Assembly (NCBI RefSeq): GCF_017811755.1
Contig: NZ_JADDJF010000012.1
Span: forward strand, 35,063-99,062
Source of the DNA: Pararhodobacter sp. SW119
GTDB lineage: Bacteria; Pseudomonadota; Alphaproteobacteria; Rhodobacterales; Rhodobacteraceae
DNA: 64,000 bases
Reading direction: 5' to 3'
The notes beneath the pieces were generated by a model, which was not told the origin of the DNA, did not search any database, and worked only from the letters and a program-made list of their open reading frames with translations. This document shows positions 1-64,000 of this stretch, in pieces. How positions within the stretch are numbered: position 1 is the first letter of the stretch; each line of letters starts with the position of its first letter. The position numbers and the translations under genes are program-made.

Positions 1-34
1 ACCGTTGTCGTTCTTTATCAAAGACTTTCGCGAT

Positions 35-50
35 TGCTCAAGCTTGAGCA
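35..50. promoter_or_regulatory. Perfect 16-bp palindrome, possible operator
   Basis: The sequence TGCTCAAGCTTGAGCA is a perfect inverted repeat lying just beyond the 3' end of the leftward marR gene, so it would sit upstream of whatever lies left of the window. Its half-site TGCTCAA recurs in the palindrome at 16179-16196. Such A/T-centred palindromes are typical dimeric-regulator sites, but no regulator can be assigned. The rest of the first 82 bases holds no gene that I can support. Confidence 0.4.
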
Positions 51-82
51 GCCTGGCCGGATCGCCCCCGGCGACGGCCTTT

Positions 83-538
83 TCACTCGATGCTGCGCGC
101 CTCCAACATCGCCCGCAACTCGCGCAGCACCGGGATCACCGCCCGCACCCGGTCGCGGCCCAGCTTGCGCGCCAGTTCCACGATGATCGGCGCGATGGCG
201 TGCAGCGCCGCATCCCGCGCCGCCTTACCCGAGGGGCTGATCGACACGAACTTGCGCCGCGCATCTTCCCAGTCGGGGCGGATATGCACATGCCCCGCCC
301 ATTGCAGCTTGGCCAGCGTGTTGCTCATCGCGCCGCGGGTGACGTGAAAGGCCCGCGCCAGCTGCGCCGGCGTGCGCTCCTCCTGCAGCCGGGCAAGGTG
401 GTTGAGCACGGTGAAATGCGACAACTCCATCCCCCTCGGCAGCACCTTGGACAGCCGCGCGCGCGCCAGTTGGTCGGCCATGAACAACTCGGCGAAAAGC
501 GCGACGGCCAGCGTGTCCTCGGTCGCGCCTGAACTCAT
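83..538 (-). CDS. MarR-family transcriptional regulator
   Basis: A 151-aa winged-helix regulator of MarR size. The helix-turn-helix lies at about residues 53-81 (TPAQLARAFHVTRGAMSNTLAKL) split across the turn, followed by a wing at 83-100 containing the family-typical D-x-R-x-K run (DWEDARRKFVSIS). Flanking helices would form the dimer interface. The start ATG overlaps the stop of the upstream amidase gene in an ATGA arrangement (535-538), so the two are probably co-transcribed and translationally coupled. The ligand and targets are unknown. A longer in-frame reading exists upstream, but it overlaps the amidase and is not credible. Confidence 0.85.
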   Translation of the reverse strand: MSSGATEDTLAVALFAELFMADQLARARLSKVLPRGMELSHFTVLNHLARLQEERTPAQLARAFHVTRGAMSNTLAKLQWAGHVHIRPDWEDARRKFVSISPSGKAARDAALHAIAPIIVELARKLGRDRVRAVIPVLRELRAMLEARSIE

Positions 539-1368
539 CCCGGCGCGTCCCAGGGACGGTCGTGCCGCAGCGACGGCACCCGCGCACGCGCCGAACGCAC
601 CGCATCGAGGTCCAGATCGACATGGATCAACCCCGGCTCGGTCCCGGCATCGGCCAGAACCTCGCCCCACGGCGCAACAGCCATCGCATGCCCCCAGGTC
701 CGACGCTCCCGCCCGCCCGACGCCGGGTGCGTGCCGGTCTGCGCCGGCGCCAGCACATAGCACCCCGTCTCGATCGCGCGGGCGCGCAGCAGCACCTCCC
801 AGTGCGCCGCGCCGGTCACCGGGCTGAACGCCGCCGGCACCGTCAGCACCTCGGCCCCGGCCTGCGCCAGCGCGCGATAAAGCTGCGGAAACCGGATATC
901 GTAGCAGACCGTCATCCCCACCGCCGCGAAAGGCGTCGCCGCCAGAACCGCCCGGTCCCCCGGACGGATCCCGGCCGACTCGCGATAGGTCTCGGTCTCC
1001 GAAACCTCGACATCGAACATGTGGATCTTGTCGTAGCGCGCCACAATGTCGCCGCCCGGCGAAATCAGGAACGACCGGTTCGCGAAGCGGCCATCCGGGT
1101 CGCGCGTCTTCAGCACCAGCGATCCGACAAGCAGCCAGACCCCCGCGCGCGCCGCCTCCTCGCGCAGCATCGCAAGGGTCGGATCGTCTTCCTCCAGGCT
1201 CAGGACCTGCGCCTGATGCGTCCGGCTCGACGACACGCAATTCGTCACCTCTGGCGTCAGCACAAAACCGGCGCCGCCAGCGACGGCCCTGCGTACCGCG
1301 TCGCGGATCATCGGCAGGTTCGCCTGCGGATCATCGCTCGATGTGATCTGCAGCAGTCCCGCGCGCAT
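535..1368 (-). CDS. Carbon-nitrogen hydrolase (nitrilase superfamily, Nit1/Nit2-like amidase)
   Basis: This 277-aa protein has the complete catalytic triad of the nitrilase fold: Glu40 in LTPEVTN, Lys114 in YDKIHMFD and Cys155 in VCYDIRFP. The KIHMFDV and CYDIRFP contexts are characteristic of the Nit subfamily, whose characterised members hydrolyse deaminated glutathione or omega-amides of 2-oxo acids in the cytosol. Length matches the family. It lies 3 bp downstream of a glutaredoxin gene and overlaps marR, and a glutathione-repair role would fit the glutaredoxin neighbour, but that is inference. Confidence 0.85.
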   Translation of the reverse strand: MRAGLLQITSSDDPQANLPMIRDAVRRAVAGGAGFVLTPEVTNCVSSSRTHQAQVLSLEEDDPTLAMLREEAARAGVWLLVGSLVLKTRDPDGRFANRSFLISPGGDIVARYDKIHMFDVEVSETETYRESAGIRPGDRAVLAATPFAAVGMTVCYDIRFPQLYRALAQAGAEVLTVPAAFSPVTGAAHWEVLLRARAIETGCYVLAPAQTGTHPASGGRERRTWGHAMAVAPWGEVLADAGTEPGLIHVDLDLDAVRSARARVPSLRHDRPWDAPG

Positions 1369-1371
1369 CGC

Positions 1372-1632
1372 TCAGCCGCCGTTCAGCAGCGGATCCAACC
1401 CGCCGGCGCGGTCCAGCGCATAAAGCTCGTCACAGCCGCCGACATGCGTCTCGCCCACGAAGATTTGCGGCACAGTGCGCCGACCACCGGCGCGACCGAC
1501 CATCTCCGCCCGGCGGGTCGGTTCGGTCGCCAGGTCGATCTCGGAAAAGGCGACACCCTTTTCGCGCAGCAGTCGCTTGGCGGCATGGCAATAGCCGCAA
1601 AGCGGCGTGGTATAGATTTCAACGGCCTGCAT
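1372..1632 (-). CDS. grxC: Glutaredoxin 3
   Basis: An 86-aa monothiol/dithiol oxidoreductase of glutaredoxin size. The active site is C12-G-Y-C15, preceded by the first beta strand (VEIYTTP). The glutathione-binding TVPQIFVG segment with its cis-proline and the GGCDEL motif are both present. It reduces disulfides or glutathione mixed disulfides in the cytosol. The gene follows comF by 79 bp and precedes the amidase by 3 bp, suggesting a comF-grxC-amidase-marR leftward operon. A longer upstream reading frame exists but runs into comF and lacks a homologous extension. Confidence 0.93.
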   Translation of the reverse strand: MQAVEIYTTPLCGYCHAAKRLLREKGVAFSEIDLATEPTRRAEMVGRAGGRRTVPQIFVGETHVGGCDELYALDRAGGLDPLLNGG

Positions 1633-1711
1633 TCCGACAACTCCACAACCTCGCGTAGGATGTAGTCCGGATGCGCGCGCAGGGGAACCCTTCAGGCCGC
1701 CGCGGCACGTT

Positions 1712-2482
1712 TCAATCGGTCTCCTCGCGCCCGACACGGGCAAGCGCGATGACATCCACGGCATCGGCGCCGGCCTTGAAACAGGCCTCGCTCGCCGCGG
1801 CCAGCGTCGCGCCCGAGGTCATCACGTCGTCCACCAGCAGCACATGCCGCCCCGCAATGCGCGGCGACCGGGAGGGACGGGCAACGATCGCCCCGTGCAG
1901 ATTGGCAAAGCGGTCGGCCCGGCTGCGACCGTCCTGATTGCCCGTATGACGGTTTCGGATCAGAAGATCCGGCACCAGTTCGGCCCCCGTCTCATGCGCC
2001 AGGGCCGCGGCCAGCAAGGCCGACTGGTTGTAGCGCCGCCGGAACAACCGCCACCAATGCAACGGTACCGGCGCGATCACGCTGTCGGGTCGCAGCAACG
2101 GTCGCGCCACGCGCGCCATCCACCGCCCCGCGGGTGCGGCGACGTCGTGCCGGTCGCCGTACTTCAGCCCAAGGACCAGCCGCCGCGCGCCGCCCCCGTA
2201 GAGCAGGACCGCCCGCCCCCGTCCCCAGGGGCGCGCTATGGTCAGGCAATCGTCGCAGAGGACAGCCGTCGCGCTTTCGCCGGGCAGCGGAATGCCGCAT
2301 TTGTCGCAGGCCAGCCCGTGGATCAACCGAACATCCGGCCAACAAGCGGGGCAAAGCGTGCCTTCCTCGGCGACCGGGGTCTCACAGGTCAGGCATTGCG
2401 GCGGATAGACGACACGCAACGCCCCGCGCAGGACCGGACCCAGCCGCTCGAGGGCTGCCATCCGCAGTGCATTTCCGGCCAT
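1712..2482 (-). CDS. comF: ComF family protein (amidophosphoribosyltransferase-like)
   Basis: A 256-aa protein with the ComF layout. The N-terminal half carries four Cys-x2-Cys pairs (C30/C33, C44/C47, C59/C62, C76/C79), suggesting zinc fingers. The C-terminal half is a type I phosphoribosyltransferase fold with the PRPP-loop motif VLLVDDVMTSGAT at 214-226. ComF proteins function in DNA uptake in competent bacteria, and homologues are widespread in Rhodobacteraceae without proven function. The start at 2482 is preceded by AGGAAAGGGG; an internal ATG at 2461 is the alternative. It is transcribed divergently from the methyltransferase gene with a 50-bp shared intergenic region. Confidence 0.9.
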   Translation of the reverse strand: MAGNALRMAALERLGPVLRGALRVVYPPQCLTCETPVAEEGTLCPACWPDVRLIHGLACDKCGIPLPGESATAVLCDDCLTIARPWGRGRAVLLYGGGARRLVLGLKYGDRHDVAAPAGRWMARVARPLLRPDSVIAPVPLHWWRLFRRRYNQSALLAAALAHETGAELVPDLLIRNRHTGNQDGRSRADRFANLHGAIVARPSRSPRIAGRHVLLVDDVMTSGATLAAASEACFKAGADAVDVIALARVGREETD

Positions 2483-2532
2483 TCGCGCCCCTTTCCTGAC
2501 CCGTTGCCCTTGACTTCGCGGCCCGGACTGCC

Positions 2533-3354
2533 ATGACCAAGACCATGACCCCCGCCCTGACCGACCGGACCCGCCTTGCCGCGCAGCGCCGCCGCGCCGC
2601 ACGGACGGCGGACCTGTTCCTGCACCAGGACACCGCCGACGAGGTCGAGGAGAGGCTTAAAGAAGTTAACAGGTCCTTTACCGACCCCGCCGTGATCACG
2701 CCCTTTCCGCGCATCTGGCAAAGCCGAATTCCCGGCGCGCGCATCGTCGGGGACGAGCCGGTACTGGCGCTCGAACCGGGTGCGCATGATCTGGTGATCC
2801 ACGCGCTGACCTTGCACTGGGCCGACGATCCGCTGGGACAGATCATCCAGTGCCGCCGCGCCTTGCGGCCCGATGGCCTGCTCATTGCCGCGCTTTTCGG
2901 CGGACAGACGCTGCACGAACTGCGCACCGCGCTGGCACAGGCGGAAAGCGACCTGCTGGGCGGGTTGTCCCCCCGGGTGCTGCCGATGGGCGAGATCCGG
3001 GATCTCGGGGGGCTCTTGCAACGTGCCGGGTTGGCGCTGCCGGTCGCCGACAGTGTCAAGCGCCGCGTGCTCTACCGTGATCTGCGCCACCTCGTCGCGG
3101 ATCTGCGCGGCATGGGCGAGGGAAATGCGCTGGCCAGCCGGCATCGCGCACCGCTGCCGCGCGCCGTTCTGACGCGGGCCGAGACGATTTATCGCAGCCA
3201 GTGGGGCGACGCGGAGGGTCGACTGCCGGCCACGATCGAGACAGTCTTCCTGACCGGCTGGGCGCCCGCCGACACACAGCCGAAGCCCCTGCGCCCCGGC
3301 TCGGCCGCCTCCCGCCTTGCCGAGGCGCTTGGTACCGCCGAGGAGCCGCTTTAA
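2533..3354 (+). CDS. NDUFAF5-like methyltransferase-fold protein with degenerate SAM motif I
   Basis: A 273-aa protein resembling the BioC/NDUFAF5 group. It opens with the family's FLHQDTADEVEERL region, and has the LHWADDPLGQ segment, the core strand PDGLLIAALFGG and the SPRVLPMGEIRDLG region. The glycine-rich motif I expected after the first helices (D-x-G-x-G-x-G) is absent: the sequence goes straight from the ITPFPRIW region to ALEPGAHDLVIHAL. Rhodobacteraceae relatives commonly look like this. Mitochondrial NDUFAF5 hydroxylates an arginine of complex I subunit NDUFS7, so an assembly role for complex I is possible but unproven. It is divergent from comF and precedes hemH. Confidence 0.72.
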   Translation: MTKTMTPALTDRTRLAAQRRRAARTADLFLHQDTADEVEERLKEVNRSFTDPAVITPFPRIWQSRIPGARIVGDEPVLALEPGAHDLVIHALTLHWADDPLGQIIQCRRALRPDGLLIAALFGGQTLHELRTALAQAESDLLGGLSPRVLPMGEIRDLGGLLQRAGLALPVADSVKRRVLYRDLRHLVADLRGMGEGNALASRHRAPLPRAVLTRAETIYRSQWGDAEGRLPATIETVFLTGWAPADTQPKPLRPGSAASRLAEALGTAEEPL

Positions 3355-3447
3355 CCCGCACCCCCGCGCCGCGTGACCGGCGCGAGGGATTGAACCCGCG
3401 GCGCGCGCCGCTACCTGAGCCGAAAGTTGCCAAGGACCATGCCCGCC

Positions 3448-4566
3448 ATGCTTGATGCACAGCCCGCCCCGAAACCGGCCCCCGCGCAGGCCGGGGCCTG
3501 CCCCGTTCACAAGGACACCCCCGGCAGCGGACGCCTGGCACATGCACCGGCGGACCATCCGGCGGTGACGCGCGCCAGGACCGGCATCCTGTTGGCCAAT
3601 CTCGGCACCCCCGACAACTACGACTACTGGTCGATGCGGCGCTACCTGAACGAGTTTCTGTCGGACCGCCGCGTGATCGATTATTCGCCGTTCCTCTGGC
3701 AGCCGCTTCTGCAACTGGTGATCCTGACCAAGCGGCCCTTCACCTCGGGCGCGAACTACAAATCGATCTGGAACCACGACAAGGGCGAAAGCCCGCTGAT
3801 GACGATCACCAAGGACCAGACCGCCCGCATCGCCGAACGGATGACCGAACGCTTCGGCGGCGAGGTCGTGGTCGATTTCTGCATGCGCTACGGCAACCCC
3901 TCGACCGACTCGAAGGTCCGCGCGCTGGTCGAGGCGGGCTGCGAGCGCATCCTCTTCTTCCCGCTCTATCCGCATTACGCCGGCGCCACCTCGGCCACGG
4001 CCTGCGACCAGTTCTTCCGCGCGCTGATGAAGGAAAAATGGCAACCCGCAGCGCGCACCGTCGCGCCCTATTTCGACCATCCCCTCTACATCGAGGCCCT
4101 GGCGCAGTCGGTGCAGAAAGCCTGGGATGCCGCCGCGGAAAAGCCCGAGGTGCTGGTCGCGTCCTACCACGGCATGCCGAAGCGCTACCTGATGGAGGGC
4201 GATCCCTATCACTGCCAGTGCGCCAAGACGACACGGCTGCTGCGCGAGCGGCTGGGGTGGGAGAAGGACAAGGTCCAGACCACCTTCCAGTCGGTCTTCG
4301 GGTCAGAGGAGTGGCTGCGGCCCTACACGGTCGACCATGTCGCGGAACTGGCGAAGCAGGGGGTGAAGCGGCTGGCGGTGATCGCGCCGGCATTTTCGGC
4401 CGACTGCATCGAGACGCTGGAAGAGATCAACGAGGAGATCCGCGAAAGCTTCGAGGAGGCCGGCGGCGAGCAGTTCACCTATATCCCCTGCCTCAATGAT
4501 GACGCCGCGCATGTCGACGCGCTTTGCGCGGTGATCGAGGACAATCTGGCCGGCTGGACGCGCTAA
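3448..4566 (+). CDS. hemH: Ferrochelatase
   Basis: This enzyme inserts Fe2+ into protoporphyrin IX at the end of haem synthesis. The 372-aa protein has the family start GILLANLGTPDN, the conserved active-site histidine in ASYHGMPKRY, and the acidic proximal residues in CIETLEEINEEI. A proline/alanine-rich extension of about 45 residues precedes the core. The ATG at 3448 is favoured because AAGGA lies 11 bases upstream; an in-frame ATG at 3439 and a TTG at 3427 are alternatives. It is followed by a strong terminator and two further palindromic structures, so it probably ends its transcription unit. Confidence 0.95.
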   Translation: MLDAQPAPKPAPAQAGACPVHKDTPGSGRLAHAPADHPAVTRARTGILLANLGTPDNYDYWSMRRYLNEFLSDRRVIDYSPFLWQPLLQLVILTKRPFTSGANYKSIWNHDKGESPLMTITKDQTARIAERMTERFGGEVVVDFCMRYGNPSTDSKVRALVEAGCERILFFPLYPHYAGATSATACDQFFRALMKEKWQPAARTVAPYFDHPLYIEALAQSVQKAWDAAAEKPEVLVASYHGMPKRYLMEGDPYHCQCAKTTRLLRERLGWEKDKVQTTFQSVFGSEEWLRPYTVDHVAELAKQGVKRLAVIAPAFSADCIETLEEINEEIRESFEEAGGEQFTYIPCLNDDAAHVDALCAVIEDNLAGWTR

Positions 4567-4571
4567 ATCCG

Positions 4572-4612
4572 GCGCCCGATCCGGCCTTTTTGCGCCGGAT
4601 CGGCGCGTTTTC
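4572..4612 (+). terminator. Rho-independent terminator of hemH
   Basis: Five bases after the hemH stop, CGATCCGGC (4577-4585) pairs with GCCGGATCG (4594-4602), extended by an imperfect outer stem, and is followed by GTTTTC. This is a convincing intrinsic terminator for the rightward transcript. Confidence 0.75.
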
Positions 4613-4617
4613 AGGGG

Positions 4618-4635
4618 CGGTCCGCTAGCGGACCG
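4618..4635. repeat. 18-bp perfect palindrome, copy 1 (CGGTCCGCTAGCGGACCG)
   Basis: This perfect palindrome lies 6 bp after the hemH terminator. An identical 18-bp copy occurs at 10511-10528, also shortly downstream of a rightward gene (cca). It may be a second termination hairpin or a dispersed short repeat. The remaining sequence up to about 4857 contains no gene I can support. Confidence 0.6.
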
Positions 4636-4857
4636 ACGGATAAACCGCTGATATCGCCAGACAAAGCCTGAAAAATTAACCGAATTTCAACCTCCGCCGC
4701 CAGCCTGTCTGGTGGTCTACCGGCGTTGTCCGCCACGGTACGGATCAAATGCCGGTCCGGGGGCCGATCGCGGGGCTGTTGGACCGGCCGATACCCCGCC
4801 GAACGGCGCGCGACGCTGTCGCTGTCGGTCGGAACGCGGTTGGGGGGGCGGGCATGA

Positions 4858-4890
4858 GAAAAGGGCGCGGGTCAGACCCGCGCCCTTTTC
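4858..4890 (-). terminator. Strong bidirectional intrinsic terminator
   Basis: A 16-bp perfect stem around a single-base loop: GAAAAGGGCGCGGGTC (4858-4873) pairs with GACCCGCGCCCTTTTC (4875-4890). Read leftward it ends in TTTTC about 20 bp past the stop of the 58-aa peptide gene, so it most likely terminates that gene. Its A/T flanks would also stop transcription from the hemH side. Confidence 0.85.
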
Positions 4891-4909
4891 GTGTCCCGAA
4901 GGACCTGGA

Positions 4910-5086
4910 TCAGCGCAGCGCGACCACGGCGGCGACCAGCAGCAGGAGCGGGATGATGATCCCGGCTGCCGACGACGTCGAGTGCTCGACGATGACCTCG
5001 GGCTCGATGATCGGATCGGCCAGAGCGCCAGCCATGGCAGCACCACCAACAACGGCGAACAGCGCGGCAAGAGCAAGTTTCTTCAT
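4910..5086 (-). CDS. Small 58-aa membrane or secreted peptide
   Basis: The reading frame starts MKKLALAALFAVVGG, a clear signal-peptide-like N-terminus ending near residue 23 (AGALA-DP). A short acidic stretch (DPIIEPEVIVEHSTSS) follows, then a single hydrophobic helix GIIIPLLLLVAAVVALR that runs to the end. GGAGG-like sequence (CTGGAGGTTGAA) precedes the ATG, and a strong terminator follows the stop. This supports a real gene although it is short. Small proteins of this shape are familiar in Rhodobacteraceae, but I know of no function. Whether the N-terminal segment is cleaved or acts as a second membrane helix is unresolved. Confidence 0.7.
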   Translation of the reverse strand: MKKLALAALFAVVGGAAMAGALADPIIEPEVIVEHSTSSAAGIIIPLLLLVAAVVALR

Positions 5087-5238
5087 TTCAACCTCCAGTA
5101 ATTGCGCAACATCGCCTCACAAGGCGATGACGATGCAGAGCAGTCAAGACGACAGATCGTCCTATTCCTGAAAACACCGCAACCCGCAAAAAGCAACGGG
5201 AGTCTGCGGCAGACAGGGGTACTTTCCCAGTCATGTCG

Positions 5239-5850
5239 TCAAATTAGCAACACCTGTGTGCCCACGCGGGCATAGCTGAAAAGCTCCTGGATATGATTGT
5301 TGTAAAGCCCGATGCAGCCGTTCGACGAGCGTCGCCCGATCTTCCGGGTATCGTTCGTTCCGTGCACCCGGTAATATTGCCACGACAGGTAAAGCGCGTG
5401 CGTTCCCAACGGGTTGTCGGGACCGGGCGGCACGTAGGGCGGCCATTCGGGGTTGCGCCGCCGCATGTTGGGCGTAGGCGACCAGCTGGGGCCGACCACC
5501 TTCTGCACGACCCGCGTGCGCCCGCGCCGCGTCATCTCCTCGGTCATCGGGACCGAGGAGGGATAGATGCGATAGACGCTCTGGTCGGCGGACCAGAAGT
5601 GCACGCAGCGGCTCTGCGTGTCGCACAGGATCGCGCCGCCCCGCAGGCTGGAAAAATGGTCGCGCCAGCGCCGCGTGGTGAAGCTCATGATGTTGCGCTG
5701 CACGATCTCGCGCACCGGGGTTTCGAGTTCGGTGCTGTTGGCCATGGCGGACTGCGCCCAGACCGCTGGCGCCGCCAGTACACCCCCTGCGGCAGCACCC
5801 GCCGCCAGAAACACGCGCCGGCTGAGGCGCCCGGTCGATTCGTTGCTCAT
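5239..5850 (-). CDS. Tat-exported L,D-transpeptidase (YkuD domain)
   Basis: A 203-aa protein beginning with a twin-arginine signal: R11-R12 in SRRVFLAAG, followed by an alanine-rich hydrophobic stretch ending at AVWAQS. The C-terminal YkuD domain has the catalytic signature H163-G-T ... S-N-G-C179, where Cys179 is the nucleophile. Such enzymes form 3-3 peptidoglycan cross-links or attach proteins to peptidoglycan in the periplasm. Export of a folded enzyme by Tat is seen in several Rhodobacteraceae Ldts. A G-rich run and AAGGA precede the start ATG. The gene is divergent from the CAP-domain lipoprotein gene. Confidence 0.88.
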   Translation of the reverse strand: MSNESTGRLSRRVFLAAGAAAGGVLAAPAVWAQSAMANSTELETPVREIVQRNIMSFTTRRWRDHFSSLRGGAILCDTQSRCVHFWSADQSVYRIYPSSVPMTEEMTRRGRTRVVQKVVGPSWSPTPNMRRRNPEWPPYVPPGPDNPLGTHALYLSWQYYRVHGTNDTRKIGRRSSNGCIGLYNNHIQELFSYARVGTQVLLI

Positions 5851-6011
5851 TCCTTGCCCCCCCAGGTCGGAACCCGTGAATTCTATGGCGAATCTGCCGC
5901 GCCGGCAACTTTTACGGAACCGCTCACGCCGAGTTGCGTTTGAATCTCGTGTTGCAAGCCGTTAAGGCGTGCCAGTCCGGTTACGGAAAACCAGTCGCCA
6001 ACGGAATTGCC

Positions 6012-6554
6012 ATGACCAATCCTCTTCTGCCTGTCGTTTCGGTCGCCCTGGCGGCGCTTGCTGCCTGTGCGCCCACCACCGGTGGCATGCGCCTCGGCCC
6101 TGATGGGCGACCGGTGCCCACCGTCTACCGCATCGGCGCCGGCGACGGCCCGCGTGTCCAGGCGCGTATGCGCGACGGCATCAATGCCGCGCGGGCGCGG
6201 CGCGGCCTGCGCCCCGTTCAGCTCAACGACCGGCTGTCATCGGCGGCGGCGGCGCATGCGCGCGACATGTCGCGCCAAGGGCGTCCGTGGCATTTCGGCT
6301 CGGACGGCTCCTCGCCCATCGACCGGGCGAATCGGGCGGGCTATGGCGGGCGCTTCCTGGGCGAGCTGATCTCGGAAACCTTCGAGACGGAACTGGAAAC
6401 GCTGACCGCCTGGCTGGAAGCGCGGGAAACCCGCGGCCTGCTGCTCGACCCGCAGATGAACGAGATCGGCTTCGCCTGGTATCAGGAAACGAACGGCAAG
6501 CTGTGGTGGGCATTGACCACCGGCGCCGCGTCGACGCCGATGGCCGGCCTCTGA
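6012..6554 (+). CDS. CAP (SCP/PR1-like) domain lipoprotein
   Basis: A 180-aa protein with a lipoprotein signal peptide; the lipobox LAAC ends at Cys19. From about residue 50 it has a bacterial CAP domain: an N-terminal INAARARRGLRPVQLN helix, a SSAAAAHARDM helix and a PWHFGSDGSSPIDRANRAGY segment with a histidine where the family's metal ligand lies, then GELI. The ATG at 6012 is favoured because it gives the signal peptide directly. Bacterial CAP proteins are extracytoplasmic with mostly unknown activities. It is sandwiched between two YkuD-domain genes, which hints at a cell-envelope role. Confidence 0.82.
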   Translation: MTNPLLPVVSVALAALAACAPTTGGMRLGPDGRPVPTVYRIGAGDGPRVQARMRDGINAARARRGLRPVQLNDRLSSAAAAHARDMSRQGRPWHFGSDGSSPIDRANRAGYGGRFLGELISETFETELETLTAWLEARETRGLLLDPQMNEIGFAWYQETNGKLWWALTTGAASTPMAGL

Positions 6555-6558
6555 GGGG

Positions 6559-7056
6559 TCACGGCAGGATCGTGATCGGCGTGCCGTCGCGGATCATGGA
6601 ATAGATCACTTCGATCTCGCGGTCGCCGACCGCGATGCAGCCATCCGTCCAGTCGCCGCGCGCGCGCCGATGGTTCGGCCCGCGCCCGTGGATGAAGATG
6701 TCGCCGCCGGCATTGACGCCCCGCGCCGCCGCGAATTCGATGTCCTGCTCGTTGGGGTAGGAAATGCCCAGCGACAGGTGGAAGCGCGAGCGCGGATTGC
6801 GCCGGTCGATCGTGTATTCGCCCTCGGGCGTGCGGCGGTCGCCGCGCTGCTGCTTGTGACCGTTGGGATAGCCCAGTTGCACCCGGTAGCTTTTCAGCAC
6901 CTGGTCGTGGTGCATCAGGTGCATGTAGCGCGAGTTTTTCTCAACGATGACGCGCGTCACCTCGGGCCCGTCATAGGTCAGAAAGCGCGGCCCGCTTGAA
7001 CAGCCGGCCAAGGCCAGCGCCAGAAGCGCCGCAAGAAATACGCGAATCACCCACAT
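6559..7056 (-). CDS. L,D-transpeptidase-family lipoprotein (YkuD domain)
   Basis: A 165-aa lipoprotein precursor (lipobox LAGC, Cys19) consisting of little more than a YkuD domain. The TPEGEYTI strand, the catalytic histidine H123 in FIHG and the nucleophile Cys140 in WTDGCIAV are all present. Its spacing and TDGC motif resemble the small Ldt/ErfK group rather than the Tat-exported protein at 5239-5850. It is convergent with the CAP lipoprotein, with only 4 bp between stops. An upstream in-frame extension exists, but the ATG at 7056 gives a clean signal peptide. Confidence 0.87.
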   Translation of the reverse strand: MWVIRVFLAALLALALAGCSSGPRFLTYDGPEVTRVIVEKNSRYMHLMHHDQVLKSYRVQLGYPNGHKQQRGDRRTPEGEYTIDRRNPRSRFHLSLGISYPNEQDIEFAAARGVNAGGDIFIHGRGPNHRRARGDWTDGCIAVGDREIEVIYSMIRDGTPITILP

Positions 7057-7106
7057 GTCCCGGTCTGCCTGTCTTGTTTTTTCTTTTGATGCCGAATCAG
7101 AGCCGT

Positions 7107-7556
7107 TCAGGAAAGAATTTTTCGCATCACCCCAATGACAAATGCGGCATCGCCGGGGTTTCCGACCTGTCGCGCGGCGTCCGCTGGGTGCAGCCAGTGG
7201 GCGCTGTGGCCGGGCTCGGACGGCGGGGCGATCGGGCGCAGGGGCCGGGCCAGGTAGATCGTGCACAGCTTTTCCGCCCAGAGGTCGTATTCCGGCATGT
7301 AGGTGAACCGCCGGAACGCTCCCAGCCGGCGCTGCGGCGCAATCCGCCAGCCGGTTTCCTCGCGCACCTCGCGGTGGAGGGCCTGCAACGGGCTTTCGCC
7401 GGGGTCGATCCCGCCGCCGGGCAGCTGGAACTCCGGGTGCGGTTCGGTCTGATGCGTCAGCAGGATGCGCCCGTCGCGCCAGAGCACCCCGTAGACGCCG
7501 TGCCGGCGGCGGTAGCGGCGGCCGGTCTCGGGCGGCTCGCCATAGCGTGGGATCAT
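7107..7556 (-). CDS. Nudix hydrolase
   Basis: A 149-aa protein with a complete Nudix box at 47-69 (GGGIDPGESPLQALHREV then REETGW), which binds Mg2+ and catalyses hydrolysis of a nucleoside diphosphate linked to another moiety. The LTHQTEPHPEFQLPGGG lead-in resembles the DIPP/MutT-like small Nudix proteins, but the substrate cannot be read from sequence. It follows the lipoprotein Ldt at 50 bp on the same strand and is divergent from hslO. Confidence 0.87.
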   Translation of the reverse strand: MIPRYGEPPETGRRYRRRHGVYGVLWRDGRILLTHQTEPHPEFQLPGGGIDPGESPLQALHREVREETGWRIAPQRRLGAFRRFTYMPEYDLWAEKLCTIYLARPLRPIAPPSEPGHSAHWLHPADAARQVGNPGDAAFVIGVMRKILS

Positions 7557-7663
7557 GGGCTTACCTCGGGCAGCGGGTGGGCGGTCGCGGGCTTGCCCCT
7601 TGGACCGGCGTCCTCACTTCCTATATGCAGGACTTGATTCCAAGCCCTGAACGAAGGCCCGTC

Positions 7664-8680
7664 ATGACCCTCGGTGCGCAAATCGCCTGGGACGACACCG
7701 TCCTGCCCTTCCAGCTTGACCGCAGCGACATCCGCGGTCGTGTCGTCCGTCTGGACGGCGTCCTGCAGCGCGTGCTGAGCCAGCACGACTACCCCACGCC
7801 GATCGAGGCGCTGGTGGCCGAGGCCGCGCTGCTGACCGCGATGATCGGCCAGACCATGAAGCTACGCTGGCGGCTGTCGCTGCAGATCCGCGGCAACGGG
7901 CCGGCGCGGCTGATCGCGACCGACTACTTCGCCCCGGACGAGGCCGGCAACCCGGCCCGGATCCGCGGCTATGCCAGCTTCGACCGCGACCGACTGGACC
8001 CCGGCGCCGACCCGTTCAGCCAGATCGGCGAGGGGTATTTCGCGCTGATCATCGACCAGGGCCGCGACATGAGCCCCTACCAGGGGATCACGCCCATCTC
8101 CGGCGGCTCGCTGTCGGCCTGCGCCGAGACCTACTTCGCCCAGTCCGAACAGTTGCCGACCCGTTTCGCCACCGGCTTCGGCCGCTCGCGCCTGCCCGGC
8201 CGGGACGAATTGTGGCGCGGCGGCGGGGTGATGCTGCAGCATCTGCCCAAGGCCTCGCCCCACGCGACCGGCGGGGCCACCGGCGAAGGCGGTTTGCTGG
8301 CGCCCGAAGACGTGCTCGACGGCGACGAGGCCGAGAACTGGAACCGCGCCAACCTGCTGCTCGACACGGTGGAGGAGATCGAACTGATCGGCCCCTCGGT
8401 CCAGTCGACGGACCTGCTGCTGCGCCTCTTCCACGAGGAAGCGCCGCGCGTCTTCGATGCGCAGGCCCTCGCCTTCGGCTGCACCTGTTCCGAGGAGAAG
8501 GTGCGCCAGTCGCTGTCGATCTACTCGGCCAAGGACATCGCCACGATGACCACGGACGCGGGCACGGTGACCGCCGACTGCCAGTTCTGCGGCGCGCATT
8601 ACATCCTCGACCCGGCAACCCTGGGATTCGAGGCCAGCAAGCCCACGGGCGATGGAACCGAGCATGGACCTGACGCCTGA
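7664..8680 (+). CDS. hslO: Hsp33 redox-regulated holdase chaperone
   Basis: A 338-aa protein with the Hsp33 fold and the C-terminal zinc redox switch: C273-x-C275 and C306-x2-C309. Oxidative stress releases zinc, and disulfides then activate chaperone holdase function in the cytosol. The DLGAQIAWDD-like N-terminus and SGGSLSACAETYFAQSEQLPT segment are typical of alphaproteobacterial members, which carry a long insertion before the zinc domain. AAGG lies upstream of the ATG; an in-frame ATG at 7625 is less likely. The 3' end overlaps nudL by 17 bp, indicating an operon hslO-nudL-cca. Confidence 0.93.
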   Translation: MTLGAQIAWDDTVLPFQLDRSDIRGRVVRLDGVLQRVLSQHDYPTPIEALVAEAALLTAMIGQTMKLRWRLSLQIRGNGPARLIATDYFAPDEAGNPARIRGYASFDRDRLDPGADPFSQIGEGYFALIIDQGRDMSPYQGITPISGGSLSACAETYFAQSEQLPTRFATGFGRSRLPGRDELWRGGGVMLQHLPKASPHATGGATGEGGLLAPEDVLDGDEAENWNRANLLLDTVEEIELIGPSVQSTDLLLRLFHEEAPRVFDAQALAFGCTCSEEKVRQSLSIYSAKDIATMTTDAGTVTADCQFCGAHYILDPATLGFEASKPTGDGTEHGPDA

Positions 8681-9257
8681 ACGGTTGCGCGCGGCGCTGA
8701 CGGGTCCCGGCACGGGATCGTCCGATTTCGACCTGAATCCGGGCTACCGGCTGCCGGCCGGGCGCAAGCTGCGCCCGGCCGCGGTCCTCATCGCGATCGG
8801 CGCGGGCACGGGGGGCGCGTCCGTACTGCTGACCAAGCGCGCCTCGGGGCTTCGGGATCATGCCGGCCAGATCTCTCTGCCCGGCGGCAAGATCGACCCC
8901 GGCGACGCCGACGCCACCGCCGCCGCCCTGCGCGAGGCCGAGGAGGAAGTGGGCCTGCACCGTGGTCTGGTCGAACCCCTGGGCCATCTGCCCACGCACG
9001 AGACCGTCACCGGCTATACCGTGACGCCCGTGCTGGCCCGCGTCACCGCCCCCTTCCAGCCCTTCCCGCAGGAGGCCGAGGTCGAGGAGGCGTTCTTCGT
9101 CCCGCTCGCCCATCTGGCCGATCCCGGCCGCTACCGGGTCGAAAGGCGGCTTTGGCTGGGCCAGTGGCGCAGCTACTATGTCGTCCCGTGGGGGCCCTAT
9201 TACATCTGGGGGGCGACGGCGCGGATGCTGCGCCAACTGGCCGAAAGACTGGCATGA
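8664..9257 (+). CDS. nudL: CoA pyrophosphatase (Nudix)
   Basis: A 197-aa Nudix protein. The box GGKIDPGDADATAAALREAEEEVG lies at 74-97, interrupted here only for length. It is preceded by the UPF0035 signature LLTKRASGLRDHAGQISLPGG, which marks coenzyme A diphosphatases (NudL/YeaB group); these cleave CoA to 3',5'-ADP and phosphopantetheine. The ATG at 8664 lies inside hslO; an in-frame ATG at 8652 is also possible. The gene is translationally coupled to hslO and followed 13 bp later by cca, a neighbourhood repeatedly seen in Rhodobacteraceae. Confidence 0.9.
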   Translation: MDLTPERLRAALTGPGTGSSDFDLNPGYRLPAGRKLRPAAVLIAIGAGTGGASVLLTKRASGLRDHAGQISLPGGKIDPGDADATAAALREAEEEVGLHRGLVEPLGHLPTHETVTGYTVTPVLARVTAPFQPFPQEAEVEEAFFVPLAHLADPGRYRVERRLWLGQWRSYYVVPWGPYYIWGATARMLRQLAERLA

Positions 9258-9270
9258 GGGCGGTCGAAGC

Positions 9271-10428
9271 ATGAAGGTATCGGGCGACTGGCTGACGTGC
9301 GCCGGCACGCAGGCGGTGCTGGGGATGCTGGCGCGCGCCGGCTACCAGGCGTTCTGCGTCGGCGGCTGCGTGCGCAACGCGCTTCTGGGCGCGCCGGTCA
9401 CCGATGTCGACATCGCCACCAACGCCCTGCCCGCGACCGTGCTTCACATGGCCGGCCTGGCGGGGCTGAAGGCGGTGCCGACGGGCTATGCCCATGGCAC
9501 GGTCACCATCGTCGTCGATGGCACCGGCTACGAGGTCACCACCTTCCGCCACGATGTCGAGACCTTCGGGCGTCACGCGCGCGTGGCCTTCGCCACCGAT
9601 CTGGCACAGGACGCGGCGCGGCGCGACTTCACCATGAACGCGCTCTATGCCCGCGCCGACGGCACGGTGGTGGACCCGCTGGGCGGGCTGGCCGACCTGC
9701 AGGCGCGCCGCATCCGCTTCGTCGGCGACCCGCACGCCCGCATCGCCGAGGATTGCCTGCGCATCCTGCGCTTCTTTCGCTTTCACGCCCAGTACGGTGA
9801 TCCCGAAGGCGGCCTCGACCCGCAGGCGCTGGCGGCTTGTGCGGCGCATGTCGACATGCTGGCCGGACTGTCGCGCGAGCGCGTCGGCGCCGAGATGCGC
9901 AAGCTTCTGGCCGCGCCCGACCCCGCGCCCGCCGTCGCCGCGATGGAGGTGATCGGCGTGCTGGCGGCGCTGCTGCCGGGGGCCGCGGCCGGTCCGCTGT
10001 CCCGGCTGATCGCGCTGGAAGGGGGTGCGCCCGGCGACTGGCTGCGAAGGTTGGCCACGCTGGGCGGGCCGGACCCGTCGCAGGCGCTGCGCCTGTCGCG
10101 GGCCGAGGCGCGCGACCTCGCGCGCTTGCACGCAGCGATCCAAGGCGACGATCGCCCGGCGGCACTGGGCTACCGTCTGGGCCGCGCCCTGGGGACCGAC
10201 GCGCTGCTGGCCCGCGCCGCCACCCAGGGGACGCCGCTGCCCGACGGATGGCGCGCCGACCTCGACCGCGGTGCCGCATCGGTCTTTCCCCTGCGCCCCG
10301 CCGACCTGACGCCGGCGCTGTCCGGCCCCCCCCTGGGCGCCGCGCTCAAGCGCGCCGAGGCGCATTGGATCGCGCAGGACTTCGCCCCCGACCGCGCGGC
10401 GCTGCGGGCGCTGGTGCTGGGCGACTGA
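9271..10428 (+). CDS. cca: CCA tRNA nucleotidyltransferase / poly(A) polymerase family
   Basis: A 385-aa class II nucleotidyltransferase. The head domain has CVGGCVRNALLG (30-40) and the metal-binding D45-x-D47, followed by the RRDFTMNALY motif at about 118-127 and the ARIAEDCLRILRFFRF helix. These read as a tRNA CCA-adding enzyme rather than a poly(A) polymerase, though alphaproteobacterial members are annotated both ways. It repairs or adds the 3' CCA of tRNAs. The start is at 9271, following GAGGG. Although tRNA-Val in this window encodes CCA, the enzyme remains needed for repair. Confidence 0.9.
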   Translation: MKVSGDWLTCAGTQAVLGMLARAGYQAFCVGGCVRNALLGAPVTDVDIATNALPATVLHMAGLAGLKAVPTGYAHGTVTIVVDGTGYEVTTFRHDVETFGRHARVAFATDLAQDAARRDFTMNALYARADGTVVDPLGGLADLQARRIRFVGDPHARIAEDCLRILRFFRFHAQYGDPEGGLDPQALAACAAHVDMLAGLSRERVGAEMRKLLAAPDPAPAVAAMEVIGVLAALLPGAAAGPLSRLIALEGGAPGDWLRRLATLGGPDPSQALRLSRAEARDLARLHAAIQGDDRPAALGYRLGRALGTDALLARAATQGTPLPDGWRADLDRGAASVFPLRPADLTPALSGPPLGAALKRAEAHWIAQDFAPDRAALRALVLGD

Positions 10429-10510
10429 CGCCCCCCACCCGCCGCAGACCAAACCTTTAGAAATGGTTGCGATCACGACTTTAATCTTTGTTTTTCTGAG
10501 GCTTGACCTT

Positions 10511-10528
10511 CGGTCCGCTAGCGGACCG
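10511..10528. repeat. 18-bp perfect palindrome, copy 2 (CGGTCCGCTAGCGGACCG)
   Basis: Identical to 4618-4635. It lies 82 bp after cca and about 150 bp before the ABC exporter gene, in a 247-bp intergenic stretch that otherwise shows no gene. T-rich runs precede it (CTTTAATCTTTGTTTTTC), so it could belong to a termination region. I see no other feature in this gap. Confidence 0.6.
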
Positions 10529-10675
10529 CTCCTTGTGCCGCCCTTTCGGCGCCCGTCAAAGGGGCCCAGGCACCCCGACACCGGCCTGATCCCGGGGCCG
10601 GACGACGCGCGCCTCCTTTGCATTCAGCGCGGCAAGGGCTAAGTTCCACGGCACCCGTTCAGGACCGCGCCCCCC

Positions 10676-12520
10676 GTGCTCAAGTTCTTCGAAAACCTTG
10701 TCGACCCCTATGTGGTCTACACCGAAAGCGACCGGCCGCCGCAACGGCTCTGGCCGTTCCTGCGCCAGTACATGGGGCCGTTCCGCCGGGTCTTCATCGC
10801 CGCCGCCGTCATGTCGGTCATCGTCGCCTTCATCGAGGTGGGTCTGCTGTGGTACCTGGGTCGCGTCGTCGACCTGCTGGAAACGACCGGCGCGGCGGGC
10901 TTCTGGGCGGCGCACGGCTGGGAACTGGCGCTGGCGGCGCTTTTCATCCTGCTGGTGCGCCCGGTGCTGCAGATGCTGGACGTGGGGCTGATCAACAACG
11001 CCATCCTGCCCAACTTCGGCACCATCATCCGCTGGCGCGCGCATCGGCAGGTGCTGCGCCAGTCGGTCGGCTGGTTCGAGAACGACTTCGCCGGGCGCAT
11101 CGCCAACCGGATCATGCAGACCCCGCCGGCGGCCGGCGAGGCGGTCTTTCAGGTCTTCGACGCGCTCAGCTTTTCGATCGCTTATATCCTGGGCGCGGCG
11201 ATCCTGCTGATGGGCGCCGACCCGCGGCTGGTGATCCCGCTGCTGGTCTGGCTCGCGCTCTATGTCGGGCTGGTGCGCTGGACGATCCGGCACGTGACCC
11301 CGGCCTCGCAGGCGGCGGCCGACGCGCGCTCGGCGGTGACCGGGCGGGTGGTCGACGCCTACACGAACATCCACGCCGTCAAGCTTTTCGCCCACCACGC
11401 GCGCGAGGTGGACTACGCGAGGGAAGCGATCGAACACGCCCGCCACACCTTCCAGAAGGAAATGCGGATCTTCACGATCATGGATGTCGGGCTGTCGATC
11501 ATCAACGGCTTCCTGATCGTCGCGGTGGTCGGCTGGGCGGTGTGGCTGTGGTCCGCGGGCTCGGCCTCGCTGGGGGTGGTGGCCGCGGCCGCGGCGCTGG
11601 TCCTGCGGCTGAACGCGATGACCGGCTGGATCATGTGGGCGGTGTCCAGCTTCTTTCGCAACCTCGGCGTCGTCGCCGAGGGGATGGAGACCATCGCCCA
11701 GCCGATCACCCTTATCGACGCGGCGGATGCGAAACCCCTGGAGTTCACCGAGGGGCGGATCGAGTTGCAGGGCGTGACGCATCACTACGGGCGGCCATCC
11801 GGCGGGCTGCAGGACCTGTCGATGACGGTGGAGCCGGGCGAGAAGCTGGGTATCGTCGGCCGCTCCGGCGCGGGCAAGTCGACGCTGGTGAAGCTGCTTC
11901 TGCGTTTCTACGACCCCGAGCGCGGGCGCATCCTGATCGACGGGCAGGACGTGACGCGCGTGACGCAGGACAGCCTGCGCGCGCGGATCGGCATGGTCCA
12001 GCAGGACACCGCGCTGCTGCATCGCTCCGTCCGCGAGAACATCCTCTACGGTCGGCCGGACGCGACCGAAGCCGAGATGATCGCCGCCGCAGAACGGGCC
12101 GAGGCGCATGAATTCATCGCCGGCCTTGCCGATGCCGAGGGCAATCCGGGCTACGACGCCCGTGTCGGCGAGCGCGGCGTGAAGCTGTCCGGTGGGCAGC
12201 GGCAGCGCATCGCGCTCGCGCGCGTGATCCTGAAGGATGCGCCGATCCTGGTGCTGGACGAAGCTACGAGCGCGCTCGATTCCGAGGTCGAGGCCGCCAT
12301 CCAGGAGACGCTTTACGGCGTGATGGAGGGCAAGACCGTGATCGCCATCGCCCACCGGCTGTCGACCATCGCCCGGATGGACCGGATCGTGGTGCTGGAC
12401 GACGGCCGCATCGTCGAGGAAGGCACCCATGCGGAACTGCTGGATCGCGGCGCGCTTTACGCGCGGTTCTGGGCGCGGCAGTCGGGCGGCTTCATCGGGA
12501 TCGAGGAGGCGGCGGAGTGA
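10676..12520 (+). CDS. ABC exporter, fused permease-ATPase (copy 1)
   Basis: A 614-aa half-transporter of the MsbA/multidrug type: about six membrane helices in residues 35-330, then a nucleotide-binding domain. Walker A GRSGAGKST is at about 395, the signature LSGGQRQR at about 504, Walker B ILVLDEATSALD contains the catalytic Glu, and the H-loop is IAHRLSTI. The start is a GTG. It is followed at 106 bp by a strikingly similar exporter. The pair probably arose by tandem duplication and may form a heterodimer; both ATPase sites look intact. The exported substrate is unknown (lipids, peptides or drugs are possible). Confidence 0.88.
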   Translation: MLKFFENLVDPYVVYTESDRPPQRLWPFLRQYMGPFRRVFIAAAVMSVIVAFIEVGLLWYLGRVVDLLETTGAAGFWAAHGWELALAALFILLVRPVLQMLDVGLINNAILPNFGTIIRWRAHRQVLRQSVGWFENDFAGRIANRIMQTPPAAGEAVFQVFDALSFSIAYILGAAILLMGADPRLVIPLLVWLALYVGLVRWTIRHVTPASQAAADARSAVTGRVVDAYTNIHAVKLFAHHAREVDYAREAIEHARHTFQKEMRIFTIMDVGLSIINGFLIVAVVGWAVWLWSAGSASLGVVAAAAALVLRLNAMTGWIMWAVSSFFRNLGVVAEGMETIAQPITLIDAADAKPLEFTEGRIELQGVTHHYGRPSGGLQDLSMTVEPGEKLGIVGRSGAGKSTLVKLLLRFYDPERGRILIDGQDVTRVTQDSLRARIGMVQQDTALLHRSVRENILYGRPDATEAEMIAAAERAEAHEFIAGLADAEGNPGYDARVGERGVKLSGGQRQRIALARVILKDAPILVLDEATSALDSEVEAAIQETLYGVMEGKTVIAIAHRLSTIARMDRIVVLDDGRIVEEGTHAELLDRGALYARFWARQSGGFIGIEEAAE

Positions 12521-12546
12521 GCGGTCGGCTTTTGCGGCAGGTCGGC

Positions 12547-12605
12547 AGGGGGGCGCTGCCCCCCTCTTGGCTGCGCCAATTCACCCCCCGGGATATTTCC
12601 GGACA
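12547..12605 (-). repeat. Intergenic repeat element, short inverted copy A (core only)
   Basis: This 59-bp segment between the two ABC exporter genes matches, in reverse orientation, the central core of the long repeats at 34549-34881 and 45101-45437. It has the GGGGGG/CCCCCC hairpin (12548-12564), then CTCTTGGCTGCGCCAATTCA, then CCCCCCGGGATATTT and CGGACA. Read in frame it yields the spurious peptide APIHPPGYFRT. The flanking parts of the long element are missing. The Shine-Dalgarno of the second exporter (AAGGG) lies immediately after it. Confidence 0.85.
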
Positions 12606-12626
12606 TATGAAGAAGGGCGCGCGGGC

Positions 12627-14456
12627 ATGAAACTGGCCGATCTGATCGACCCGTTCCAGCCGGCGCCGGGGCCGCCGCCCGCGACGCTGTGGCGGTTCAT
12701 TCACTGGGGGCTGTCGGGCGCCTGGCCGGTCTTGCTGTCGGCCGCCGCGATCTCGGCGCTGGCGGGCGTGATGGAGGTGCTCTCGGCGCTGATCCTGGGC
12801 GCGGTGATCGATGCCGCGCTCGAGTCCGGCCCCGGCGCCTTCTTCGCCGAGAACTGGCTGCTGCTGGCGGGTTTCGCGGCTTTCTTCATCGTGCTGCGGC
12901 CGCTGGCCTTTGGCGCCTCCTCGGCGGCGAACACGATCGTGGTGCAGCCGAACGTGAACGTGCTGGTGCAGGCGCGGCTCAACCGTTGGACGCTGGGCCA
13001 GCCGGTGACCTTTTTCGACAACGACTTCGCCGGCCGGATCGCGCAGAAACAAGTGCAGACGGCGCGCGCGCTGACCGATGTGGCGAACGAGTCGATCAAC
13101 ACCGTGGCCTTTGCGCTGGCCTCGATCATCGGCTCGGTCGTGCTGTTGGTCACGATAGATCTGCGTATGGCGGTGGTGCTGGCAGTGTGGATGATCGGGT
13201 ACTTCGTCCTTATCCGGCATTTCCTGCCGAATGTACGTGCCAAGTCGGGGGCGCGGGCCGGGGCGCGGGCGATGGTCTCGGGTCAGGTCGTCGACACGAT
13301 CACCAACATCAAGACCGTCAAGCTGTTCGCCCATTCAGAACATGAAGACCGCGCCGCGCTGAATGCGATGGACGTCTTCCGCGACCGCTCGATCGACTTC
13401 GGCCAGGTGCAGGCGGCGTTCCGCTTCTGGCTGATGACGGTTGCGGGGATTCTGCCGGTGCTGCTGATCGGCGGCACCGCTTGGCTCTGGACGCTGGGCC
13501 AGGCCAGCCCCGGCGACATCGCCGCCGCCGGCGCCATCGCCATCCGTATCGCACAGATGACCGGCTGGGTCAGCTTCGTGCTGATGACGATCTACGGCAA
13601 CCTGGGCGAGGTCGAGAACGGGATGAAGACGCTGACGGCGCGACCCACCTTCGTCGACGCGCCCGATGCCGTGGACCTGGGGGCGATCACCGGGGCCGTC
13701 CGCTACGAGAACGTGGACTTTGCCTATGGCCGGCAGGCGGGCGGCGTCGAACGGATCAACCTCGACATCCGGCCGGGCGAAAAGATCGGCATCGTCGGAG
13801 CCTCGGGCGCGGGCAAGTCGACGCTGGTGGCCCTGCTGCTGCGGCTCTACGACGTCGAAGCCGGGCGCGTGCTGGTCGAGGGGCAGGACGTGCGCCGCCT
13901 GACACAGGAAAGCCTGCGCCGGCAGATCGGCATGGTCACGCAGGAAACCGCGATGTTCAACCGCTCGGCCTTCGACAACATCCGCTACGGGCGCCCCGAC
14001 GCCAGCCGCGCCGAGGTCGAGGCGGCGGCGCGCGCGGCGCAGGCGCATGACTTCATCGCCGATCTGCGCGACCACATGGGGCGTGCGGGCTATGACGCGC
14101 ACCTGGGCGAGCGCGGTGTCCGGCTGTCGGGCGGACAGCGGCAGCGGATCGCACTGGCCCGCGCCTTCCTGAAGGATGCGCCGATCCTGGTGCTGGACGA
14201 GGCGACGAGCGCGCTCGATTCCGAAGTCGAGGCGCAGGTGCAGGAGGCGCTGGAGCATCTGATGCGCGGCAAGACGGTTCTGGCGATCGCGCATCGGCTG
14301 TCGACCATCTCCAGCATGGACCGCATCATCGTCCTGGAGGCCGGGCGCATCGTCGAGGAAGGCACGCATGACGACCTGCTGGCACAGGGGGGTGTCTATG
14401 CGCGGTTCTGGACCCGCCAGTCGGGCGGGTTCATCGGGGTCGAGGAGGCGGTCTGA
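12627..14456 (+). CDS. ABC exporter, fused permease-ATPase (copy 2)
   Basis: A 609-aa half-transporter with the same plan as its upstream neighbour. Membrane helices fill residues 30-320, Walker A GASGAGKST is at about 391, LSGGQRQR at about 498, Walker B ILVLDEATSALD has the catalytic Glu, and IAHRLSTI follows. The last ~110 residues are nearly identical to copy 1, including the ending QSGGFIG. The start at 12627 follows AAGGG. A longer frame running back into the first gene translates the intergenic repeat and is rejected. The stop overlaps the next gene by one base (TGATG). Confidence 0.88.
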   Translation: MKLADLIDPFQPAPGPPPATLWRFIHWGLSGAWPVLLSAAAISALAGVMEVLSALILGAVIDAALESGPGAFFAENWLLLAGFAAFFIVLRPLAFGASSAANTIVVQPNVNVLVQARLNRWTLGQPVTFFDNDFAGRIAQKQVQTARALTDVANESINTVAFALASIIGSVVLLVTIDLRMAVVLAVWMIGYFVLIRHFLPNVRAKSGARAGARAMVSGQVVDTITNIKTVKLFAHSEHEDRAALNAMDVFRDRSIDFGQVQAAFRFWLMTVAGILPVLLIGGTAWLWTLGQASPGDIAAAGAIAIRIAQMTGWVSFVLMTIYGNLGEVENGMKTLTARPTFVDAPDAVDLGAITGAVRYENVDFAYGRQAGGVERINLDIRPGEKIGIVGASGAGKSTLVALLLRLYDVEAGRVLVEGQDVRRLTQESLRRQIGMVTQETAMFNRSAFDNIRYGRPDASRAEVEAAARAAQAHDFIADLRDHMGRAGYDAHLGERGVRLSGGQRQRIALARAFLKDAPILVLDEATSALDSEVEAQVQEALEHLMRGKTVLAIAHRLSTISSMDRIIVLEAGRIVEEGTHDDLLAQGGVYARFWTRQSGGFIGVEEAV

Positions 14457-14884
14457 TGGACCTGGAAACCGTCAGCCCGGCGGATTTCGGACGCAGCCTG
14501 CGGGGGCTGGGGCTGAACCTGCTGTGCCGCAATCTGCGCAAGATGGCAGCGTTTCTGGAGGCGGTCTTCGGCCTGACGATCCATCGGCTGAGCGACGATT
14601 TCGCGCTGGTCCGCCACGGCGAAACGCTGATCCAGTTGCACCGTGATGCAACCTTTGCCCGCCACCCGCTGCACGGGCTATTGCCCGAAGAGCCCCCGCG
14701 CGGGGCCGGGGCGCAGGTCTATCTTTTCGGCATCGACCCGGATGCGGCCTGCGGGCGCGCCGAAACCGCCGGCGGGCTGGTGATCGAACCGCCTGCCGAC
14801 AAACCCCACGGGCTGCGCGAGGCCACGATCCTGTCGCCCGAGGGTTACGCCTTCAGCCCGGCGGTACCGGCGCCATGCAGCTGA
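14456..14884 (+). CDS. VOC-fold (glyoxalase/bleomycin-resistance-like) protein
   Basis: A 142-aa protein with the single-module VOC pattern: LNLLCRNLRKMAAFLEAVFGLTI at the start, a short FALVRHGETLIQLH strand pair, then AQVYLFGIDPDAACGRAETAG and LREATILSPEGYAFSP. VOC proteins include lyases, dioxygenases and metal-binding resistance proteins; the sequence gives no substrate. It overlaps the ABC exporter stop by one base, and its own 3' end overlaps rlmD by 10 bp, so translation of the three is likely coupled. Confidence 0.72.
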   Translation: MDLETVSPADFGRSLRGLGLNLLCRNLRKMAAFLEAVFGLTIHRLSDDFALVRHGETLIQLHRDATFARHPLHGLLPEEPPRGAGAQVYLFGIDPDAACGRAETAGGLVIEPPADKPHGLREATILSPEGYAFSPAVPAPCS

Positions 14885-16113
14885 CCGTCGAACGGCTGGG
14901 CCATCGCGGCGATGGCGTGGCGGAAGGCGTCTTCGTCGCCCGCACCCTGCCCGGCGAGGTGGTCGAGGGCGAGGTCGAAGCGGGGCGGATCGCGCAGCCG
15001 CGAATCCTGCAGCCCTCGCCCGACCGTGTCGCCGCACCTTGCCGGCACTACCGCGCCTGCGGCGGGTGTGCGCTGCAGCACGCGTCGGACGGGTTCGTGG
15101 CAGGTTGGAAACGGCAGGTCGTCGAGGCGGCCCTTGCCGCACAGGGGGTGTCAGCGTCCTTTCGGCCGATCCAGACATCGCCCCGATCCAGCCGTCGGCG
15201 CGCCACCCTTGCCGGCCGACGGCTGAAATCGGGGGCGCTGGTCGGCTTTCACGCGCGCGGGTCGGACACGCTGACGGCGATCCCCGACTGCCTGCTGCTG
15301 GTCCCGGCGCTGATGGCGGCGCTGCCGGGGCTGGCGGGACTGGTCGCCACCGGCGCCTCGCGCAAGGGCGAGATGGCTTTGACCGTCACCGCCGTCGAGC
15401 AGGGCGTGGATGTCACCGTGAGCGGCGGCAAGCCGCTGGATGCCGACCTGCGCAGGGCGCTGCCGCAGCTTGCCGCGATGCAACGGCTTGCCCGCCTGAC
15501 CTGGGAGGGCGAGGCGGTCTACCAGCCGCAACCGCCGACGCTGCCGATGGGGCGCGCCCGCGTCACCCCGCCGCCCGGCGCCTTCCTGCAGGCGACGGCC
15601 GAGGGCGAGGCCGCGCTGCGCGCAAGGGTGGCCGAAGCGCTGACCGGGGCGCGGCGCGTCGCCGATCTGTTCTCCGGCTGCGGCACCTTTGCGCTGCCGC
15701 TGGCCGAGGGGGCCGAGGTGCACGCGGTCGAAGGCGACGCCGCGATGCTGGACGCTCTGGACGCCGGCTGGCGCGGCGCGCCGGGCTTGAGGCGGGTCAC
15801 GACCGAGGCCCGCGACCTGTTCCGCCGCCCGCTTCTGGCCGACGAGCTGGCGCGTTTCGACGGGCTGGTCATCGACCCGCCCCGCGCCGGCGCAGAGGCG
15901 CAGGCGCGCGCGATCGTCGCCGCCGGCCGCGCTGCGCCGGCGGTCATCGCCGCGGTCTCCTGCAACCCGGTGACCTTTGCCCGGGACGCCCGCATCCTGA
16001 CCGGGGCAGGCTACCGGATCGATTGGGTGCAGGTGGTGGATCAGTTCCGCTGGTCGCCGCATGTGGAGCTTGTGGCGCGCCTGAGCCGCGACGCCGGTCA
16101 TGCGGCGGTGTAG
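14875..16113 (+). CDS. rlmD: 23S rRNA (uracil-5)-methyltransferase, RlmD/RumA type
   Basis: A 412-aa RNA methyltransferase. An N-terminal TRAM-like domain (LTVERLGHRGDGVAEG) is followed by an iron-sulfur cluster motif C56-x5-C62-x2-C65 with a fourth cysteine at 139. The SAM-binding motif DLFSGCGTFALP lies at about 264, and the catalytic Cys363 is in SCNPVTFARD. The enzyme makes m5U in rRNA (or tRNA; RlmC, RlmD and TrmA are hard to tell apart by eye). It is the last gene of the rightward run and is followed by 349 bp without a gene. Confidence 0.88.
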   Translation: MQLTVERLGHRGDGVAEGVFVARTLPGEVVEGEVEAGRIAQPRILQPSPDRVAAPCRHYRACGGCALQHASDGFVAGWKRQVVEAALAAQGVSASFRPIQTSPRSSRRRATLAGRRLKSGALVGFHARGSDTLTAIPDCLLLVPALMAALPGLAGLVATGASRKGEMALTVTAVEQGVDVTVSGGKPLDADLRRALPQLAAMQRLARLTWEGEAVYQPQPPTLPMGRARVTPPPGAFLQATAEGEAALRARVAEALTGARRVADLFSGCGTFALPLAEGAEVHAVEGDAAMLDALDAGWRGAPGLRRVTTEARDLFRRPLLADELARFDGLVIDPPRAGAEAQARAIVAAGRAAPAVIAAVSCNPVTFARDARILTGAGYRIDWVQVVDQFRWSPHVELVARLSRDAGHAAV

Positions 16114-16178
16114 GCCGCGGGGGCGGGCAGCAGCCTCGGCTGGCGCCTGCGCCGGGCGAAGGAGGCGATCAGGGTGGG

Positions 16179-16196
16179 GTGCTCAAATTTGAGCAC
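16179..16196. promoter_or_regulatory. Perfect 18-bp palindrome, possible operator
   Basis: GTGCTCAAATTTGAGCAC is a perfect palindrome in the 349-bp gap between rlmD and the sodium channel gene (16114-16462). It shares the arms TGCTCAA/TTGAGCA with the palindrome at 35-50; only the central two bases differ. A single regulator may recognise both. The site is about 270 bp upstream of the channel start. No small gene or RNA can be supported in the rest of the gap. Confidence 0.45.
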
Positions 16197-16462
16197 TTCG
16201 GCAAGTCATTGATAGACATAACGAAAGGCTTGTCGTTAACCGCAATGAAACTTCTGGCGCATGCACCGCCCCCCGGCGTCACGCGGTGGACATCAGCCGG
16301 TGACATGACTGGATCAGGTCATGGGGAGCGCGTGACGAGCCGGTCGGTCCACGCAAAAGCGCAGCCAAGCGGGAACTTGCGGCGCGCGGCCGAAGCCGCC
16401 ATATGGCGCGGGATGGAAGGCCCGTTACCGTCCGGCCCAGGCAAGACAAGGAACGACACGGC

Positions 16463-17245
<783 letters not shown>

Positions 17246-17263
17246 GGGACTGCGCGCGGGCGC

Positions 17264-17461
17264 CTAGCCCGATGCCCGCACCCAGCGTCCGTTCTGGCAG
17301 CGCAGCACGCCGATCTGCGTCCCATGCGGAACGACCCGCCCCTGATAGGTGCAGGACGCCTGCTGCTGCGCCACTGCGGCCGCTGGGCCGAAGCCGGACA
17401 CAAGCACGCAGAACACCCCGGCGAACAGGAACTTAACCGGCATCGGCATCCGTATGACCAT
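17264..17461 (-). CDS. Small secreted protein, unknown function
   Basis: A 65-aa precursor with a signal peptide (MPVKFLFAGVFCVLVSGFG, cleavage probably after AAAVAQQ or nearby). The mature part is only about 32 residues with two cysteines (ASCTYQG ... LRCQNGRW) in a C-x-Y-x-G ... C-x2-G-x-W pattern. The start at 17461 has GCGGAA upstream; in-frame ATGs at 17449 and 17443 also give a signal peptide. The start overlaps the end of the 356-aa gene, suggesting translational coupling. I do not recognise a family. Confidence 0.55.
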   Translation of the reverse strand: MVIRMPMPVKFLFAGVFCVLVSGFGPAAAVAQQQASCTYQGRVVPHGTQIGVLRCQNGRWVRASG

Positions 17462-18503
17462 TGTTGATTCCGCTTTGTTGTGGCGGCTCGGGTGGCGCCG
17501 ACGGCGCAACCCCGGCCGGAAAGATCGCGAAGGAAAAGCGCAGCCGGCCATTCTCGATCGACGAGGCCTCTGCCATCAGGCTCGCGTGCAACTCGTTCGG
17601 CAGACCCAGCTTCGCCTCGCGCGCGCGGGCGATGTCGATCAGCTTCAGCGGCTCGCCCCGGCAATGGTTGATCGGCAGGGTTTCCCGAACGAAGACGGTG
17701 ACCGGCAGTTCGATCATCGCGCCGTCCGGCGTTTCCTGCCAGAGTTGCAGGAACTTGCGCGAAAGGTCGCTGCCATTGCAGGCGGCGGCGTTCCAGACGA
17801 CGTTGCCGCCCTCGCCGATCTGCAGTCTGACCGGCATGTTCGAAGGCACGAGGTTGGCCCGCAACTCGGGATAGAGGAAGGACAACGATTGCGCGATGAA
17901 GCCCGACCAGATCTCGGCAACCAGGGTGTCGTCGGCGGGGCGGCTTTCCAGAACCTCGGTGATGAACCGCCCGCGAGCGCCGTCCAGCGTGTTGGGGCGG
18001 GCGAAAGGGCCTTCGAGGTTGAAGAGCATCTGCCGCAGCTGCCCGGAGGCCGGATCGGTCGGCGACAGGTTCGCCAGCGCCGTGATCAGCGCCGGGTCGC
18101 TGACGCGAAAGAACCCGCGATCCCGCAACAGGGCACGCGTCAGCACCGCGTGAATGTCGAGCTGGCTGTCGAGGATCGTCGGTATGGTTTCCAGCGGGAT
18201 CGAATCCGGCTGGTGGAAGTCCCGCGCCTGAAGGATCGCGTGCGTCTCGCGCGCGTCGGCGACGAGGGCCGCGTCGATTACCCGGCCAAGGGCCTCTTCC
18301 CGCGCGGCGACCACCAGTTTCGGCTTCAGGCCGTCCATTTCCAGCTGAAAGCCTTGGCCGGCGCCCAGCAGCATCCAGACCAATGAAAGCGCCAGGACAA
18401 CGGTGCCGACCACGGTGATCGCGTGCTGCGCCACCGTCTTCGCGCTGCCGTCGGCACGGCCCTTAGCGGCTTTCTGATCCTTTTCGGCGGCAGGTACAGG
18501 CAT
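17433..18503 (-). CDS. Single-span membrane protein, unknown function
   Basis: A 356-aa protein with a charged N-terminal tail, one transmembrane helix at about 28-47 (HAITVVGTVVLALSLVWMLL) and a large presumably periplasmic domain. That domain has a PTILDSQLDIHAVLTRALLRD segment and a late Cys pair (NAAACNGSD, NHCRGEP). AGAGG precedes the start at 18503. No family is recognised by eye. The gene overlaps the small secreted protein downstream. The 143 bp up to 18646 and the remaining gap to 18724 contain no supported gene. Confidence 0.7.
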   Translation of the reverse strand: MPVPAAEKDQKAAKGRADGSAKTVAQHAITVVGTVVLALSLVWMLLGAGQGFQLEMDGLKPKLVVAAREEALGRVIDAALVADARETHAILQARDFHQPDSIPLETIPTILDSQLDIHAVLTRALLRDRGFFRVSDPALITALANLSPTDPASGQLRQMLFNLEGPFARPNTLDGARGRFITEVLESRPADDTLVAEIWSGFIAQSLSFLYPELRANLVPSNMPVRLQIGEGGNVVWNAAACNGSDLSRKFLQLWQETPDGAMIELPVTVFVRETLPINHCRGEPLKLIDIARAREAKLGLPNELHASLMAEASSIENGRLRFSFAIFPAGVAPSAPPEPPQQSGINNGHTDADAG

Positions 18504-18724
18504 GGCAGACCTCTCTTTTCCGGTCCGCGAATGGCCATGCGACGGTCGCCGACGCAAAGCCCAGCCGCGACCCGTAAACAAAAATCAAATGAAAATGCCC
18601 GCGCGGCCCACCCTGCCTCTGCCACGCAAGTCGTTAACGTTATTGTCCCTCACGACCCTTGGTGAGTCAATGAATTTCCTGCAAACTCCGGTTGTGCGGC
18701 GCGGGGGTGCAGATCACTGCGGTG

Positions 18725-19492
18725 TCAGGTGGGGCTACGCTCGGCCCAGCCGGCGAAGATGCGTTCCAGCGCGACGACGATGTAGTAGAGGAAGATCCCG
18801 AGTACGGCGAGCGCGATGAGGACCGCGAACATCAGCGGGAAGTCGGAATTGATCTGCGCCGACTGGAAGAGGTGGCCCAGCCCACGGCCGTGGGGGGTAA
18901 TGATCTCCACCAGGTTGGTGCCGATGAAGGCCAGCGTCACCGCGACCTTCAGCGCGCCGAAGAATTCGGGCAGGGTCTTCGGCAACGCGATCTTCCAGAA
19001 GACGGTGAAGCGCGAGGCGCCGAGCGAGCGCAGGATGTCGCGGTATTCGGGCTCCAGCGTGGAAAGCCCGATGGCGACCGAGACGGCGATGGGAAAGAAC
19101 GAGATCAGGAAGGCGATCAGGATCGTGTTGAAATCGTGCTGGCCGACGAACATCAGCGCCACCACCGGCACCACGGTGGCCTTGGGGATCGCGTTGAATC
19201 CCACCAGGATCGGATAGAGCGCGTCGTTCATGATCCGGCTGAGGCCCATGACCATGCCGATCAAGGTGCCGAAGACCACCGCCAGCAGCAGCCCCGCGAT
19301 GGTGCGCCACAGCGTCTGCCAGCCGTAGATCCAGAACAGCTCCTGAAACCGGACGTAGGCCGGCCACAGGTCCGAGGGTGCGGCCATCTTGAACTTCGGC
19401 CAGCCCATGTACCAGACCAGCGCTTCCCAGGCGAGCAGCAGCACCGCCATGGCGATCAGCGGCACCAGCACTTTTTGCCAGGTGATGTTCAT
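18725..19492 (-). CDS. ABC importer permease (SsuC/TauC/ThiX type)
   Basis: A 255-aa inner-membrane permease with about six helices and the EAA-loop region LEPEYRDILRSLGASRFTVFWKIALPKTLPEFFGAL, quoted here only to mark its position at about residues 145-180. The family imports sulfonates, nitrate or pyrimidine/thiamine precursors. Its ATG overlaps the stop of the ATPase gene (ATGA at 19489-19492), so the two are translationally coupled. Confidence 0.88.
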   Translation of the reverse strand: MNITWQKVLVPLIAMAVLLLAWEALVWYMGWPKFKMAAPSDLWPAYVRFQELFWIYGWQTLWRTIAGLLLAVVFGTLIGMVMGLSRIMNDALYPILVGFNAIPKATVVPVVALMFVGQHDFNTILIAFLISFFPIAVSVAIGLSTLEPEYRDILRSLGASRFTVFWKIALPKTLPEFFGALKVAVTLAFIGTNLVEIITPHGRGLGHLFQSAQINSDFPLMFAVLIALAVLGIFLYYIVVALERIFAGWAERSPT

Positions 19493-20277
19493 GCCTCCAC
19501 CTCTGCCCGGCCCTGGGCGATCTGGATCTGCTTGCGCAGCACCGCCAGCCGTTCGACGGATTCGGGCGTGTAGATCATTTCCAGCGGCCGCGGCCCGGGC
19601 AGATCGATGTCCATGACGTATTGTGTCGTCGCCGGGCGGCCCGACAGCACCACGACCTGATCGCCCAGGTAGACGCTTTCGCGCAGGTCGTGCGTGATCA
19701 GCACCGCCGTCACCGGCTCCTTCACGCGCAACTCGTGCATGGTCTGCCACAGATCCTCGCGGGTGAAGGCGTCGAGCGCGCCGAAGGGCTCGTCCAGGAT
19801 CAGCACGTCGGGCTTGTGCACCAGCGACCGACAGAGCGAGGCGCGCTGGCGCATCCCGCCCGACAGTTCCGACGGGCGCTTGTTCTCGTTCCCCTCCAGA
19901 CCGACGAGGGCCAGAAGTTCGCGCGCGCGCGCCTCCTTCTCGCGCCTAGGCATGCGCGGGGCGACGATCTCCAGCGGCAGGATCACGTTCTGCAGGATCG
20001 TGCGCCATTCCAGCAGCACCGGGTTCTGGAACGCCATGCCGACGGTCTTGCGCGGGCTCGTCACCCGTTCGCCATGCAGCCAGACCTCGCCCTCGTCGGG
20101 AAACATCAGCCCCGCGATCAGCCGCGTCAGCGTCGATTTCCCGCAGCCCGAGGGGCCGACGACGGCGCAAAAGCTGCCCTCGGGGATCACGATGTCCAGA
20201 TCGCGCAGCACCGGAAACGGGCCGCGCTTGGTCTTGTAGGCGTGCGTCACGCCCTTGATCTCGATCAGGTTGCCCAA
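19489..20277 (-). CDS. ABC importer ATPase (SsuB/TauB/ThiZ type)
   Basis: A 262-aa ATP-binding subunit with Walker A GPSGCGKST, a Q-loop in MAFQNPVLLEWRT, signature LSGGMRQR, Walker B VLILDEPFGALD and H-loop VLITHDLRES. The LSGGMRQR and EPFGALDAFTR wording is typical of the nitrate/sulfonate/taurine group. It works with the permease downstream and the binding protein upstream; a GC-rich hairpin separates it from the latter, probably lowering expression relative to the binding protein. Confidence 0.9.
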   Translation of the reverse strand: MGNLIEIKGVTHAYKTKRGPFPVLRDLDIVIPEGSFCAVVGPSGCGKSTLTRLIAGLMFPDEGEVWLHGERVTSPRKTVGMAFQNPVLLEWRTILQNVILPLEIVAPRMPRREKEARARELLALVGLEGNENKRPSELSGGMRQRASLCRSLVHKPDVLILDEPFGALDAFTREDLWQTMHELRVKEPVTAVLITHDLRESVYLGDQVVVLSGRPATTQYVMDIDLPGPRPLEMIYTPESVERLAVLRKQIQIAQGRAEVEA

Positions 20278-20320
20278 GCCGAGCCGTCCTTCATCCTGCC
20301 GGTACTGCGCGGTTCCGGGA

Positions 20321-20339
20321 CCGGCCCCGCAAGGGCCGG
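20321..20339 (-). other. Intercistronic GC hairpin after the binding-protein gene
   Basis: CCGGCCC (20321-20327) and GGGCCGG (20333-20339) form a 7-bp stem with a 5-base loop in the gap between the binding protein and the ATPase. There is no T-run, so it is more likely an mRNA-stabilising or attenuating hairpin than a full terminator. Confidence 0.5.
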
Positions 20340-20367
20340 ACCCGTCCGGACCGCGCCGTGCGCCGCC

Positions 20368-21375
20368 TCATTCCATCGTCAGGCTGCCGTCGTCGGGCAG
20401 ATAGGCGTCGGTGAAGTAGCGCGACGCATCGGGTTCGGTCTGGAACTCGTAGGTCATCGCGATCTGCTCGAGCGAGAGCGCGAAGCGGTCCGCATCGATG
20501 TTGCCCAGCCCGTTCTCGCGTACCCAGTCGGTCAGGATGTTGTCGCGCAGCGCGATCTCCAACCGTTCCAGTTCCAGTTCGGAATCAAGCGCCGGGTTGC
20601 GCTCGGCGAGGGCGGCGATGCCGGCCTCGGGGTCCGCAACGGTATCGCGCAGCCCGTGCGCGACCGCGCGCAGGAAACCGGTCACCGCCTCGGGGTTCGC
20701 CTCGGCGAAATCGGTGTTCACGATGATCGCGTTGCCGTAAAGCGCCAGCCCGTAGTCCGCCATCAGCATGACCGAGATGTCGTCGGGGTCGATCCCCAGC
20801 CGGACCGTGTTCAGGTAGCTTGTGAAGCTGAAGCCGGTGACGGCGTCGACCTCACCCGCGGCCAGCATCGGCTCGCGCGTCGGAAAGCCCACGGGCTCGA
20901 CCGTGATCGCGTCGACATCCAGTTCCTGTTCGGCGGCGAAGATCGGGAACTGCGCCCAGGCACCATCGGGCGGCGGCGCGCCCAGTCGGCGCCCCTCCAG
21001 ATCCGACGGCTCGCTCACCCCCAGGCTGCGGCGCCCGACGATGGCGAAGGCGGGCTTGTCGTAGAGGATCATGATCGCGGTGACTGGCGCGTCGGGGTTC
21101 TGGTCGATGAACTTGATCAGGCTTGCCATGTCGGCAAAGCCCACCGGAAACGCGCCCGTCGCCACCTTCGGGATCGCGTCGAGCGAGCCCTGACCCGCGG
21201 CCACCTCGACGCTGAGTTCCTCGTCGTCGAAATGGCCGTTGTCGATGGCCAGGAAGTAGGGTGCCGCCGGCCCCTCGAACCGCCAGTCGAGCGCGAAAGG
21301 CATGTTGGTCTGCGCCGAGGCGGGCAGGGCAAGCGCGGCGCATATCAGGCCGGCAGTCAGGACGGATCTGGTCAC
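20368..21375 (-). CDS. ABC importer periplasmic binding protein (NMT1/SsuA-like)
   Basis: A 335-aa secreted protein with signal peptide (cleavage after ALPASA). The fold is recognisable from DWRFEGPAAPYFLAIDNGHF, a ligand-loop-like GQGSLDAIPKVATGAFPVGFAD and the later VDAVTGFSFTSYL. This matches the NMT1/ThiY group, which bind sulfonates, pyrimidines or riboflavin-like compounds. The cysteine motif of true THI5 enzymes is absent and I see no TPP-riboswitch motif upstream, so a thiamine-precursor role is not supported. The start is a GTG preceded by AAGGAG. Confidence 0.83.
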   Translation of the reverse strand: MTRSVLTAGLICAALALPASAQTNMPFALDWRFEGPAAPYFLAIDNGHFDDEELSVEVAAGQGSLDAIPKVATGAFPVGFADMASLIKFIDQNPDAPVTAIMILYDKPAFAIVGRRSLGVSEPSDLEGRRLGAPPPDGAWAQFPIFAAEQELDVDAITVEPVGFPTREPMLAAGEVDAVTGFSFTSYLNTVRLGIDPDDISVMLMADYGLALYGNAIIVNTDFAEANPEAVTGFLRAVAHGLRDTVADPEAGIAALAERNPALDSELELERLEIALRDNILTDWVRENGLGNIDADRFALSLEQIAMTYEFQTEPDASRYFTDAYLPDDGSLTME

Positions 21376-21577
21376 GGGGAACGCTCCTTGTTGGACATGA
21401 GGGTCTTGATACCCTGTTTTGCGTCGGTTGCAGGCGGCATCGAAGGCGCCGAATGCCCGCGGCCCCTGATGCTGAAAAGACGGGCAGCGGCGTGCACGAA
21501 TGCTATTCGTTTCACCGGCCAATGCAACACGAAGGATGCGGCCGTCGACCGCCGGCGCGCGGTGCCGGGCGCGCGAC

Positions 21578-22441
21578 TCACTCTGCGGCGAGTCCGCGCT
21601 GCGCCGGGGCGTGACCAAGCGCGGCGATATCGGCGACGATGCCGCGCATTAGCGTCTGGAACGCCGCGAAGCCGGCGCCGGGTTCGATTCGCATCTCGTC
21701 GAGGTAGAGCGCGCGGTCTAGCTCGATCTGTATGGCGTGCATGCCCATCGACGGTCGGCCATAGTGCTGCGCGACATAGGCGCCGGCAAAGGGCGCGTTG
21801 CGCATGACCTTCAAGCCGGCGTTGCGAAAAACCGCCTCGATCTGGTCCAGGACGCCGGGCGCACAGGCCGCGCCGTAGCGATCGCCAAGCACCACCTCCG
21901 GCCGGCCGGCATGGGCGCAGATCGCCTCGTGCGGCATCGAATGCATGTCGCACAGCACCACCTGCCCGAAGCGCGCGCGCTGGCGCTGCAGAAGCGCGTC
22001 CAGCGCCTGGTGATAGGGCCGCCAGTAGCGCGCGATGCGCGCCTCGGCCTCGGCCCGGGTCAGCCGGCCGCGATAGATCGGCCGACCGTTCGCCACCACG
22101 CGCGCGATCACCCCCAGCCCCGACGCGACCCGCGGATTGAGCGCGCCGCGCGCCACGCCTTCGATCAGCGCATGATCGAACTCGTCCTCGCCGCGGTTGA
22201 AATCGACATAGGCGCGCGGCACCTCGGTGGTGACCAGCGGCGCGCCGAAGGCCGGCGCATCGGCGACCAGCAGATCGACGAAGGCATCCTCGGACGAACG
22301 CAGCGTGCGCGCATCCACTTGCGCCCGCGCCAGCAGGTCGGACGGATAGAGACGCCCGCTGTGCGGCGAGGCGAAGACGACGTGGCTGGTCGTCTCGACC
22401 GGCTCGATGACCTGCACCGCAAGGGGCATGCGGACCTCCAT
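21578..22441 (-). CDS. N-formylglutamate amidohydrolase-like protein
   Basis: A 287-aa member of the HutG-type N-formylglutamate amidohydrolase family (the zinc-dependent FGase group). Landmarks are ASPHSGRLYP at 24-33, TTEVPRAYVDFNRGEDEFD and the metal-binding DMHSMPHEA. In histidine catabolism the enzyme releases formate from N-formylglutamate, but no hut genes are near. It instead lies upstream of the NMT1-type importer on the same strand, with a 202-bp gap (21376-21577) that holds no supported gene. A different N-formyl or amide substrate linked to that importer is possible. Confidence 0.8.
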   Translation of the reverse strand: MEVRMPLAVQVIEPVETTSHVVFASPHSGRLYPSDLLARAQVDARTLRSSEDAFVDLLVADAPAFGAPLVTTEVPRAYVDFNRGEDEFDHALIEGVARGALNPRVASGLGVIARVVANGRPIYRGRLTRAEAEARIARYWRPYHQALDALLQRQRARFGQVVLCDMHSMPHEAICAHAGRPEVVLGDRYGAACAPGVLDQIEAVFRNAGLKVMRNAPFAGAYVAQHYGRPSMGMHAIQIELDRALYLDEMRIEPGAGFAAFQTLMRGIVADIAALGHAPAQRGLAAE

Positions 22442-22482
22442 GATCGCCTACTATGGCCCAGGATCGGGAATGCGGAAACCCC

Positions 22483-22511
22483 TTGAACATGGTCCCGACT
22501 CCTTTTATAGA
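22483..22511 (+). promoter_or_regulatory. Sigma-70-type promoter for tRNA-Val
   Basis: TTGAAC (22483-22488) and TATAGA (22506-22511) are separated by exactly 17 bp and lie about 40 bp upstream of the tRNA. Both boxes are close to consensus, which is unusual in this GC-rich sequence. Confidence 0.65.
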
Positions 22512-22550
22512 CCCGGTCGCTGTCCGGGCGCGGTGCCGCCGCTCCGGTCA

Positions 22551-22625
<75 letters not shown>

Positions 22626-22762
22626 TCGCTCCGTCGGAGCGTTGTTTGCGCTCCGCGAGGGGCAGCCATCCGCCTCCCTCCAAGGGGGCACCGAGTTCGC
22701 CGCGCCCCGGACGGGGCGCATTGGTTTCAAGGCGCGCCGGCGCCGCGAAGAGGAGAAGGCCG

Positions 22763-22888
22763 ATGAAGGTCAGAAATTCGCTGCGTTCGCTGAAGCAGCG
22801 CCACCGCGACTGCCAGATCGTGCGTCGCAAGGGTCGCGTCTACGTGATCAACAAGACCCAGAAGAAGTTCAAGGCCCGCCAGGGCTGA
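22763..22888 (+). CDS. rpmJ: 50S ribosomal protein L36
   Basis: A 41-aa ribosomal protein: [18 protein letters not shown], then [22 protein letters not shown]. This is the alphaproteobacterial form, which has lost most of the zinc-binding cysteines (a single Cys remains). AGGAGAAGG precedes the ATG. It lies 137 bp after tRNA-Val and is followed by a perfect terminator, so it forms a short unit of its own or with the tRNA. Confidence 0.97.
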
Positions 22889-22910
22889 GGCCTCGGACCG
22901 TTTCAGACCG

Positions 22911-22940
22911 AACCGCCGCAGGCAACTGCGGCGGTTTTTC
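22911..22940 (+). terminator. Rho-independent terminator of rpmJ
   Basis: AACCGCCGCA (22911-22920) pairs perfectly with TGCGGCGGTT (22927-22936) around a 6-base loop, followed by a T-run TTTTTC. This is a textbook intrinsic terminator 22 bp after the rpmJ stop. Confidence 0.92.
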
Positions 22941-23054
22941 GTTGCGCGCCCGCCGGTGCGCCCCTGTCGTGTTCCCCGCCAATGCAGCGCGCGCGGGCGG
23001 AACGGGGCGGGTGGGTGGGCGTTCCGTCCGCGCGCGCCTGTCACGACCTCGGCG

Positions 23055-24701
23055 TCAATCCATCCCCGGCAGGATCGCCCCCATCAACAGGCGCGACACC
23101 ACCTGCTCGGTCACGTAGCCGGTCACCGGCAGGTCGTTCGACCGCTGATAGCGGCGAATCGCCCGCCGCGTGTCGGCGTCGAACTCGCCATCGACCAGGC
23201 CCGGATCGTGGCCCAGGGCGTCCAGCCGCCGCTCGATCAGGTTCCGCATCATCCGCGGCAGTCCCAGCGCCTCCTCGTTGGCGCGCGCGATGGCCTCGGC
23301 GTCCGGGTCGGGGCGCCCGGGACGACCGGGCCGCCCGGTCAGCGCGTCCAGCCGATCGCGCGCCGCCTCGACGAAGGCGCCCTGTGGAAACGCCTCCAGG
23401 TAGCGCCGGTAGGCCCCCGGGCTGTCGGCGTCGCTTGCCGCGTCCCAGGCCGCGCGATCGCGCGCCTGCGCGGCGGCCTGGCGCTCGCCTTCGATCCCAG
23501 CCAGGCGGTCGCGCGCGATGGTCGCGAACAGGCCGTCGGGAAAACGGTCCAGATAGGCGCGCAGCCCGGCCTCGTCCGCGCCCGCGCCGGTGTCGCGCCA
23601 GTAAGCACGGTCCTGGCGGTCGATCTCGACCTGCCGCTCGCGCGCCTCGGCTTCCAGTTCGGCCGCGCGCCGGGCCGACTGCGCCGCCAGGCGAAAGATC
23701 TGGTCGCGGTCCAGATAGCCGGTATCCGCGTATTCGTTGGCGCGCTGCCAGTTGCGTATGGCGCCGCGCGTGCCCGGACCGAAGATGCCGTCGATCCCGC
23801 GGGTGTCGCGCCCCAGAAGCGTCAGATCGCGCTGGATCGCCCGCCGCTCGTCCCGGCTGAGACCAAGCGCCGCCTCGATCCGCTCGGGCGCGTTCTCCTG
23901 CGCCTCCAGCGCGGCGCGGGCGCGGGCGGCGAACCGGCCCTCGGGCTGGTTTTCCAGAAAGGCGATCAGCGCCTCCTCGGTGCCCTCGGCTTCAGCGGCT
24001 TCCCAGGCACGGCGCTCGGCGTCCTCGCCAGGGCTGAAATCCGCGGGCAGGAAGGGCAGATGCGCCGGCAGGAACCCCTCGGCTCGCAACGCCCGGCCTT
24101 GCGCCAGCGCGGCCTCGACCCGCGTGCCGGGCTGGCCGACCGCGCGCAGGAAGCCCGCGATCTGCCCCGCCGGCCCGCGCACCAAGGTCACCCCCTGCGG
24201 CACCTCGATAGCGGCGGGCAGGCCACCGATCAGTCCCTGCCCCGGATCGCCCGGAAACGTGCTCTCCGCCAGCGCGACGATGGCCCCGCCGGGCCGCGCG
24301 CCCGCCAGCGCCAGCACCGTGCCCAGCCGCAGGCCGACGCCATCCGCCCGCACCGGCGACAGCGCCGCCGCCTCGGTCCCCAGAAGCCAGGCGCGCGCGC
24401 CCGCATGCACGAAATGCCCGGCCAGCACGATCACGACGCGGGGGTTTTCGTTGTCGCGCAGATCCGCCTCCAACGCCGCCAGGGCATCGCGCAGCCCTGT
24501 GGTCGTGGCGTCGCGGGTGACGGATACGGCGAAGCCCGCGCTTTCCAGACGCGCCGCCGCCTCCTCGGCCAGATCGCCGATCCCGCGGACCGGCCGCAAC
24601 TCGGCGTGGTCCTCGTTGGCAAGGATCAGGGCCAGGCCCGCCGCCGTCGCCGGCAAGGCCCCGCCCAGGAACAGAACAATGGCAACAATCGCACGCAGCA
24701 T
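23055..24701 (-). CDS. Secreted caspase-like (pseudo-protease) protein with two peptidoglycan-binding domains
   Basis: A 548-aa protein with signal peptide (residues 1-20). Residues about 22-200 follow the caspase/metacaspase p20 pattern: ALILANEDH, a helix, then VIVLAGHFVHAG with the candidate catalytic His96. At the expected nucleophile position (about 144-148, ALAES) there is no cysteine, and none occurs in the protein. Two peptidoglycan-binding (PG_binding_1) repeats follow, at about 305-360 (GIDGIFGPGTRGAIRNWQ) and 488-540 (LVDGEFDADTRRAIRRYQ), separated by a charged helical region. It may be a catalytically dead, wall-binding periplasmic scaffold. Confidence 0.72.
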   Translation of the reverse strand: MLRAIVAIVLFLGGALPATAAGLALILANEDHAELRPVRGIGDLAEEAAARLESAGFAVSVTRDATTTGLRDALAALEADLRDNENPRVVIVLAGHFVHAGARAWLLGTEAAALSPVRADGVGLRLGTVLALAGARPGGAIVALAESTFPGDPGQGLIGGLPAAIEVPQGVTLVRGPAGQIAGFLRAVGQPGTRVEAALAQGRALRAEGFLPAHLPFLPADFSPGEDAERRAWEAAEAEGTEEALIAFLENQPEGRFAARARAALEAQENAPERIEAALGLSRDERRAIQRDLTLLGRDTRGIDGIFGPGTRGAIRNWQRANEYADTGYLDRDQIFRLAAQSARRAAELEAEARERQVEIDRQDRAYWRDTGAGADEAGLRAYLDRFPDGLFATIARDRLAGIEGERQAAAQARDRAAWDAASDADSPGAYRRYLEAFPQGAFVEAARDRLDALTGRPGRPGRPDPDAEAIARANEEALGLPRMMRNLIERRLDALGHDPGLVDGEFDADTRRAIRRYQRSNDLPVTGYVTEQVVSRLLMGAILPGMD

Positions 24702-24726
24702 ACCAACCCTCCCGTTGCGGGCGGGG

Positions 24727-25947
24727 TCAGTCGTAGCTGCGCAGATCCTCGATCACCTTGCCGTCGTTCGGCAGGGTGCCGGGAGGCACCAGTTCGACCT
24801 TGCCCCGCAGCTTGAGCGTATCAAGCAGCGTGCCCTCGTACAATTTGGGATTGGCCGCGCGCGTCTCGATCTGCACGGTCATCACGTCCATTTCACCTTC
24901 GCGGGTGGCGACGACGCGTGCGCGGCTGACTTCCTCGTGCCGCGACACGAAGGCCGCGACCTGTTCGGGGCGCACGAACATGCCCTTGATCTTGGTCGTC
25001 TGGTCGGCGCGGCCCATCCAGCCCTTGATGCGCAGGTTGCTGCGCCCGCAGGGGCTGGTGCCGGCCAGCACCGCCGACAGATCGCCAGTGGCGAAGCGGA
25101 TCAGCGGATAGTCGGGGTTAAGGCTGGTCACCACGACCTCGCCGACCTCGCCCTCGGGGACCGGATCGCCGGTGCCGGGGCGCACGATCTCGACCAGGAC
25201 GCCCTCGTCGACGATCATGCCCTCCATCGCCTCGGACTCGTAGGCGATGTTGCCCAGATCGGCGGTCGCGTAGCATTGCCGGCAGGTGATCCCGCGGTCG
25301 GCGTATTCGGCACGCAGGGATGGAAAGAGCGCGCCGCCGCCGACCGCCGCCTTCGCGATCTTCAGCGCGACGCCCATCGTGTCGGCCTTGTCCAGCAGGA
25401 CCTTCAGGAAATCCGGCGTGCCGGCATAGGCGGTGGTGCCGATATCGGCCGCGGCGCGCACCTGCAGTTCGGTCTGCCCGGTGCCGGCCGGCAGGACCGC
25501 GGCACCGACGGCGCGCGCGCCATTCTCGAACATCATGCCGGCGGGGACCAGGTGGTAGGAAAAGCAGTTCTGCACGATGTCGCCCGCGCCAATCCCCAGC
25601 GCATGCAGGAAACGGCCCATGCGCCACCAGTCATGCCCGGTGCGCCCCGGCTCGTAGATCGGGCCGGGCGACTGGAAGATGTGCTCGAAGCCCGCGGCCG
25701 CAAGCGCGGCATAGCCGCCGAAGGGCGCGTCGGTCGCCTGCGCGCCGGTCAGGTCCGACTTGCGCAGGACCGGCAGGCGCGCCAGCGCGGCGGTATCGAC
25801 GACCGCCGCGGCATCGATCCCGGCCAGTGTCGCGGCGTAGCCCGGCAGCCGCTGCGCGCGGGCGAACTGCTCGGGCAGCGCCTGCGCCAGGTCGGCGGCC
25901 CGCTGATCGGCCGATCGGGTCTCCAGCGCGTCGAAATGCTTGCTCAT
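24727..25947 (-). CDS. Phenylacetate-CoA ligase-like AMP-forming ligase (PaaK family)
   Basis: A 406-aa adenylate-forming enzyme of PaaK size and layout: FDALETRSADQRAADL start, LPVLRKSDLTGAQ, the glycine-rich region AAVGGGALFPSLRAEY, YATADLGNIAYE in place of the adenylation motif, and a C-terminal lid with IKGMFVRPEQV. It would convert an aromatic or other carboxylate plus ATP and CoA to the acyl-CoA. The ATG at 25947 fits homologues best; 25992 is an alternative giving 421 aa. It is the last gene of the Liv-type operon, implying that the importer's cargo or its product is thioesterified. Confidence 0.82.
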   Translation of the reverse strand: MSKHFDALETRSADQRAADLAQALPEQFARAQRLPGYAATLAGIDAAAVVDTAALARLPVLRKSDLTGAQATDAPFGGYAALAAAGFEHIFQSPGPIYEPGRTGHDWWRMGRFLHALGIGAGDIVQNCFSYHLVPAGMMFENGARAVGAAVLPAGTGQTELQVRAAADIGTTAYAGTPDFLKVLLDKADTMGVALKIAKAAVGGGALFPSLRAEYADRGITCRQCYATADLGNIAYESEAMEGMIVDEGVLVEIVRPGTGDPVPEGEVGEVVVTSLNPDYPLIRFATGDLSAVLAGTSPCGRSNLRIKGWMGRADQTTKIKGMFVRPEQVAAFVSRHEEVSRARVVATREGEMDVMTVQIETRAANPKLYEGTLLDTLKLRGKVELVPPGTLPNDGKVIEDLRSYD

Positions 25948-25996
25948 CTGATCCCGCGGATTCTCCCGCGCTCCTGTTGCGACCTCGGCCATCAGT

Positions 25997-26821
25997 TCAG
26001 GCCAGCCACCGTTTGCGGCGCCGGTAGCTGCGCACGTCACGGAAGCTCTTGCGGCCCTTGTCGGACATGCCCAGGTAGAATTCCTTCACGTCCGGGTTCT
26101 CGCGAAGCGCCTCGGCGGTGCCCTCCATCACCACGCGGCCGTTTTCCAGGATGTAGCCGGTATGCGCATAGCGCAGCGCGACGTTGGTGTTCTGCTCGGC
26201 CAGAAGGAAGGTCACGCCCTGTTCTCGGTTGAGCCGCTGCACGATCTCGAAGATCTGCTCGACCAGCTGCGGCGCCAGACCCATCGAGGGCTCATCGAGC
26301 AGGATGGTCTCGGGGCGCGACATCAGCGCCCGGCCGATCGCCGTCATCTGCTGCTCGCCGCCCGAGGTATAGCCGGCCTGCGAGCGGCGACGCTCCTTCA
26401 GGCGGGGGAAGTATTCGTAGACCATCTCCAGGTCCCGCATTGTCGCGGCGCGGCCGTCGGCGCGGGTATAGGCGCCGGTCAGCAGGTTCTCCTCGACCGA
26501 GAGATGCTCGAAACAGTGCCGTCCCTCCATCACCTGGATGATGCCGGTCTTGACCAAGCCCGCCGGGTCGGCGTTGGCCAGGTTCTTGCCGCGATAAATG
26601 ATCGACCCCTTCGTGATCTCGCCGCGTTCGGAGGCCAGCAGGCCCGAGATCGACTTGAGCGTCGTCGACTTGCCCGCGCCGTTGCCCCCCAGCAGCGCCG
26701 TGATCGCGCCCTTGGGCACGCTCAGGCTGACGCCCTTCAGCACCAGGATGACGTGGTTGTAGATCACCTCGATGTTGTTGACCTGCAATAGCGTCTCGGT
26801 CTTGGTGGGGTGGTCGAACAT
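25997..26821 (-). CDS. livF: Branched-chain amino-acid-type ABC importer ATPase (LivF family)
   Basis: A 274-aa ATPase with Walker A GGNGAGKST, signature TSGGEQQM, Walker B TILLDEPSMGLAPQ and H-loop-like AEQNTN, the usual LivF wording. A basic tail of about 20 residues (FRDVRSYRRRKRWLA) extends past the normal LivF end. It pairs with LivG to energise LivH/LivM. Despite the family name, substrates of such clusters with acyl-CoA ligases are often aromatic or other organic acids. Confidence 0.88.
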   Translation of the reverse strand: MFDHPTKTETLLQVNNIEVIYNHVILVLKGVSLSVPKGAITALLGGNGAGKSTTLKSISGLLASERGEITKGSIIYRGKNLANADPAGLVKTGIIQVMEGRHCFEHLSVEENLLTGAYTRADGRAATMRDLEMVYEYFPRLKERRRSQAGYTSGGEQQMTAIGRALMSRPETILLDEPSMGLAPQLVEQIFEIVQRLNREQGVTFLLAEQNTNVALRYAHTGYILENGRVVMEGTAEALRENPDVKEFYLGMSDKGRKSFRDVRSYRRRKRWLA

Positions 26822-26854
26822 GACGCGAAGTCCCTGCGATGGATGGGTCGGGAT

Positions 26855-26880
26855 GCGGGCGCGGCCGGGGCCGCGCCCGC
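26855..26880 (-). other. Intercistronic GC hairpin after livK
   Basis: GCGGGCGCGG (26855-26864) pairs perfectly with CCGCGCCCGC (26871-26880) around a 6-base loop in the 72-bp gap between the binding-protein gene and livF. No T-run follows; it probably protects the abundant livK transcript end or attenuates read-through. Confidence 0.6.
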
Positions 26881-26893
26881 CCTTGGTCTCGGA

Positions 26894-28201
26894 TCAGCCG
26901 CCCGAACGCTCCAGGCACTGCGGTTCGATGTTGTTCTCGGCGGCGTAGGCCAGCGAGTCCTCCATCACCATTTCCATGATCAGGTCGCGATTCGGCGCGA
27001 TCCAGTCGGTGATCAGGCTCCAGGTGCCGCTTTCCGCGTCCCACTGCTGGATCATCGCCTCGCCGGTGCCGCCGTGGTTCTGGCAGGTGACCTCGAAAGC
27101 CGGACCGAAGCCAGGCAGGCCCAGTTCCTCCATCAGCTCTTCGGTGATGACCAGGTTGGCCATGCCGTCACGCATCATCGCCGGAGTGATCTCCTCCACG
27201 CCGTGGATCTCCTGCGCCTTCTTCGCGGCTTCGACCGCCAGCATCGAGGCATACATGCCGCGCGAATAGAGCACGGTGCCGACCTCGTCGCCGGTGCCGG
27301 CCGCCAGGCCGCGGTCGATCACGTATTCCTGGATGTCGTCATAGATCGGGTAATCGCGCCCGGTCCCGTGCATCGCCAGCGACTTGTAGCCATGCGCGCC
27401 GGCACCCGCCGGGCGCACGTCCTGCTCGGACCCCGACCACCAGACGCCGATGAAGTTCTCCATCGGGAAGCGGATGTTGGCGGCCTCCTGGATGGCGACG
27501 GCGTTCATCACGCCCCAGCCCCACATGGTCACGTAGTCCGGCCGTTCGCGGCGGATCTGCAGCCACTGGTTGCCCTGCTCCTGACCCGGGCTGTCGACGC
27601 CGATGGTGATCAGCTCGTATCCGTGATGCTCGGCCAGGCGCGTCAGCGTCGGGATCGGTTCGCGCCCGTAGGCCGAGTTGTGGTAGAGCAGAACGATCTT
27701 CTTGCCTTCGAGCGAGCCGTCGTTTTCCTCCAGCAGGTAGTTGATGATCACGCTGGCGCCGTCCCAGTAGGTGCCGGGATAGTTGAAGGTCCAGTTGAAC
27801 ACCTCGCCATTCACCGCCGAGGTGCGGCCGTAGCCCATCGTGTGCATCGGCACCTGGTCTTCCATCGTGCGCGGGATCAGCTGGTAGGTGATCCCGGTCG
27901 ACAGCGGCTGGATGACCAGCGGGCTGTCGCCGCGGATACCCTGATAGCATTCCACGCCGCGCTCGGTGTTGTAGGCGGTTTCGCATTCGGTCATGCGGAT
28001 CGGAACCCCGCCGATGCCGCCGTCGCGTTCGTTGATCAGCGTCAGGTAGTCCTGGTAGCCGTCGGCAAAGGCCATCCCGTTCGGGCCGAAGGGGCCGGTG
28101 CGGTAATTCAGCATCGGGAAATGCAGCGACTGGGCGACAGCCGGGGCCGCTGCGGTCATGGTGACCGCAAGAACCGCGGCCATTCGGGTCATGTTCATCA
28201 T
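26894..28201 (-). CDS. livK: Liv-type ABC importer periplasmic binding protein
   Basis: A 435-aa secreted binding protein of the type I periplasmic (Leu/Ile/Val) fold. The signal peptide ends at AAPAVAQS; landmarks are FPMLNYRTGPFGPNGMAFADGYQDYLTLIN broken at the FGPNG ligand loop, GKKIVLLYHNSAYGREPIP, and a C-terminal Cys (EPQCLERSGG). It is longer than E. coli LivK (about 370), as in ligase-associated clusters. GGAGGAAAA precedes the start at 28201 (28198 is equally possible). It captures the substrate for LivHM. Confidence 0.88.
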   Translation of the reverse strand: MMNMTRMAAVLAVTMTAAAPAVAQSLHFPMLNYRTGPFGPNGMAFADGYQDYLTLINERDGGIGGVPIRMTECETAYNTERGVECYQGIRGDSPLVIQPLSTGITYQLIPRTMEDQVPMHTMGYGRTSAVNGEVFNWTFNYPGTYWDGASVIINYLLEENDGSLEGKKIVLLYHNSAYGREPIPTLTRLAEHHGYELITIGVDSPGQEQGNQWLQIRRERPDYVTMWGWGVMNAVAIQEAANIRFPMENFIGVWWSGSEQDVRPAGAGAHGYKSLAMHGTGRDYPIYDDIQEYVIDRGLAAGTGDEVGTVLYSRGMYASMLAVEAAKKAQEIHGVEEITPAMMRDGMANLVITEELMEELGLPGFGPAFEVTCQNHGGTGEAMIQQWDAESGTWSLITDWIAPNRDLIMEMVMEDSLAYAAENNIEPQCLERSGG

Positions 28202-28253
28202 TTTTCCTCCCATGGACGTTGATGAATGATTGGCAATCAGGCGGCCCGCCCCG

Positions 28254-29330
28254 TCAGTGCGGGAAGGGCCAGAGGCGCAGCTTCTCCTTGATCGTGCGCC
28301 AGAGCGCGGTCAGCCCGTGCGGCTCCATCACCAGAAACAGGATGATCAGCGCGCCGATGATCATGATTTCCAGGTGCGCGGCGACATCGGTGGGCCAGCC
28401 CAGGTTGTTGACCAGCAGGATCTTCAGCAGGACCGGCCCGACGACCAGCAGGAACGCGCCCAGGAACGACCCCAGGATCGAGCCCAGCCCGCCGATGATG
28501 ACCATGAAGAGCACGAGGAACGACTTGTCGATGCCGAAGGATTCGCCGGCCTCGGCCGCGCCCAGATAGACGGTGAAGAACAGCGCGCCCGAGATGCCGA
28601 CTAGGAAGGACGACACGGCGAAAGCCGACAGCTTCGCCCTCAGCGGGTTCACCCCGATGATCTCGGCGGCGATGTCCATGTCGCGGATCGCCATCCACTG
28701 CCGCCCCAGCGTGCCGCGCGTGAGGTTGCGCGCGAGCCAGGCGCTGGCGATCAGGAACACCGCGCAGAGCAGATAGCCCGACACCGCTGTCGCCGAGGCC
28801 CCGGTCACCGGATAGCCGAACAGCTCCCGCGTCGGCATCGAGATCATGCCGGTGGGCGAGTAGTTGAAGAACCACGGCGTGCGCGTATAGAGCCAGATCA
28901 GGAAGAACTGCGCCGCCAGCGTCGCCACCGCCAGATAGAACCCCTTGATCCGGAGTGACGGCAACCCGAAGGCCACGCCGACCCCCGCCGTCACCACGCC
29001 CGCCAGGATGATCACGAAGATGATGTTCAGCGACGGAAAGGCCGTGGTCAGCTTGAAGGCGGCATAGGCGCCGGTGGCCATGAAGGCCCCGGTGCCCAGG
29101 CTCAACTGCCCGCAATAGCCGATCAGGATGTTCAGCCCCAGCGCCGCGATCGTGTAGATCAGGAAGGGGATGACGATCGCGTTCGCCCAGTAGTCGTTGA
29201 TGAAGAACGGCACCACCCCCAGCGCGAATATCACCGCCAGGTAATAGGCCAGCCGGTCACCCCTGAGCGGGAAGGTCTGGTTGTCGGCGGCGTAGCTTGT
29301 CTTGAAGTCGCCGGCTTCGCGGTAAATCAT
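28254..29330 (-). CDS. livM: Liv-type ABC importer permease (LivM family)
   Basis: A 358-aa inner-membrane permease with about nine helices. The conserved LNILIGYCGQLSLGTGAFMATGAYAAF region, marked by GYCGQLSLG at about 88, and the later DKSFLVLFMVIIGGLGSILGSFLGAF stretch (GGLGSI) identify LivM. A hydrophilic N-terminal tail of about 35 residues precedes helix 1. The start at 29330 lies 4 bp after the livH stop. Confidence 0.9.
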   Translation of the reverse strand: MIYREAGDFKTSYAADNQTFPLRGDRLAYYLAVIFALGVVPFFINDYWANAIVIPFLIYTIAALGLNILIGYCGQLSLGTGAFMATGAYAAFKLTTAFPSLNIIFVIILAGVVTAGVGVAFGLPSLRIKGFYLAVATLAAQFFLIWLYTRTPWFFNYSPTGMISMPTRELFGYPVTGASATAVSGYLLCAVFLIASAWLARNLTRGTLGRQWMAIRDMDIAAEIIGVNPLRAKLSAFAVSSFLVGISGALFFTVYLGAAEAGESFGIDKSFLVLFMVIIGGLGSILGSFLGAFLLVVGPVLLKILLVNNLGWPTDVAAHLEIMIIGALIILFLVMEPHGLTALWRTIKEKLRLWPFPH

Positions 29331-29334
29331 GGTC

Positions 29335-30321
29335 TCAGACCCTCTCGATGATCTTTTCGCCAAAGAGGCCCTGCGGCCGGAACAGCAGGAACGCCAGCGC
29401 CAGCATGTAGGCGAACCAGTTCTCCGTCGCGCCGCCGACGATGGGCTGCATGAAGAAGTCGAAGAGCTTCTCGCCCACGCCGATGATCAGCCCGCCGACG
29501 ATCGCCCCGGGGATCGATGTGAACCCACCCAGGATCAGCACCGGCAGTGCCTTCAGCGCGATCAGCGAGAGCGAGAACTGCACCCCCGATTTCGCGCCCC
29601 ACATCATCCCGGCGACCAGCGCAACGATCCCCGCCAGCGACCAGACCAGCACCCAGATGAAGCGCAGGCTAATGCCGACGCTGAGCGCCGCCTGGTGGTC
29701 GTCGGCCACCGCGCGCAGCGCCCGGCCCTGCTTTGTGTACTGCGAGAACAGCACCAGCGAGATGACCAGCAGGCTCGCGATCAGCGCCGCCCAGATCTCC
29801 AGCCGGTCCATGTAGAAGCCGTAGCCAAACCAGGCGAAGGTCAGGTCGTCCACCGGGCCGGACATGCCCTGCGGCAGGCCCACGTCCAGCCGCTTGACCT
29901 CGGCCCCCCACATGATGTCGCCGAAGCCTTCCAGGAAATATGCCAGCCCGATGGTGGCCATGAACAGGATGATCGGCTCCTGGTTGACCAGGTGGCGGAA
30001 GATGAAGCGCTCCACCGCCCAGGCGAAGATGACCATCACCACGACCGTGCCGGCGATCGCCACCACCGTCGGCAGGGTCCAGCCGAAATGGTGCATCCGC
30101 GTGCCGAAGATCGCGTTGATCAGGTGCGAGAAGGGGATCTGCCCGGTCTGCAACCCGACCAGCGTCAGGGCCGCGAACAGCGCCATCACCCCCTGGCTGA
30201 AGTTAAAGATGCCGCTGGCCTTGAAGATCAGCACGAAGCCCAGCGCGACCAGCGCATACATCACCCCCGCCGTGAGGCCGTTCAGCGCGGCCTCCATCGC
30301 GAACAGCAGCGTGTCAGGCAT
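29335..30321 (-). CDS. livH: Liv-type ABC importer permease (LivH family)
   Basis: A 328-aa permease with about eight helices: GLTAGVMYALVALGFVLIFKASGIFNFSQG is the diagnostic first segment (core LGFVLIFKASG), and the EAA-like coupling region is DHQAALSVGIS. It pairs with LivM. It lies 38 bp after livG and 4 bp before livM in the same leftward operon. Confidence 0.9.
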   Translation of the reverse strand: MPDTLLFAMEAALNGLTAGVMYALVALGFVLIFKASGIFNFSQGVMALFAALTLVGLQTGQIPFSHLINAIFGTRMHHFGWTLPTVVAIAGTVVVMVIFAWAVERFIFRHLVNQEPIILFMATIGLAYFLEGFGDIMWGAEVKRLDVGLPQGMSGPVDDLTFAWFGYGFYMDRLEIWAALIASLLVISLVLFSQYTKQGRALRAVADDHQAALSVGISLRFIWVLVWSLAGIVALVAGMMWGAKSGVQFSLSLIALKALPVLILGGFTSIPGAIVGGLIIGVGEKLFDFFMQPIVGGATENWFAYMLALAFLLFRPQGLFGEKIIERV

Positions 30322-30359
30322 GCCCGCCCCCTATCGATTCATGTCTCATCGCCGCGCGC

Positions 30360-31181
30360 TCAGTCATGGGCGACCCCCAGATAGGCCTTGATGACCTCTT
30401 CATTGTTGCGCACCTCCTCGGGGGTGCCGTCGCCGATCTTCTGGCCGTAATCCATCACCACGACGCGGTCGGAAAGGTCCATGACCACGCCCATGTCGTG
30501 CTCGATCAGCGCGATCGTCGTGCCGAACTCGTCGTTGACGTCCAGGATGAAGCGGCTCATGTCCTCCTTCTCCTCGACGTTCATGCCGGCCATCGGCTCG
30601 TCGAGCAGCAGGATCGACGGCTCGGCGGCCAGCGCGCGCGCCAGTTCCACACGCTTCTTCAGCCCGTAAGGCAGCCGCCGCACCGGCGTCTTCCGGATAT
30701 GCTGGATTTCCAGGAAGTCGATGACCTTCTCGACCTTCTCGCGGTTCTCGGCCTCCTCGCGGGCGGCCGGGCCCCACCACAGCGCCTGGCTCAGGAACCC
30801 CGATCTCATGTGGTTCAGCCGGCCGGTCATGATGTTGTCGAGGACAGACATCCCCTCGAACAGCGCGATGTTCTGGAAGGTGCGCGCGATGCCCTGCTGG
30901 GCGACCTGATAGGGGCGCATGCGCGGGCGGCGCTGGCCCTTGTACCAGACTTCGCCCTCCTGCGGGTGGTAGAAGCCCGAGATGACGTTGAGCATGGACG
31001 ATTTGCCGGCGCCGTTGGGGCCGATGATGGCGCGGATCTCGCCCTCGCGGATATCGAAGCTGATGTCCTTGATCGCCACCACGCCGCCGAAGCGCAGGGT
31101 GATGTTCTTCATTTCCATCAGCACGCCGCCGATCTGGCGGCCATCGGCGGTGACGTAGCCCTCGGACCGGGCGTCGAGCAT
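30360..31181 (-). CDS. livG: Liv-type ABC importer ATPase (LivG family)
   Basis: A 273-aa ATPase with Walker A GPNGAGKSS, the QGIARTFQNIALF Q-loop typical of LivG, Walker B ILLLDEPMAGM and H-loop IEHDMG. The signature loop reads LPYGLKKRVE, the LivG-typical variant of LSGG. An N-terminal tail of about 20 residues precedes the first strand. It starts 3 bp after the stop of the 85-aa membrane protein. Confidence 0.9.
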   Translation of the reverse strand: MLDARSEGYVTADGRQIGGVLMEMKNITLRFGGVVAIKDISFDIREGEIRAIIGPNGAGKSSMLNVISGFYHPQEGEVWYKGQRRPRMRPYQVAQQGIARTFQNIALFEGMSVLDNIMTGRLNHMRSGFLSQALWWGPAAREEAENREKVEKVIDFLEIQHIRKTPVRRLPYGLKKRVELARALAAEPSILLLDEPMAGMNVEEKEDMSRFILDVNDEFGTTIALIEHDMGVVMDLSDRVVVMDYGQKIGDGTPEEVRNNEEVIKAYLGVAHD

Positions 31182-31184
31182 CGC

Positions 31185-31442
31185 TCAGATCCTCCCCACT
31201 AGGCCGACCAGCAGCCCGTAGGCGACGATCGAGCCGATGATGTAATGCAGTTTCGACAGCGGCAGGCCGGGCCAGAGCCGCTGCAGCGCGAGGATGCCGA
31301 AGGCGCCGCTGATCGCCCCGCTGATCGCGGGCTTGAGGAATTCGGGGAAGAAGCGGATAATCGCGAAGGACAGCACCAGCCCGGCCACCGCCAGCGCCCC
31401 GGCGGCGACATACTGGTTGCGGCTGATCGGGACGGGAGTCAT
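31185..31442 (-). CDS. Small membrane protein of the Liv/acyl-CoA synthetase operon
   Basis: An 85-aa protein with two or three hydrophobic segments (AAGALAVAGLVLSFAIIRFF, AISGAFGILALQRL, IIGSIVAYGLLVGLVG). Its ATG overlaps the stop of the acyl-CoA synthetase (ATGA at 31439-31442) and it ends 3 bp before livG, so it is embedded in the operon. I do not recognise a family. A role as accessory to the importer or membrane anchoring of the ligase is possible but only inferred from position. Confidence 0.75.
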   Translation of the reverse strand: MTPVPISRNQYVAAGALAVAGLVLSFAIIRFFPEFLKPAISGAISGAFGILALQRLWPGLPLSKLHYIIGSIVAYGLLVGLVGRI

Positions 31443-33409
31443 TCCGCCGCCATCTTCCGCGCCGCCTGCCGCACCTTCGCGTCGCGCAGCTCCAGCGTCG
31501 CGGTGATCTTGCCCTTGCGGCCGTCCTCGTAGGTGACTTCGGTCTCGGTGTAGATCTCGGACTTGCCGGAATAGAGCGCGTCGATCAGGTCGGCGAACTT
31601 CTCCTCGATGATGCGGCGGCGGACCTTGCGGGTGCGCGTCAGTTCGCCGTCGTCGGCGTCCAGTTCCTTGTGCAGCACCAGGAAGCGATGCACCTGGCAG
31701 CCCGACAGCATCGTGTCCTCGGCGATCGAGGCGTTGGTCTCCTCGACATGCTCCTGGATCATCGCCAGCACCTTCGGATGCCCGGCCAGTTCCTGATAGC
31801 TGGAATAGGCGATGTTGTTGCGCTCGGCCCAGTTGCCCACCGCCGTCAGATCGATGTTGATGAACGCCACGCAGCGGTCCCGGCCATTGCCAAAGACCAC
31901 GGCCTCCAGGATGTTGGGATAGAATTTCAACTTGTTCTCGACGTATTTCGGCGCAAACAGGCTTCCATCCGCCATTTTTCCGACATCCTTGGCGCGGTCG
32001 ATGATGCGCAGATGCCCGGTGCCCTCCTCGAAGAAGCCGGCGTCGCCGGTGGCCACCCAGCCCTCGGCATCCTTGGTCGACGCGGTCGATTCGGCGTTCT
32101 TGTAGTAGGACACGAACACGCCCGGAGAGCGGTAGAAGACCTCGCCATTGTCGGCGATCTTCACCTCCACCCCCGGCGACGGCACGCCGACGGTGTCCGA
32201 GCGCACCTCGCCATCGGGCTGCTGGGTGATGAAGACGCTGGCCTCGGTCTGGCCGTAAAGCTGCTTGAGGTTGATGCCGAGGCTGCGGAAGAAATCGAAG
32301 ATCTCGGGCCCGATCGCCTCGCCGGCGGTATAGGCCACGCGGATCTGGCTCAGCCCCAGCGTGTTCTTCAGCGGCCCGTAGACCAGCACGTTGCCCAGCG
32401 CGTATTTCGCCCGGTCCGCCGCGCTGACCGGCTTGTCGTCCAGGATCGCCGGGCCGACCCTGCGCGCGTGCTCCATGTAGTTCTTGAACAGCCGCAGCTT
32501 CAGCTTGCTCGCATCCTCCATGCGGATCATCACCTGCGTCAGCATGGTCTCGAAGATGCGCGGTGGGGCGAAGAAATAGGTCGGCCCGATCTCGCGCAGG
32601 TCGGTCATCATGGTGGCGTCGGATTCGGGGCAGTTCACGCAGAACCCGGCCCAGTAGGCCTGCCCGATGGCGAAGATGAAATCGCCCACCCAGGCCATCG
32701 GCAGATAGGCCAGGATCTCGTCGCTCTGCCGCAGCCCGTCGAACTCGGCCGAGGCCTTCGAGGTCTCGATGATGTTGCGGTTGGACAGCACCACGCCCTT
32801 GGGCTTGCCGGTCGTGCCGCTGGTATAGAGCATGACGCAGGTATGATCGTAGGTCAGTTCCGCCGTGCGCTTGGTGACCTCGGCCTCGAAACGCTGGTGG
32901 CCCGCGCGCCCCTCGGCCTGCACGTCCATCAGCCAGTTCATGTGGGTGTGGTCGTATTTGCGCATGCCGCGCTTGTCGAGGTAGACGATCTCCTCGATGC
33001 ACTTGACGGTTTCCTGCACCTCCAGGACCTTGTCGACCTGCTCCTGGTCACCGCAGACGACGAAGCGCGCGCCGCAATGCTCCAGCACATAGGCCATCTC
33101 GTCGGCCGCCGCGTCCTGATAGAGCGGCACCGGGACCGCGCCCGCCGACTGCGCCGCGACCATCGACCAGTAAAGCGCCGGGCGGTTGCGGCCGATGATG
33201 GCGACGTAATCCCCGCGGTTCATGCCCAGCGCCAGGAACCCCATTGCCATGGCGCGGACTTCCTCCTCGACCTGCTTCCAGGTCCAGCTCTGCCAGATGC
33301 CGAATTCCTTTTCGCGGTAGGCGGTCGCGGATGCGTAGCGCGTCGCGTTGCGCGCCAGCAGCGCGGGCACCGACTGCAGGGCCGTCTCGGTCGCGGTCGA
33401 ACTCACCAT
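31439..33409 (-). CDS. Long-chain-type AMP-forming acyl-CoA synthetase
   Basis: A 656-aa adenylate-forming enzyme. The P-loop-like motif YTSGTTGKPKGV is at about 210, the GQTEAS adenylation motif and the GDAGFFEEGTGHLRIIDRAKD hinge region (core GDAGFFE) follow, and the lid contains YVENKLKFYPNI. Its size and order match FadD15-type long-chain ligases that often accompany Liv-type importers in Alphaproteobacteria. It is the first gene of the operon acs-85aa-livG-livH-livM-livK-livF-paaK-like. GGAGGAGGG precedes the ATG. Whether the substrate is a fatty or an aromatic acid is not resolvable by eye. Confidence 0.87.
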   Translation of the reverse strand: MVSSTATETALQSVPALLARNATRYASATAYREKEFGIWQSWTWKQVEEEVRAMAMGFLALGMNRGDYVAIIGRNRPALYWSMVAAQSAGAVPVPLYQDAAADEMAYVLEHCGARFVVCGDQEQVDKVLEVQETVKCIEEIVYLDKRGMRKYDHTHMNWLMDVQAEGRAGHQRFEAEVTKRTAELTYDHTCVMLYTSGTTGKPKGVVLSNRNIIETSKASAEFDGLRQSDEILAYLPMAWVGDFIFAIGQAYWAGFCVNCPESDATMMTDLREIGPTYFFAPPRIFETMLTQVMIRMEDASKLKLRLFKNYMEHARRVGPAILDDKPVSAADRAKYALGNVLVYGPLKNTLGLSQIRVAYTAGEAIGPEIFDFFRSLGINLKQLYGQTEASVFITQQPDGEVRSDTVGVPSPGVEVKIADNGEVFYRSPGVFVSYYKNAESTASTKDAEGWVATGDAGFFEEGTGHLRIIDRAKDVGKMADGSLFAPKYVENKLKFYPNILEAVVFGNGRDRCVAFINIDLTAVGNWAERNNIAYSSYQELAGHPKVLAMIQEHVEETNASIAEDTMLSGCQVHRFLVLHKELDADDGELTRTRKVRRRIIEEKFADLIDALYSGKSEIYTETEVTYEDGRKGKITATLELRDAKVRQAARKMAAE

Positions 33410-33609
33410 GTCCCTCCTCCCGAACGGGGCGGGCACCTCCTCCTGCGCCCGCCCCTTCGCTGGGCCCTTGGTGACGGCCAAGTTTTGCCGGACTTTTTCC
33501 ACAACCTTACGAATTGTTACCGCCGGGCGAGTGGGCCGGGGGCGCGCGTTGGCGGGCTTGGTCGCGCTGCCCGGCGCGGCTATGCTGCGCCGACCGGCCG
33601 GGGACGCGC

Positions 33610-34512
33610 ATGCAGAACGCCAACACACGCCTGAACCTTTCCGCCGGCATCGCCTCGGTCACGGTGGCGGTCACGCTGATCGGGCTGAAGCTCTGGGCGC
33701 TCCTCGCCACCGGGGCGCTCAGCGTCGCGGCGTCGCTGGCCGACAACCTGCTGGATCTGGCGATGTCCGGGGGTGCGCTGGCCGCCATCGCCTATGCGGC
33801 GCGGCCGGCCGATCACGACCACGCCTTCGGCCATACCTCGGCCGAGGATCTGGCGGCCTTCCTGCAGTCGCTGATCGTGCTCGGCTCGGCCGGGCTGATC
33901 GGGACGCTGGCGATCCTGCGCGCCATATCGCCCGACCCGCCCCGGATCGGCGCCGAGGGGGTGGGCATCGCCGTCATGCTGCTGTCGCTGGTGCTGACCG
34001 CGGCGCTGGTCCTCTGGCTGCGCCATGTCGCGCGCCGCACCGGCAACCGCGTCGTCGCCGCCGACGCGCTGCACTACCTGTCGGACCTCTTGCCCACCGC
34101 GGGCGTGCTGGCCGCGCTCGCCGCCTCGGCGCTCTGGGGGGTGACGCATGTCGATACCGCCGTCGCGCTGGTCGCCGCCGCCTGGCTCGCGGTCAGCGGG
34201 CTGCGGATCGGGCGCGGCGCCTGGGACGCGCTGATGGACCGCGCCGCCGAGCCCGAGGTGCTGGCGCGGATCCGCGCCATCGCCGACGACTGGCCCCGGA
34301 TCGCCGGCTGGCACGACCTGAAGACCCGCACCGCGGGCTCGCGCCTGTTCATCTCGCTGCATGTCGAGATCGACGGCCGGATCACCCTGAACGAGGCCCA
34401 CGCCATCGCCGACGGCCTCGAACACGCGCTCGAATCGGCCTTCCCCGATGCCGAGGTCATCATCCACACCGACCCCGTCGGCCCAGGCTCGGGCCGCCAG
34501 GCCAAGGGCTGA
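33610..34512 (+). CDS. Cation diffusion facilitator family transporter
   Basis: A 300-aa CDF protein with six predicted helices and a C-terminal cytoplasmic domain. The transport site is seen in SLADNLLDLAMS (helix 2) and ALHYLSDLL (helix 5); DHDHAFGHTSAEDLAAF lies in the cytoplasmic loop. The FieF-like Asp/His set suggests Zn2+, Fe2+ or Mn2+ export driven by protons. The ferrous-iron member is not distinguishable from zinc exporters here. It is divergent from the acyl-CoA synthetase (200-bp gap, nothing else seen) and convergent with the M3 peptidase. Confidence 0.87.
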   Translation: MQNANTRLNLSAGIASVTVAVTLIGLKLWALLATGALSVAASLADNLLDLAMSGGALAAIAYAARPADHDHAFGHTSAEDLAAFLQSLIVLGSAGLIGTLAILRAISPDPPRIGAEGVGIAVMLLSLVLTAALVLWLRHVARRTGNRVVAADALHYLSDLLPTAGVLAALAASALWGVTHVDTAVALVAAAWLAVSGLRIGRGAWDALMDRAAEPEVLARIRAIADDWPRIAGWHDLKTRTAGSRLFISLHVEIDGRITLNEAHAIADGLEHALESAFPDAEVIIHTDPVGPGSGRQAKG

Positions 34513-34548
34513 CCCCAAGGCACCCGCCGCCGCCCGCCGCGACCGCAC

Positions 34549-34881
34549 GAAAAGGCCTCGGAAGTTCTCCCGCCCCTCGTCAGGCTGTGCGCTTGGCGCA
34601 CAACCTTCCTCGCGTTGGGCCGGGCGCCGCGCGCTTCGCGCGCGGCGAAAAGAGGCTACGACGCAAATACCGGGCAACCCCCACCTCCTCCGGCATTTTT
34701 GTCCGAAAATATCTCGGGGGGTGAATTGGCGCAGCCAAGAGGGGGGCAGCGCCCCCCTTCTGCGCCTCACTCAAAGGCCGTCACCGGCGCGCGCAGACCT
34801 TGCCAAATCCCTGCCGCACCGTTCGGAACTGCCATACGCTTGCCATACGCTTGCCAGCCCCTTGCCATACGCCCGCCAGCA
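34549..34881 (+). repeat. Long structured intergenic repeat element, copy B
   Basis: A 333-bp non-coding element matching 45101-45437 along nearly its whole length. Order of parts: a GAAGTTCTCCCGCCCCTCGT block with CAGGCTG, hairpin TGTGCGC-ttg-GCGCACA (34586-34602), AACCTTCCTCGCGTTGGGCC, hairpin GCCGCGCGC-ttc-GCGCGCGGC (34626-34646), a variable stretch, the core GTCCGAAAATATC, GGGGGGTGAATTGGCGCAGC, hairpin GGGGGGC/GCCCCCC (34741-34757), a CAGACCTTGCCAAATCCCTG block, and three TGCCATACGC units. It fills the gap between the convergent CDF and M3 peptidase genes and stops 2 bp short of the peptidase stop codon. Confidence 0.9.
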
Positions 34882-34883
34882 GC

Positions 34884-36893
34884 CTAGGCCGCGTCCAGTC
34901 CGCGCCCCTTCAGCAACGCCTCGACCCCCGGCATCCGGCCGCGAAAGGCGGTATAGAGCGCCGCGCCCTCGGCCGAATTCCCCGCCGAAAGGATGTGTTT
35001 CTCCAGCCGCGCCGCCAGGTCCCGGTCGAACGGATCGCCCGCCTCCTCGAAAGCGGCGAAGGCGTCGGCATCCATCACTTCCGACCACATGTAGCTGTAG
35101 TAGCCCGCCGAATACCCATCCCCGGTAAAGACATGCGCGAAATGCGGCGTCGCATGGCGCATGCCGATCGCCCGCGGCATGCCGATCGCCTCCAGCACCT
35201 CGGCCTGGCGCTGCATCGGATCGGCCGGCGGCTCGCCCGCGTGGAAATCCAGGTCGACCAGCGCCGAGGCCAGGTATTCCACCGTCGAGAACCCCTGGTT
35301 CCAGGTCGCCGCCGCCTTCAGCCGGGACCTGAGCGCCTCCGGCATCGGCTCCCCGGTGCGCCAGTGCCGCGCGTGTTTCTCCGTGATTTCAGGGACATCC
35401 AGCCAATGCTCGTAAAGCTGGCTGGGCAGTTCGACAAAGTCCCGCGCAACCGAGGTGCCCGCCACGAAACCGTAGGTGACGTCCGACAGGATGTGATGCA
35501 GCGCATGGCCGAACTCGTGAAACAGCGTCCCCGCGTCGTCCCACGACAACAGCGCCGGGTCGCCCTTGGCGAAGTTGCAGACATTGACCACCACCGCCCG
35601 CTGATCCCCGCCCAGCCGGCGCTGGCCGCGCAAGGAGGAACACCACGCGCCCGAGCGTTTCGAGCCCCGCGCGAAATAATCCCCAATGAAGACCGCCATG
35701 TGCCGCCCGTCCCGCGTGACCTCCCAGGCGCGCGCGTCGGGATGGTAGAGCCCCACCTCGATCGGGCGGAACGCCAGCCCGAACAGCCGATGCGCCACGT
35801 CGAAGGCCGCCGCGATCATCGCGTCGAGCGACAGGTAAGGCTTCAACTCGGCCTCGTCGAAATCATGCAGCGCGCGCCGCCGCTTCTCGGCGTAATAGCG
35901 CCAGTCCCAGGGCTCCAGCGGGCCCTCGAACCCGTCGGCATGCAGCATTTCCGCCATCGCCGCCCCGTCCGCCTCGGCCTGCGCCTTCGCCGGCGCCCAG
36001 ACCCGCATCAGAAGATCGCGCACCGCCTGCGGCGTGCCCGCCATCTCGGGCTCCAGCTTGTAGGTGGCGAAGTCCGGATAGCCCAGCAGCGCCGCGCGTT
36101 CCGCCCGAAGCTTCAGTGTCTCGGCGGCAATCGCGCGGTTGTCGGTGGCGCCACCGCCCGCGCCCCGCGCCGCCCAGGCCTGCCAGGCCTTCCGGCGCAG
36201 GTCGCGGCGCGGCGCATACTGCAGGAACGGCACGATCAGCGACCGGTTGAGCGTGACGACATGACCGCCGCGCCCCCGCTCCTCGGCCGCCGCCCGCGCC
36301 GCGTCGACGACGAAATCGGGCAGGCCGGAAAGATCCTCCAGCGGCATCTCCCAGTCCCGTTCGTCCGCCAGCAGGTTCTGCGCGAACGCCGTGCCGAGGC
36401 TCGCCAGCCGCGCCTTGACCGCCGCCATCCGCGCCTTGCCCGCGTCATCCAGCGCCGCACCCGCCCGCCGGAACATCCGCCGGTAAAGCATCAGCACGCG
36501 GTCCTGCTCCGGCGTCAGGTCCACGGACCCGCGCCGCGCCCACAGATCCTCGATCCGCGCAAACAGCGCCGCGTTCGCGGTGATCTCCGAGGCATGCGCC
36601 GCCAGCTTCGGCGCCAGATCCCGCGCCAGCGCCTCGCGCGCGGGGTTCGCGTCGCTGCCGTTGAGGTTGAAGAACAGCGCCGCCACCCGGTCCAGCCGGT
36701 CCTCGGCCAGTTCCAGCGCCTCGATCGTGTTGGCAAAGCTCGGCGGCTCGGGGTTCGCGGCGATGGCGTCGATGGCCGCGCGCCCCTCGGCCAGCGCGGC
36801 GTCGAAAGCCGGCGCGAAATGCGCGTCCTCGATCTCGGTGAAGGGCGGCAGGGCGAAGGGGCCGGTCCAGTCGGCCAGAAGCGGGTTGGTCAT
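34884..36893 (-). CDS. dcp: M3-family zinc metallopeptidase (peptidyl-dipeptidase Dcp / oligopeptidase A)
   Basis: A 669-aa cytosolic oligopeptidase. The zinc site HEFGHALHH lies near residue 455, with the downstream Glu ligand in the segment that follows. The start NPLLADWTGPFALPPFTEI and the C-terminal GYSAGYYSYMWSEVMDADAFAAF (core YYSYMWSEV) are typical of Dcp/PrlC. It degrades short peptides released by proteases. The 3' end abuts repeat copy B; the 135-bp gap upstream (36894-37028) holds nothing else. Confidence 0.92.
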   Translation of the reverse strand: MTNPLLADWTGPFALPPFTEIEDAHFAPAFDAALAEGRAAIDAIAANPEPPSFANTIEALELAEDRLDRVAALFFNLNGSDANPAREALARDLAPKLAAHASEITANAALFARIEDLWARRGSVDLTPEQDRVLMLYRRMFRRAGAALDDAGKARMAAVKARLASLGTAFAQNLLADERDWEMPLEDLSGLPDFVVDAARAAAEERGRGGHVVTLNRSLIVPFLQYAPRRDLRRKAWQAWAARGAGGGATDNRAIAAETLKLRAERAALLGYPDFATYKLEPEMAGTPQAVRDLLMRVWAPAKAQAEADGAAMAEMLHADGFEGPLEPWDWRYYAEKRRRALHDFDEAELKPYLSLDAMIAAAFDVAHRLFGLAFRPIEVGLYHPDARAWEVTRDGRHMAVFIGDYFARGSKRSGAWCSSLRGQRRLGGDQRAVVVNVCNFAKGDPALLSWDDAGTLFHEFGHALHHILSDVTYGFVAGTSVARDFVELPSQLYEHWLDVPEITEKHARHWRTGEPMPEALRSRLKAAATWNQGFSTVEYLASALVDLDFHAGEPPADPMQRQAEVLEAIGMPRAIGMRHATPHFAHVFTGDGYSAGYYSYMWSEVMDADAFAAFEEAGDPFDRDLAARLEKHILSAGNSAEGAALYTAFRGRMPGVEALLKGRGLDAA

Positions 36894-37028
36894 GCGGCGC
36901 GCATTCCTTGTGATGCTGTGTGATGGTCTACATCGGCCCGCGCGCCGCGCTTGTCCAGTGTCCCGGCTGACCGCGCCCGCGCCGCGGGGCGGGTGGGTGG
37001 GCGCGGCGGGTGCTCGGCGGGGGCGCGG

Positions 37029-38336
37029 TCAGCCTTGCGCCACGGCCTCCCCCTGCCCCCGCAGCAGCACCGCCGCCACCAGATCGCCGGTCACGTTGAC
37101 CGTCGTGCGGCACATGTCCAGCAGCCGGTCGACACCCAGGATGATCACCATCCCCTCGACCGGAATCCCCATCGAGGTCGCGACCGAGATCAGGATCGCG
37201 ATGCTCACCCCCGGCGTGCCCGGCGCCCCGATGGACGACGCCACCAGCGTCCCCACCACCACGACGATCTGCGCCGTGGTCAACTCCACTCCCGCCAGTT
37301 GCGCCAGGAACAGGATCGCCACCGCCTGGTAAAGCGCCGTGCCCGCCATGTTCATCGTCGCGCCCAGCGGCACCACCAGATTGGCGATGCTTTCCGGCAC
37401 GCCGAAGCGCCGCGCGGTCTGGATCGTGACCGGCATCACCGCCGAGGAGGAGGAGGTCGAGAACGCCAGCAGCAGGTTCCCCCCGGCCCGCGCCAGAAAG
37501 TCCCGGGGCGACAATCCCGCCACGGCCCACAGCGCCGCCAGATAGAGCGCCAGCAGCACCGCGAGCCCGGCCAGCACCGTGCCGACATAGCCGGAAATCC
37601 CCAGCAGCGTCTCGACGCCGGTGCGCATGACCAGCTGCGCCATCAGCCCGAAGACGGCAATTGGTGCCAGGAACATCGCCCATTTCACGATGTTCATGGA
37701 AATCGACAGGAGCGAATCCATCAGCGCCATGAAGGGCTCGGCCCGGCGGCGCTCGACCTGCGCGACCGAAAGGCCGACCAGCAGCGCCAGCACCACCACC
37801 GCCAGCATGTCGCCCTGCACGATGGACGCGGTGGGATTGGTCGGCAGGATATCGGCGATCAGGTCCGGCAACGGCGCGCGCCCGGCGGGTTCGGGCAACT
37901 CGCCCGGCGCCGCTGGCGCGCCGAAGCCCGACAGCGCCGCCCCCGGCCGCAGCCATTGCGCCAGCGCCACGCCGATCACCGCCGCCACCGTGGTGCTGGC
38001 CAGGATGAACCCCGCCAGCCGCAGCCCCACCGCGCGCAATTCGGCCCCCGACCCGGCCCCGGTCAGCCCGCCGACGATGGACGAAAAGATCAGCGGCACC
38101 AGCACCATGGCGATCAGCGCCAGGAAGATCCGCCCGGGCAGCGCCAGCCACAGGCCCAGCACCTCGGCCGTCGCCGGCGCGATCAGGCCGGTCGCGTCGC
38201 TCAGCAGCAGCCCCAGCCCGAAGCCCAGCACCATCCCCACCATCACCTGCGCCCAGAGGCGCGAGGTGATCCACACGCGCAGCTTGAACCGCTGGCGAGC
38301 GATATCGATGGGGTGGTCGGTGGCAGGCTCGGCCAT
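37029..38336 (-). CDS. Dicarboxylate/amino-acid:cation symporter (DAACS family)
   Basis: A 435-aa transporter of the GltP/DctA family. It has the serine-rich re-entrant loop STSSSSAVMP, the helix-7 motif NMAGTALYQA and the second hairpin GAPGTPGV, which together form the substrate and Na+/H+ sites. Candidate substrates are glutamate, aspartate or C4-dicarboxylates; neutral amino acids are also possible. A hydrophilic insertion rich in proline (GAPAAPGELPEPAGRAPLP) lies in the extracellular loop. The ATG at 38336 gives a family-like N-terminus; a longer frame exists. Confidence 0.88.
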   Translation of the reverse strand: MAEPATDHPIDIARQRFKLRVWITSRLWAQVMVGMVLGFGLGLLLSDATGLIAPATAEVLGLWLALPGRIFLALIAMVLVPLIFSSIVGGLTGAGSGAELRAVGLRLAGFILASTTVAAVIGVALAQWLRPGAALSGFGAPAAPGELPEPAGRAPLPDLIADILPTNPTASIVQGDMLAVVVLALLVGLSVAQVERRRAEPFMALMDSLLSISMNIVKWAMFLAPIAVFGLMAQLVMRTGVETLLGISGYVGTVLAGLAVLLALYLAALWAVAGLSPRDFLARAGGNLLLAFSTSSSSAVMPVTIQTARRFGVPESIANLVVPLGATMNMAGTALYQAVAILFLAQLAGVELTTAQIVVVVGTLVASSIGAPGTPGVSIAILISVATSMGIPVEGMVIILGVDRLLDMCRTTVNVTGDLVAAVLLRGQGEAVAQG

Positions 38337-38445
38337 GAGGACCAGCCAACCACACTCGGCCACGGCCCGCAACGCCGCCCTTCACTGCTGTGTGACTTGT
38401 CGCACCCCCACCCGCGCCCCATAACCTCAGGCAGGAGGATTGCCC

Positions 38446-39087
38446 ATGTTCCTGCGTCTCGCTGCCATTCTTGCCCTCACCCTCGGGCTTGCCGCCCCCG
38501 CCGCCGCACAGCGCCTGGAAACCGCGCTCGTCGCCGGCGGCTGTTTCTGGTGCGTCGAATCCGATTTCCGCCACGTCGAGGGCGTAACCGATGTCGAGGT
38601 CGGCTTTGCCGGCGGCCATGTCGAAAACCCCAGCTATCGCCAGGTCGTCTCGGGCGGCACCGGCCATCTGGAGGTGGCGCTCATCACCTATGACGCCGAC
38701 CAGATCAGCTACGCGCAGGTCCTGCACATGTTCATGCGCTCGATCGACCCGCTGGACGCCGGCGGGCAGTTCTGCGACCGGGGAGAGGCCTACACGACGG
38801 CGATCTTCGCCACGCCCGAGCAGCGCGACACCGCGCAAGCCGCGCTCGACGCCGCCAGCGCCGAACTTGGGCGCAGCATCGTAACCCCGCTGCGCGACAT
38901 GGCCACATTCTACCCGGCCGAGGAGTACCACCAGGGCTACCCGTTCAGCGGCGACATCGTGCTCACCCGCTTCGGCCCGCTGACAAAGGCCGCGGCCTAC
39001 CAGCGCTACCGCACCTCCTGCGGGCGCGACGCCCGCGTGCAGGAAGTCTGGGGCGACGCCGCGCCTTTCGCCGCCGGCAAGAGCTGA
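38446..39087 (+). CDS. msrA: Peptide methionine-S-sulfoxide reductase, exported
   Basis: A 213-aa MsrA with the active site GGC33[16 protein letters not shown] and YHQGYPF motifs. Unlike cytosolic MsrA it begins with a signal peptide ([20 protein letters not shown]), so it should repair oxidised methionine in periplasmic proteins. A candidate resolving cysteine is in [14 protein letters not shown] lies 7 bases upstream of the ATG. It is divergent from the symporter gene and convergent with the kinase gene. Confidence 0.93.
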
Positions 39088-39113
39088 CCTCGACACCAAC
39101 CGCCGACTAGCCA

Positions 39114-39131
39114 CTGCCCTGCGCAGGGCAG
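39114..39131. other. 18-bp palindrome between convergent genes
   Basis: CTGCCCTGCGCAGGGCAG is a perfect palindrome in the 50-bp gap between msrA and the kinase gene. It may form the terminating hairpin for both, although neither side has a T-run. Confidence 0.45.
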
Positions 39132-39137
39132 CGTCGT

Positions 39138-40028
39138 TCAGCCCGACGGGTCGCCCTGCGTCGCCAGCAGCGCCTCCACCTCGCCGCGGTCCGGCATGGC
39201 GGTCGAAGTGCCCTCCCGCGTGACCTGGATCGCAGCCGCCGCGGCGGCGTAGCGCAGCGCCTGTTCGGGGCTCATCCCGTCGTCCAGCGCCGCGACCAGC
39301 GAACCGGCGAAACAGTCGCCCGCGCCGGTCGTGTCCACAGCCTCCACCGCCACCGCCGGCACCTTGATCGGCGCCGCGCCGGCGGCGATCCATTCCGCGC
39401 CCTCGGCCCCTTTCGTGACCACCACACCCTCGAGCGGCAGATCCTCCAGCCGCGTGTCCATCGCCTGGCAGAGTTCCGCCGCCTCGACGGCATTGACCAG
39501 CAGATGCGTCACATGCGGCATCACCGCCTGCAGCGCCTCCATCTCGAACGGCGCCGCCGAATAGAAGACCCGCAGGTGCTTTTCATGGGCCCGCTTCGCC
39601 GCCGCGACCTGGTGCGAGGTCTCGTTCTGCAGAAGCAGGATGTCGCCCGCCTGCGCCCCGCTCAGCGCCGCCTCGATCGCGTCCTCGTCCTGCAGCCGGT
39701 TGGCGCCGGGATGGATCAGGATGGAATTCTCGCCCGCCGGATCGACGGCGATGATCGCATGCCCCGTCGGCCCCTCGACCCGCGCGATGGTTCCCAGGTC
39801 GATCCCCAGTGCCGACAGTTGCGCCGCGGTCCAGCCGTCCGCCGCGCCGATCGCGCCGATGTGCACCAGCCGCGCGCCCGCGCGCAGCGCCGCGACCGAC
39901 TGGTTCGCGCCCTTGCCGCCCAGCGTCTGCGCATAGTCGCTCGCCGCCAGCGTCTCGCCCGCGTGCGGCAGATGCGGCACGCGGTAGACATGATCGATGT
40001 TGATCGAGCCGAGGTTGAAGACGGTCAT
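39138..40028 (-). CDS. rbsK: Ribokinase-like PfkB-family carbohydrate kinase
   Basis: A 296-aa sugar kinase. PfkB signature 1 is LGGKGANQSVAALRAG (about 37-52), with family-typical AGETLAA before it; signature 2 is DTTGAGDCFAGSLVAAL near 233 with the catalytic Asp. The NLGSINIDHVYRVPHLPHAGE start is the ribokinase form, so ribose is the likeliest substrate, but no ribose transporter is adjacent. It starts 4 bp after maeB on the same strand. Confidence 0.83.
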   Translation of the reverse strand: MTVFNLGSINIDHVYRVPHLPHAGETLAASDYAQTLGGKGANQSVAALRAGARLVHIGAIGAADGWTAAQLSALGIDLGTIARVEGPTGHAIIAVDPAGENSILIHPGANRLQDEDAIEAALSGAQAGDILLLQNETSHQVAAAKRAHEKHLRVFYSAAPFEMEALQAVMPHVTHLLVNAVEAAELCQAMDTRLEDLPLEGVVVTKGAEGAEWIAAGAAPIKVPAVAVEAVDTTGAGDCFAGSLVAALDDGMSPEQALRYAAAAAAIQVTREGTSTAMPDRGEVEALLATQGDPSG

Positions 40029-40032
40029 GCGC

Positions 40033-42291
40033 TCATCCGATCCGGCAGGCGGCCATCACCGCCATGTTCAGCACGTCGTTCACCGTCGCCCCGGTGGAGC
40101 TGATCTGGATCGGCTTCGTCACCCCGGTCAGGATCGGGCCGATCACCGTCGCGCCCGCCATCTCCTGCATCAGCTTGACCGAGATCGAGGCCGAATGCCG
40201 CGCCGGCACCACCAGGATGTTCGCCGGCCCCGTCAGGCGCGAGAACGGGTAGTTCGCCGCCGCCGCCGGGTTCAGCGCCACATCGACCGTCATCTCGCCC
40301 TCGTATTCGAAATCGACGCCGCGGCGGTCCAGCACCTCGGGGGCGCGGTGCATCTTGGTCGCGCGTTCCGACACCGGGTAGCCGAAGGTCGAGAAGCTGA
40401 CGAAGGCCACCCGCGGCTCCAGCCCCAACCCGCGGGCGACGGCACTCGCGCGGGTGGCGATGTCGGCCAGATCCTCCTCCTCGGGCCATTCGTGGACCAG
40501 CGTGTCGGCGATCAGCAGGATGCGCCCGCGGTGCAGCAGGATCGACACGCCCACCGCCCCGTCCTGCGCACGGGCATCGAAGACATGGTTGATCATGTCC
40601 ATGACCAGCGCCGACTTGCGCGTGGCCCCGGTCACCAGCCCGTCGCCATGCCCGTGCGCCAGCATCAGCGCGGCAAAGATATGCCGGTCGCGCGTCGCCA
40701 TCCGATGAACGTCGCGCTGGTCGAACCCCTTGCGCTGCAACCGCTTGTAGAGAAACGCCTTGTAGGCATCCAGATGCCGCGTGTTGGCGGCGTTGACGAT
40801 CTCCAGCTCGCGCACCGCATCGCCCAGCCCGGCCAGTTCCAGCCGGCGCTTGGTGTCCTCCTCCTGGCCGACGACCACCGCATGGCCCAGCCCCGACCGC
40901 TGGTAGCTGACCGCCGCGCGCAGCACGCGCTCGTCGTCGCCCTCGGCAAAGATCATCCGCGCCTGCGCCTGGCGCGCCCGCGCGAACAGGCTCTGCTGGA
41001 TCGAGGCGGTCGGGTCCATCCGCGCCTTCAGCGCGTGGCGATAGGCCTCCATGTCGATAATCGGCCGCCGCGCCGCGCCGGTATCCATGCCCGCCTTCGC
41101 CACCGCCGGCGGGATCGTGTAGATCAGCCGCGGGTCGAAGGGCGTCGGGATGATGTAGTCGCGCCCGAAGCTCAGCTTGCGCCCGTAGGCCATGGCGACC
41201 TCCTCGGGCACCGCCTCGCGCGCCAGTTCCGCCAGCGCGCGGGCGCAGGCGATCTTCATCTCGTCGTTGATGGCGCGCGCCTGGATGTCCAGCGCGCCGC
41301 GGAAGAGATAGGGAAAGCCCAGGACGTTGTTGACCTGGTTGGGGTAATCCGACCGCCCCGTCGCCACGATGGCGTCGGCGCGCACGGCATGGGCTTCCTC
41401 GGGCGTGATCTCGGGGTCGGGGTTGGCCATGGCAAAGATCACCGGGTTCTCGGCCATGCTCTCGACCATCGCCTCCGTCACCGCGCCCTTGGCCGACACG
41501 CCCAGGAAGACATCCGCGCCCGCCATCGCCTCCTCCAGCGTGCGCAGTGTGGTCTTCGCCGCATGGGCGGACTTCCACTGGTTCATCCCCTCGGTGCGGC
41601 CCTGGTACACCACCCCCTTGGTGTCGCACATGATGCAGTTCTCGGCCCGCGCGCCCATCGACTTGAGCAGCTCCAGACAGGCAATCCCCGCCGCCCCGGC
41701 GCCGTTCAGAACGATCCGCACCTCCTCGATCCGCTTGCCCGACAGCGCCAGCGCGTTGATCAGCCCCGCCGCGCAGATCACCGCCGTGCCGTGCTGGTCG
41801 TCGTGAAAGACCGGAATGTCGCACAACTCCTTCAGCCGGCTCTCGATGATGAAGCACTCGGGCGCCTTGATGTCTTCCAGGTTGATCCCGCCGAAGGTCG
41901 GGCTCATCAGATGCACGGCCTTGATGATCTCGTCGGCATCCTCGGTATCCAGTTCGATATCGATGGCGTTGACATCGGCGAAGCGCTTGAACAGCACCGC
42001 CTTGCCCTCCATCACCGGCTTCGAGGCCAGCGCGCCCAGGTTCCCCAGCCCCAGGATCGCGGTCCCGTTCGACACCACCGCGACCATGTTGCCCTTGGTC
42101 GTGTAGTCGTAAGCCAGGATCGGATCGCGCGCGATCGCCTCGACCGGCACCGCCACGCCGGGGCTGTAGGCCAGGCTCAGGTCGCGCTGCGTCGCCATCG
42201 GCTTCGACGCGATCACCTCCAGCTTCCCCGGCACCGGCTCGAAATGGTAGGCAAGCGCCTCTTCGGGCGTCGTCTTCGACTTGCGGCTCAT
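40033..42291 (-). CDS. maeB: NADP-dependent malic enzyme with phosphotransacetylase-like C-terminus
   Basis: A 752-aa two-domain protein. Residues 1 to about 430 form the malic enzyme (YSPGVAVPVEAIA, FHDDQHGTAVICAAGLINAL, GAGAAGIACLELL, ANPDPEITPEEA), which makes pyruvate and CO2 from malate. The rest is a phosphate acetyl/butyryltransferase-like domain (IFAEGDDERVLRAA ... NILVVPARHSASISVKLMQE), known as regulatory in MaeB. The start at 42291 follows GGGAGTG; a longer reading by 8 residues is less likely. It is divergent from mutS across 125 bp. Confidence 0.94.
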   Translation of the reverse strand: MSRKSKTTPEEALAYHFEPVPGKLEVIASKPMATQRDLSLAYSPGVAVPVEAIARDPILAYDYTTKGNMVAVVSNGTAILGLGNLGALASKPVMEGKAVLFKRFADVNAIDIELDTEDADEIIKAVHLMSPTFGGINLEDIKAPECFIIESRLKELCDIPVFHDDQHGTAVICAAGLINALALSGKRIEEVRIVLNGAGAAGIACLELLKSMGARAENCIMCDTKGVVYQGRTEGMNQWKSAHAAKTTLRTLEEAMAGADVFLGVSAKGAVTEAMVESMAENPVIFAMANPDPEITPEEAHAVRADAIVATGRSDYPNQVNNVLGFPYLFRGALDIQARAINDEMKIACARALAELAREAVPEEVAMAYGRKLSFGRDYIIPTPFDPRLIYTIPPAVAKAGMDTGAARRPIIDMEAYRHALKARMDPTASIQQSLFARARQAQARMIFAEGDDERVLRAAVSYQRSGLGHAVVVGQEEDTKRRLELAGLGDAVRELEIVNAANTRHLDAYKAFLYKRLQRKGFDQRDVHRMATRDRHIFAALMLAHGHGDGLVTGATRKSALVMDMINHVFDARAQDGAVGVSILLHRGRILLIADTLVHEWPEEEDLADIATRASAVARGLGLEPRVAFVSFSTFGYPVSERATKMHRAPEVLDRRGVDFEYEGEMTVDVALNPAAAANYPFSRLTGPANILVVPARHSASISVKLMQEMAGATVIGPILTGVTKPIQISSTGATVNDVLNMAVMAACRIG

Positions 42292-42416
42292 GCGGGCACT
42301 CCCTTCCCTCTGCACAATCCTTAACCCTGCTGTGGCCCCGGCTCAACGCGGGTTTTCCCGCTTTCGCGCGACGGGCCGGTTTTGTAGGGTCGCGCCGCAG
42401 CGAACGGGGGAAGCTG

Positions 42417-45071
42417 GTGAGCGACGCGCAGGCCAATGTCACGCCCATGATGGCGCAGTATCTGCAGATCAAGGCGCAGAACCCGGATGCGCTGCTGTTC
42501 TACCGCATGGGCGATTTCTACGAGATGTTCTTCGACGACGCCGTGGCGGCGGCGGCGGCGCTGGATATCGCGCTGACCAAGCGCGGCCAGCACCAGGGCG
42601 CCGACATCCCGATGTGCGGCGTGCCGGTCCATTCGGCCGAGGGCTACTTGCTGACGCTGATCCGCAAGGGTTTTCGCGTCGCCATCGCCGAACAGCTGGA
42701 GGACCCGGCCGAGGCGAAGAAGCGCGGCGCCAAGTCGGTCGTGAAGCGCGACGTCGTCCGCCTCGTCACCCCCGGCACGCTGACCGAGGAATCGCTGCTC
42801 GAAGCCCGGCGCCACAACTTCCTCGCCGCCTGGTCCCAGGTCCGCGACGACGCCGCACTCGCCTGGGCCGACATCTCGACGGGCGAGATCCGCGTCATCC
42901 CCTGCCCGCGCGTGCGCCTCGCCCCCGAACTCGCCCGCCTCGCCCCCCGCGAACTGATCGTCGTGGACGAGGCCGAACCCGACCTGCGCCCGCTGGCCGA
43001 AGAACACGCCCTCGCCCTGACCCCGATGGCCCGCGCCAGCTTCGATTCGACCGGCGCCACGCGCCGCCTCTGCGCGCTCTACAACGTCGCCGCGCTCGAC
43101 GGCTTCGGCACCTTCGGCCGGGCTGAGCTGTCGGCGCTCGGCGCTCTGGTCGACTACCTCGACCTCACGCAGCGCGGCAACCTGCCGCTCCTGCGCCCGC
43201 CGGTGCGCGAAAGCGCGGGCGCGGTGATGCAGATCGACGCCGCCACCCGCCGCAGCCTGGAAATCACGCAAGGCGCCGCCGGCGGCCGCGACGGCTCGCT
43301 CTTGGCCGCCATCGACACCACCCTCACCGCCGCCGGCGCCCGGCTGATGGAGCGCCGCCTTTCGGCCCCCTCCTGCGACTTGGTCGAGATCCGCGCCCGC
43401 CTGACCGCCGTTGGTTTCCTGGTCGAGGATGACGCGCTGCGCGGCGACCTGCGCGCGGCCCTGCGCCAAGTGCCCGACATCGACCGCGCGCTCTCGCGCC
43501 TCTCGCTCGACCGCGGCGGGCCGCGCGACCTCGCCATGCTGCGCGCCGGCCTGCGCCAGGCCGCCGCCCTGCGCCGGGCGCTTGGCGATCGTGATATGCC
43601 ACCCCTGCTGTCCGACCTGACCCGTGAACTTGGCGGCCACGCCGACCTGATCCACCGGCTGGAAACCGCGCTGGTGGCCGAACCCCCGCATCTCGCCCGC
43701 GACGGCGGCTTCATCGCCGAAGGGGTGGATCCGGAACTCGACGAGGCCCGGCGCCTGCGCGACGAAGGCCGCGGCGTCATCGCCGCGATGCAGGCCGACT
43801 ACATCGCCCAGACCGGCATCGGCTCGCTGAAGATCAAGCACAACAACGTCCTCGGCTACTTCATCGAAACCACCGCGACCCATGCCGAGAAGATGCTGGC
43901 GCCGCCGCATTCCGAAACCTTCGTCCACCGCCAGACCACCGCCAACCAGGTCCGCTTCACCACGCTGAAACTCAGCGAGATGGAGACGAAGATCCTCAAC
44001 GCCGGATCGCGCGCGCTGGAGATCGAGAAGCGTCTTTTCGAGGAATTGCGAAATACCGTCACCGCCGCCGCGCCCGCGATCTTCGCCACCGCCCGCGCGC
44101 TGGGCGAGCTTGACCTCGCCGCCGCCTTCGCCGACTTCGCCCGCGCCCGCGACTGGTGCGCGCCCGCCGTCGACGACAGCCGCGCCTTCGTGGTCGAGGG
44201 AGGCCGCCACCCGGTCGTCGAACGCGCGCTCACGCGCGACGGCCAGCCCTTCGTCGCCAACGACGCCGACCTCTCGCCCGAGGGGTCGGGGGCAGCAATC
44301 TGGCTGGTGACCGGTCCCAACATGGCCGGCAAGTCGACCTACCTGCGGCAGAACGCGCTGATCGCACTTCTCGCCCAGGCCGGCAGCTTCGTGCCCGCCA
44401 GCCGCGCCGAGATCGGGCTGGTGAGCCAGCTCTTCAGCCGCGTCGGCGCCTCGGACGACCTGGCGCGCGGCCGATCGACCTTCATGGTCGAAATGGTGGA
44501 AACCGCCGCGATCCTCAACCAGGCCGATACCCGCGCCTTCGTCATCCTCGACGAGATCGGGCGCGGCACGGCGACCTATGACGGGCTGTCGATCGCCTGG
44601 GCGGTGCTGGAACACCTGCACGACGCCAACCGCTGCCGCGCGCTCTTCGCCACGCATTACCACGAGATGACGGCACTCTCCGAACGCCTCTCGGGCGTGC
44701 GCAACGCCACGGTCAGCGTCCGCGAATGGCAGGGCGAGGTGGTCTTCCTGCACGAGGTCAAGCGCGGCGCCGCGGACCGGTCCTACGGCGTGCAGGTCGC
44801 GCGCCTCGCCGGCCTGCCGCCGGCGGTGATCGACCGCGCGCGCGCCGTGCTCGAGATGCTGGAAAAGGGCGAGGACGGCCGCCGCGGCGCCCGCGCGCTG
44901 ATCGACGACCTGCCGCTCTTTTCCGCAGCACCCCCCGCCCCGCCCCCGAAAGCCGCGCCAGCCTCCGAAATCGAGGCCCGCCTGCGCGACACCCACCCCG
45001 ACGCCCTCACCCCACGCGAGGCGCTGGCACTCCTCTACGAGCTGCGCGAGATGCTCCCCGATCAGACCTAG
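42417..45071 (+). CDS. mutS: DNA mismatch repair protein MutS
   Basis: An 884-aa mismatch-recognition ATPase. The N-terminal mismatch-binding motif is in MGDFYEMFFDDAV (the Phe-x-Glu wedge, FYEMF), followed by connector, core and clamp domains. The ATPase has Walker A GPNMAGKST near 634, Walker B FVILDEIGRGT and the H of FATHYHE. A proline-rich linker (APPAPPPKAAP) leads to a C-terminal tetramerisation helix. The start is GTG after GGGGGAAG. Repeat copy C begins 30 bp after the stop. Confidence 0.96.
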   Translation: MSDAQANVTPMMAQYLQIKAQNPDALLFYRMGDFYEMFFDDAVAAAAALDIALTKRGQHQGADIPMCGVPVHSAEGYLLTLIRKGFRVAIAEQLEDPAEAKKRGAKSVVKRDVVRLVTPGTLTEESLLEARRHNFLAAWSQVRDDAALAWADISTGEIRVIPCPRVRLAPELARLAPRELIVVDEAEPDLRPLAEEHALALTPMARASFDSTGATRRLCALYNVAALDGFGTFGRAELSALGALVDYLDLTQRGNLPLLRPPVRESAGAVMQIDAATRRSLEITQGAAGGRDGSLLAAIDTTLTAAGARLMERRLSAPSCDLVEIRARLTAVGFLVEDDALRGDLRAALRQVPDIDRALSRLSLDRGGPRDLAMLRAGLRQAAALRRALGDRDMPPLLSDLTRELGGHADLIHRLETALVAEPPHLARDGGFIAEGVDPELDEARRLRDEGRGVIAAMQADYIAQTGIGSLKIKHNNVLGYFIETTATHAEKMLAPPHSETFVHRQTTANQVRFTTLKLSEMETKILNAGSRALEIEKRLFEELRNTVTAAAPAIFATARALGELDLAAAFADFARARDWCAPAVDDSRAFVVEGGRHPVVERALTRDGQPFVANDADLSPEGSGAAIWLVTGPNMAGKSTYLRQNALIALLAQAGSFVPASRAEIGLVSQLFSRVGASDDLARGRSTFMVEMVETAAILNQADTRAFVILDEIGRGTATYDGLSIAWAVLEHLHDANRCRALFATHYHEMTALSERLSGVRNATVSVREWQGEVVFLHEVKRGAADRSYGVQVARLAGLPPAVIDRARAVLEMLEKGEDGRRGARALIDDLPLFSAAPPAPPPKAAPASEIEARLRDTHPDALTPREALALLYELREMLPDQT

Positions 45072-45100
45072 CGCGCCCCGCCCCACCCCGCGCCACCGGC

Positions 45101-45437
45101 CGAAAAGCCCCCGGAAGTTCTCCCGCCCCTCGTCAGGCTGTGCGCGTTCCGCGCACGAACCTTCCTCGCGTTGGGCCGGGCGCCGCGCCCTGCGGGCGCG
45201 GCGAAAAGGGGGCCCCGCCGCCACGGGTGGGCGTCCCCACGGCCCCGGACATTTTCTGTCCGAAAATATCCCGGGGGGTGAATTGGCGCAGCCAAGAGGG
45301 GGCAGCGCCCCCCTTCCCCGCCTCAGCCAAGGCCCGACACCGGCGGGCGCAGACCTTGCCAAATCCCTGCCGCACCGTTCGGAACTGCCATACGCTTGCC
45401 ATACGCCTGCCAGCCCCTTGCCATACGCCTGCCAGCA
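45101..45437 (+). repeat. Long structured intergenic repeat element, copy C
   Basis: A 337-bp non-coding element in the same orientation as copy B (34549-34881) and alignable with it throughout. Hairpins: GTGCGCG-ttc-CGCGCAC (45140-45156), GCCGCGCCC-tgc-GGGCGCGGC (45182-45202), and the G/C-run hairpin near 45298-45312. The core GTCCGAAAATATC, GGGGGGTGAATTGGCGCAGC, the CAGACCTTGCCAAATCCCTG block and three TGCCATACGC units are conserved. The stretch between the second hairpin and the core is unrelated to copy B. It lies between the convergent mutS and rpsO genes, just before the rpsO terminator. Confidence 0.9.
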
Positions 45438-45474
45438 CCCTGCCGGCGGCGGGCGCACGCGCTGCGGCCGGCAC

Positions 45475-45508
45475 GAAAAGGCCGCGCGCAGTCGTTGCGC
45501 GCGGCCTT
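45475..45508 (-). terminator. Rho-independent terminator of rpsO
   Basis: AAGGCCGCGCGCA (45478-45490) pairs perfectly with TGCGCGCGGCCTT (45496-45508). On the leftward transcript the stem is followed by TTTTC. It lies about 80 bp past the rpsO stop. Confidence 0.88.
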
Positions 45509-45586
45509 GAAATTGTCTGTCCGGAAGGCGGCAGGCCCGATGCCCCCACCGGCCCGGGGGCCCGTGCGGTCATCCGTCGGCCTGGC

Positions 45587-45856
45587 TCAGCGGCGGATGC
45601 CCAGGCGCCCGATGAGGTCGCGATAGCGCCCCTCGTCCTTGCCGCGCAGGTAGTCCAAGAGCTTGCGGCGCTGCGCCACCATCATCAGAAGGCCACGGCG
45701 CGAGTGGTTGTCCTTCTTGTGGCTCTTGAAATGCTCGGTCAGCGTGCTGATCCGCGAGGTCAGGATCGCGACCTGCACCTCGGGCGATCCGGTATCGCCT
45801 TCCTTGGTGGCGAATTCCTTGATGACGCGGGCTTTTTCTTCGACTGTGATCGACAT
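45587..45856 (-). CDS. rpsO: 30S ribosomal protein S15
   Basis: An 89-aa ribosomal protein with the family landmarks [19 protein letters not shown] (16S rRNA-binding; core DTGSPEVQ), [19 protein letters not shown] and [19 protein letters not shown] precedes the ATG. The usual downstream partner pnp is not present on this side; instead the gene ends in its own terminator. The upstream leader of about 100 nt is where S15 autoregulatory structures occur in other bacteria, but no specific fold is claimed. Confidence 0.97.
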
Positions 45857-45953
45857 CGGGGTCTCCTGTTCAAAGGGTTCAAGGCGCAAGCCGGGATGTC
45901 GTCCAGCAGGGCCCGTGGAGGGATCGCCCCGACTCGGCGGCCGGGGATGCGCG

Positions 45954-45982
45954 CGTATAGGCCAAAGTGTGGCGGCGCGCAA
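45954..45982 (-). promoter_or_regulatory. Probable sigma-70-type promoter of rpsO
   Basis: On the minus strand TTGCGC (45982-45977) and TATACG (45959-45954) are 17 bp apart, about 100 bp upstream of the rpsO start and just past the betA stop. Match quality is moderate. Confidence 0.4.
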
Positions 45983-45987
45983 CACGC

Positions 45988-47652
45988 TCAGCGCTGCGCG
46001 CCTTGCCAGTCGGGATGCACCCAGGGTTCCAGGTTCGAGCGCGGCAGCGGCGGGCGGCCGAGGATGTGATCGGCGATCTTCTCGCCGGCCATGATCGTCG
46101 GCGCGTTGAGGTTGCCGTTGGTGACGCGCGGAAAGATGGAACTGTCGGCGACCCGCAGCGCCTCGACCCCGATCACCCGGCCCTGCGGATCGACCACCGC
46201 CATCGGATCGTCGCGCCGGCCCATCCTGGCGGTGCCGCAGGGGTGATAGGCGGACTCGACATGCGCGCGGATGAAGGCGTCGAGCGCCGCCTCGTCCTGC
46301 GCCGCCGCGCCCGGCTGGATCTCGTGCGCGACGTACTCGGCCATCGCCGGCTGCGCCATGATCTCGCGCGTCAGCCTGATGCAGGTGCGGAACTCGTCCC
46401 AGTCGTCGGGATGCGACATGTAGTTGAAGCGGATCGACGGATCGTCCGCGGGATCGGCCGAGCGCAGGCGCACCGCGCCCCGGCTTTTCGACCGCATCGG
46501 CCCGACATGGACCTGAAACCCGTGCCCCTCGGCCACCGCCTTGCCGTCGTAGCGCACGGCGATGGGCAGGAAATGGTACTGGATGTCGGGATAGTCGATG
46601 CCCGCGCGCGAGCGGATGAAGGCGCAGGCCTCAAACTGGTTGGACGTGCCCGGCCCCCGCCCCAGAAACAGCCATTGCGCCCCGACCCAGGCCTTGCCCA
46701 TCAGGTTCCAGTACTTGAAGAGGGTGATCGGTTTCTTCGAGGCGAACTGCAGGTAAATCTCCAGATGGTCCTGCAGGTTGGCGCCCACGCCGGGGCGGTC
46801 GGCAACGACGCCGATCCCGTGCTCGGCCAGATGGTCCGCGGGGCCGATCCCCGACAGCATCAGGATCTTCGGCGTGTTGATGGAGGAGGCCGCCAGGATC
46901 ACCTCGCGCCGCGCGCGCACCTGCCGGCCGCCGGCCAGTTGTACGCCCACCGCGCGCCCGCCCTCCAGCACCACCCGCTCGACCAGCCCGCGCACCAGCC
47001 GCGCGCGCCCGGTGGCCAGCGCCGGGCGCAGATAGGCCTTGGCCACCGACCAGCGCCGCCCCCGCCAGATCGACGCCTCCATCGCGCCGAACCCTTCCTG
47101 CCGGGCGCCGTTGTAATCCGGGGTGCGGCCGTAGCCTGCCTGTTCGCCGGCGGCGATGAACGCGTCGAAAAGCGGGTTCTCGCGCGCCCCGCGGGTCACG
47201 TGCACCGGCCCCGCGTGACCCCGCCAGGCGCCGTTGCCGGGCGCGCCCTCGCCGGCATCCTCGGCCCCGTGCCAGGTCTCGGCGCGCTTGAAATAGGGCA
47301 GCACGTCGGCAAACGACCAGCCCTCCGCCCCCGCCTCGGCCCAATGGTCGAAATCGCGCGCATGTCCGCGCACCCAGACCATGCCGTTGATGCTGGACGA
47401 CCCGCCGATGACCTTGCCGCGCGGCACCGGCAGCACGCGACCGCCGAGGCCCGGTTCGGGTTCGGTCTTCAGGCCCCAGTCGTAGCGCGCCATGTTCATC
47501 GGATAGCTCAGCGCGCCCGGCATCTGGATGAACGGGCCGGCATCGGTGCCGCCGTATTCGACCACGATCACCGAATGCCCGGCCTCGGCCAGCCGGAAGG
47601 CCACCGCCGCCCCGCCCGAGCCCGCGCCCACCACCACGAAATCCGCGTCCAT
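45988..47652 (-). CDS. betA: Choline dehydrogenase
   Basis: A 554-aa GMC-family flavoprotein oxidising choline to betaine aldehyde. The FAD site [17 protein letters not shown] is at the N-terminus, with [14 protein letters not shown], the substrate-side helix and the C-terminal catalytic [10 protein letters not shown] followed by [20 protein letters not shown] (the GMC signature 2 region). The start at 47652 follows GGAGG. It is the last gene of betI-betC-betB-betA, separated from betB by a strong secondary structure. Confidence 0.93.
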
Positions 47653-47665
47653 ATCCGCCTCCAAA

Positions 47666-47738
47666 GGGTTGCGGGCGGGTCAAGGGGTGGCGAAGCCACG
47701 CGCGCCAGCGCGCTTGCCCCTTGACGCGGCCGCAACCC
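47666..47738 (-). repeat. Multi-stem inverted repeat between betB and betA
   Basis: GGGTTGCGG (47666-47674) pairs with CCGCAACCC (47730-47738), and GTCAAGGGG (47679-47687) with CCCCTTGAC (47717-47725). Inside are two small hairpins, GTGGC-gaa-GCCAC and a GCGCG stem. The whole can fold as a branched structure in the 172-bp betB-betA gap. It may be a processing, attenuation or protection element; no T-run follows. Confidence 0.65.
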
Positions 47739-47824
47739 GACCGACAATCGAACTGGCGCGTTCAGGGCAGAGCTGCCCCTGAACCGCCTCTCAGCAAAAC
47801 CGGCCCCGCAATGGGCCGCATGGA

Positions 47825-49276
47825 TCAATAGGGCGCGTCGACCGGACCCATGCCCACATAGACCGTCTTGATCTGCGTATAGTGCTCCAGCGCCGCGTGG
47901 CCGTTCTCGCGCCCGACACCGGATTGCTTGACGCCGCCAAAGGGCGCCTCGACCGGCGTCAGGTTGTAGGCGTTGATCCAGCACGACCCCGCCTGCAGGC
48001 GGCCGATGACGCGATGCCCGCGCGCCAGATCCTGCGTGAAGACCCCGGCCGACAGGCCGAATTCGGTCGCGTTGGCGCGCGCGATCACCTCGTCCTCGTC
48101 GTCGAAATCCAGCACCGACATCACCGGCCCGAACACCTCTTCGCGGGCGATGGTCATGTCGTCGGTGACATCGGCAAAGACCGTGGGCGCGACGTAGTAT
48201 CCCGGCCGGTTCAGCCGCTGCCCGCCGGTGACCAGCCGCGCGCCCTCGGTTCGCGCGCCCTCGATATAGCCCATGACCTTCTGCATCTGCGCCTCGCTGA
48301 CCAGCGGGCCCATCTGCGTCGCCTCGTCCAAGGGGTCGCCCAGCCGGATCGCCTCGGTCCGCGCCGTCAGCCGGTCGAGGAAACGGTCCTTCATCCCGCG
48401 CTGCACGAAGACCCGCGTCCCGTTCGAACAGACCTGCCCCGAGGAATAGAAATTCGCCATCATCGCGCCGCCGACCGCGTCTTCAAGGCTTGCGTCGTCG
48501 AAGACGATCAGCGGCGACTTGCCGCCCAGTTCCATCGTGACATGGCGGATGCCCTCGGCCGCGGCGGCATAGACCTTGCGCCCGGTCGGCACCGACCCGG
48601 TCAGCGACACCTTGTCGACGCGCGGGTCGCTGACCAGCGCCGCGCCCAGATCGCCAAAGCCCTGCAGGACGTTAATCAGCCCCGCCGGCAACCCGGCCTC
48701 GGTCAGGATCGCGGCGACCTGCAGCGCCGAAAGCGGCGTCAGTTCCGACGGCTTGAAGACCACCGCATTGCCAAAGGCCAGCGCTGGCGCGGTCTTCCAG
48801 CAGATGATCTGCGTGGGATAGTTCCACGCCCCGATCCCCACGCAGACGCCCAGCGGCTCGCGCAATGTATAGATGAAGTCGCGCCCCTGCGGCACGGTCT
48901 GCCCGGTGACGGTGGGGGCGAAGCCGCCGAAGTACTCCAGCGCATCCGCGCCCGATGTCGCGTCGGCGACCAGCGTCTCCTGCAGGGGCTTGCCGGTATC
49001 GAGCGTTTCCAGAACCGAAAGTTCATGATTGCGTTCGCGCATGATGTCGGCGGCGCGGCGCAGGATTCGCCCGCGTTCCACCGGCAGGCGCGCGGCCCAG
49101 TCGGCCTGCGCGCGGCGCGCGGCGTTCAGCGCCCGGTCGACCAGCGCCGGGGTGGCGGCGTGCAGGCGGGCGATGACCTCACCGCTGGCGGGGTGCAGCA
49201 CCTCGAGCGGCGCGCCGGCTTTATCCTCGACAAAGGCGCCGTCGATGAAATGGCTGGCTTCAGGTTGGGCTTTCAT
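47825..49276 (-). CDS. betB: Betaine aldehyde dehydrogenase
   Basis: A 483-aa aldehyde dehydrogenase converting betaine aldehyde to glycine betaine with NAD(P)+. It has [21 protein letters not shown] (cofactor/substrate region, core GAWNYP), the general base Glu in MELGGKSPL, and the catalytic Cys in [11 protein letters not shown], the BetB-specific wording. The start at 49276 has AAGGA 7 bases upstream. A longer frame upstream would translate the palindrome array as FPAGK-like repeats and is rejected. Confidence 0.94.
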
Positions 49277-49289
49277 TAACAAATCCTTA

Positions 49290-49584
49290 TTTCCCCGCGG
49301 GGAAACGGGGGGTGTATCGGCCCCCGGCGCGGGGCGGGCGAGTTGCCGATTTCCCCGCGGGGAAATGCGGAAGGCGAGCGGCGATTTCCCCGCGGGGAAA
49401 GGCCGGGGGCCGGACGACACTTCCCCCACCGGCAAGTCGCAGGCGCCAGGCGGCCATTTCCCGGCGGGAAAAGGGCTGCGGTCCGGGATCCATTTCCCCG
49501 CGGGGAAATGGAGGGGGTCCGGTCTCCGTTTCCCCACAGGGAAACGGCTGGGGTCCGCGCGGCGGTCATTCCCCGCGGGGAAAG
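49290..49584. repeat. Array of eight palindromes, consensus TTTCCCCGCGGGGAAA
   Basis: Unit starts are at 49290, 49350, 49385, 49419 (degenerate, ACTT...AAGT ends), 49457, 49493, 49529 and 49570; spacings are 60, 35, 34, 38, 36, 36 and 41 bp. Several units are extended: 49491-49510 is a perfect 20-bp palindrome, and 49526-49547 has CCG/CGG arms with a substituted centre. Intervening sequences are all different. The array fills the betC-betB gap. The first unit is next to the betB ribosome binding site and the last encodes the BetC C-terminus. Confidence 0.9.
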
Positions 49585-51074
49585 CGCTGGTTCTCCTCCA
49601 GCACGTTCAGGTCCATGTGGTTGCGCATGTAGCGTTCCGACGCCCGCTGCAGGGGCTGGTGGTCCCAAGGGTAATAGGCGCCGTTGCGCAAGGCCTCGTA
49701 GACGACCCAGCGGCGGGCCTGGCTTTCGCGGACAGCGGCGTCATAGGCGTCCAGGTCCCAGCGCGCGGCGGCCTCGGCCCGGAAGCCCGACAGCGTCTCG
49801 GCATGCGCGGGGTCGGCGGCAAGGTTCGCCTGCTCCTGCGGGTCGGCCTCCAGGTCGAACAGCTGCTCGGGGTCGACCGGGCAGGCGGTGTATTTCCACC
49901 GGCCCCGGCGCAGCGCCACCATCGGCGCGACCGACCCTTCGGCGGCGTATTCCATCGCCACCGTCCCGCGATCCGCCCCGCCCGCGACCGGCACCAGGCT
50001 TTCGCCATCGGTCCAGGGCGCGACGGCGTCCAGCGGCACGCCGGCCAGTTCCGCCAGCGTCGGCAGCACATCGAGGGTCGAGGCCGGCGTGTCCACCCGC
50101 CCCTTGCCCATCCCCGGCGCGGCGATCATCAGCGGCACGCGCGACGAGCCCTCGAAAAAGCTCATCTTGAACCAGAGCCCACGCTCGCCCAGCATGTCGC
50201 CGTGGTCCGAGACGAAGACCACGATAGCCTCCTGCCGCGTATCCTCCAGCACCTTCAGGATCGCGCCGATCTTGTCGTCCAGATACGAGATGTTGGCGAA
50301 ATAGCCGCGCCGGGCGCGGGCGATGTGCTCGTCGGTGATGGTGTAGCTGCGCCAGTCGTTGGCGTCGAACAGGCGCTTGCTATGCGGGTCCTGCGCCTCG
50401 TAGCCGGGGTCGGGCACCTGCAGGTGCAGATGCGGGCAGCCTTCGTAAAGGTCCCAGAACCGGCGGCGGGCGACATAGGGGTCGTGGGGATGGGTGAAGC
50501 TGACGGTCAGGCACCAGGGCCGGTCGTCATGCCCGCGCGCCAGATCATAAAGCTTCGCCACCGCGTGATGCGCGACCTCGTCGTCGTATTCCATCTGGTT
50601 GGTGATCTCGGCCACGCCCGCGCCTGTGACGGAACCGAGGTTGTGATACCACCAGTCGATCCGCTCGCCCGGCTTGCGCCAGTCGGGGGTCCAGCCGAAA
50701 TCGGCGGGGTAGACATCGGTGGTCAGCCGATCCTCGAACCCGTGCAGCTGGTCGGGGCCGACGAAGTGCATCTTGCCCGAAAGGCAGGTGTAGTAGCCCG
50801 CGCGGCGCAGGTGGTGCGTGTAGCAGGGGATGGAGGAGGCAAACTCGGCCGCGTTGTCGTAGACCCGCGTGCGGCTGGGCAGTTGTCCCGACATGAAGCT
50901 CGCCCGCCCCGGCGCGCAGAGGGGGCTGGCGGTGTAGGCATTGGCAAACCGGACCGAGCGTTCGGCCAGCCGCTTCAGGTTCGGCGCGTGCAGCCACTCG
51001 GCCGGGCCGTCGGGGAAAAGCGTGCCGTTCAGCTGATCGACCATCAGGACCAGGATGTTCGGACGGCTTGTCAT
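49566..51074 (-). CDS. betC: Choline-sulfatase
   Basis: A 502-aa type I sulfatase releasing choline from choline-O-sulfate. The formylglycine motif is C53-A-P-G-R57, preceded by NAYTASPL; metal ligands are in NILVLMVDQ and [13 protein letters not shown]. The C-terminal [20 protein letters not shown] tail, marked by its RFPRGE end, is of BetC type. The start at 51074 overlaps the betI stop (ATGA) and follows GGAG; a GTG at 51083 is the alternative. The last five codons lie within the final palindrome of the array. Confidence 0.94.
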
Positions 51075-51652
51075 GCACGGCACTCCAGTTCGCGTGTCAG
51101 GTAATCCTCCACCAGCGCCGCGGCGGCGGTGGGGTCGGCGGCCAGCGGGCCGAGGGCGGCGTGCAGGTAGACGCCGTCGATCATCGCCGCGATCCCTTGC
51201 GACACCACACCGGCCCGGTCGCCCAGGGCCGGGCGCAGGGCGTGGCGCAGGTTCGACACCATCCGCCGCTGGTAGACCCGAAGCAGCCGGCGCGCCTGCG
51301 GCTGCGACTGCGCCAGGACGTAGAAGTTGAGCCAGGCCGCGATCACCTCGCGCCGGAAGTTGGCGGGGCTGAACGACGCCCGGATCACCGCCCGCGCCCG
51401 CCCCTCGGCCCCCTCGGCGGCGGCGAGCGCGCCGCGCACCTCGGCCCCGTAGAGGCGCAGGACGTCGCGCATGGCGGCGAGAAACAGCGCCTCCTTCGAG
51501 CCGAAGTAGTGATGCGCCAGCGCCGAGGACATGCCGGCGCGCTTGGCGATGCGGCTGACCGTCACCTCGAGCGAGCCCGCCAGACCGATCTCGGCGATTG
51601 TGGCCTTGATCAGCGACGCGCGTCGTATAGGCTCCATCCCGACCTTGGGCAT
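51071..51652 (-). CDS. betI: TetR-family repressor BetI
   Basis: A 193-aa TetR-family regulator. The start PKVGMEPIRRASLIKATI is the BetI hallmark (core MEPIRR), and the DNA-binding helix-turn-helix is in VTVSRIAKRAGMSSALAHHYF (about 30-50). The C-terminal domain would sense choline. It is the first gene of the leftward operon and divergent from choX, with a candidate operator midway. Confidence 0.93.
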   Translation of the reverse strand: MPKVGMEPIRRASLIKATIAEIGLAGSLEVTVSRIAKRAGMSSALAHHYFGSKEALFLAAMRDVLRLYGAEVRGALAAAEGAEGRARAVIRASFSPANFRREVIAAWLNFYVLAQSQPQARRLLRVYQRRMVSNLRHALRPALGDRAGVVSQGIAAMIDGVYLHAALGPLAADPTAAAALVEDYLTRELECRA

Positions 51653-51654
51653 CG

Positions 51655-51668
51655 TTCCCCCCGGGGAA
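51655..51668. repeat. Solitary palindrome resembling the betC-betB array unit
   Basis: TTCCCCCCGGGGAA differs from the array consensus core TTCCCCGCGGGGAA at one central base. It sits directly upstream of the betI start codon, where its G-rich complement could also act as the ribosome binding site, so the resemblance may be incidental. Confidence 0.4.
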
Positions 51669-51697
51669 AATAAGGCTTGCGCCACTGGTAGACGATT

Positions 51698-51719
51698 GTT
51701 TATTGACTCGTCAATCAAC
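51698..51719. promoter_or_regulatory. Probable BetI operator
   Basis: A 22-bp inverted repeat, GTTTATTGAC-TC-GTCAATCAAC, with one mismatch between arms, in the 93-bp betI-choX divergent gap. BetI sites in other bacteria contain TTGA and TCAA arms of this kind. It is placed to repress both the betICBA and cho units, with relief by choline. Confidence 0.7.
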
Positions 51720-51745
51720 AAAAAAATGACAGAGAGGAGATCGCC

Positions 51746-52684
51746 ATGCATCGCCGTACCCTGATCGCAGCCACGACCGCGCTGACGCTGAGCAGCCTGC
51801 CGGCGCTGGCCAGCGAGCATGAATGCGCCACCGTGCGCTTTTCGGACGTGGGCTGGACCGACATCACCGCCACCACCGCGGTGGCGACGACCATCCTGGA
51901 CGCGCTGGGCTATGACGCGCAGGTGCTGGTCCTGTCGGTGCCGGTGACCTACACCTCGATGGCCAACAACGACATCGACGTTTTCCTGGGCAACTGGATG
52001 CCGACGATGGAGGCCGATATCGCCCCCTACCGCGAGGAGGGCAGCGTCGATACCGTGCGCCGGAACCTGGCGGGGGCCAAGTACACGCTGGCCGCCAACG
52101 CCGCCGCAGCCGAACTGGGCATCGCCGATTTCGCCGATATCGCCGCGCATCACGACGCCCTGAACGGGCAGATCTACGGGATCGAGCCGGGCAATGACGG
52201 CAACCGGTTGATCATCGACATGATCCAGGCCAATGCCTTCGGCCTGGGCGACTTCCAGGTCGTCGAAAGCTCTGAGCAGGGGATGCTGAGCCAGGTCGCG
52301 CGGTCCGAGCGCCGCGACGAGCCGGTGATCTTTCTGGGCTGGGAGCCGCACCCGATGAACGCCAACTACGAGATGGTCTACCTGACCGGCGGCGACGACT
52401 GGTTCGGCCCCGATCTGGGCGGCGCCGAGGTCTATACCAACACCCGCGCCGGCTATGTCGAGGAATGCCCGAATGTCGGCCAGTTCCTGCAGAACCTGGA
52501 ATTCACGCTGGCCATGGAAAACGAGATCATGGCGATGATCCTCGACGACGGCATGGACCCCGACGACGCCGCCCGCGCCTGGCTGTCGGACAACCCCGCG
52601 GTGCTGGATGCCTGGCTCGACGGCGTGACGCTGCGCGACGGCTCGGCCGGGGCGATGGACGCGGTGATGGCGGCGCTGGAGTGA
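51746..52684 (+). CDS. choX: Choline ABC importer periplasmic binding protein
   Basis: A 312-aa secreted protein. The signal peptide ends at LPALA; the mature start CATVRFSDVGWTDITATTAVA and the MANNDIDVFLGNWMPTME segment (core FLGNWMP) are hallmarks of ChoX, whose aromatic box binds quaternary ammonium. Later FLGWEPHPMN supplies another Trp. GAGAGGAG precedes the ATG. It is the first gene of the rightward transport unit, and its stop is 5 bp before the hydrolase ATG. Confidence 0.94.
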   Translation: MHRRTLIAATTALTLSSLPALASEHECATVRFSDVGWTDITATTAVATTILDALGYDAQVLVLSVPVTYTSMANNDIDVFLGNWMPTMEADIAPYREEGSVDTVRRNLAGAKYTLAANAAAAELGIADFADIAAHHDALNGQIYGIEPGNDGNRLIIDMIQANAFGLGDFQVVESSEQGMLSQVARSERRDEPVIFLGWEPHPMNANYEMVYLTGGDDWFGPDLGGAEVYTNTRAGYVEECPNVGQFLQNLEFTLAMENEIMAMILDDGMDPDDAARAWLSDNPAVLDAWLDGVTLRDGSAGAMDAVMAALE

Positions 52685-52689
52685 GCCGG

Positions 52690-53562
52690 ATGCGTGGTCT
52701 GATCGCCGGGCTGGTGCTGGGGGCGGCGCTGGCCGCCCCGGCCCTTGCCGAGATCCCGGCGCAGGCGGAGTGGAACGACGCGCGGCAGACGGTAACGCTG
52801 CCCGGCGGCCTGACGCTGGCCTATGTCGAGATGGGCGCGGAGGCGGGGCGCCCGCTGGTCATGGTGCACGGCTATTCCGACAACAGCCGGTCCTGGTCGC
52901 TGCTGGCGCCGCATCTGGGCGACCGGCGGATGATCGCGGTCGATCTGCGCGGTCACGGCGCGTCGGACGCGCCGGATTGCTGCTACGGGCTGGACAGCCT
53001 GTCGGACGACCTGATCGGCTTCATCGAGGCGCTGGATCTGGGCACGGTCGACCTGATCGGACATTCGCTGGGCTCGATGACTGCGGCGGTGACGGCGGCG
53101 CTGCGCCCGGACCTGGTCAACCGCGTGGTGCTGGTGTCGAGCGCGCTGGACACGCCCGCCGCGGCCAGCGACTGGCTGTGGGAGAACGTGCCCGCGCTGC
53201 CCGACCCGATCGACCCGGAAAGCCAGTTCATGCTGGACTGGTACTGGAACCCCAATCCGGTGGACGAGGACTTCCTGACCCGCGAACGCACTGAGTCCGC
53301 CGCGATGCCGCGGCAGGCCTGGATGGGGGTGCTGACCGGGCTGACGCTGGCCGACTGGTCGCTGCTTGCCGCCCGGATCGAGGCGCCGGTGCTGCTGCTA
53401 TGGGGCGATCAGGACGGGTTGTTTGGCGCTGACGAACAGGAGGCGCTGCGCGCGGCGCTGCCCGAGGCCGAGTTCATCGGCTACGAAGGCTACGGCCACA
53501 ACATGTTCTGGGAAACGCCCGAGGAAGTCGGTGCGGCGGTGCGCGACTTCCTGGCGGACTGA
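52690..53562 (+). CDS. Secreted alpha/beta hydrolase within the cho operon
   Basis: A 290-aa protein with signal peptide (GLIAGLVLGAALAAPALA) and an alpha/beta hydrolase fold. The oxyanion region is VMVHGYSDNSRSW, the nucleophile elbow GHSLGSM, the acid Asp in WGDQDGLFG and the His in YGHNMFW. A GTG at 52681 overlapping the choX stop is an alternative start. It lies between choX and choW, where other choline operons have no gene. A periplasmic esterase freeing choline from an ester is an attractive but unproven role. Confidence 0.83.
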   Translation: MRGLIAGLVLGAALAAPALAEIPAQAEWNDARQTVTLPGGLTLAYVEMGAEAGRPLVMVHGYSDNSRSWSLLAPHLGDRRMIAVDLRGHGASDAPDCCYGLDSLSDDLIGFIEALDLGTVDLIGHSLGSMTAAVTAALRPDLVNRVVLVSSALDTPAAASDWLWENVPALPDPIDPESQFMLDWYWNPNPVDEDFLTRERTESAAMPRQAWMGVLTGLTLADWSLLAARIEAPVLLLWGDQDGLFGADEQEALRAALPEAEFIGYEGYGHNMFWETPEEVGAAVRDFLAD

Positions 53563-53600
53563 ACCGACCGCGTGGCAATCGCGGCTGAACGAGGGGAGCG

Positions 53601-54446
53601 ATGGACCCGGTTACCCTGATCACCGAGGCGAAGATCCCCGTCGGCCGCACGGTCGCCGATGCGTTCCTGTGGATGCAGGACAGTTTCATCGGCTTCTTCG
53701 ACGGGCTGGAATACGGGCTGCGGCAGGCGATCACCGCGCTGTCGACGGCGCTGACCCTGCCGCACCCGCTGGTCCTGATCGCGATATTCGCCCTCATCAC
53801 ATGGGTCTTGCAGCGCCGGTGGGTGCCGGTGCTGATCGTCTCCGGCTGCGCGCTGTTCGCGCTGAACCAGGGATACTGGCTGCTGACCATGCAGACGCTG
53901 ACGCTGGTGCTGGGGTCGTGCTTTGTCTGCATGGCGGTGGGGGTGCCGCTGGGCATCTATTCGGCGCATCACCCGCGGTTCTACCGGGCGCTGACGCCGG
54001 TGCTGGACCTGATGCAGACGCTGCCGACCTTCGTCTACCTGATCCCGGTGCTGGTGCTGTTCGGTCTTGGCATGGTGCCGGGGCTGGTGGCGACGGTGAT
54101 CTTCGCCATGCCCGCCGCGATCCGGCTGACCGAACTGGGCATCCGGTCGACCCCGACCGCGCTGTCCGAGGCCGCGACGGCCTTTGGCGCGACGACCGCG
54201 CAGCGCATCTTCAAGGTGGAACTGCCCTGGGCCTTTCCGCAGATCATGGCGGGGCTGAACCAGACGATCATGCTGTCGCTGTCGATGGTGGTGATCGCCG
54301 GGCTGGTGGGCGCGCCGGGCCTGGGCGTGCCGGTGGTGCGCGCGCTCAATTCCGTGAACGCGACGCTGGGGTTCGAGTCGGGCGCGGTGATCGTCGCCGT
54401 GGCGATCATGCTGGACCGCATGCTGCGGGTGGAGCGCAAGGCATGA
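53601..54446 (+). CDS. choW: Choline ABC importer permease
   Basis: A 281-aa permease of the ProW/ChoW type. It has VGVPLGIYSAHHPRFYRALTPVLDLMQTLPTFVYLIPV (core MQTLPTFVYLIP), the EAA loop in LSEAATAFGATTAQRIFKVELP, and VIAGLVGAPGLG. About six or seven helices are predicted. The stop overlaps the choV start (ATGA at 54443-54446). Confidence 0.93.
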   Translation: MDPVTLITEAKIPVGRTVADAFLWMQDSFIGFFDGLEYGLRQAITALSTALTLPHPLVLIAIFALITWVLQRRWVPVLIVSGCALFALNQGYWLLTMQTLTLVLGSCFVCMAVGVPLGIYSAHHPRFYRALTPVLDLMQTLPTFVYLIPVLVLFGLGMVPGLVATVIFAMPAAIRLTELGIRSTPTALSEAATAFGATTAQRIFKVELPWAFPQIMAGLNQTIMLSLSMVVIAGLVGAPGLGVPVVRALNSVNATLGFESGAVIVAVAIMLDRMLRVERKA

Positions 54447-55507
54447 CCGCGGCCGTCAGCTTTCGCAACGTGTCCATCGTCTTCGGCGACAACCCGTGGA
54501 AGGCGATCCCGCTGATGGAGACGGGGCAAAGCCGCACCGACATTCAGAAGGCGACGGGCCAGATCCTCGGGGTGCACGACTGCACGCTGGAGGTGAACGA
54601 GGGCGAGATCGTGGTGCTGATGGGCCTGTCGGGGTCGGGCAAGTCGACGCTGCTGCGCGCGGTCAACGGCCTCAACCCCATCGTGCAGGGCGAGGTGGTG
54701 GTGCGCGACGGCGACTGGAGCTGCGAGTTGAGCAGTGCCGGCGCGCGCGAGCTGCGCCACCTGCGGCGCGAATGCGTGGCGATGGTGTTCCAGCAATTCG
54801 GCCTGCTGCCCTGGCGCAGCGTGCGCGAAAACGTCGGGCTGGGGCTGGAACTGGCCGGCATGGGTCGGCGCGCGCGCGCCGAGCGCGTGGCCGAGCAGCT
54901 GGAACTGGTGGGCCTGAGCCAGTGGGCCGACCGCAAGGTGGCGGAACTGTCGGGCGGGATGCAGCAGCGCGTCGGGCTGGCGCGGGCCTTTGCGACGCGG
55001 GCGCCGATCCTGCTGATGGACGAACCGTTCTCGGCCCTGGACCCGCTGATCCGGTCGCGGTTGCAGGACGAGCTCCTGGACCTGCAGAGCCGGCTGAAGC
55101 GCACCATCGTCTTCGTCAGCCACGATCTGGACGAGGCGTTCAAGCTGGGCAACCGCATCGCCATCCTGGAAGGCGGGCGGATCATCCAGTCCGGCACGCC
55201 GGGCGAGATCTACACCAACCCGGTCAACGACTACGTCGCCGATTTCGTCGCCCACATGAATCCGCTGGGCGTGCTGCGCGCGCGCGACGCCGCCCTGCCC
55301 GCACCCAGCCCGGCGCCGGCCGGGCGGATGCTGGATGCCGACACGCCGCTGCGCGTCGCGATGGCCGCGCTGGCCGAGGCGAAGGGGCCGATCCTGCTGA
55401 CCGACGGCGGTCGGGTCTGCGGCGCGCTGACCGAGTCGAGCGCGCTGGCCGCGCTTATCGCCCGGCGCGGGGAAGCGGCGCGCGAGGGGACCGACGAGAC
55501 GGCTTGA
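54443..55507 (+). CDS. choV: Choline ABC importer ATPase
   Basis: A 354-aa ATPase of the ProV/ChoV group: Walker A GLSGSGKST, MVFQQFGLLPWRSV Q-loop, signature LSGGMQQRVG, Walker B ILLMDEPFSALDP and H-loop FVSHDLDEA. The N-terminal segment VSFRNVSIVFGDNPWKAIPLMETG (core FGDNP) is typical of ChoV. The C-terminal 90 residues are a shortened CBS-like regulatory region. It ends the cho unit. Confidence 0.93.
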   Translation: MTAAVSFRNVSIVFGDNPWKAIPLMETGQSRTDIQKATGQILGVHDCTLEVNEGEIVVLMGLSGSGKSTLLRAVNGLNPIVQGEVVVRDGDWSCELSSAGARELRHLRRECVAMVFQQFGLLPWRSVRENVGLGLELAGMGRRARAERVAEQLELVGLSQWADRKVAELSGGMQQRVGLARAFATRAPILLMDEPFSALDPLIRSRLQDELLDLQSRLKRTIVFVSHDLDEAFKLGNRIAILEGGRIIQSGTPGEIYTNPVNDYVADFVAHMNPLGVLRARDAALPAPSPAPAGRMLDADTPLRVAMAALAEAKGPILLTDGGRVCGALTESSALAALIARRGEAAREGTDETA

Positions 55508-55517
55508 CCGGCGGCGG

Positions 55518-55558
55518 CGTTCCATTTTATCCTTTCCTCAGTTCCGCCTGATGGAACG
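55518..55558. promoter_or_regulatory. Candidate operator of the IclR-type regulator
   Basis: Perfect 8-bp arms CGTTCCAT (55518-55525) and ATGGAACG (55551-55558) with a further TTCC between them, in the 96-bp gap before the iclR-type gene. IclR-family sites often contain TGGAAC/GTTCCA arms. This suggests autoregulation and control of the following operon. Confidence 0.5.
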
Positions 55559-55603
55559 CCTGCGACGACCCCGGCAGAGGGTCGCGCACTCGGGGAGGAT
55601 CGA

Positions 55604-56404
55604 ATGCCGACGACGCAAGGCGCGTCTGTGCGAACCATCGACCGGGCCGCCGCCGTGCTGCGCGCGCTGGCCGCCGGGCCGGGCGCGGGCATGCGGCTGG
55701 CGGATGTGACCGCCGCGGTCGGGCTGGGCAAGGCCACCGTCCACCGCCTGCTGGGTGCGCTGGTCGAGGTGGGGTTCATCGAACTTGACGCGCATGCCAA
55801 ACGCTACCGCCTGGGATTCGCGCTTTATGCCTTGGGCCGCACGGCGCGGCGGTTTCGCGTCGTCGACCTGGCCGGCCCGGCGCTGGAACGTCTGGCCGAG
55901 GCCACGGGCGACACGGTCTACCTGTCGATCCGCGACGGCGACGAGGCGCTGTGCGTCGACCGGCGCACCGGCAGCTACCCGATCCGCACGCTGACGCTGG
56001 ACGTGGGCGACCGCCGGCCGTTGGGTGTCGGCGCCGGGTCGCTGGCGCTGCTGGCGCACGAGCCCACCGCCGAGGCCGAGCGCATCATCGCCGCCGCCCC
56101 CGAGGCGCGGCGCGCCTATCCGCAGTTCGACGCGCCGCGCCTGCGCCGGATGATCGAGGAAACCCGCGCCACGGGCTTTGCCTTCAACGACGGGCGGATC
56201 GTCAGCGCGATGTGCGCGCTGGGCATGCCGGTGATCGACGCCGAGGGCCGGGTCATCGCCGCGCTGTCCATCGCCGCGATCCGCGAGCGCATGGCCCCGG
56301 CGCGGCGCGACGAGCTGGTTGCCCTGCTGCGCGCCGAGGCCGCGGGGCTGGCGCAGGCGCTGGACCCGGAACTGGAAATCCCGTCGCAAAGGCAAGCCGG
56401 ATGA
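55604..56404 (+). CDS. IclR-family transcriptional regulator
   Basis: A 266-aa regulator. The winged HTH (AAAVLRALAAG ... LADVTAAVGLGKATVHRLLGAL) is N-terminal, and the IclR effector domain follows with GDTVYLSIRDGDEALCVDR, PLGVGAGSLALLA and IVSAMCALGMPVID. The effector is unknown. Its stop overlaps the E1-alpha ATG (ATGA at 56401-56404), so regulator and pathway are co-translated, an arrangement implying local control of the operon. Confidence 0.9.
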   Translation: MPTTQGASVRTIDRAAAVLRALAAGPGAGMRLADVTAAVGLGKATVHRLLGALVEVGFIELDAHAKRYRLGFALYALGRTARRFRVVDLAGPALERLAEATGDTVYLSIRDGDEALCVDRRTGSYPIRTLTLDVGDRRPLGVGAGSLALLAHEPTAEAERIIAAAPEARRAYPQFDAPRLRRMIEETRATGFAFNDGRIVSAMCALGMPVIDAEGRVIAALSIAAIRERMAPARRDELVALLRAEAAGLAQALDPELEIPSQRQAG

Positions 56405-57396
56405 AAACACCCGCCAACCTGGACCTGCCCCGGCTTCAGGCGCTCCACGCGCTGATGTGGCGCATCCGCGCCTTCGAGGAGGCCGCGATCGCCGCGCAGC
56501 GCGAGGGGCTGGTGCTGGGCGCCATCCATCCCTCCATCGGGCAGGAAGCGGTCGCGGCGGGCGTCTGCGCCAATCTCGACCGCGCCGACCTGCTGCTGTC
56601 GACGCACCGCGGGCATGGGCACACGCTGGCCAAGGGCGCCGACGCGCTGGCCATGATGCGCGAATTGTTCGGCCGCTCTGGTGGCACCTGCGGCGGCAAG
56701 GGCGGGTCGATGCATATCGCCGATTTCGGCGTCGGCATGCTGGGCGCGAACGGCGTTGTCGGCGCGAATATTCCCATCGCGGTGGGCGCGGCGCAGGCGC
56801 TGCGGCTGCGCGGGTCGGACGCCATCGTGACCTGCATCTTTGGCGACGGCGCGATCAACCGCGGCCCGTTCCTGGAGGGGCTGAACTGGGCGCGGGTGTT
56901 CGACCTGCCGGTTCTGTTCGTCTGCGAGGATAACGGCTTTTCGGCGACCACGCGCACGGCCGAGCTGACCGGCGGCGACGGCGCCGCGGTGCGCGCCGAA
57001 AGCTTGGGCATCCCCGCCGACAGTCTGGACGGCAACGACCTGATCGCGCTGGACGCGGCGGCGCGGGGCGCCATCGCCGCGGTGCGCGAGGGCGGCGGGC
57101 CGCGGTTGCTGCATTGCAAAACCTACCGGATCAGCGGCCACACGGCGGTCGACCCCGCCACCTACCGCCCCGCCGAGGAGGTCGAGGACTGGCGCCGCGC
57201 CTGCCCCATCGACCGGCTGGCCGGGACGCTGGAAATGGCCGGCATCGACCCCGCCGCGCTGAACGACGCCCGCCGCGCTGCCGAGGCCGAGATGGCCGAG
57301 GCGATGGCCGCGGCGCGCGCCAGCGACTGGCCGGACGCGGCGCTGGCCTTTGCCGATGTGCAGGACGCGGGCGATCCGCGCGAAAGGGCGTTCTGA
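56401..57396 (+). CDS. Thiamine-diphosphate dehydrogenase E1 alpha subunit
   Basis: A 331-aa E1-alpha of the pyruvate/acetoin/branched-chain dehydrogenase type: MWRIRAFEE start, HRGHGHTLAKG, GKGGSMHIAD and the ThDP motif GDGAINRGPFLEGLN ending in CEDN. The INRG wording departs from the common A-N-Q-G of PDH and acetoin enzymes. It pairs with the beta subunit encoded directly downstream (TGATG overlap). No E2 or E3 gene follows, so the reaction in which it works is unclear. Confidence 0.87.
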   Translation: MKTPANLDLPRLQALHALMWRIRAFEEAAIAAQREGLVLGAIHPSIGQEAVAAGVCANLDRADLLLSTHRGHGHTLAKGADALAMMRELFGRSGGTCGGKGGSMHIADFGVGMLGANGVVGANIPIAVGAAQALRLRGSDAIVTCIFGDGAINRGPFLEGLNWARVFDLPVLFVCEDNGFSATTRTAELTGGDGAAVRAESLGIPADSLDGNDLIALDAAARGAIAAVREGGGPRLLHCKTYRISGHTAVDPATYRPAEEVEDWRRACPIDRLAGTLEMAGIDPAALNDARRAAEAEMAEAMAAARASDWPDAALAFADVQDAGDPRERAF

Positions 57397-58382
57397 TGGC
57401 GCGCATGAGTTATCTGGACGCCGGCCGCCGCGCGCTGACCGAGGAGATGGAGCGCGACCCCGCGGTTTGGGCCCTGGGCGAGGATCTGGGCCGCGGCGGC
57501 GTCTTCGGCCAGTACCGCGGGTTGCAGGAGATGTTCGGCAAGGACCGCGTCGCCGACACCCCGATATCCGAGGCGTGCATCCTGGGCGCGGCGGTGGGGG
57601 CGGCAATGACCGGCACGCGGCCGGTGGTCGAAATGCGCTTTTCGGATTTCGCGCTCTGTGCGGTGGACGAACTGGTCAACCAGGCGGCAAAGGCGCGGTT
57701 CATGTTCGGTGGCCAGTCGCGCGTGCCGCTGGTGGTGCGCGAGCCCATCGGGATGTGGCGATCCTCGGCGGCGCAGCATTCGCAGTCGCTGGAGGCGTGG
57801 TACGCGCATGTGCCGGGGCTGGTGGTGCTCTGCCCGGCGACGCCCGCCGATGCGCTGGGCATGCTGAAATCCGCGATCCGCTGCGACGATCCGGTGGTGC
57901 TGATGGAGCACAAGAACCTATGGGCGCTGGAGGGCGAGGTGCCCGAGGGCGAGCATCTGGTGCCGCTGGGCCGGGCCGAGACCGTGCGGGCGGGGCGCGA
58001 TCTGACGCTGGTCACCTGGTCGGCGATGCGCCAGCCCTGCCTGAAGGCGGCCGAGGCGCTGGCGCGTGACGGGATCGAGGTCGAGGTGATCGACCTGCGC
58101 TCCCTCTGGCCCTGGGACCGGGACGCAGTCATGGAATCGGTCGCGCGGACGGGCCGGCTGCTGGTGGTGCACGAGGCCGTCGCGGTGGCGGGTTTCGGCG
58201 CCGAAATCGCGGCCAGCGTTGCGGAGGCGCTGCACCCGCAACTGAAGACGGCGGTACGCCGGCTGGGCGCGCCGCGCATCCCCATCGCCTACGCGCCCCC
58301 CATGGAGGACGAGGTGCGCGTGAGCGAGGCGAAGATCATCGAGACCGCGCGGGCCATGCTGGCGCCCGAACGGGCCGGTTGA
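57396..58382 (+). CDS. Thiamine-diphosphate dehydrogenase E1 beta subunit
   Basis: A 328-aa E1-beta with ALGEDLGRGGVFGQYRGL, the DTPISEACILGAAVGAAMTGTRPVVEM region (core DTPISE, ThDP-binding Glu), HSQSLEAWYAHVPGL and a C-terminal transketolase-type domain EVIDLRSLWPWDRDAVMESV. It forms an alpha2-beta2 E1 with the upstream product. Its 3' end lies 58 bp before the TRAP binding protein. Confidence 0.9.
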   Translation: MARMSYLDAGRRALTEEMERDPAVWALGEDLGRGGVFGQYRGLQEMFGKDRVADTPISEACILGAAVGAAMTGTRPVVEMRFSDFALCAVDELVNQAAKARFMFGGQSRVPLVVREPIGMWRSSAAQHSQSLEAWYAHVPGLVVLCPATPADALGMLKSAIRCDDPVVLMEHKNLWALEGEVPEGEHLVPLGRAETVRAGRDLTLVTWSAMRQPCLKAAEALARDGIEVEVIDLRSLWPWDRDAVMESVARTGRLLVVHEAVAVAGFGAEIAASVAEALHPQLKTAVRRLGAPRIPIAYAPPMEDEVRVSEAKIIETARAMLAPERAG

Positions 58383-58440
58383 GGCGGAGGAATGAACCGG
58401 CGGCGCGATAGGCGTCGCCCCATCTGGGAGGAGAGAGAGA

Positions 58441-59454
58441 ATGAAGAAGATCATGTCACTGACCCTGGCCGCCACGCTGGCGCTGGGGGCCTGGCCGGCG
58501 GCGGCGGAATACAAGGACGAATACCGCGTCTCGACCGTGGTGCCGGCGCCGTTTCCCTGGGGCCTCGCCGCCGAGCGGTGGGCCGAACTGGTCGGCGAGC
58601 GCACCGAGGGGCGGATCAACATGCAGATCTATCCGGGCGTGCAGCTGGTGCAGGGCGACCAGACCCGCGAATTCACCGCCATGCGCCGGGGCGTGATCGA
58701 CATGGCCGTCGGATCGACCATCAACTGGTCGCCGCAGATCGTGGAGATGAACATCTTCTCGATGCCGTTCCTGATGCCGGACTATGCCGCGCTTGACGCG
58801 CTGACCGGCGGCCCGGTGGGCGAGCGGATCTTCGAGCTGATCGAGGAGAACGGCGTGGTGCCGCTGGCCTGGGCCGAAAACGGTTTTCGCGAGGTGACCA
58901 ACTCGCAGCGCCCGATCCGCACGCCCGAGGACATGCAGGGCCTGAAGATGCGGGTCGTCGGCTCGCCGATCTTCAACGACATCTTCTCGGCGCTGGGCGC
59001 CAACCCGACGCAGATGAGCTGGGCCGACGCGCAGCCCGCGCTGACCACCGGCGCCGTCGACGGGCAGGAAAACCCGCTGACGATCTACACGGTGCTGCGC
59101 ATGCACGAACTGGGCCAGACCAATGTCACGCTCTGGCATTATATCGCCGACCCGCTGATCTTCGCGGTGAACCAGCAGATCTGGGACAGCTTCACCGAGG
59201 AGGACCAGGAGATCGTGCGGCAGGCCGCGCTGGACGCCGGCGCGCACGGGATCGAGGTCGCCCGCGCCGGGCTGGTCGGCGAGGATACCAGCCTGATCGA
59301 AGAGATCGAGGGCTACGGCGTCACCGTCGTGTCCCTGAGCGACGAGGAACGGCAGGCCTTCGTCGACGCCACGCGCCCGGTCTACGACGCCTGGCGTGAC
59401 CGCATCGGTGCCGATCTGGTGGAGATGGCCGAGGAGTCGGTCGCCAACCGCTGA
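58441..59454 (+). CDS. TRAP transporter periplasmic binding protein (DctP family)
   Basis: A 337-aa secreted protein (signal ends at AWPAAAE). The DctP landmarks are present: INMQIYPGVQLVQGDQTREFTAMRRG, EDMQGLKMRVVGSPIFNDIFSALGANPTQMSWADA with the ligand Arg in KMRVVG, and TGAVDGQENP. Substrates are typically C4-dicarboxylates, sialic acids, 2-oxo acids or sulfonates; the exact one is not readable. A strong hairpin follows the stop. The start is preceded by GGAGGAGAGAGAG. Confidence 0.9.
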   Translation: MKKIMSLTLAATLALGAWPAAAEYKDEYRVSTVVPAPFPWGLAAERWAELVGERTEGRINMQIYPGVQLVQGDQTREFTAMRRGVIDMAVGSTINWSPQIVEMNIFSMPFLMPDYAALDALTGGPVGERIFELIEENGVVPLAWAENGFREVTNSQRPIRTPEDMQGLKMRVVGSPIFNDIFSALGANPTQMSWADAQPALTTGAVDGQENPLTIYTVLRMHELGQTNVTLWHYIADPLIFAVNQQIWDSFTEEDQEIVRQAALDAGAHGIEVARAGLVGEDTSLIEEIEGYGVTVVSLSDEERQAFVDATRPVYDAWRDRIGADLVEMAEESVANR

Positions 59455-59493
59455 GACGGGCGCGCCGCGAGGCGCCCCGCCGCCGACCCCGAA

Positions 59494-59522
59494 GGACCGG
59501 AGCGGCAGGCCCGCTCCGGTCC
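59494..59522 (+). other. Intercistronic hairpin after dctP
   Basis: GGACCGGAGCG (59494-59504) pairs perfectly with CGCTCCGGTCC (59512-59522) around a 7-base loop, 40 bp past the binding-protein stop and 36 bp before the small permease. No T-run follows, so partial attenuation or 3'-end protection is likelier than termination. Confidence 0.65.
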
Positions 59523-59557
59523 CTCATCGGACCCGCCCCTACCCCAGCGAGACCGCC

Positions 59558-60091
59558 ATGAGCGACACCCCACCCCCCGAGTTGCGCACCGAGGAGGACG
59601 ACACCGGCGCCGAGCATGTCCGCGTGCCCGTGCGCATCGAGGAGGCCTTCGCGGCCGCGGCGATGGCGGCGATCTTCCTGATCTCGTTCGGCAACGTGGT
59701 GATCCGCTACACCACCAGCGCGTCCTTCGCGTTCACCGAGGAATTCTCGGTCTTCCTTCTGGTCTTCATGACCTTCGTCGGTGCCTCAGCGGCCTTCGCC
59801 AGCAACGAGCATATCCGCATCACCTTCTTCCTGGGCCGGATGCCCGCCGGGTTGCGCTGGCTCTGCGAGATCGTGACGCTGCTCGCCACGACACTGATGT
59901 TTTCCCTGATCCTCTGGTACGGCGCCGAGGTCACCTTCGACGAATGGAAATGGGGCGAGACCTCGCCGGGGATGGGCAACCCGGTGTGGATCTACACGAT
60001 CTGGCTGCCGATCCTGTCGGCGGCAATCCTGCTGCGGGTCCTGGGGCGGGGCTGGGCACGGCTGATCCGCCCGAAGATCCTGGGGCGCTGA
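59558..60091 (+). CDS. TRAP transporter small permease (DctQ family)
   Basis: A 177-aa membrane protein with four predicted helices, preceded by an acidic tail of about 25 residues. FLISFGNVVIRYTTSASFAFTEEFSVFLLVFMTFVGAS (core FTEEFSVFLLV) and NEHIRITFFLGRMP are characteristic. It bridges the binding protein and the large permease. It ends 6 bp before the large permease. Confidence 0.9.
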   Translation: MSDTPPPELRTEEDDTGAEHVRVPVRIEEAFAAAAMAAIFLISFGNVVIRYTTSASFAFTEEFSVFLLVFMTFVGASAAFASNEHIRITFFLGRMPAGLRWLCEIVTLLATTLMFSLILWYGAEVTFDEWKWGETSPGMGNPVWIYTIWLPILSAAILLRVLGRGWARLIRPKILGR

Positions 60092-60097
60092 GGGGCC

Positions 60098-61399
60098 ATG
60101 CTGGACGCCAACCTCGCCCTGCTGCTGAGCTTCGCGGTGCTGCTGCTGATCGGCACGCCGATTGCCGTGGCGCTGGGGATCGGGGCGGTGGTCGGCATCC
60201 TGATCGGGCTGGACCTGCTGGCGCTGGGGATGATCGGCACCAACGCCTATGCGGCGGTGGCGAAATACCCGCTGATCGCCATTCCGCTGTTCATCCTGAC
60301 CGGCATGATCTTCGAACGCTCGGGCGTGGCGGCGCGACTGGTGACCTTCGCGCAGGCCTGCATCGGCCCGCGCAAGGGGGGGCTGGCGCTGGTCGCGGTG
60401 CTGGTCTGCATGATCATGGGCGGCATGTCGGGGTCGGGCGTGGCCGATGCCGCGGCGGTGGCCACGGTGATGCTGCCGTCGATGCTGAAGGCGGGCTACC
60501 CGAAACCCTTCACCGCCTCGATCATCGCGGCGTCGGCGTCGACCGCGATCCTGATCCCGCCGTCGATCGCGCTGATCGTCTATTCGGTGATCGTGCCGGG
60601 GCTGGACCTGCGCGCGCTTTTCGCCGCGGGGCTGATACCTGGGGTGCTGATGGGGCTGGCCATCGCCGTGCCCGTGGTCTGGCTGAGCCGCCGGCACGGC
60701 TTTGGCGCGGGCGAAGGGACCGAGCGTCCGCCCTTCTGGCCGGCGTTGCGGGCGGCGTTGCCGGGGCTGCTGGCGCCGGTGATCATTCTGGGCGGGTTGC
60801 GGTCGGGCCTGTTCACGCCGACCGAGACGGCGGTGGTGGCGGTGGCCTACGGGCTGCTGGTCGGTGTGGTGATATACCGCACGATGGGACCGCGCGAGAT
60901 CTACGCGGTGCTGGCCGACAGCGCCAAGATCTCGGCGGTGCTGATGCTGATCATCTCGCTGGCCGGGCTGTTCGCCTGGGCAGGGGCGACGATGGGGGCG
61001 TTCCGGGCGACCGCCGATCTGGTGCTGTCGATCAGCGACAACGAATGGGTGATCCTGGCGCTGGTGATGCTGGTCATGCTGCTGGCGGGGATGGTGCTGG
61101 ACGGGGTGTCGATCTTCCTGATCGCGCTGCCGCTCTTGATCCCCATCGTGCAGGCCTTTGGCTGGTCCTATGTCTGGTTCGGCGTCGTGATCTCGATCAA
61201 CATCGCCATCGGTCAGGTCACGCCGCCAGTGGCGGTCAACCTGATGGTCACCGCCAAGATCGCGCGCATCCCGCTGGAGACGACCTTTCGCTGGGTGGGT
61301 TGGCTGCTGGTGGCGATGATCGCGGTGCTGGTGCTGATCATCGCATTCCCCGAAATCGCGCTCTGGCTGCCCAGGGTGCTGGGTTATCGCATCACATGA
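60098..61399 (+). CDS. TRAP transporter large permease (DctM family)
   Basis: A 433-aa membrane protein of about twelve helices. AIPLFILTGMIFERSG, MGGMSGSGVADAAAVATVMLPSMLKAGY (core GGMSGSGVADAA) and PPSIALIVYSVI mark the DctM re-entrant and substrate regions; the C-terminal half has ITPPVAVNLMVTA-like VTPPVAVNLMVTA. It couples uptake to Na+. It lies 7 bp before the ThDP enzyme gene, so transport and catabolism are co-expressed. Confidence 0.92.
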   Translation: MLDANLALLLSFAVLLLIGTPIAVALGIGAVVGILIGLDLLALGMIGTNAYAAVAKYPLIAIPLFILTGMIFERSGVAARLVTFAQACIGPRKGGLALVAVLVCMIMGGMSGSGVADAAAVATVMLPSMLKAGYPKPFTASIIAASASTAILIPPSIALIVYSVIVPGLDLRALFAAGLIPGVLMGLAIAVPVVWLSRRHGFGAGEGTERPPFWPALRAALPGLLAPVIILGGLRSGLFTPTETAVVAVAYGLLVGVVIYRTMGPREIYAVLADSAKISAVLMLIISLAGLFAWAGATMGAFRATADLVLSISDNEWVILALVMLVMLLAGMVLDGVSIFLIALPLLIPIVQAFGWSYVWFGVVISINIAIGQVTPPVAVNLMVTAKIARIPLETTFRWVGWLLVAMIAVLVLIIAFPEIALWLPRVLGYRIT

Positions 61400-61406
61400 G
61401 GTTCGC

Positions 61407-63131
61407 ATGACACAGGCCACGAACGAGATGACCGGCGGCGAGGCGCTGGCCCGCGCCCTGATCGCGCATGGCGCGGGGCCGATCTTCGGCATGGGGGGGT
61501 TCCAGTTGCTGCCCTTCTACGATGCCGCGCGGCGGCTGGGATTGCAGCACTACCTGATCAACGACGAACGCTGCGGCGCCTTTGCCGCCGACGCCTATGC
61601 CAAGGTGTCGGGGCGCGTGGGGCTGGTCGACGCGACGCTGGGGCCGGGGGCCACGAACCTGGTGACCGGGCTGGTCGAGGCGTTGAACGCGGGCTCGCCC
61701 GTGGTGGCGCTGGTCGGCGACACGCATCGCGCGCATGCCTGGAAAAACATGACGCAGGAGGCGCGGCAGGCCGAGATCCTGCGCCCGGCCTGCAAGGAGG
61801 TGCTGCGCATCGAGGAGATCGCGCGCATCCCCGAATTGCTGCACCGTGCCTTTGTCGTGGCGACGACCGGCCGGCCCGGCCCGGTGGCGCTGATCGTGCC
61901 CGAGGATGTGGCGCATGGCACCTACGGCTTCGCGCCCGAGGATTTCGACGCCGACCCGCGCTACCAGTCCGCGCCCGCCCTGCGCTGCGCACCGGCGGCC
62001 GAGGCGGTGGCCGAGGCCGCTTCGATGCTGGCGCGCGCCGAGCGGCCGCTGATCCTCGCCGGCGGCGGGGTGCATCTGTCGCAGGCGGCCGAGGCGTTGC
62101 AGGCCTTCGCCGAGGCCGCGCAGATCCCGGTCGCCCACACGATGAGCGGGAAGGGCGCCATCGCCTGCACCTCGGCCCTGTCGGCGGGGCTGTTCGGGCG
62201 CTACGACCGGATCGCGAACGGGCTGATCGAGGAAGCCGACTGCCTGCTGGTCGTCGGCTGCAAGCTGGGCGAGATCGCGACCAAGCGCTACACGGTGCCG
62301 GCGCCGGGCAAGGTGCTGATCCATCTGGACGCCGTGGCCGAGGAGATCGGGCGCACCTATCGCCCGACCCTGCCGCTTTGGGGGGATGCGCGCGAGGGGT
62401 TGCGGGCGCTGCACGCGGCGCTGGGCGACACCCCGGTCGCGCGCGCCGACTGGTGCGCCGAGGTCGTGCGCCGGATGGACACCTGGCGCGAGACGGCGCG
62501 GCCGCGGCTGGAAAGCGCCGAGGTGCCGGTCGGCATGGGCCGGCTGCTGGGCACGCTGAACACCGGCCTGCCGGATGACGCCGTGCTGATCGCAGATGGC
62601 GGGTTCGCCGCGCATTGGAGCGGGCTTCTTTTCGACCAGAAGCGCGCGGGGCGCGGGTTCGTGCCCGACCGCGGCTTCGCCTCGATCGGCTACGGGTTGC
62701 CGGGGGCGATCGGCGCGAAGCTGGCGGCGCCGGGGCGCGCGGTGCTGGCGCTGACCGGCGACGGGGGCTTCAACATGGTGTTGGGCGAGCTGGAAACCGC
62801 GCGTCGGCTGGGGCTGGCGGTGACCATCATCGTCGTCAACAACGCGGCGTCGGGCTACGTCAAGGCGCTGCAGCACCTGATGTACGGCGAAGGGGCCTAT
62901 CAGTCCTCAGACCTGGCCGAGACGGACTATGCCGCCGCCGCCCGCGCGCTGGGCTGCCATGGGCTGCGGGTGGAGCATCCGAATGAGTTGGCCGGCGCGC
63001 TGGCACAGGCGCTGGCCAACAGCGGCGCGCCGACGGTGCTGGATGTGGTCGTCACCCGCGATCCGGGGCAGATGCTGCCCGCCGCCGACAGCCGCGCGGT
63101 GCAGATGAAGAAGGGCGACCGCGTTGCCTGA
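61407..63131 (+). CDS. Thiamine-diphosphate enzyme of the acetolactate synthase/decarboxylase superfamily
   Basis: A 574-aa protein with the three-domain layout of ALS/POX/BFD enzymes. The activating Glu is in INDERCGAFAADAYAKVSG (about 53), the middle domain has PLILAGGGVHLSQAAEAL, and the ThDP/Mg motif GDGGFNMVLGELETA ends in VVNN. It lacks the markers of true acetolactate synthase that I would expect beside an ilvN gene, which is absent. It probably cleaves or decarboxylates a 2-oxo or acyloin substrate brought in by the TRAP system. Confidence 0.85.
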   Translation: MTQATNEMTGGEALARALIAHGAGPIFGMGGFQLLPFYDAARRLGLQHYLINDERCGAFAADAYAKVSGRVGLVDATLGPGATNLVTGLVEALNAGSPVVALVGDTHRAHAWKNMTQEARQAEILRPACKEVLRIEEIARIPELLHRAFVVATTGRPGPVALIVPEDVAHGTYGFAPEDFDADPRYQSAPALRCAPAAEAVAEAASMLARAERPLILAGGGVHLSQAAEALQAFAEAAQIPVAHTMSGKGAIACTSALSAGLFGRYDRIANGLIEEADCLLVVGCKLGEIATKRYTVPAPGKVLIHLDAVAEEIGRTYRPTLPLWGDAREGLRALHAALGDTPVARADWCAEVVRRMDTWRETARPRLESAEVPVGMGRLLGTLNTGLPDDAVLIADGGFAAHWSGLLFDQKRAGRGFVPDRGFASIGYGLPGAIGAKLAAPGRAVLALTGDGGFNMVLGELETARRLGLAVTIIVVNNAASGYVKALQHLMYGEGAYQSSDLAETDYAAAARALGCHGLRVEHPNELAGALAQALANSGAPTVLDVVVTRDPGQMLPAADSRAVQMKKGDRVA

Positions 63132-63915
63132 ATGGGTGCTGCTGGACAGCATCACCCGCGCGGACGCTTCGGCGCGCGGCGCGGTGGTGGTGGCAGGCTC
63201 GCATGGCGGGGTCTATCCGGCGTCGCTGGCGCTGAAGGCGGGGTGCCGGGCGGTTATCCTGCACGATGCGGGCGTGGGGCGCGACGGCGCGGGGGTCGCC
63301 GGGCTGGGCTGGCTCGAGAGCGCAGGCATGGCCGCCGCCGCGGTCGATCACCGCAGCGCGGAGATCGGGCAGGCGGCGGCGATGCTGGAGCGCGGGCGCA
63401 TCTCGCACGCCAACCGGGCGGCGCGGGCGCTGGGGGTCGTGGCGGGCATGTCCTGCCGCGAGGCCGTCGAATGTCTGCGGGGGGCGGCGCTGCCCGCCGG
63501 CACCGCCCCCGACCTGGCCGAGGCGCGAGAGGTGCTGCACCCCGCGGGCGCGCGGCGGGCGCTGGTGCTGGTCGATTCGGCGGCGCTGGTCGTGGCTGGG
63601 GATGCGGGGCGGGTGGTCGTCACCGGCTCGCACGGGGCGCTGTTCGGGACCGACCCGGCGAACGCGCTGCGGGTCGACGCCTTCGCCGCGCTGTTCAACG
63701 ACGCGGGCGGCGGGGTCGGCACCACCCGCCTGCCGGTGCTGGAGGGGCGCGGGATCGCCGCCGCGACCGTGGCGGCGATGAGTGCGCGGATCGGCGCGGC
63801 GCGCTCGACCTGGGAGGACGGCGTGATCTCGGCGGCCAATGCGCCGGCCCGCGCGCTCGGGGCCGCAGAAGGGGTGCCGGCCCGTGATTTCGTGGCGCGC
63901 GCACTGTCGACATGA
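63124..63915 (+). CDS. Uncharacterised protein with internal duplication
   Basis: A 263-aa protein starting at a TTG that overlaps the ThDP enzyme gene by 8 bp. Two halves align: VVVAGSHGG (21-29) with VVVTGSHGA (164-172), HDAGVGRDG (47-55) with NDAGGGVGT (192-200), WLESAGMAAAAV (63-74) with VLEGRGIAAATV (205-216), and ISHANRAARALG (93-104) with ISAANAPARALG (235-246). The offset is a steady 142-145 residues. No signal peptide or membrane span is seen, so it is cytosolic. I recognise no family; tight coupling to the ThDP enzyme suggests a shared pathway. Confidence 0.8.
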   Translation: MPEWVLLDSITRADASARGAVVVAGSHGGVYPASLALKAGCRAVILHDAGVGRDGAGVAGLGWLESAGMAAAAVDHRSAEIGQAAAMLERGRISHANRAARALGVVAGMSCREAVECLRGAALPAGTAPDLAEAREVLHPAGARRALVLVDSAALVVAGDAGRVVVTGSHGALFGTDPANALRVDAFAALFNDAGGGVGTTRLPVLEGRGIAAATVAAMSARIGAARSTWEDGVISAANAPARALGAAEGVPARDFVARALST

Positions 63916-63929
63916 GCCGGTTGATCGGC

Positions 63930-63949
63930 GGTGCACAATATTGTGCACC
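63930..63949. promoter_or_regulatory. Perfect 20-bp palindrome, possible operator
   Basis: GGTGCACAATATTGTGCACC is a perfect palindrome 15 bp after the end of the catabolic operon. The AT centre and GTGCAC arms look like a dimeric regulator site for a gene beyond the right edge. The last 50 bases are AT-richer than their surroundings, as expected of a promoter region. Confidence 0.5.
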
Positions 63950-64000
63950 CCTGCAACAGATTGATTTAAAACCACGATCAGCCGGCGTTAACCGTAGCGA

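What the first reader, a model, noticed from the sequence alone, without database searches (positions are those of the whole stretch)
34549..45437. Long structured intergenic repeat, two ~335-bp copies between convergent gene pairs
Copies at 34549-34881 and 45101-45437 align along nearly their full length in the same orientation, share three hairpin positions and a conserved core, and each fills the gap between convergent genes (CDF/M3 peptidase; mutS/rpsO). The conservation is patchy: structured blocks are kept and a central spacer is not. That is unlike a recent simple duplication and more like a mobile or selected structural element. I am not aware of a named family for it.
Basis: partly seen in the sequence, partly recalled or inferred. 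Interest (0 to 1): 0.8.

Follow-up and report, generated by a model that had tools for sequence, protein, structure and literature searches.

The report
Two-faced hairpin repeats ending genes
The two copies belong to a repeat that is scattered through this genome and built from three modules; one module recurs in other genera of its bacterial family (likely Rhodobacteraceae) with fixed joints but freely changing hairpin arms, sits mostly where genes end, and would likely cap or stabilise RNA arriving from either side.

Summary
Both copies (34559-34885, 45112-45445; 87% identical) belong to a genome-wide mosaic repeat of three modules: A (two hairpins), B (73-bp hairpin core) and C (11-bp tandem units). 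Capped searches of the own genome gave 38 A and 59 B hits. B is in 193 of 248 family genomes. A is in 52 of 394 family genomes and 1 of 385 class genomes, the window's own. Rfam has no match.

A keeps fixed blocks (CTCCCGCC, GTTGGGCC) while its hairpin arms change but stay paired. Of 1,615 stem positions 6 were G-U. Complete copies are symmetric. A lies between convergent genes in 22 of 33 cases, against 4 of 34 element-free window gaps, without orientation bias. One orthologous gene end carries A in 12 of 16 genus genomes: 10 by model, 2 partial by eye.

Best reading: an orientation-independent RNA 3'-end structure spread as a non-autonomous repeat. The function is inferred; no expression data were seen. 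A selfish repeat, or a DNA-hairpin substrate of an unknown enzyme, is not excluded.

The parts
34559..34657 (+). Module A, copy 1: conserved blocks around two hairpins
   Evidence: alignment of 21 copies; R3 match 34560-34655, 66.6 bits, E 1.9e-9
34688..34759 (+). Module B core, copy 1
   Evidence: R1 match, 92.1 bits
34800..34886 (+). Module C, copy 1: 11-bp tandem units; its end meets the peptidase stop codon
45112..45211 (+). Module A, copy 2
   Evidence: R3 match 45113-45211, 56.9 bits, E 9.9e-8
45244..45315 (+). Module B core, copy 2
   Evidence: R1 match, 93.2 bits
45355..45445 (+). Module C, copy 2: 11-bp tandem units
12546..12618 (-). Solo module B in a tandem gene gap
   Evidence: R1 match, 93.6 bits; context
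33610..34512 (+). Cation-efflux (CDF) gene; stop about 46 bp before copy 1
34884..36893 (-). Peptidase M3 gene, convergent
42417..45071 (+). mutS; stop about 40 bp before copy 2
45587..45856 (-). rpsO (S15), convergent
   Evidence: Pfam match; the gene caller put the start at 45889, the 89-residue form starts at 45856

Best explanation
The two copies are members of a genome-wide mosaic repeat whose module A recurs in many genera of the family at gene 3' ends, and A likely works as an orientation-independent 3'-end structure: RNA entering it from either side would fold into paired hairpins that cap or delimit the transcript. Shown by calls: the modules, copy numbers (lower bounds), placement, lack of orientation bias, covariation, the near absence of G-U pairs, and symmetry of complete copies. 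Inferred: that the fold forms in the cell, that it protects mRNA from 3' exonucleases or fixes the 3' end after Rho-dependent or read-through transcription, and that spread is by an unidentified trans-acting enzyme plus conversion between copies. C accompanies A at several sites in the own genome and in two sister genomes; B appears to have joined the pair in the own lineage.
For: Placement: of 33 A-containing clusters with both flanks called, 22 are convergent, 9 tandem, 2 divergent; the window's element-free gaps are 4 convergent, 22 tandem, 8 divergent. In other genera, 27 of 33 loci had both flanks called: 14 convergent, 13 tandem, 0 divergent. Orientation is even: tandem A 5 same, 4 opposite; B 10 and 12. 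Structure: on 15 diverged A copies 81.6% of cells pair vs 72.1% shuffled, covariation 0.265 vs 0.121, 0 of 500 shuffles as high. Vertical retention: of 16 genus genomes with the ortholog of one acyl-CoA dehydrogenase, R3 finds A behind it in 10; two more show its start and are cut by contig end or poly-G (by eye). In that orthologous alignment two column pairs stay paired in 10 of 10 with changes on both sides. Both-strand constraint: 1,533 Watson-Crick, 6 G-U, 51 A-C, 25 other among 1,615 inner stem positions of 111 readings. Symmetry: 6 elements carry all four blocks and read as A on both strands (12 of 42 readings; 0 of 42 in the upstream control). A complete copy in Tritonibacter mobilis folds at -90.5 kcal/mol, z -7.7, and about equally on the other strand.
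Against: A carries no T run: the scan found a T-run hairpin within 150 bp of the stop in 0 of 30 A-adjacent gene ends, against 11 of 90 controls (B 5 of 33, C 1 of 26), so plain intrinsic termination is not supported. Convergent placement alone also fits parasites: pneumococcal BOX, RUP and IS elements are enriched there too (PMC3049150, passages). A window copy alone folds only modestly better than shuffles (z -1.8, 16 of 200 as good); 8 of 79 first hairpins fold worse than the mean of their shuffles. In one search two of five measures were reached by 12 of 500 shuffles, and the structure was drawn from the same sequences. Four of the 16 genus genomes lack A at the conserved site. The background sample is 34 gaps, and in 4 of the 27 loci a called flank is over 500 bp away. 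No transcript data were seen.
Confidence: 0.42

Rival explanations
1. A selfish non-autonomous mosaic repeat (BOX- or MITE-like) that survives mainly where insertion does least harm, downstream of genes. Structure would serve its own mobilisation, not the host.
For: Copies are dispersed, modular and lineage-variable. One site is occupied in G009 and empty in G000. G000 has A-B-C at six sites where the orthologous site in G008 or G009 has A without a B match. BOX elements show the same convergent bias (PMC3049150, passages).
Against: A is kept at the same gene end in 12 of 16 genus genomes with compensating changes in the 10 aligned, which a decaying parasite does not predict. Exact A and B patterns had no match in viral contigs and the full element none in phages. 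No mobilising enzyme identified.
Confidence: 0.3
2. A DNA-level hairpin or four-way junction that a structure-reading protein (recombinase, nuclease or nucleoid protein) recognises; the joints are bound, the arms only need perfect pairing.
For: Near absence of G-U pairs, which pair in RNA but not on the opposite strand; fixed joints with free arms; symmetric complete copies.
Against: Strong preference for gene 3' ends is not required by this model. No candidate protein found; Y1_Tnp matched in 2 of 18 genus genomes.
Confidence: 0.2
3. Hairpin arms are rewritten by template switching during replication, which always restores perfect palindromes, so pairing reflects mutation and not selection.
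For: Arms differ widely between copies yet are almost perfect (59 distinct inner arm pairs among 114 readings), with few half-way states.
Against: The blocks between the arms stay fixed, and the CCG/CGG helix that closes around the first hairpin also covaries.
Confidence: 0.15

Closest known systems
BOX elements of Streptococcus pneumoniae (boxA-boxB-boxC)
   Same: Modular composite repeat, one module a tandem array, predicted to fold, enriched between convergent genes (PMC3049150, passages)
   Different: No sequence relation was tested; here the array (C) is at one end, and A has fixed joints with freely changing arms
REP / BIME with RAYT transposases
   Same: Short hairpin repeats, many copies, some inverted pairs (L115, L342)
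   Different: The REPs listed in the passages seen begin with GTAG, GTGG or TGTRG-like starts (PMC2817692), A does not; Y1_Tnp matched in 2 of 18 genus genomes
RIME and other Rhizobium mosaic repeats
   Same: Alphaproteobacterial mosaic intergenic repeats (only cited in PMC2873474, passages; details recalled)
   Different: Sequence not compared; A matched in 1 of 385 class genomes, the window's own
CcsR / cuckoo RNAs of Rhodobacter
   Same: Structured RNAs found in many alphaproteobacteria; many A copies hold a CTCCTCCC stretch like the CcsR motif as I recall it
   Different: CcsR RNAs are co-transcribed with a DUF1127 gene (PMC10253847, passages); A lies at the ends of varied genes
Integron attC sites (recalled)
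   Same: Recognised through folded strand, variable arms, GTTRRRY-like box
   Different: Box order is reversed: GTTGGGC outside and GCCCAAC inside, by the recalled definition

Membership tests
REP/RAYT repeats | Leading GTRG tetranucleotide before the hairpin | tested here: not met
   Consensus blocks before the hairpins are CCCGTCG and GTTGGGCC, by inspection
REP/RAYT repeats | Y1_Tnp (RAYT) in carrier genomes | tested here: not met
   PF01797 matched in 2 of 18 genus genomes; all 18 match the element and 15 have B rows in the truncated list; some genomes are incomplete
BOX-like composite repeat | Separable modules that also occur alone | tested here: met
   A, B and C each occur alone or in part among 76 clusters
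BOX-like composite repeat | Sequence homology to boxA/B/C | not tested
   No comparison made
MITE | Terminal inverted repeats | tested here: inconclusive
   CTCCCGC../GCGGGAG ends in complete copies only: 6 elements, 12 of 42 readings; not seen in the window copies
MITE | Target-site duplication | tested here: inconclusive
   One empty site compared, too diverged to read a duplication
Intrinsic terminator | Hairpin followed by a T run | tested here: not met
   0 of 30 A-adjacent gene ends in a simple scan
Known RNA family (Rfam 15) | Match at gathering score | tested here: not met
   Window: only a tRNA; 13 loci at E up to 1: one chance-like hit, mir-4672, E 0.31

The most novel reading that the evidence does not exclude
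Module A is a new class of two-sided gene-end element: a four-way-junction fold with fixed joints and disposable arms, under Watson-Crick constraint on both strands, that marks the ends of convergent transcripts in many genera of its family and has been kept at one site through the divergence of a genus.
Probability: 0.33. Interest if true: 0.82.

Novelty: new variant of a known kind. Interest (0 to 1): 0.6.

Why it matters
Rhodobacteraceae are abundant in the sea and include phototrophic models (recalled), and a simple scan here found T-run hairpins at only 11 of 90 control gene ends, so how their genes end is an open point. A multi-copy structural element at gene ends, absent from Rfam and found in 51 genera, would give a ready annotation model and a testable account of convergent gene ends. 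Pairing with hardly any G-U is unusual for an RNA motif and separates one-strand RNA models from two-strand or DNA-level ones.

Tried and rejected
Degenerate protein gene: rejected, the copies lie between called genes and differ by indels. Recent duplication of two copies: rejected. Known RNA: no Rfam match. RAYT-driven REP: not supported. Phage or plasmid cargo: no phage hit; no viral-contig hit for exact A and B patterns; four plasmid records with B only, three with A; a further A query found none. Intrinsic terminator: no T run. A second acyl-CoA dehydrogenase, in G055, with A at its end looked like a cross-genus ortholog but is only 53% identical and was not counted. R3 found no A in 80 named rpsO loci; R1 found B in 5 of the 80.

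Rows dropped before counts: L016 from A2; L007, L009, L013, L015, L016 and L019 of the 21 own copies from A3; L013 and L016 from A4; L316, L317 and L321 from A6 (15 of 18 loci kept); G013 and G015 from A7. R3 was built from loci that R2, made mainly from own-genome copies, had found, so its recovery of the window copies is not fully independent. Candidate lists were capped (40 scored per genome, 10), so copy numbers are lower bounds. The 33 C hits come only from the 293 kb of stretches fetched around A and B hits. Two of the 76 clusters had no sequence at hand. In the hairpin counts symmetric elements are read once on each strand, so readings exceed elements. The stem finder behind the G-U count penalises G-U and A-C alike; its tRNA control is small (5 G-U of 84 pairs, 12 tRNAs).

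Full report
What was checked. A search of the window's own genome (4.51 Mb, 192 contigs) gave 40 scored matches, the cap, among 185 candidates; 21 are near full length at 79-100% identity to copy 2.

Anatomy. The alignment of 21 copies shows three conserved modules and two variable spacers. A (about 100 bp) holds CTCCCGCC, a first hairpin, CTCGCGTTGGGCCGGGC, and a second, GC-rich hairpin. B (73 bp) holds CTGTCCGAAAATATCCCGGGGGGTGAA and two small hairpins. C is an array of 11-bp units near TTGCCATACGC. The modules are separable: covariance models gave 59 B and 38 A hits in the genome, and BLAST gave 33 C hits in the 293 kb of stretches fetched around them; together they form 76 clusters, many with one or two modules only.

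Relatives. In the genus, all 18 genomes match by BLAST; in the truncated list 15 have rows over B, and A rows appear for G000, G008, G009 and G014. Later, finer looks found A in further genus genomes. B is found in 193 of 248 family genomes. R2, built mainly from own copies, found diverged A in 15 of 248. The consensus in those other genera, GCTCCCGCCCGTCGTC-hairpin-CTCCTCCCGTTGGGCCGGGC-hairpin, keeps the blocks while the hairpin arms differ widely. R3, built from 15 of 18 such loci, finds A in 52 of 394 family genomes from 51 genera, and in 1 of 385 class genomes, the window's own; at least four other family members in that sample had none. R3 also scores both window copies (66.6 and 56.9 bits). 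Named carriers seen are Tritonibacter mobilis and Parasedimentitalea marina for A, and two Salipiger, Marinibacterium and T. mobilis records for B. In 150 kb of a T. mobilis replicon and 100 kb of a P. marina plasmid R3 marks three and one places (one of the three weak, E 0.014). Annotated flanks agree: the P. marina A and the Marinibacterium B lie between convergent genes. The T. mobilis copy lies between ORFs on one strand.

Structure. On the 15 diverged A copies the named structure pairs in 81.6% of cells against 72.1% after shuffling, with covariation 0.265 against 0.121 and 0 of 500 shuffles as high; slid versions reach at most 0.135; two other measures were reached by 12 of 500 shuffles. 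The structure was drawn from these sequences, which favours it. Block-anchored segments, with no structural alignment, mostly fold better than their own shuffles: median z -1.68 for the first hairpin and -1.75 for the second over 79 readings, with z above 0 in 8 and 4. In 111 readings the inner stem positions are 1,533 Watson-Crick, 6 G-U, 51 A-C and 25 other. An RNA constrained on one strand should hold more G-U than A-C. The pattern instead asks for pairing on both strands, for a DNA-level constraint, or for arms rewritten in one step. A few complete copies are symmetric: CTCCCGCC, hairpin, GTTGGGCC, hairpin, GGCCCAA, hairpin, GCGGGAG. Six elements are read as A on both strands (12 of 42 readings; 0 of 42 in the upstream control). 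The T. mobilis copy folds at -90.5 kcal/mol, z -7.7, and nearly as well on the other strand. The window copy is weaker (z -1.8, 16 of 200 shuffles as good).

Placement. In the own genome the nearest gene 3' end is a median of 31 bp from A-containing clusters and 8 bp from B clusters without A. Of A-containing clusters with both flanks called, 22 of 33 are convergent and 2 divergent; the window's element-free gaps are 4 convergent, 22 tandem and 8 divergent. In other genera 14 of 27 are convergent and none divergent; the gene caller was trained on the own genome, and in 4 of the 27 a called flank is over 500 bp away. B without A is 7 convergent, 22 tandem, 0 divergent. Neither module prefers an orientation.

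Age and change. Of 35 A-bearing loci fetched from G008 and G009, 14 map by their flanks to 11 own-genome A sites, and a fifteenth, L300, is doubtful because the distance to the gene differs. Nine were read side by side. At six of them the relative has A without a B match while the own genome has A-B-C, so B was added, or copies were converted, in one lineage; loss of B in the relatives is not excluded. The 11-bp period of C persists at shared sites although the unit changes. One G009 copy faces an empty own-genome site. Of 18 genus genomes, 16 have the ortholog of one acyl-CoA dehydrogenase (the other two gave only paralogs). R3 finds A behind it in 10, two more show its start and are cut, and four lack it. 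In the alignment of the 10 the CCG/CGG helix changes on both sides and stays paired in columns 10-51 and 12-49 (10 of 10 each), while columns 11-50 pair in 5 of 10; I chose these columns after seeing the alignment. This is the best evidence that the structure is kept by selection and not only tolerated.

Mechanism. I commit to an orientation-independent 3'-end structure. Steps shown: placement, pairing, symmetry of complete copies, retention at one site. Steps inferred: folding in the cell and protection or delimitation of RNA. Canonical intrinsic termination is not supported, since 0 of 30 A-adjacent ends carry a T-run hairpin against 11 of 90 controls. Spread needs an unknown enzyme or conversion between copies; RAYT is unlikely.

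Known work. Rfam gives nothing. Paper searches listed no paper that names this repeat; only open-licence PubMed Central papers are held and I saw listings, not all texts. A systematic stem-loop survey of bacterial genomes held no occurrence of Rhodobacter or Silicibacter in its main text (PMC2267715, term search). The R. pomeroyi sRNA paper was seen in passages only and describes no such repeat there (PMC4809877).

Noticed in passing
12546-12618 (-): A solo module B sits in a tandem gene gap of the same window.
   Followed up: partly
L384, L385, L388, L392, L393, L394, downstream of the acyl-CoA dehydrogenase: A stretch near CGGTCATCGGCTC.CCAGCCTGTACC is conserved in the genus and two other genera; no Rfam match at gathering score in L392, L394, L376 and L389.
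   Followed up: partly
G000 contigs C68, C125, C108, C113 and C114: Several contigs begin or end inside or close to element copies, as if the assembly broke at them.
   Followed up: no
L115; L342: Inverted pairs of B (L115) and of A (L342) form longer palindromes.
   Followed up: no
G000:C1:222262-222556: A, B and an inverted A share one convergent gap.
   Followed up: no
G000:C35:63425-63682: A Y1_Tnp-like gene is present in the own genome; G010 is the only other genus genome with a match.
   Followed up: no
G009 contigs such as C148, C343, C4: Many further matches to module C without A beside them in the list: the 11-bp array looks like a repeat in its own right there.
   Followed up: no
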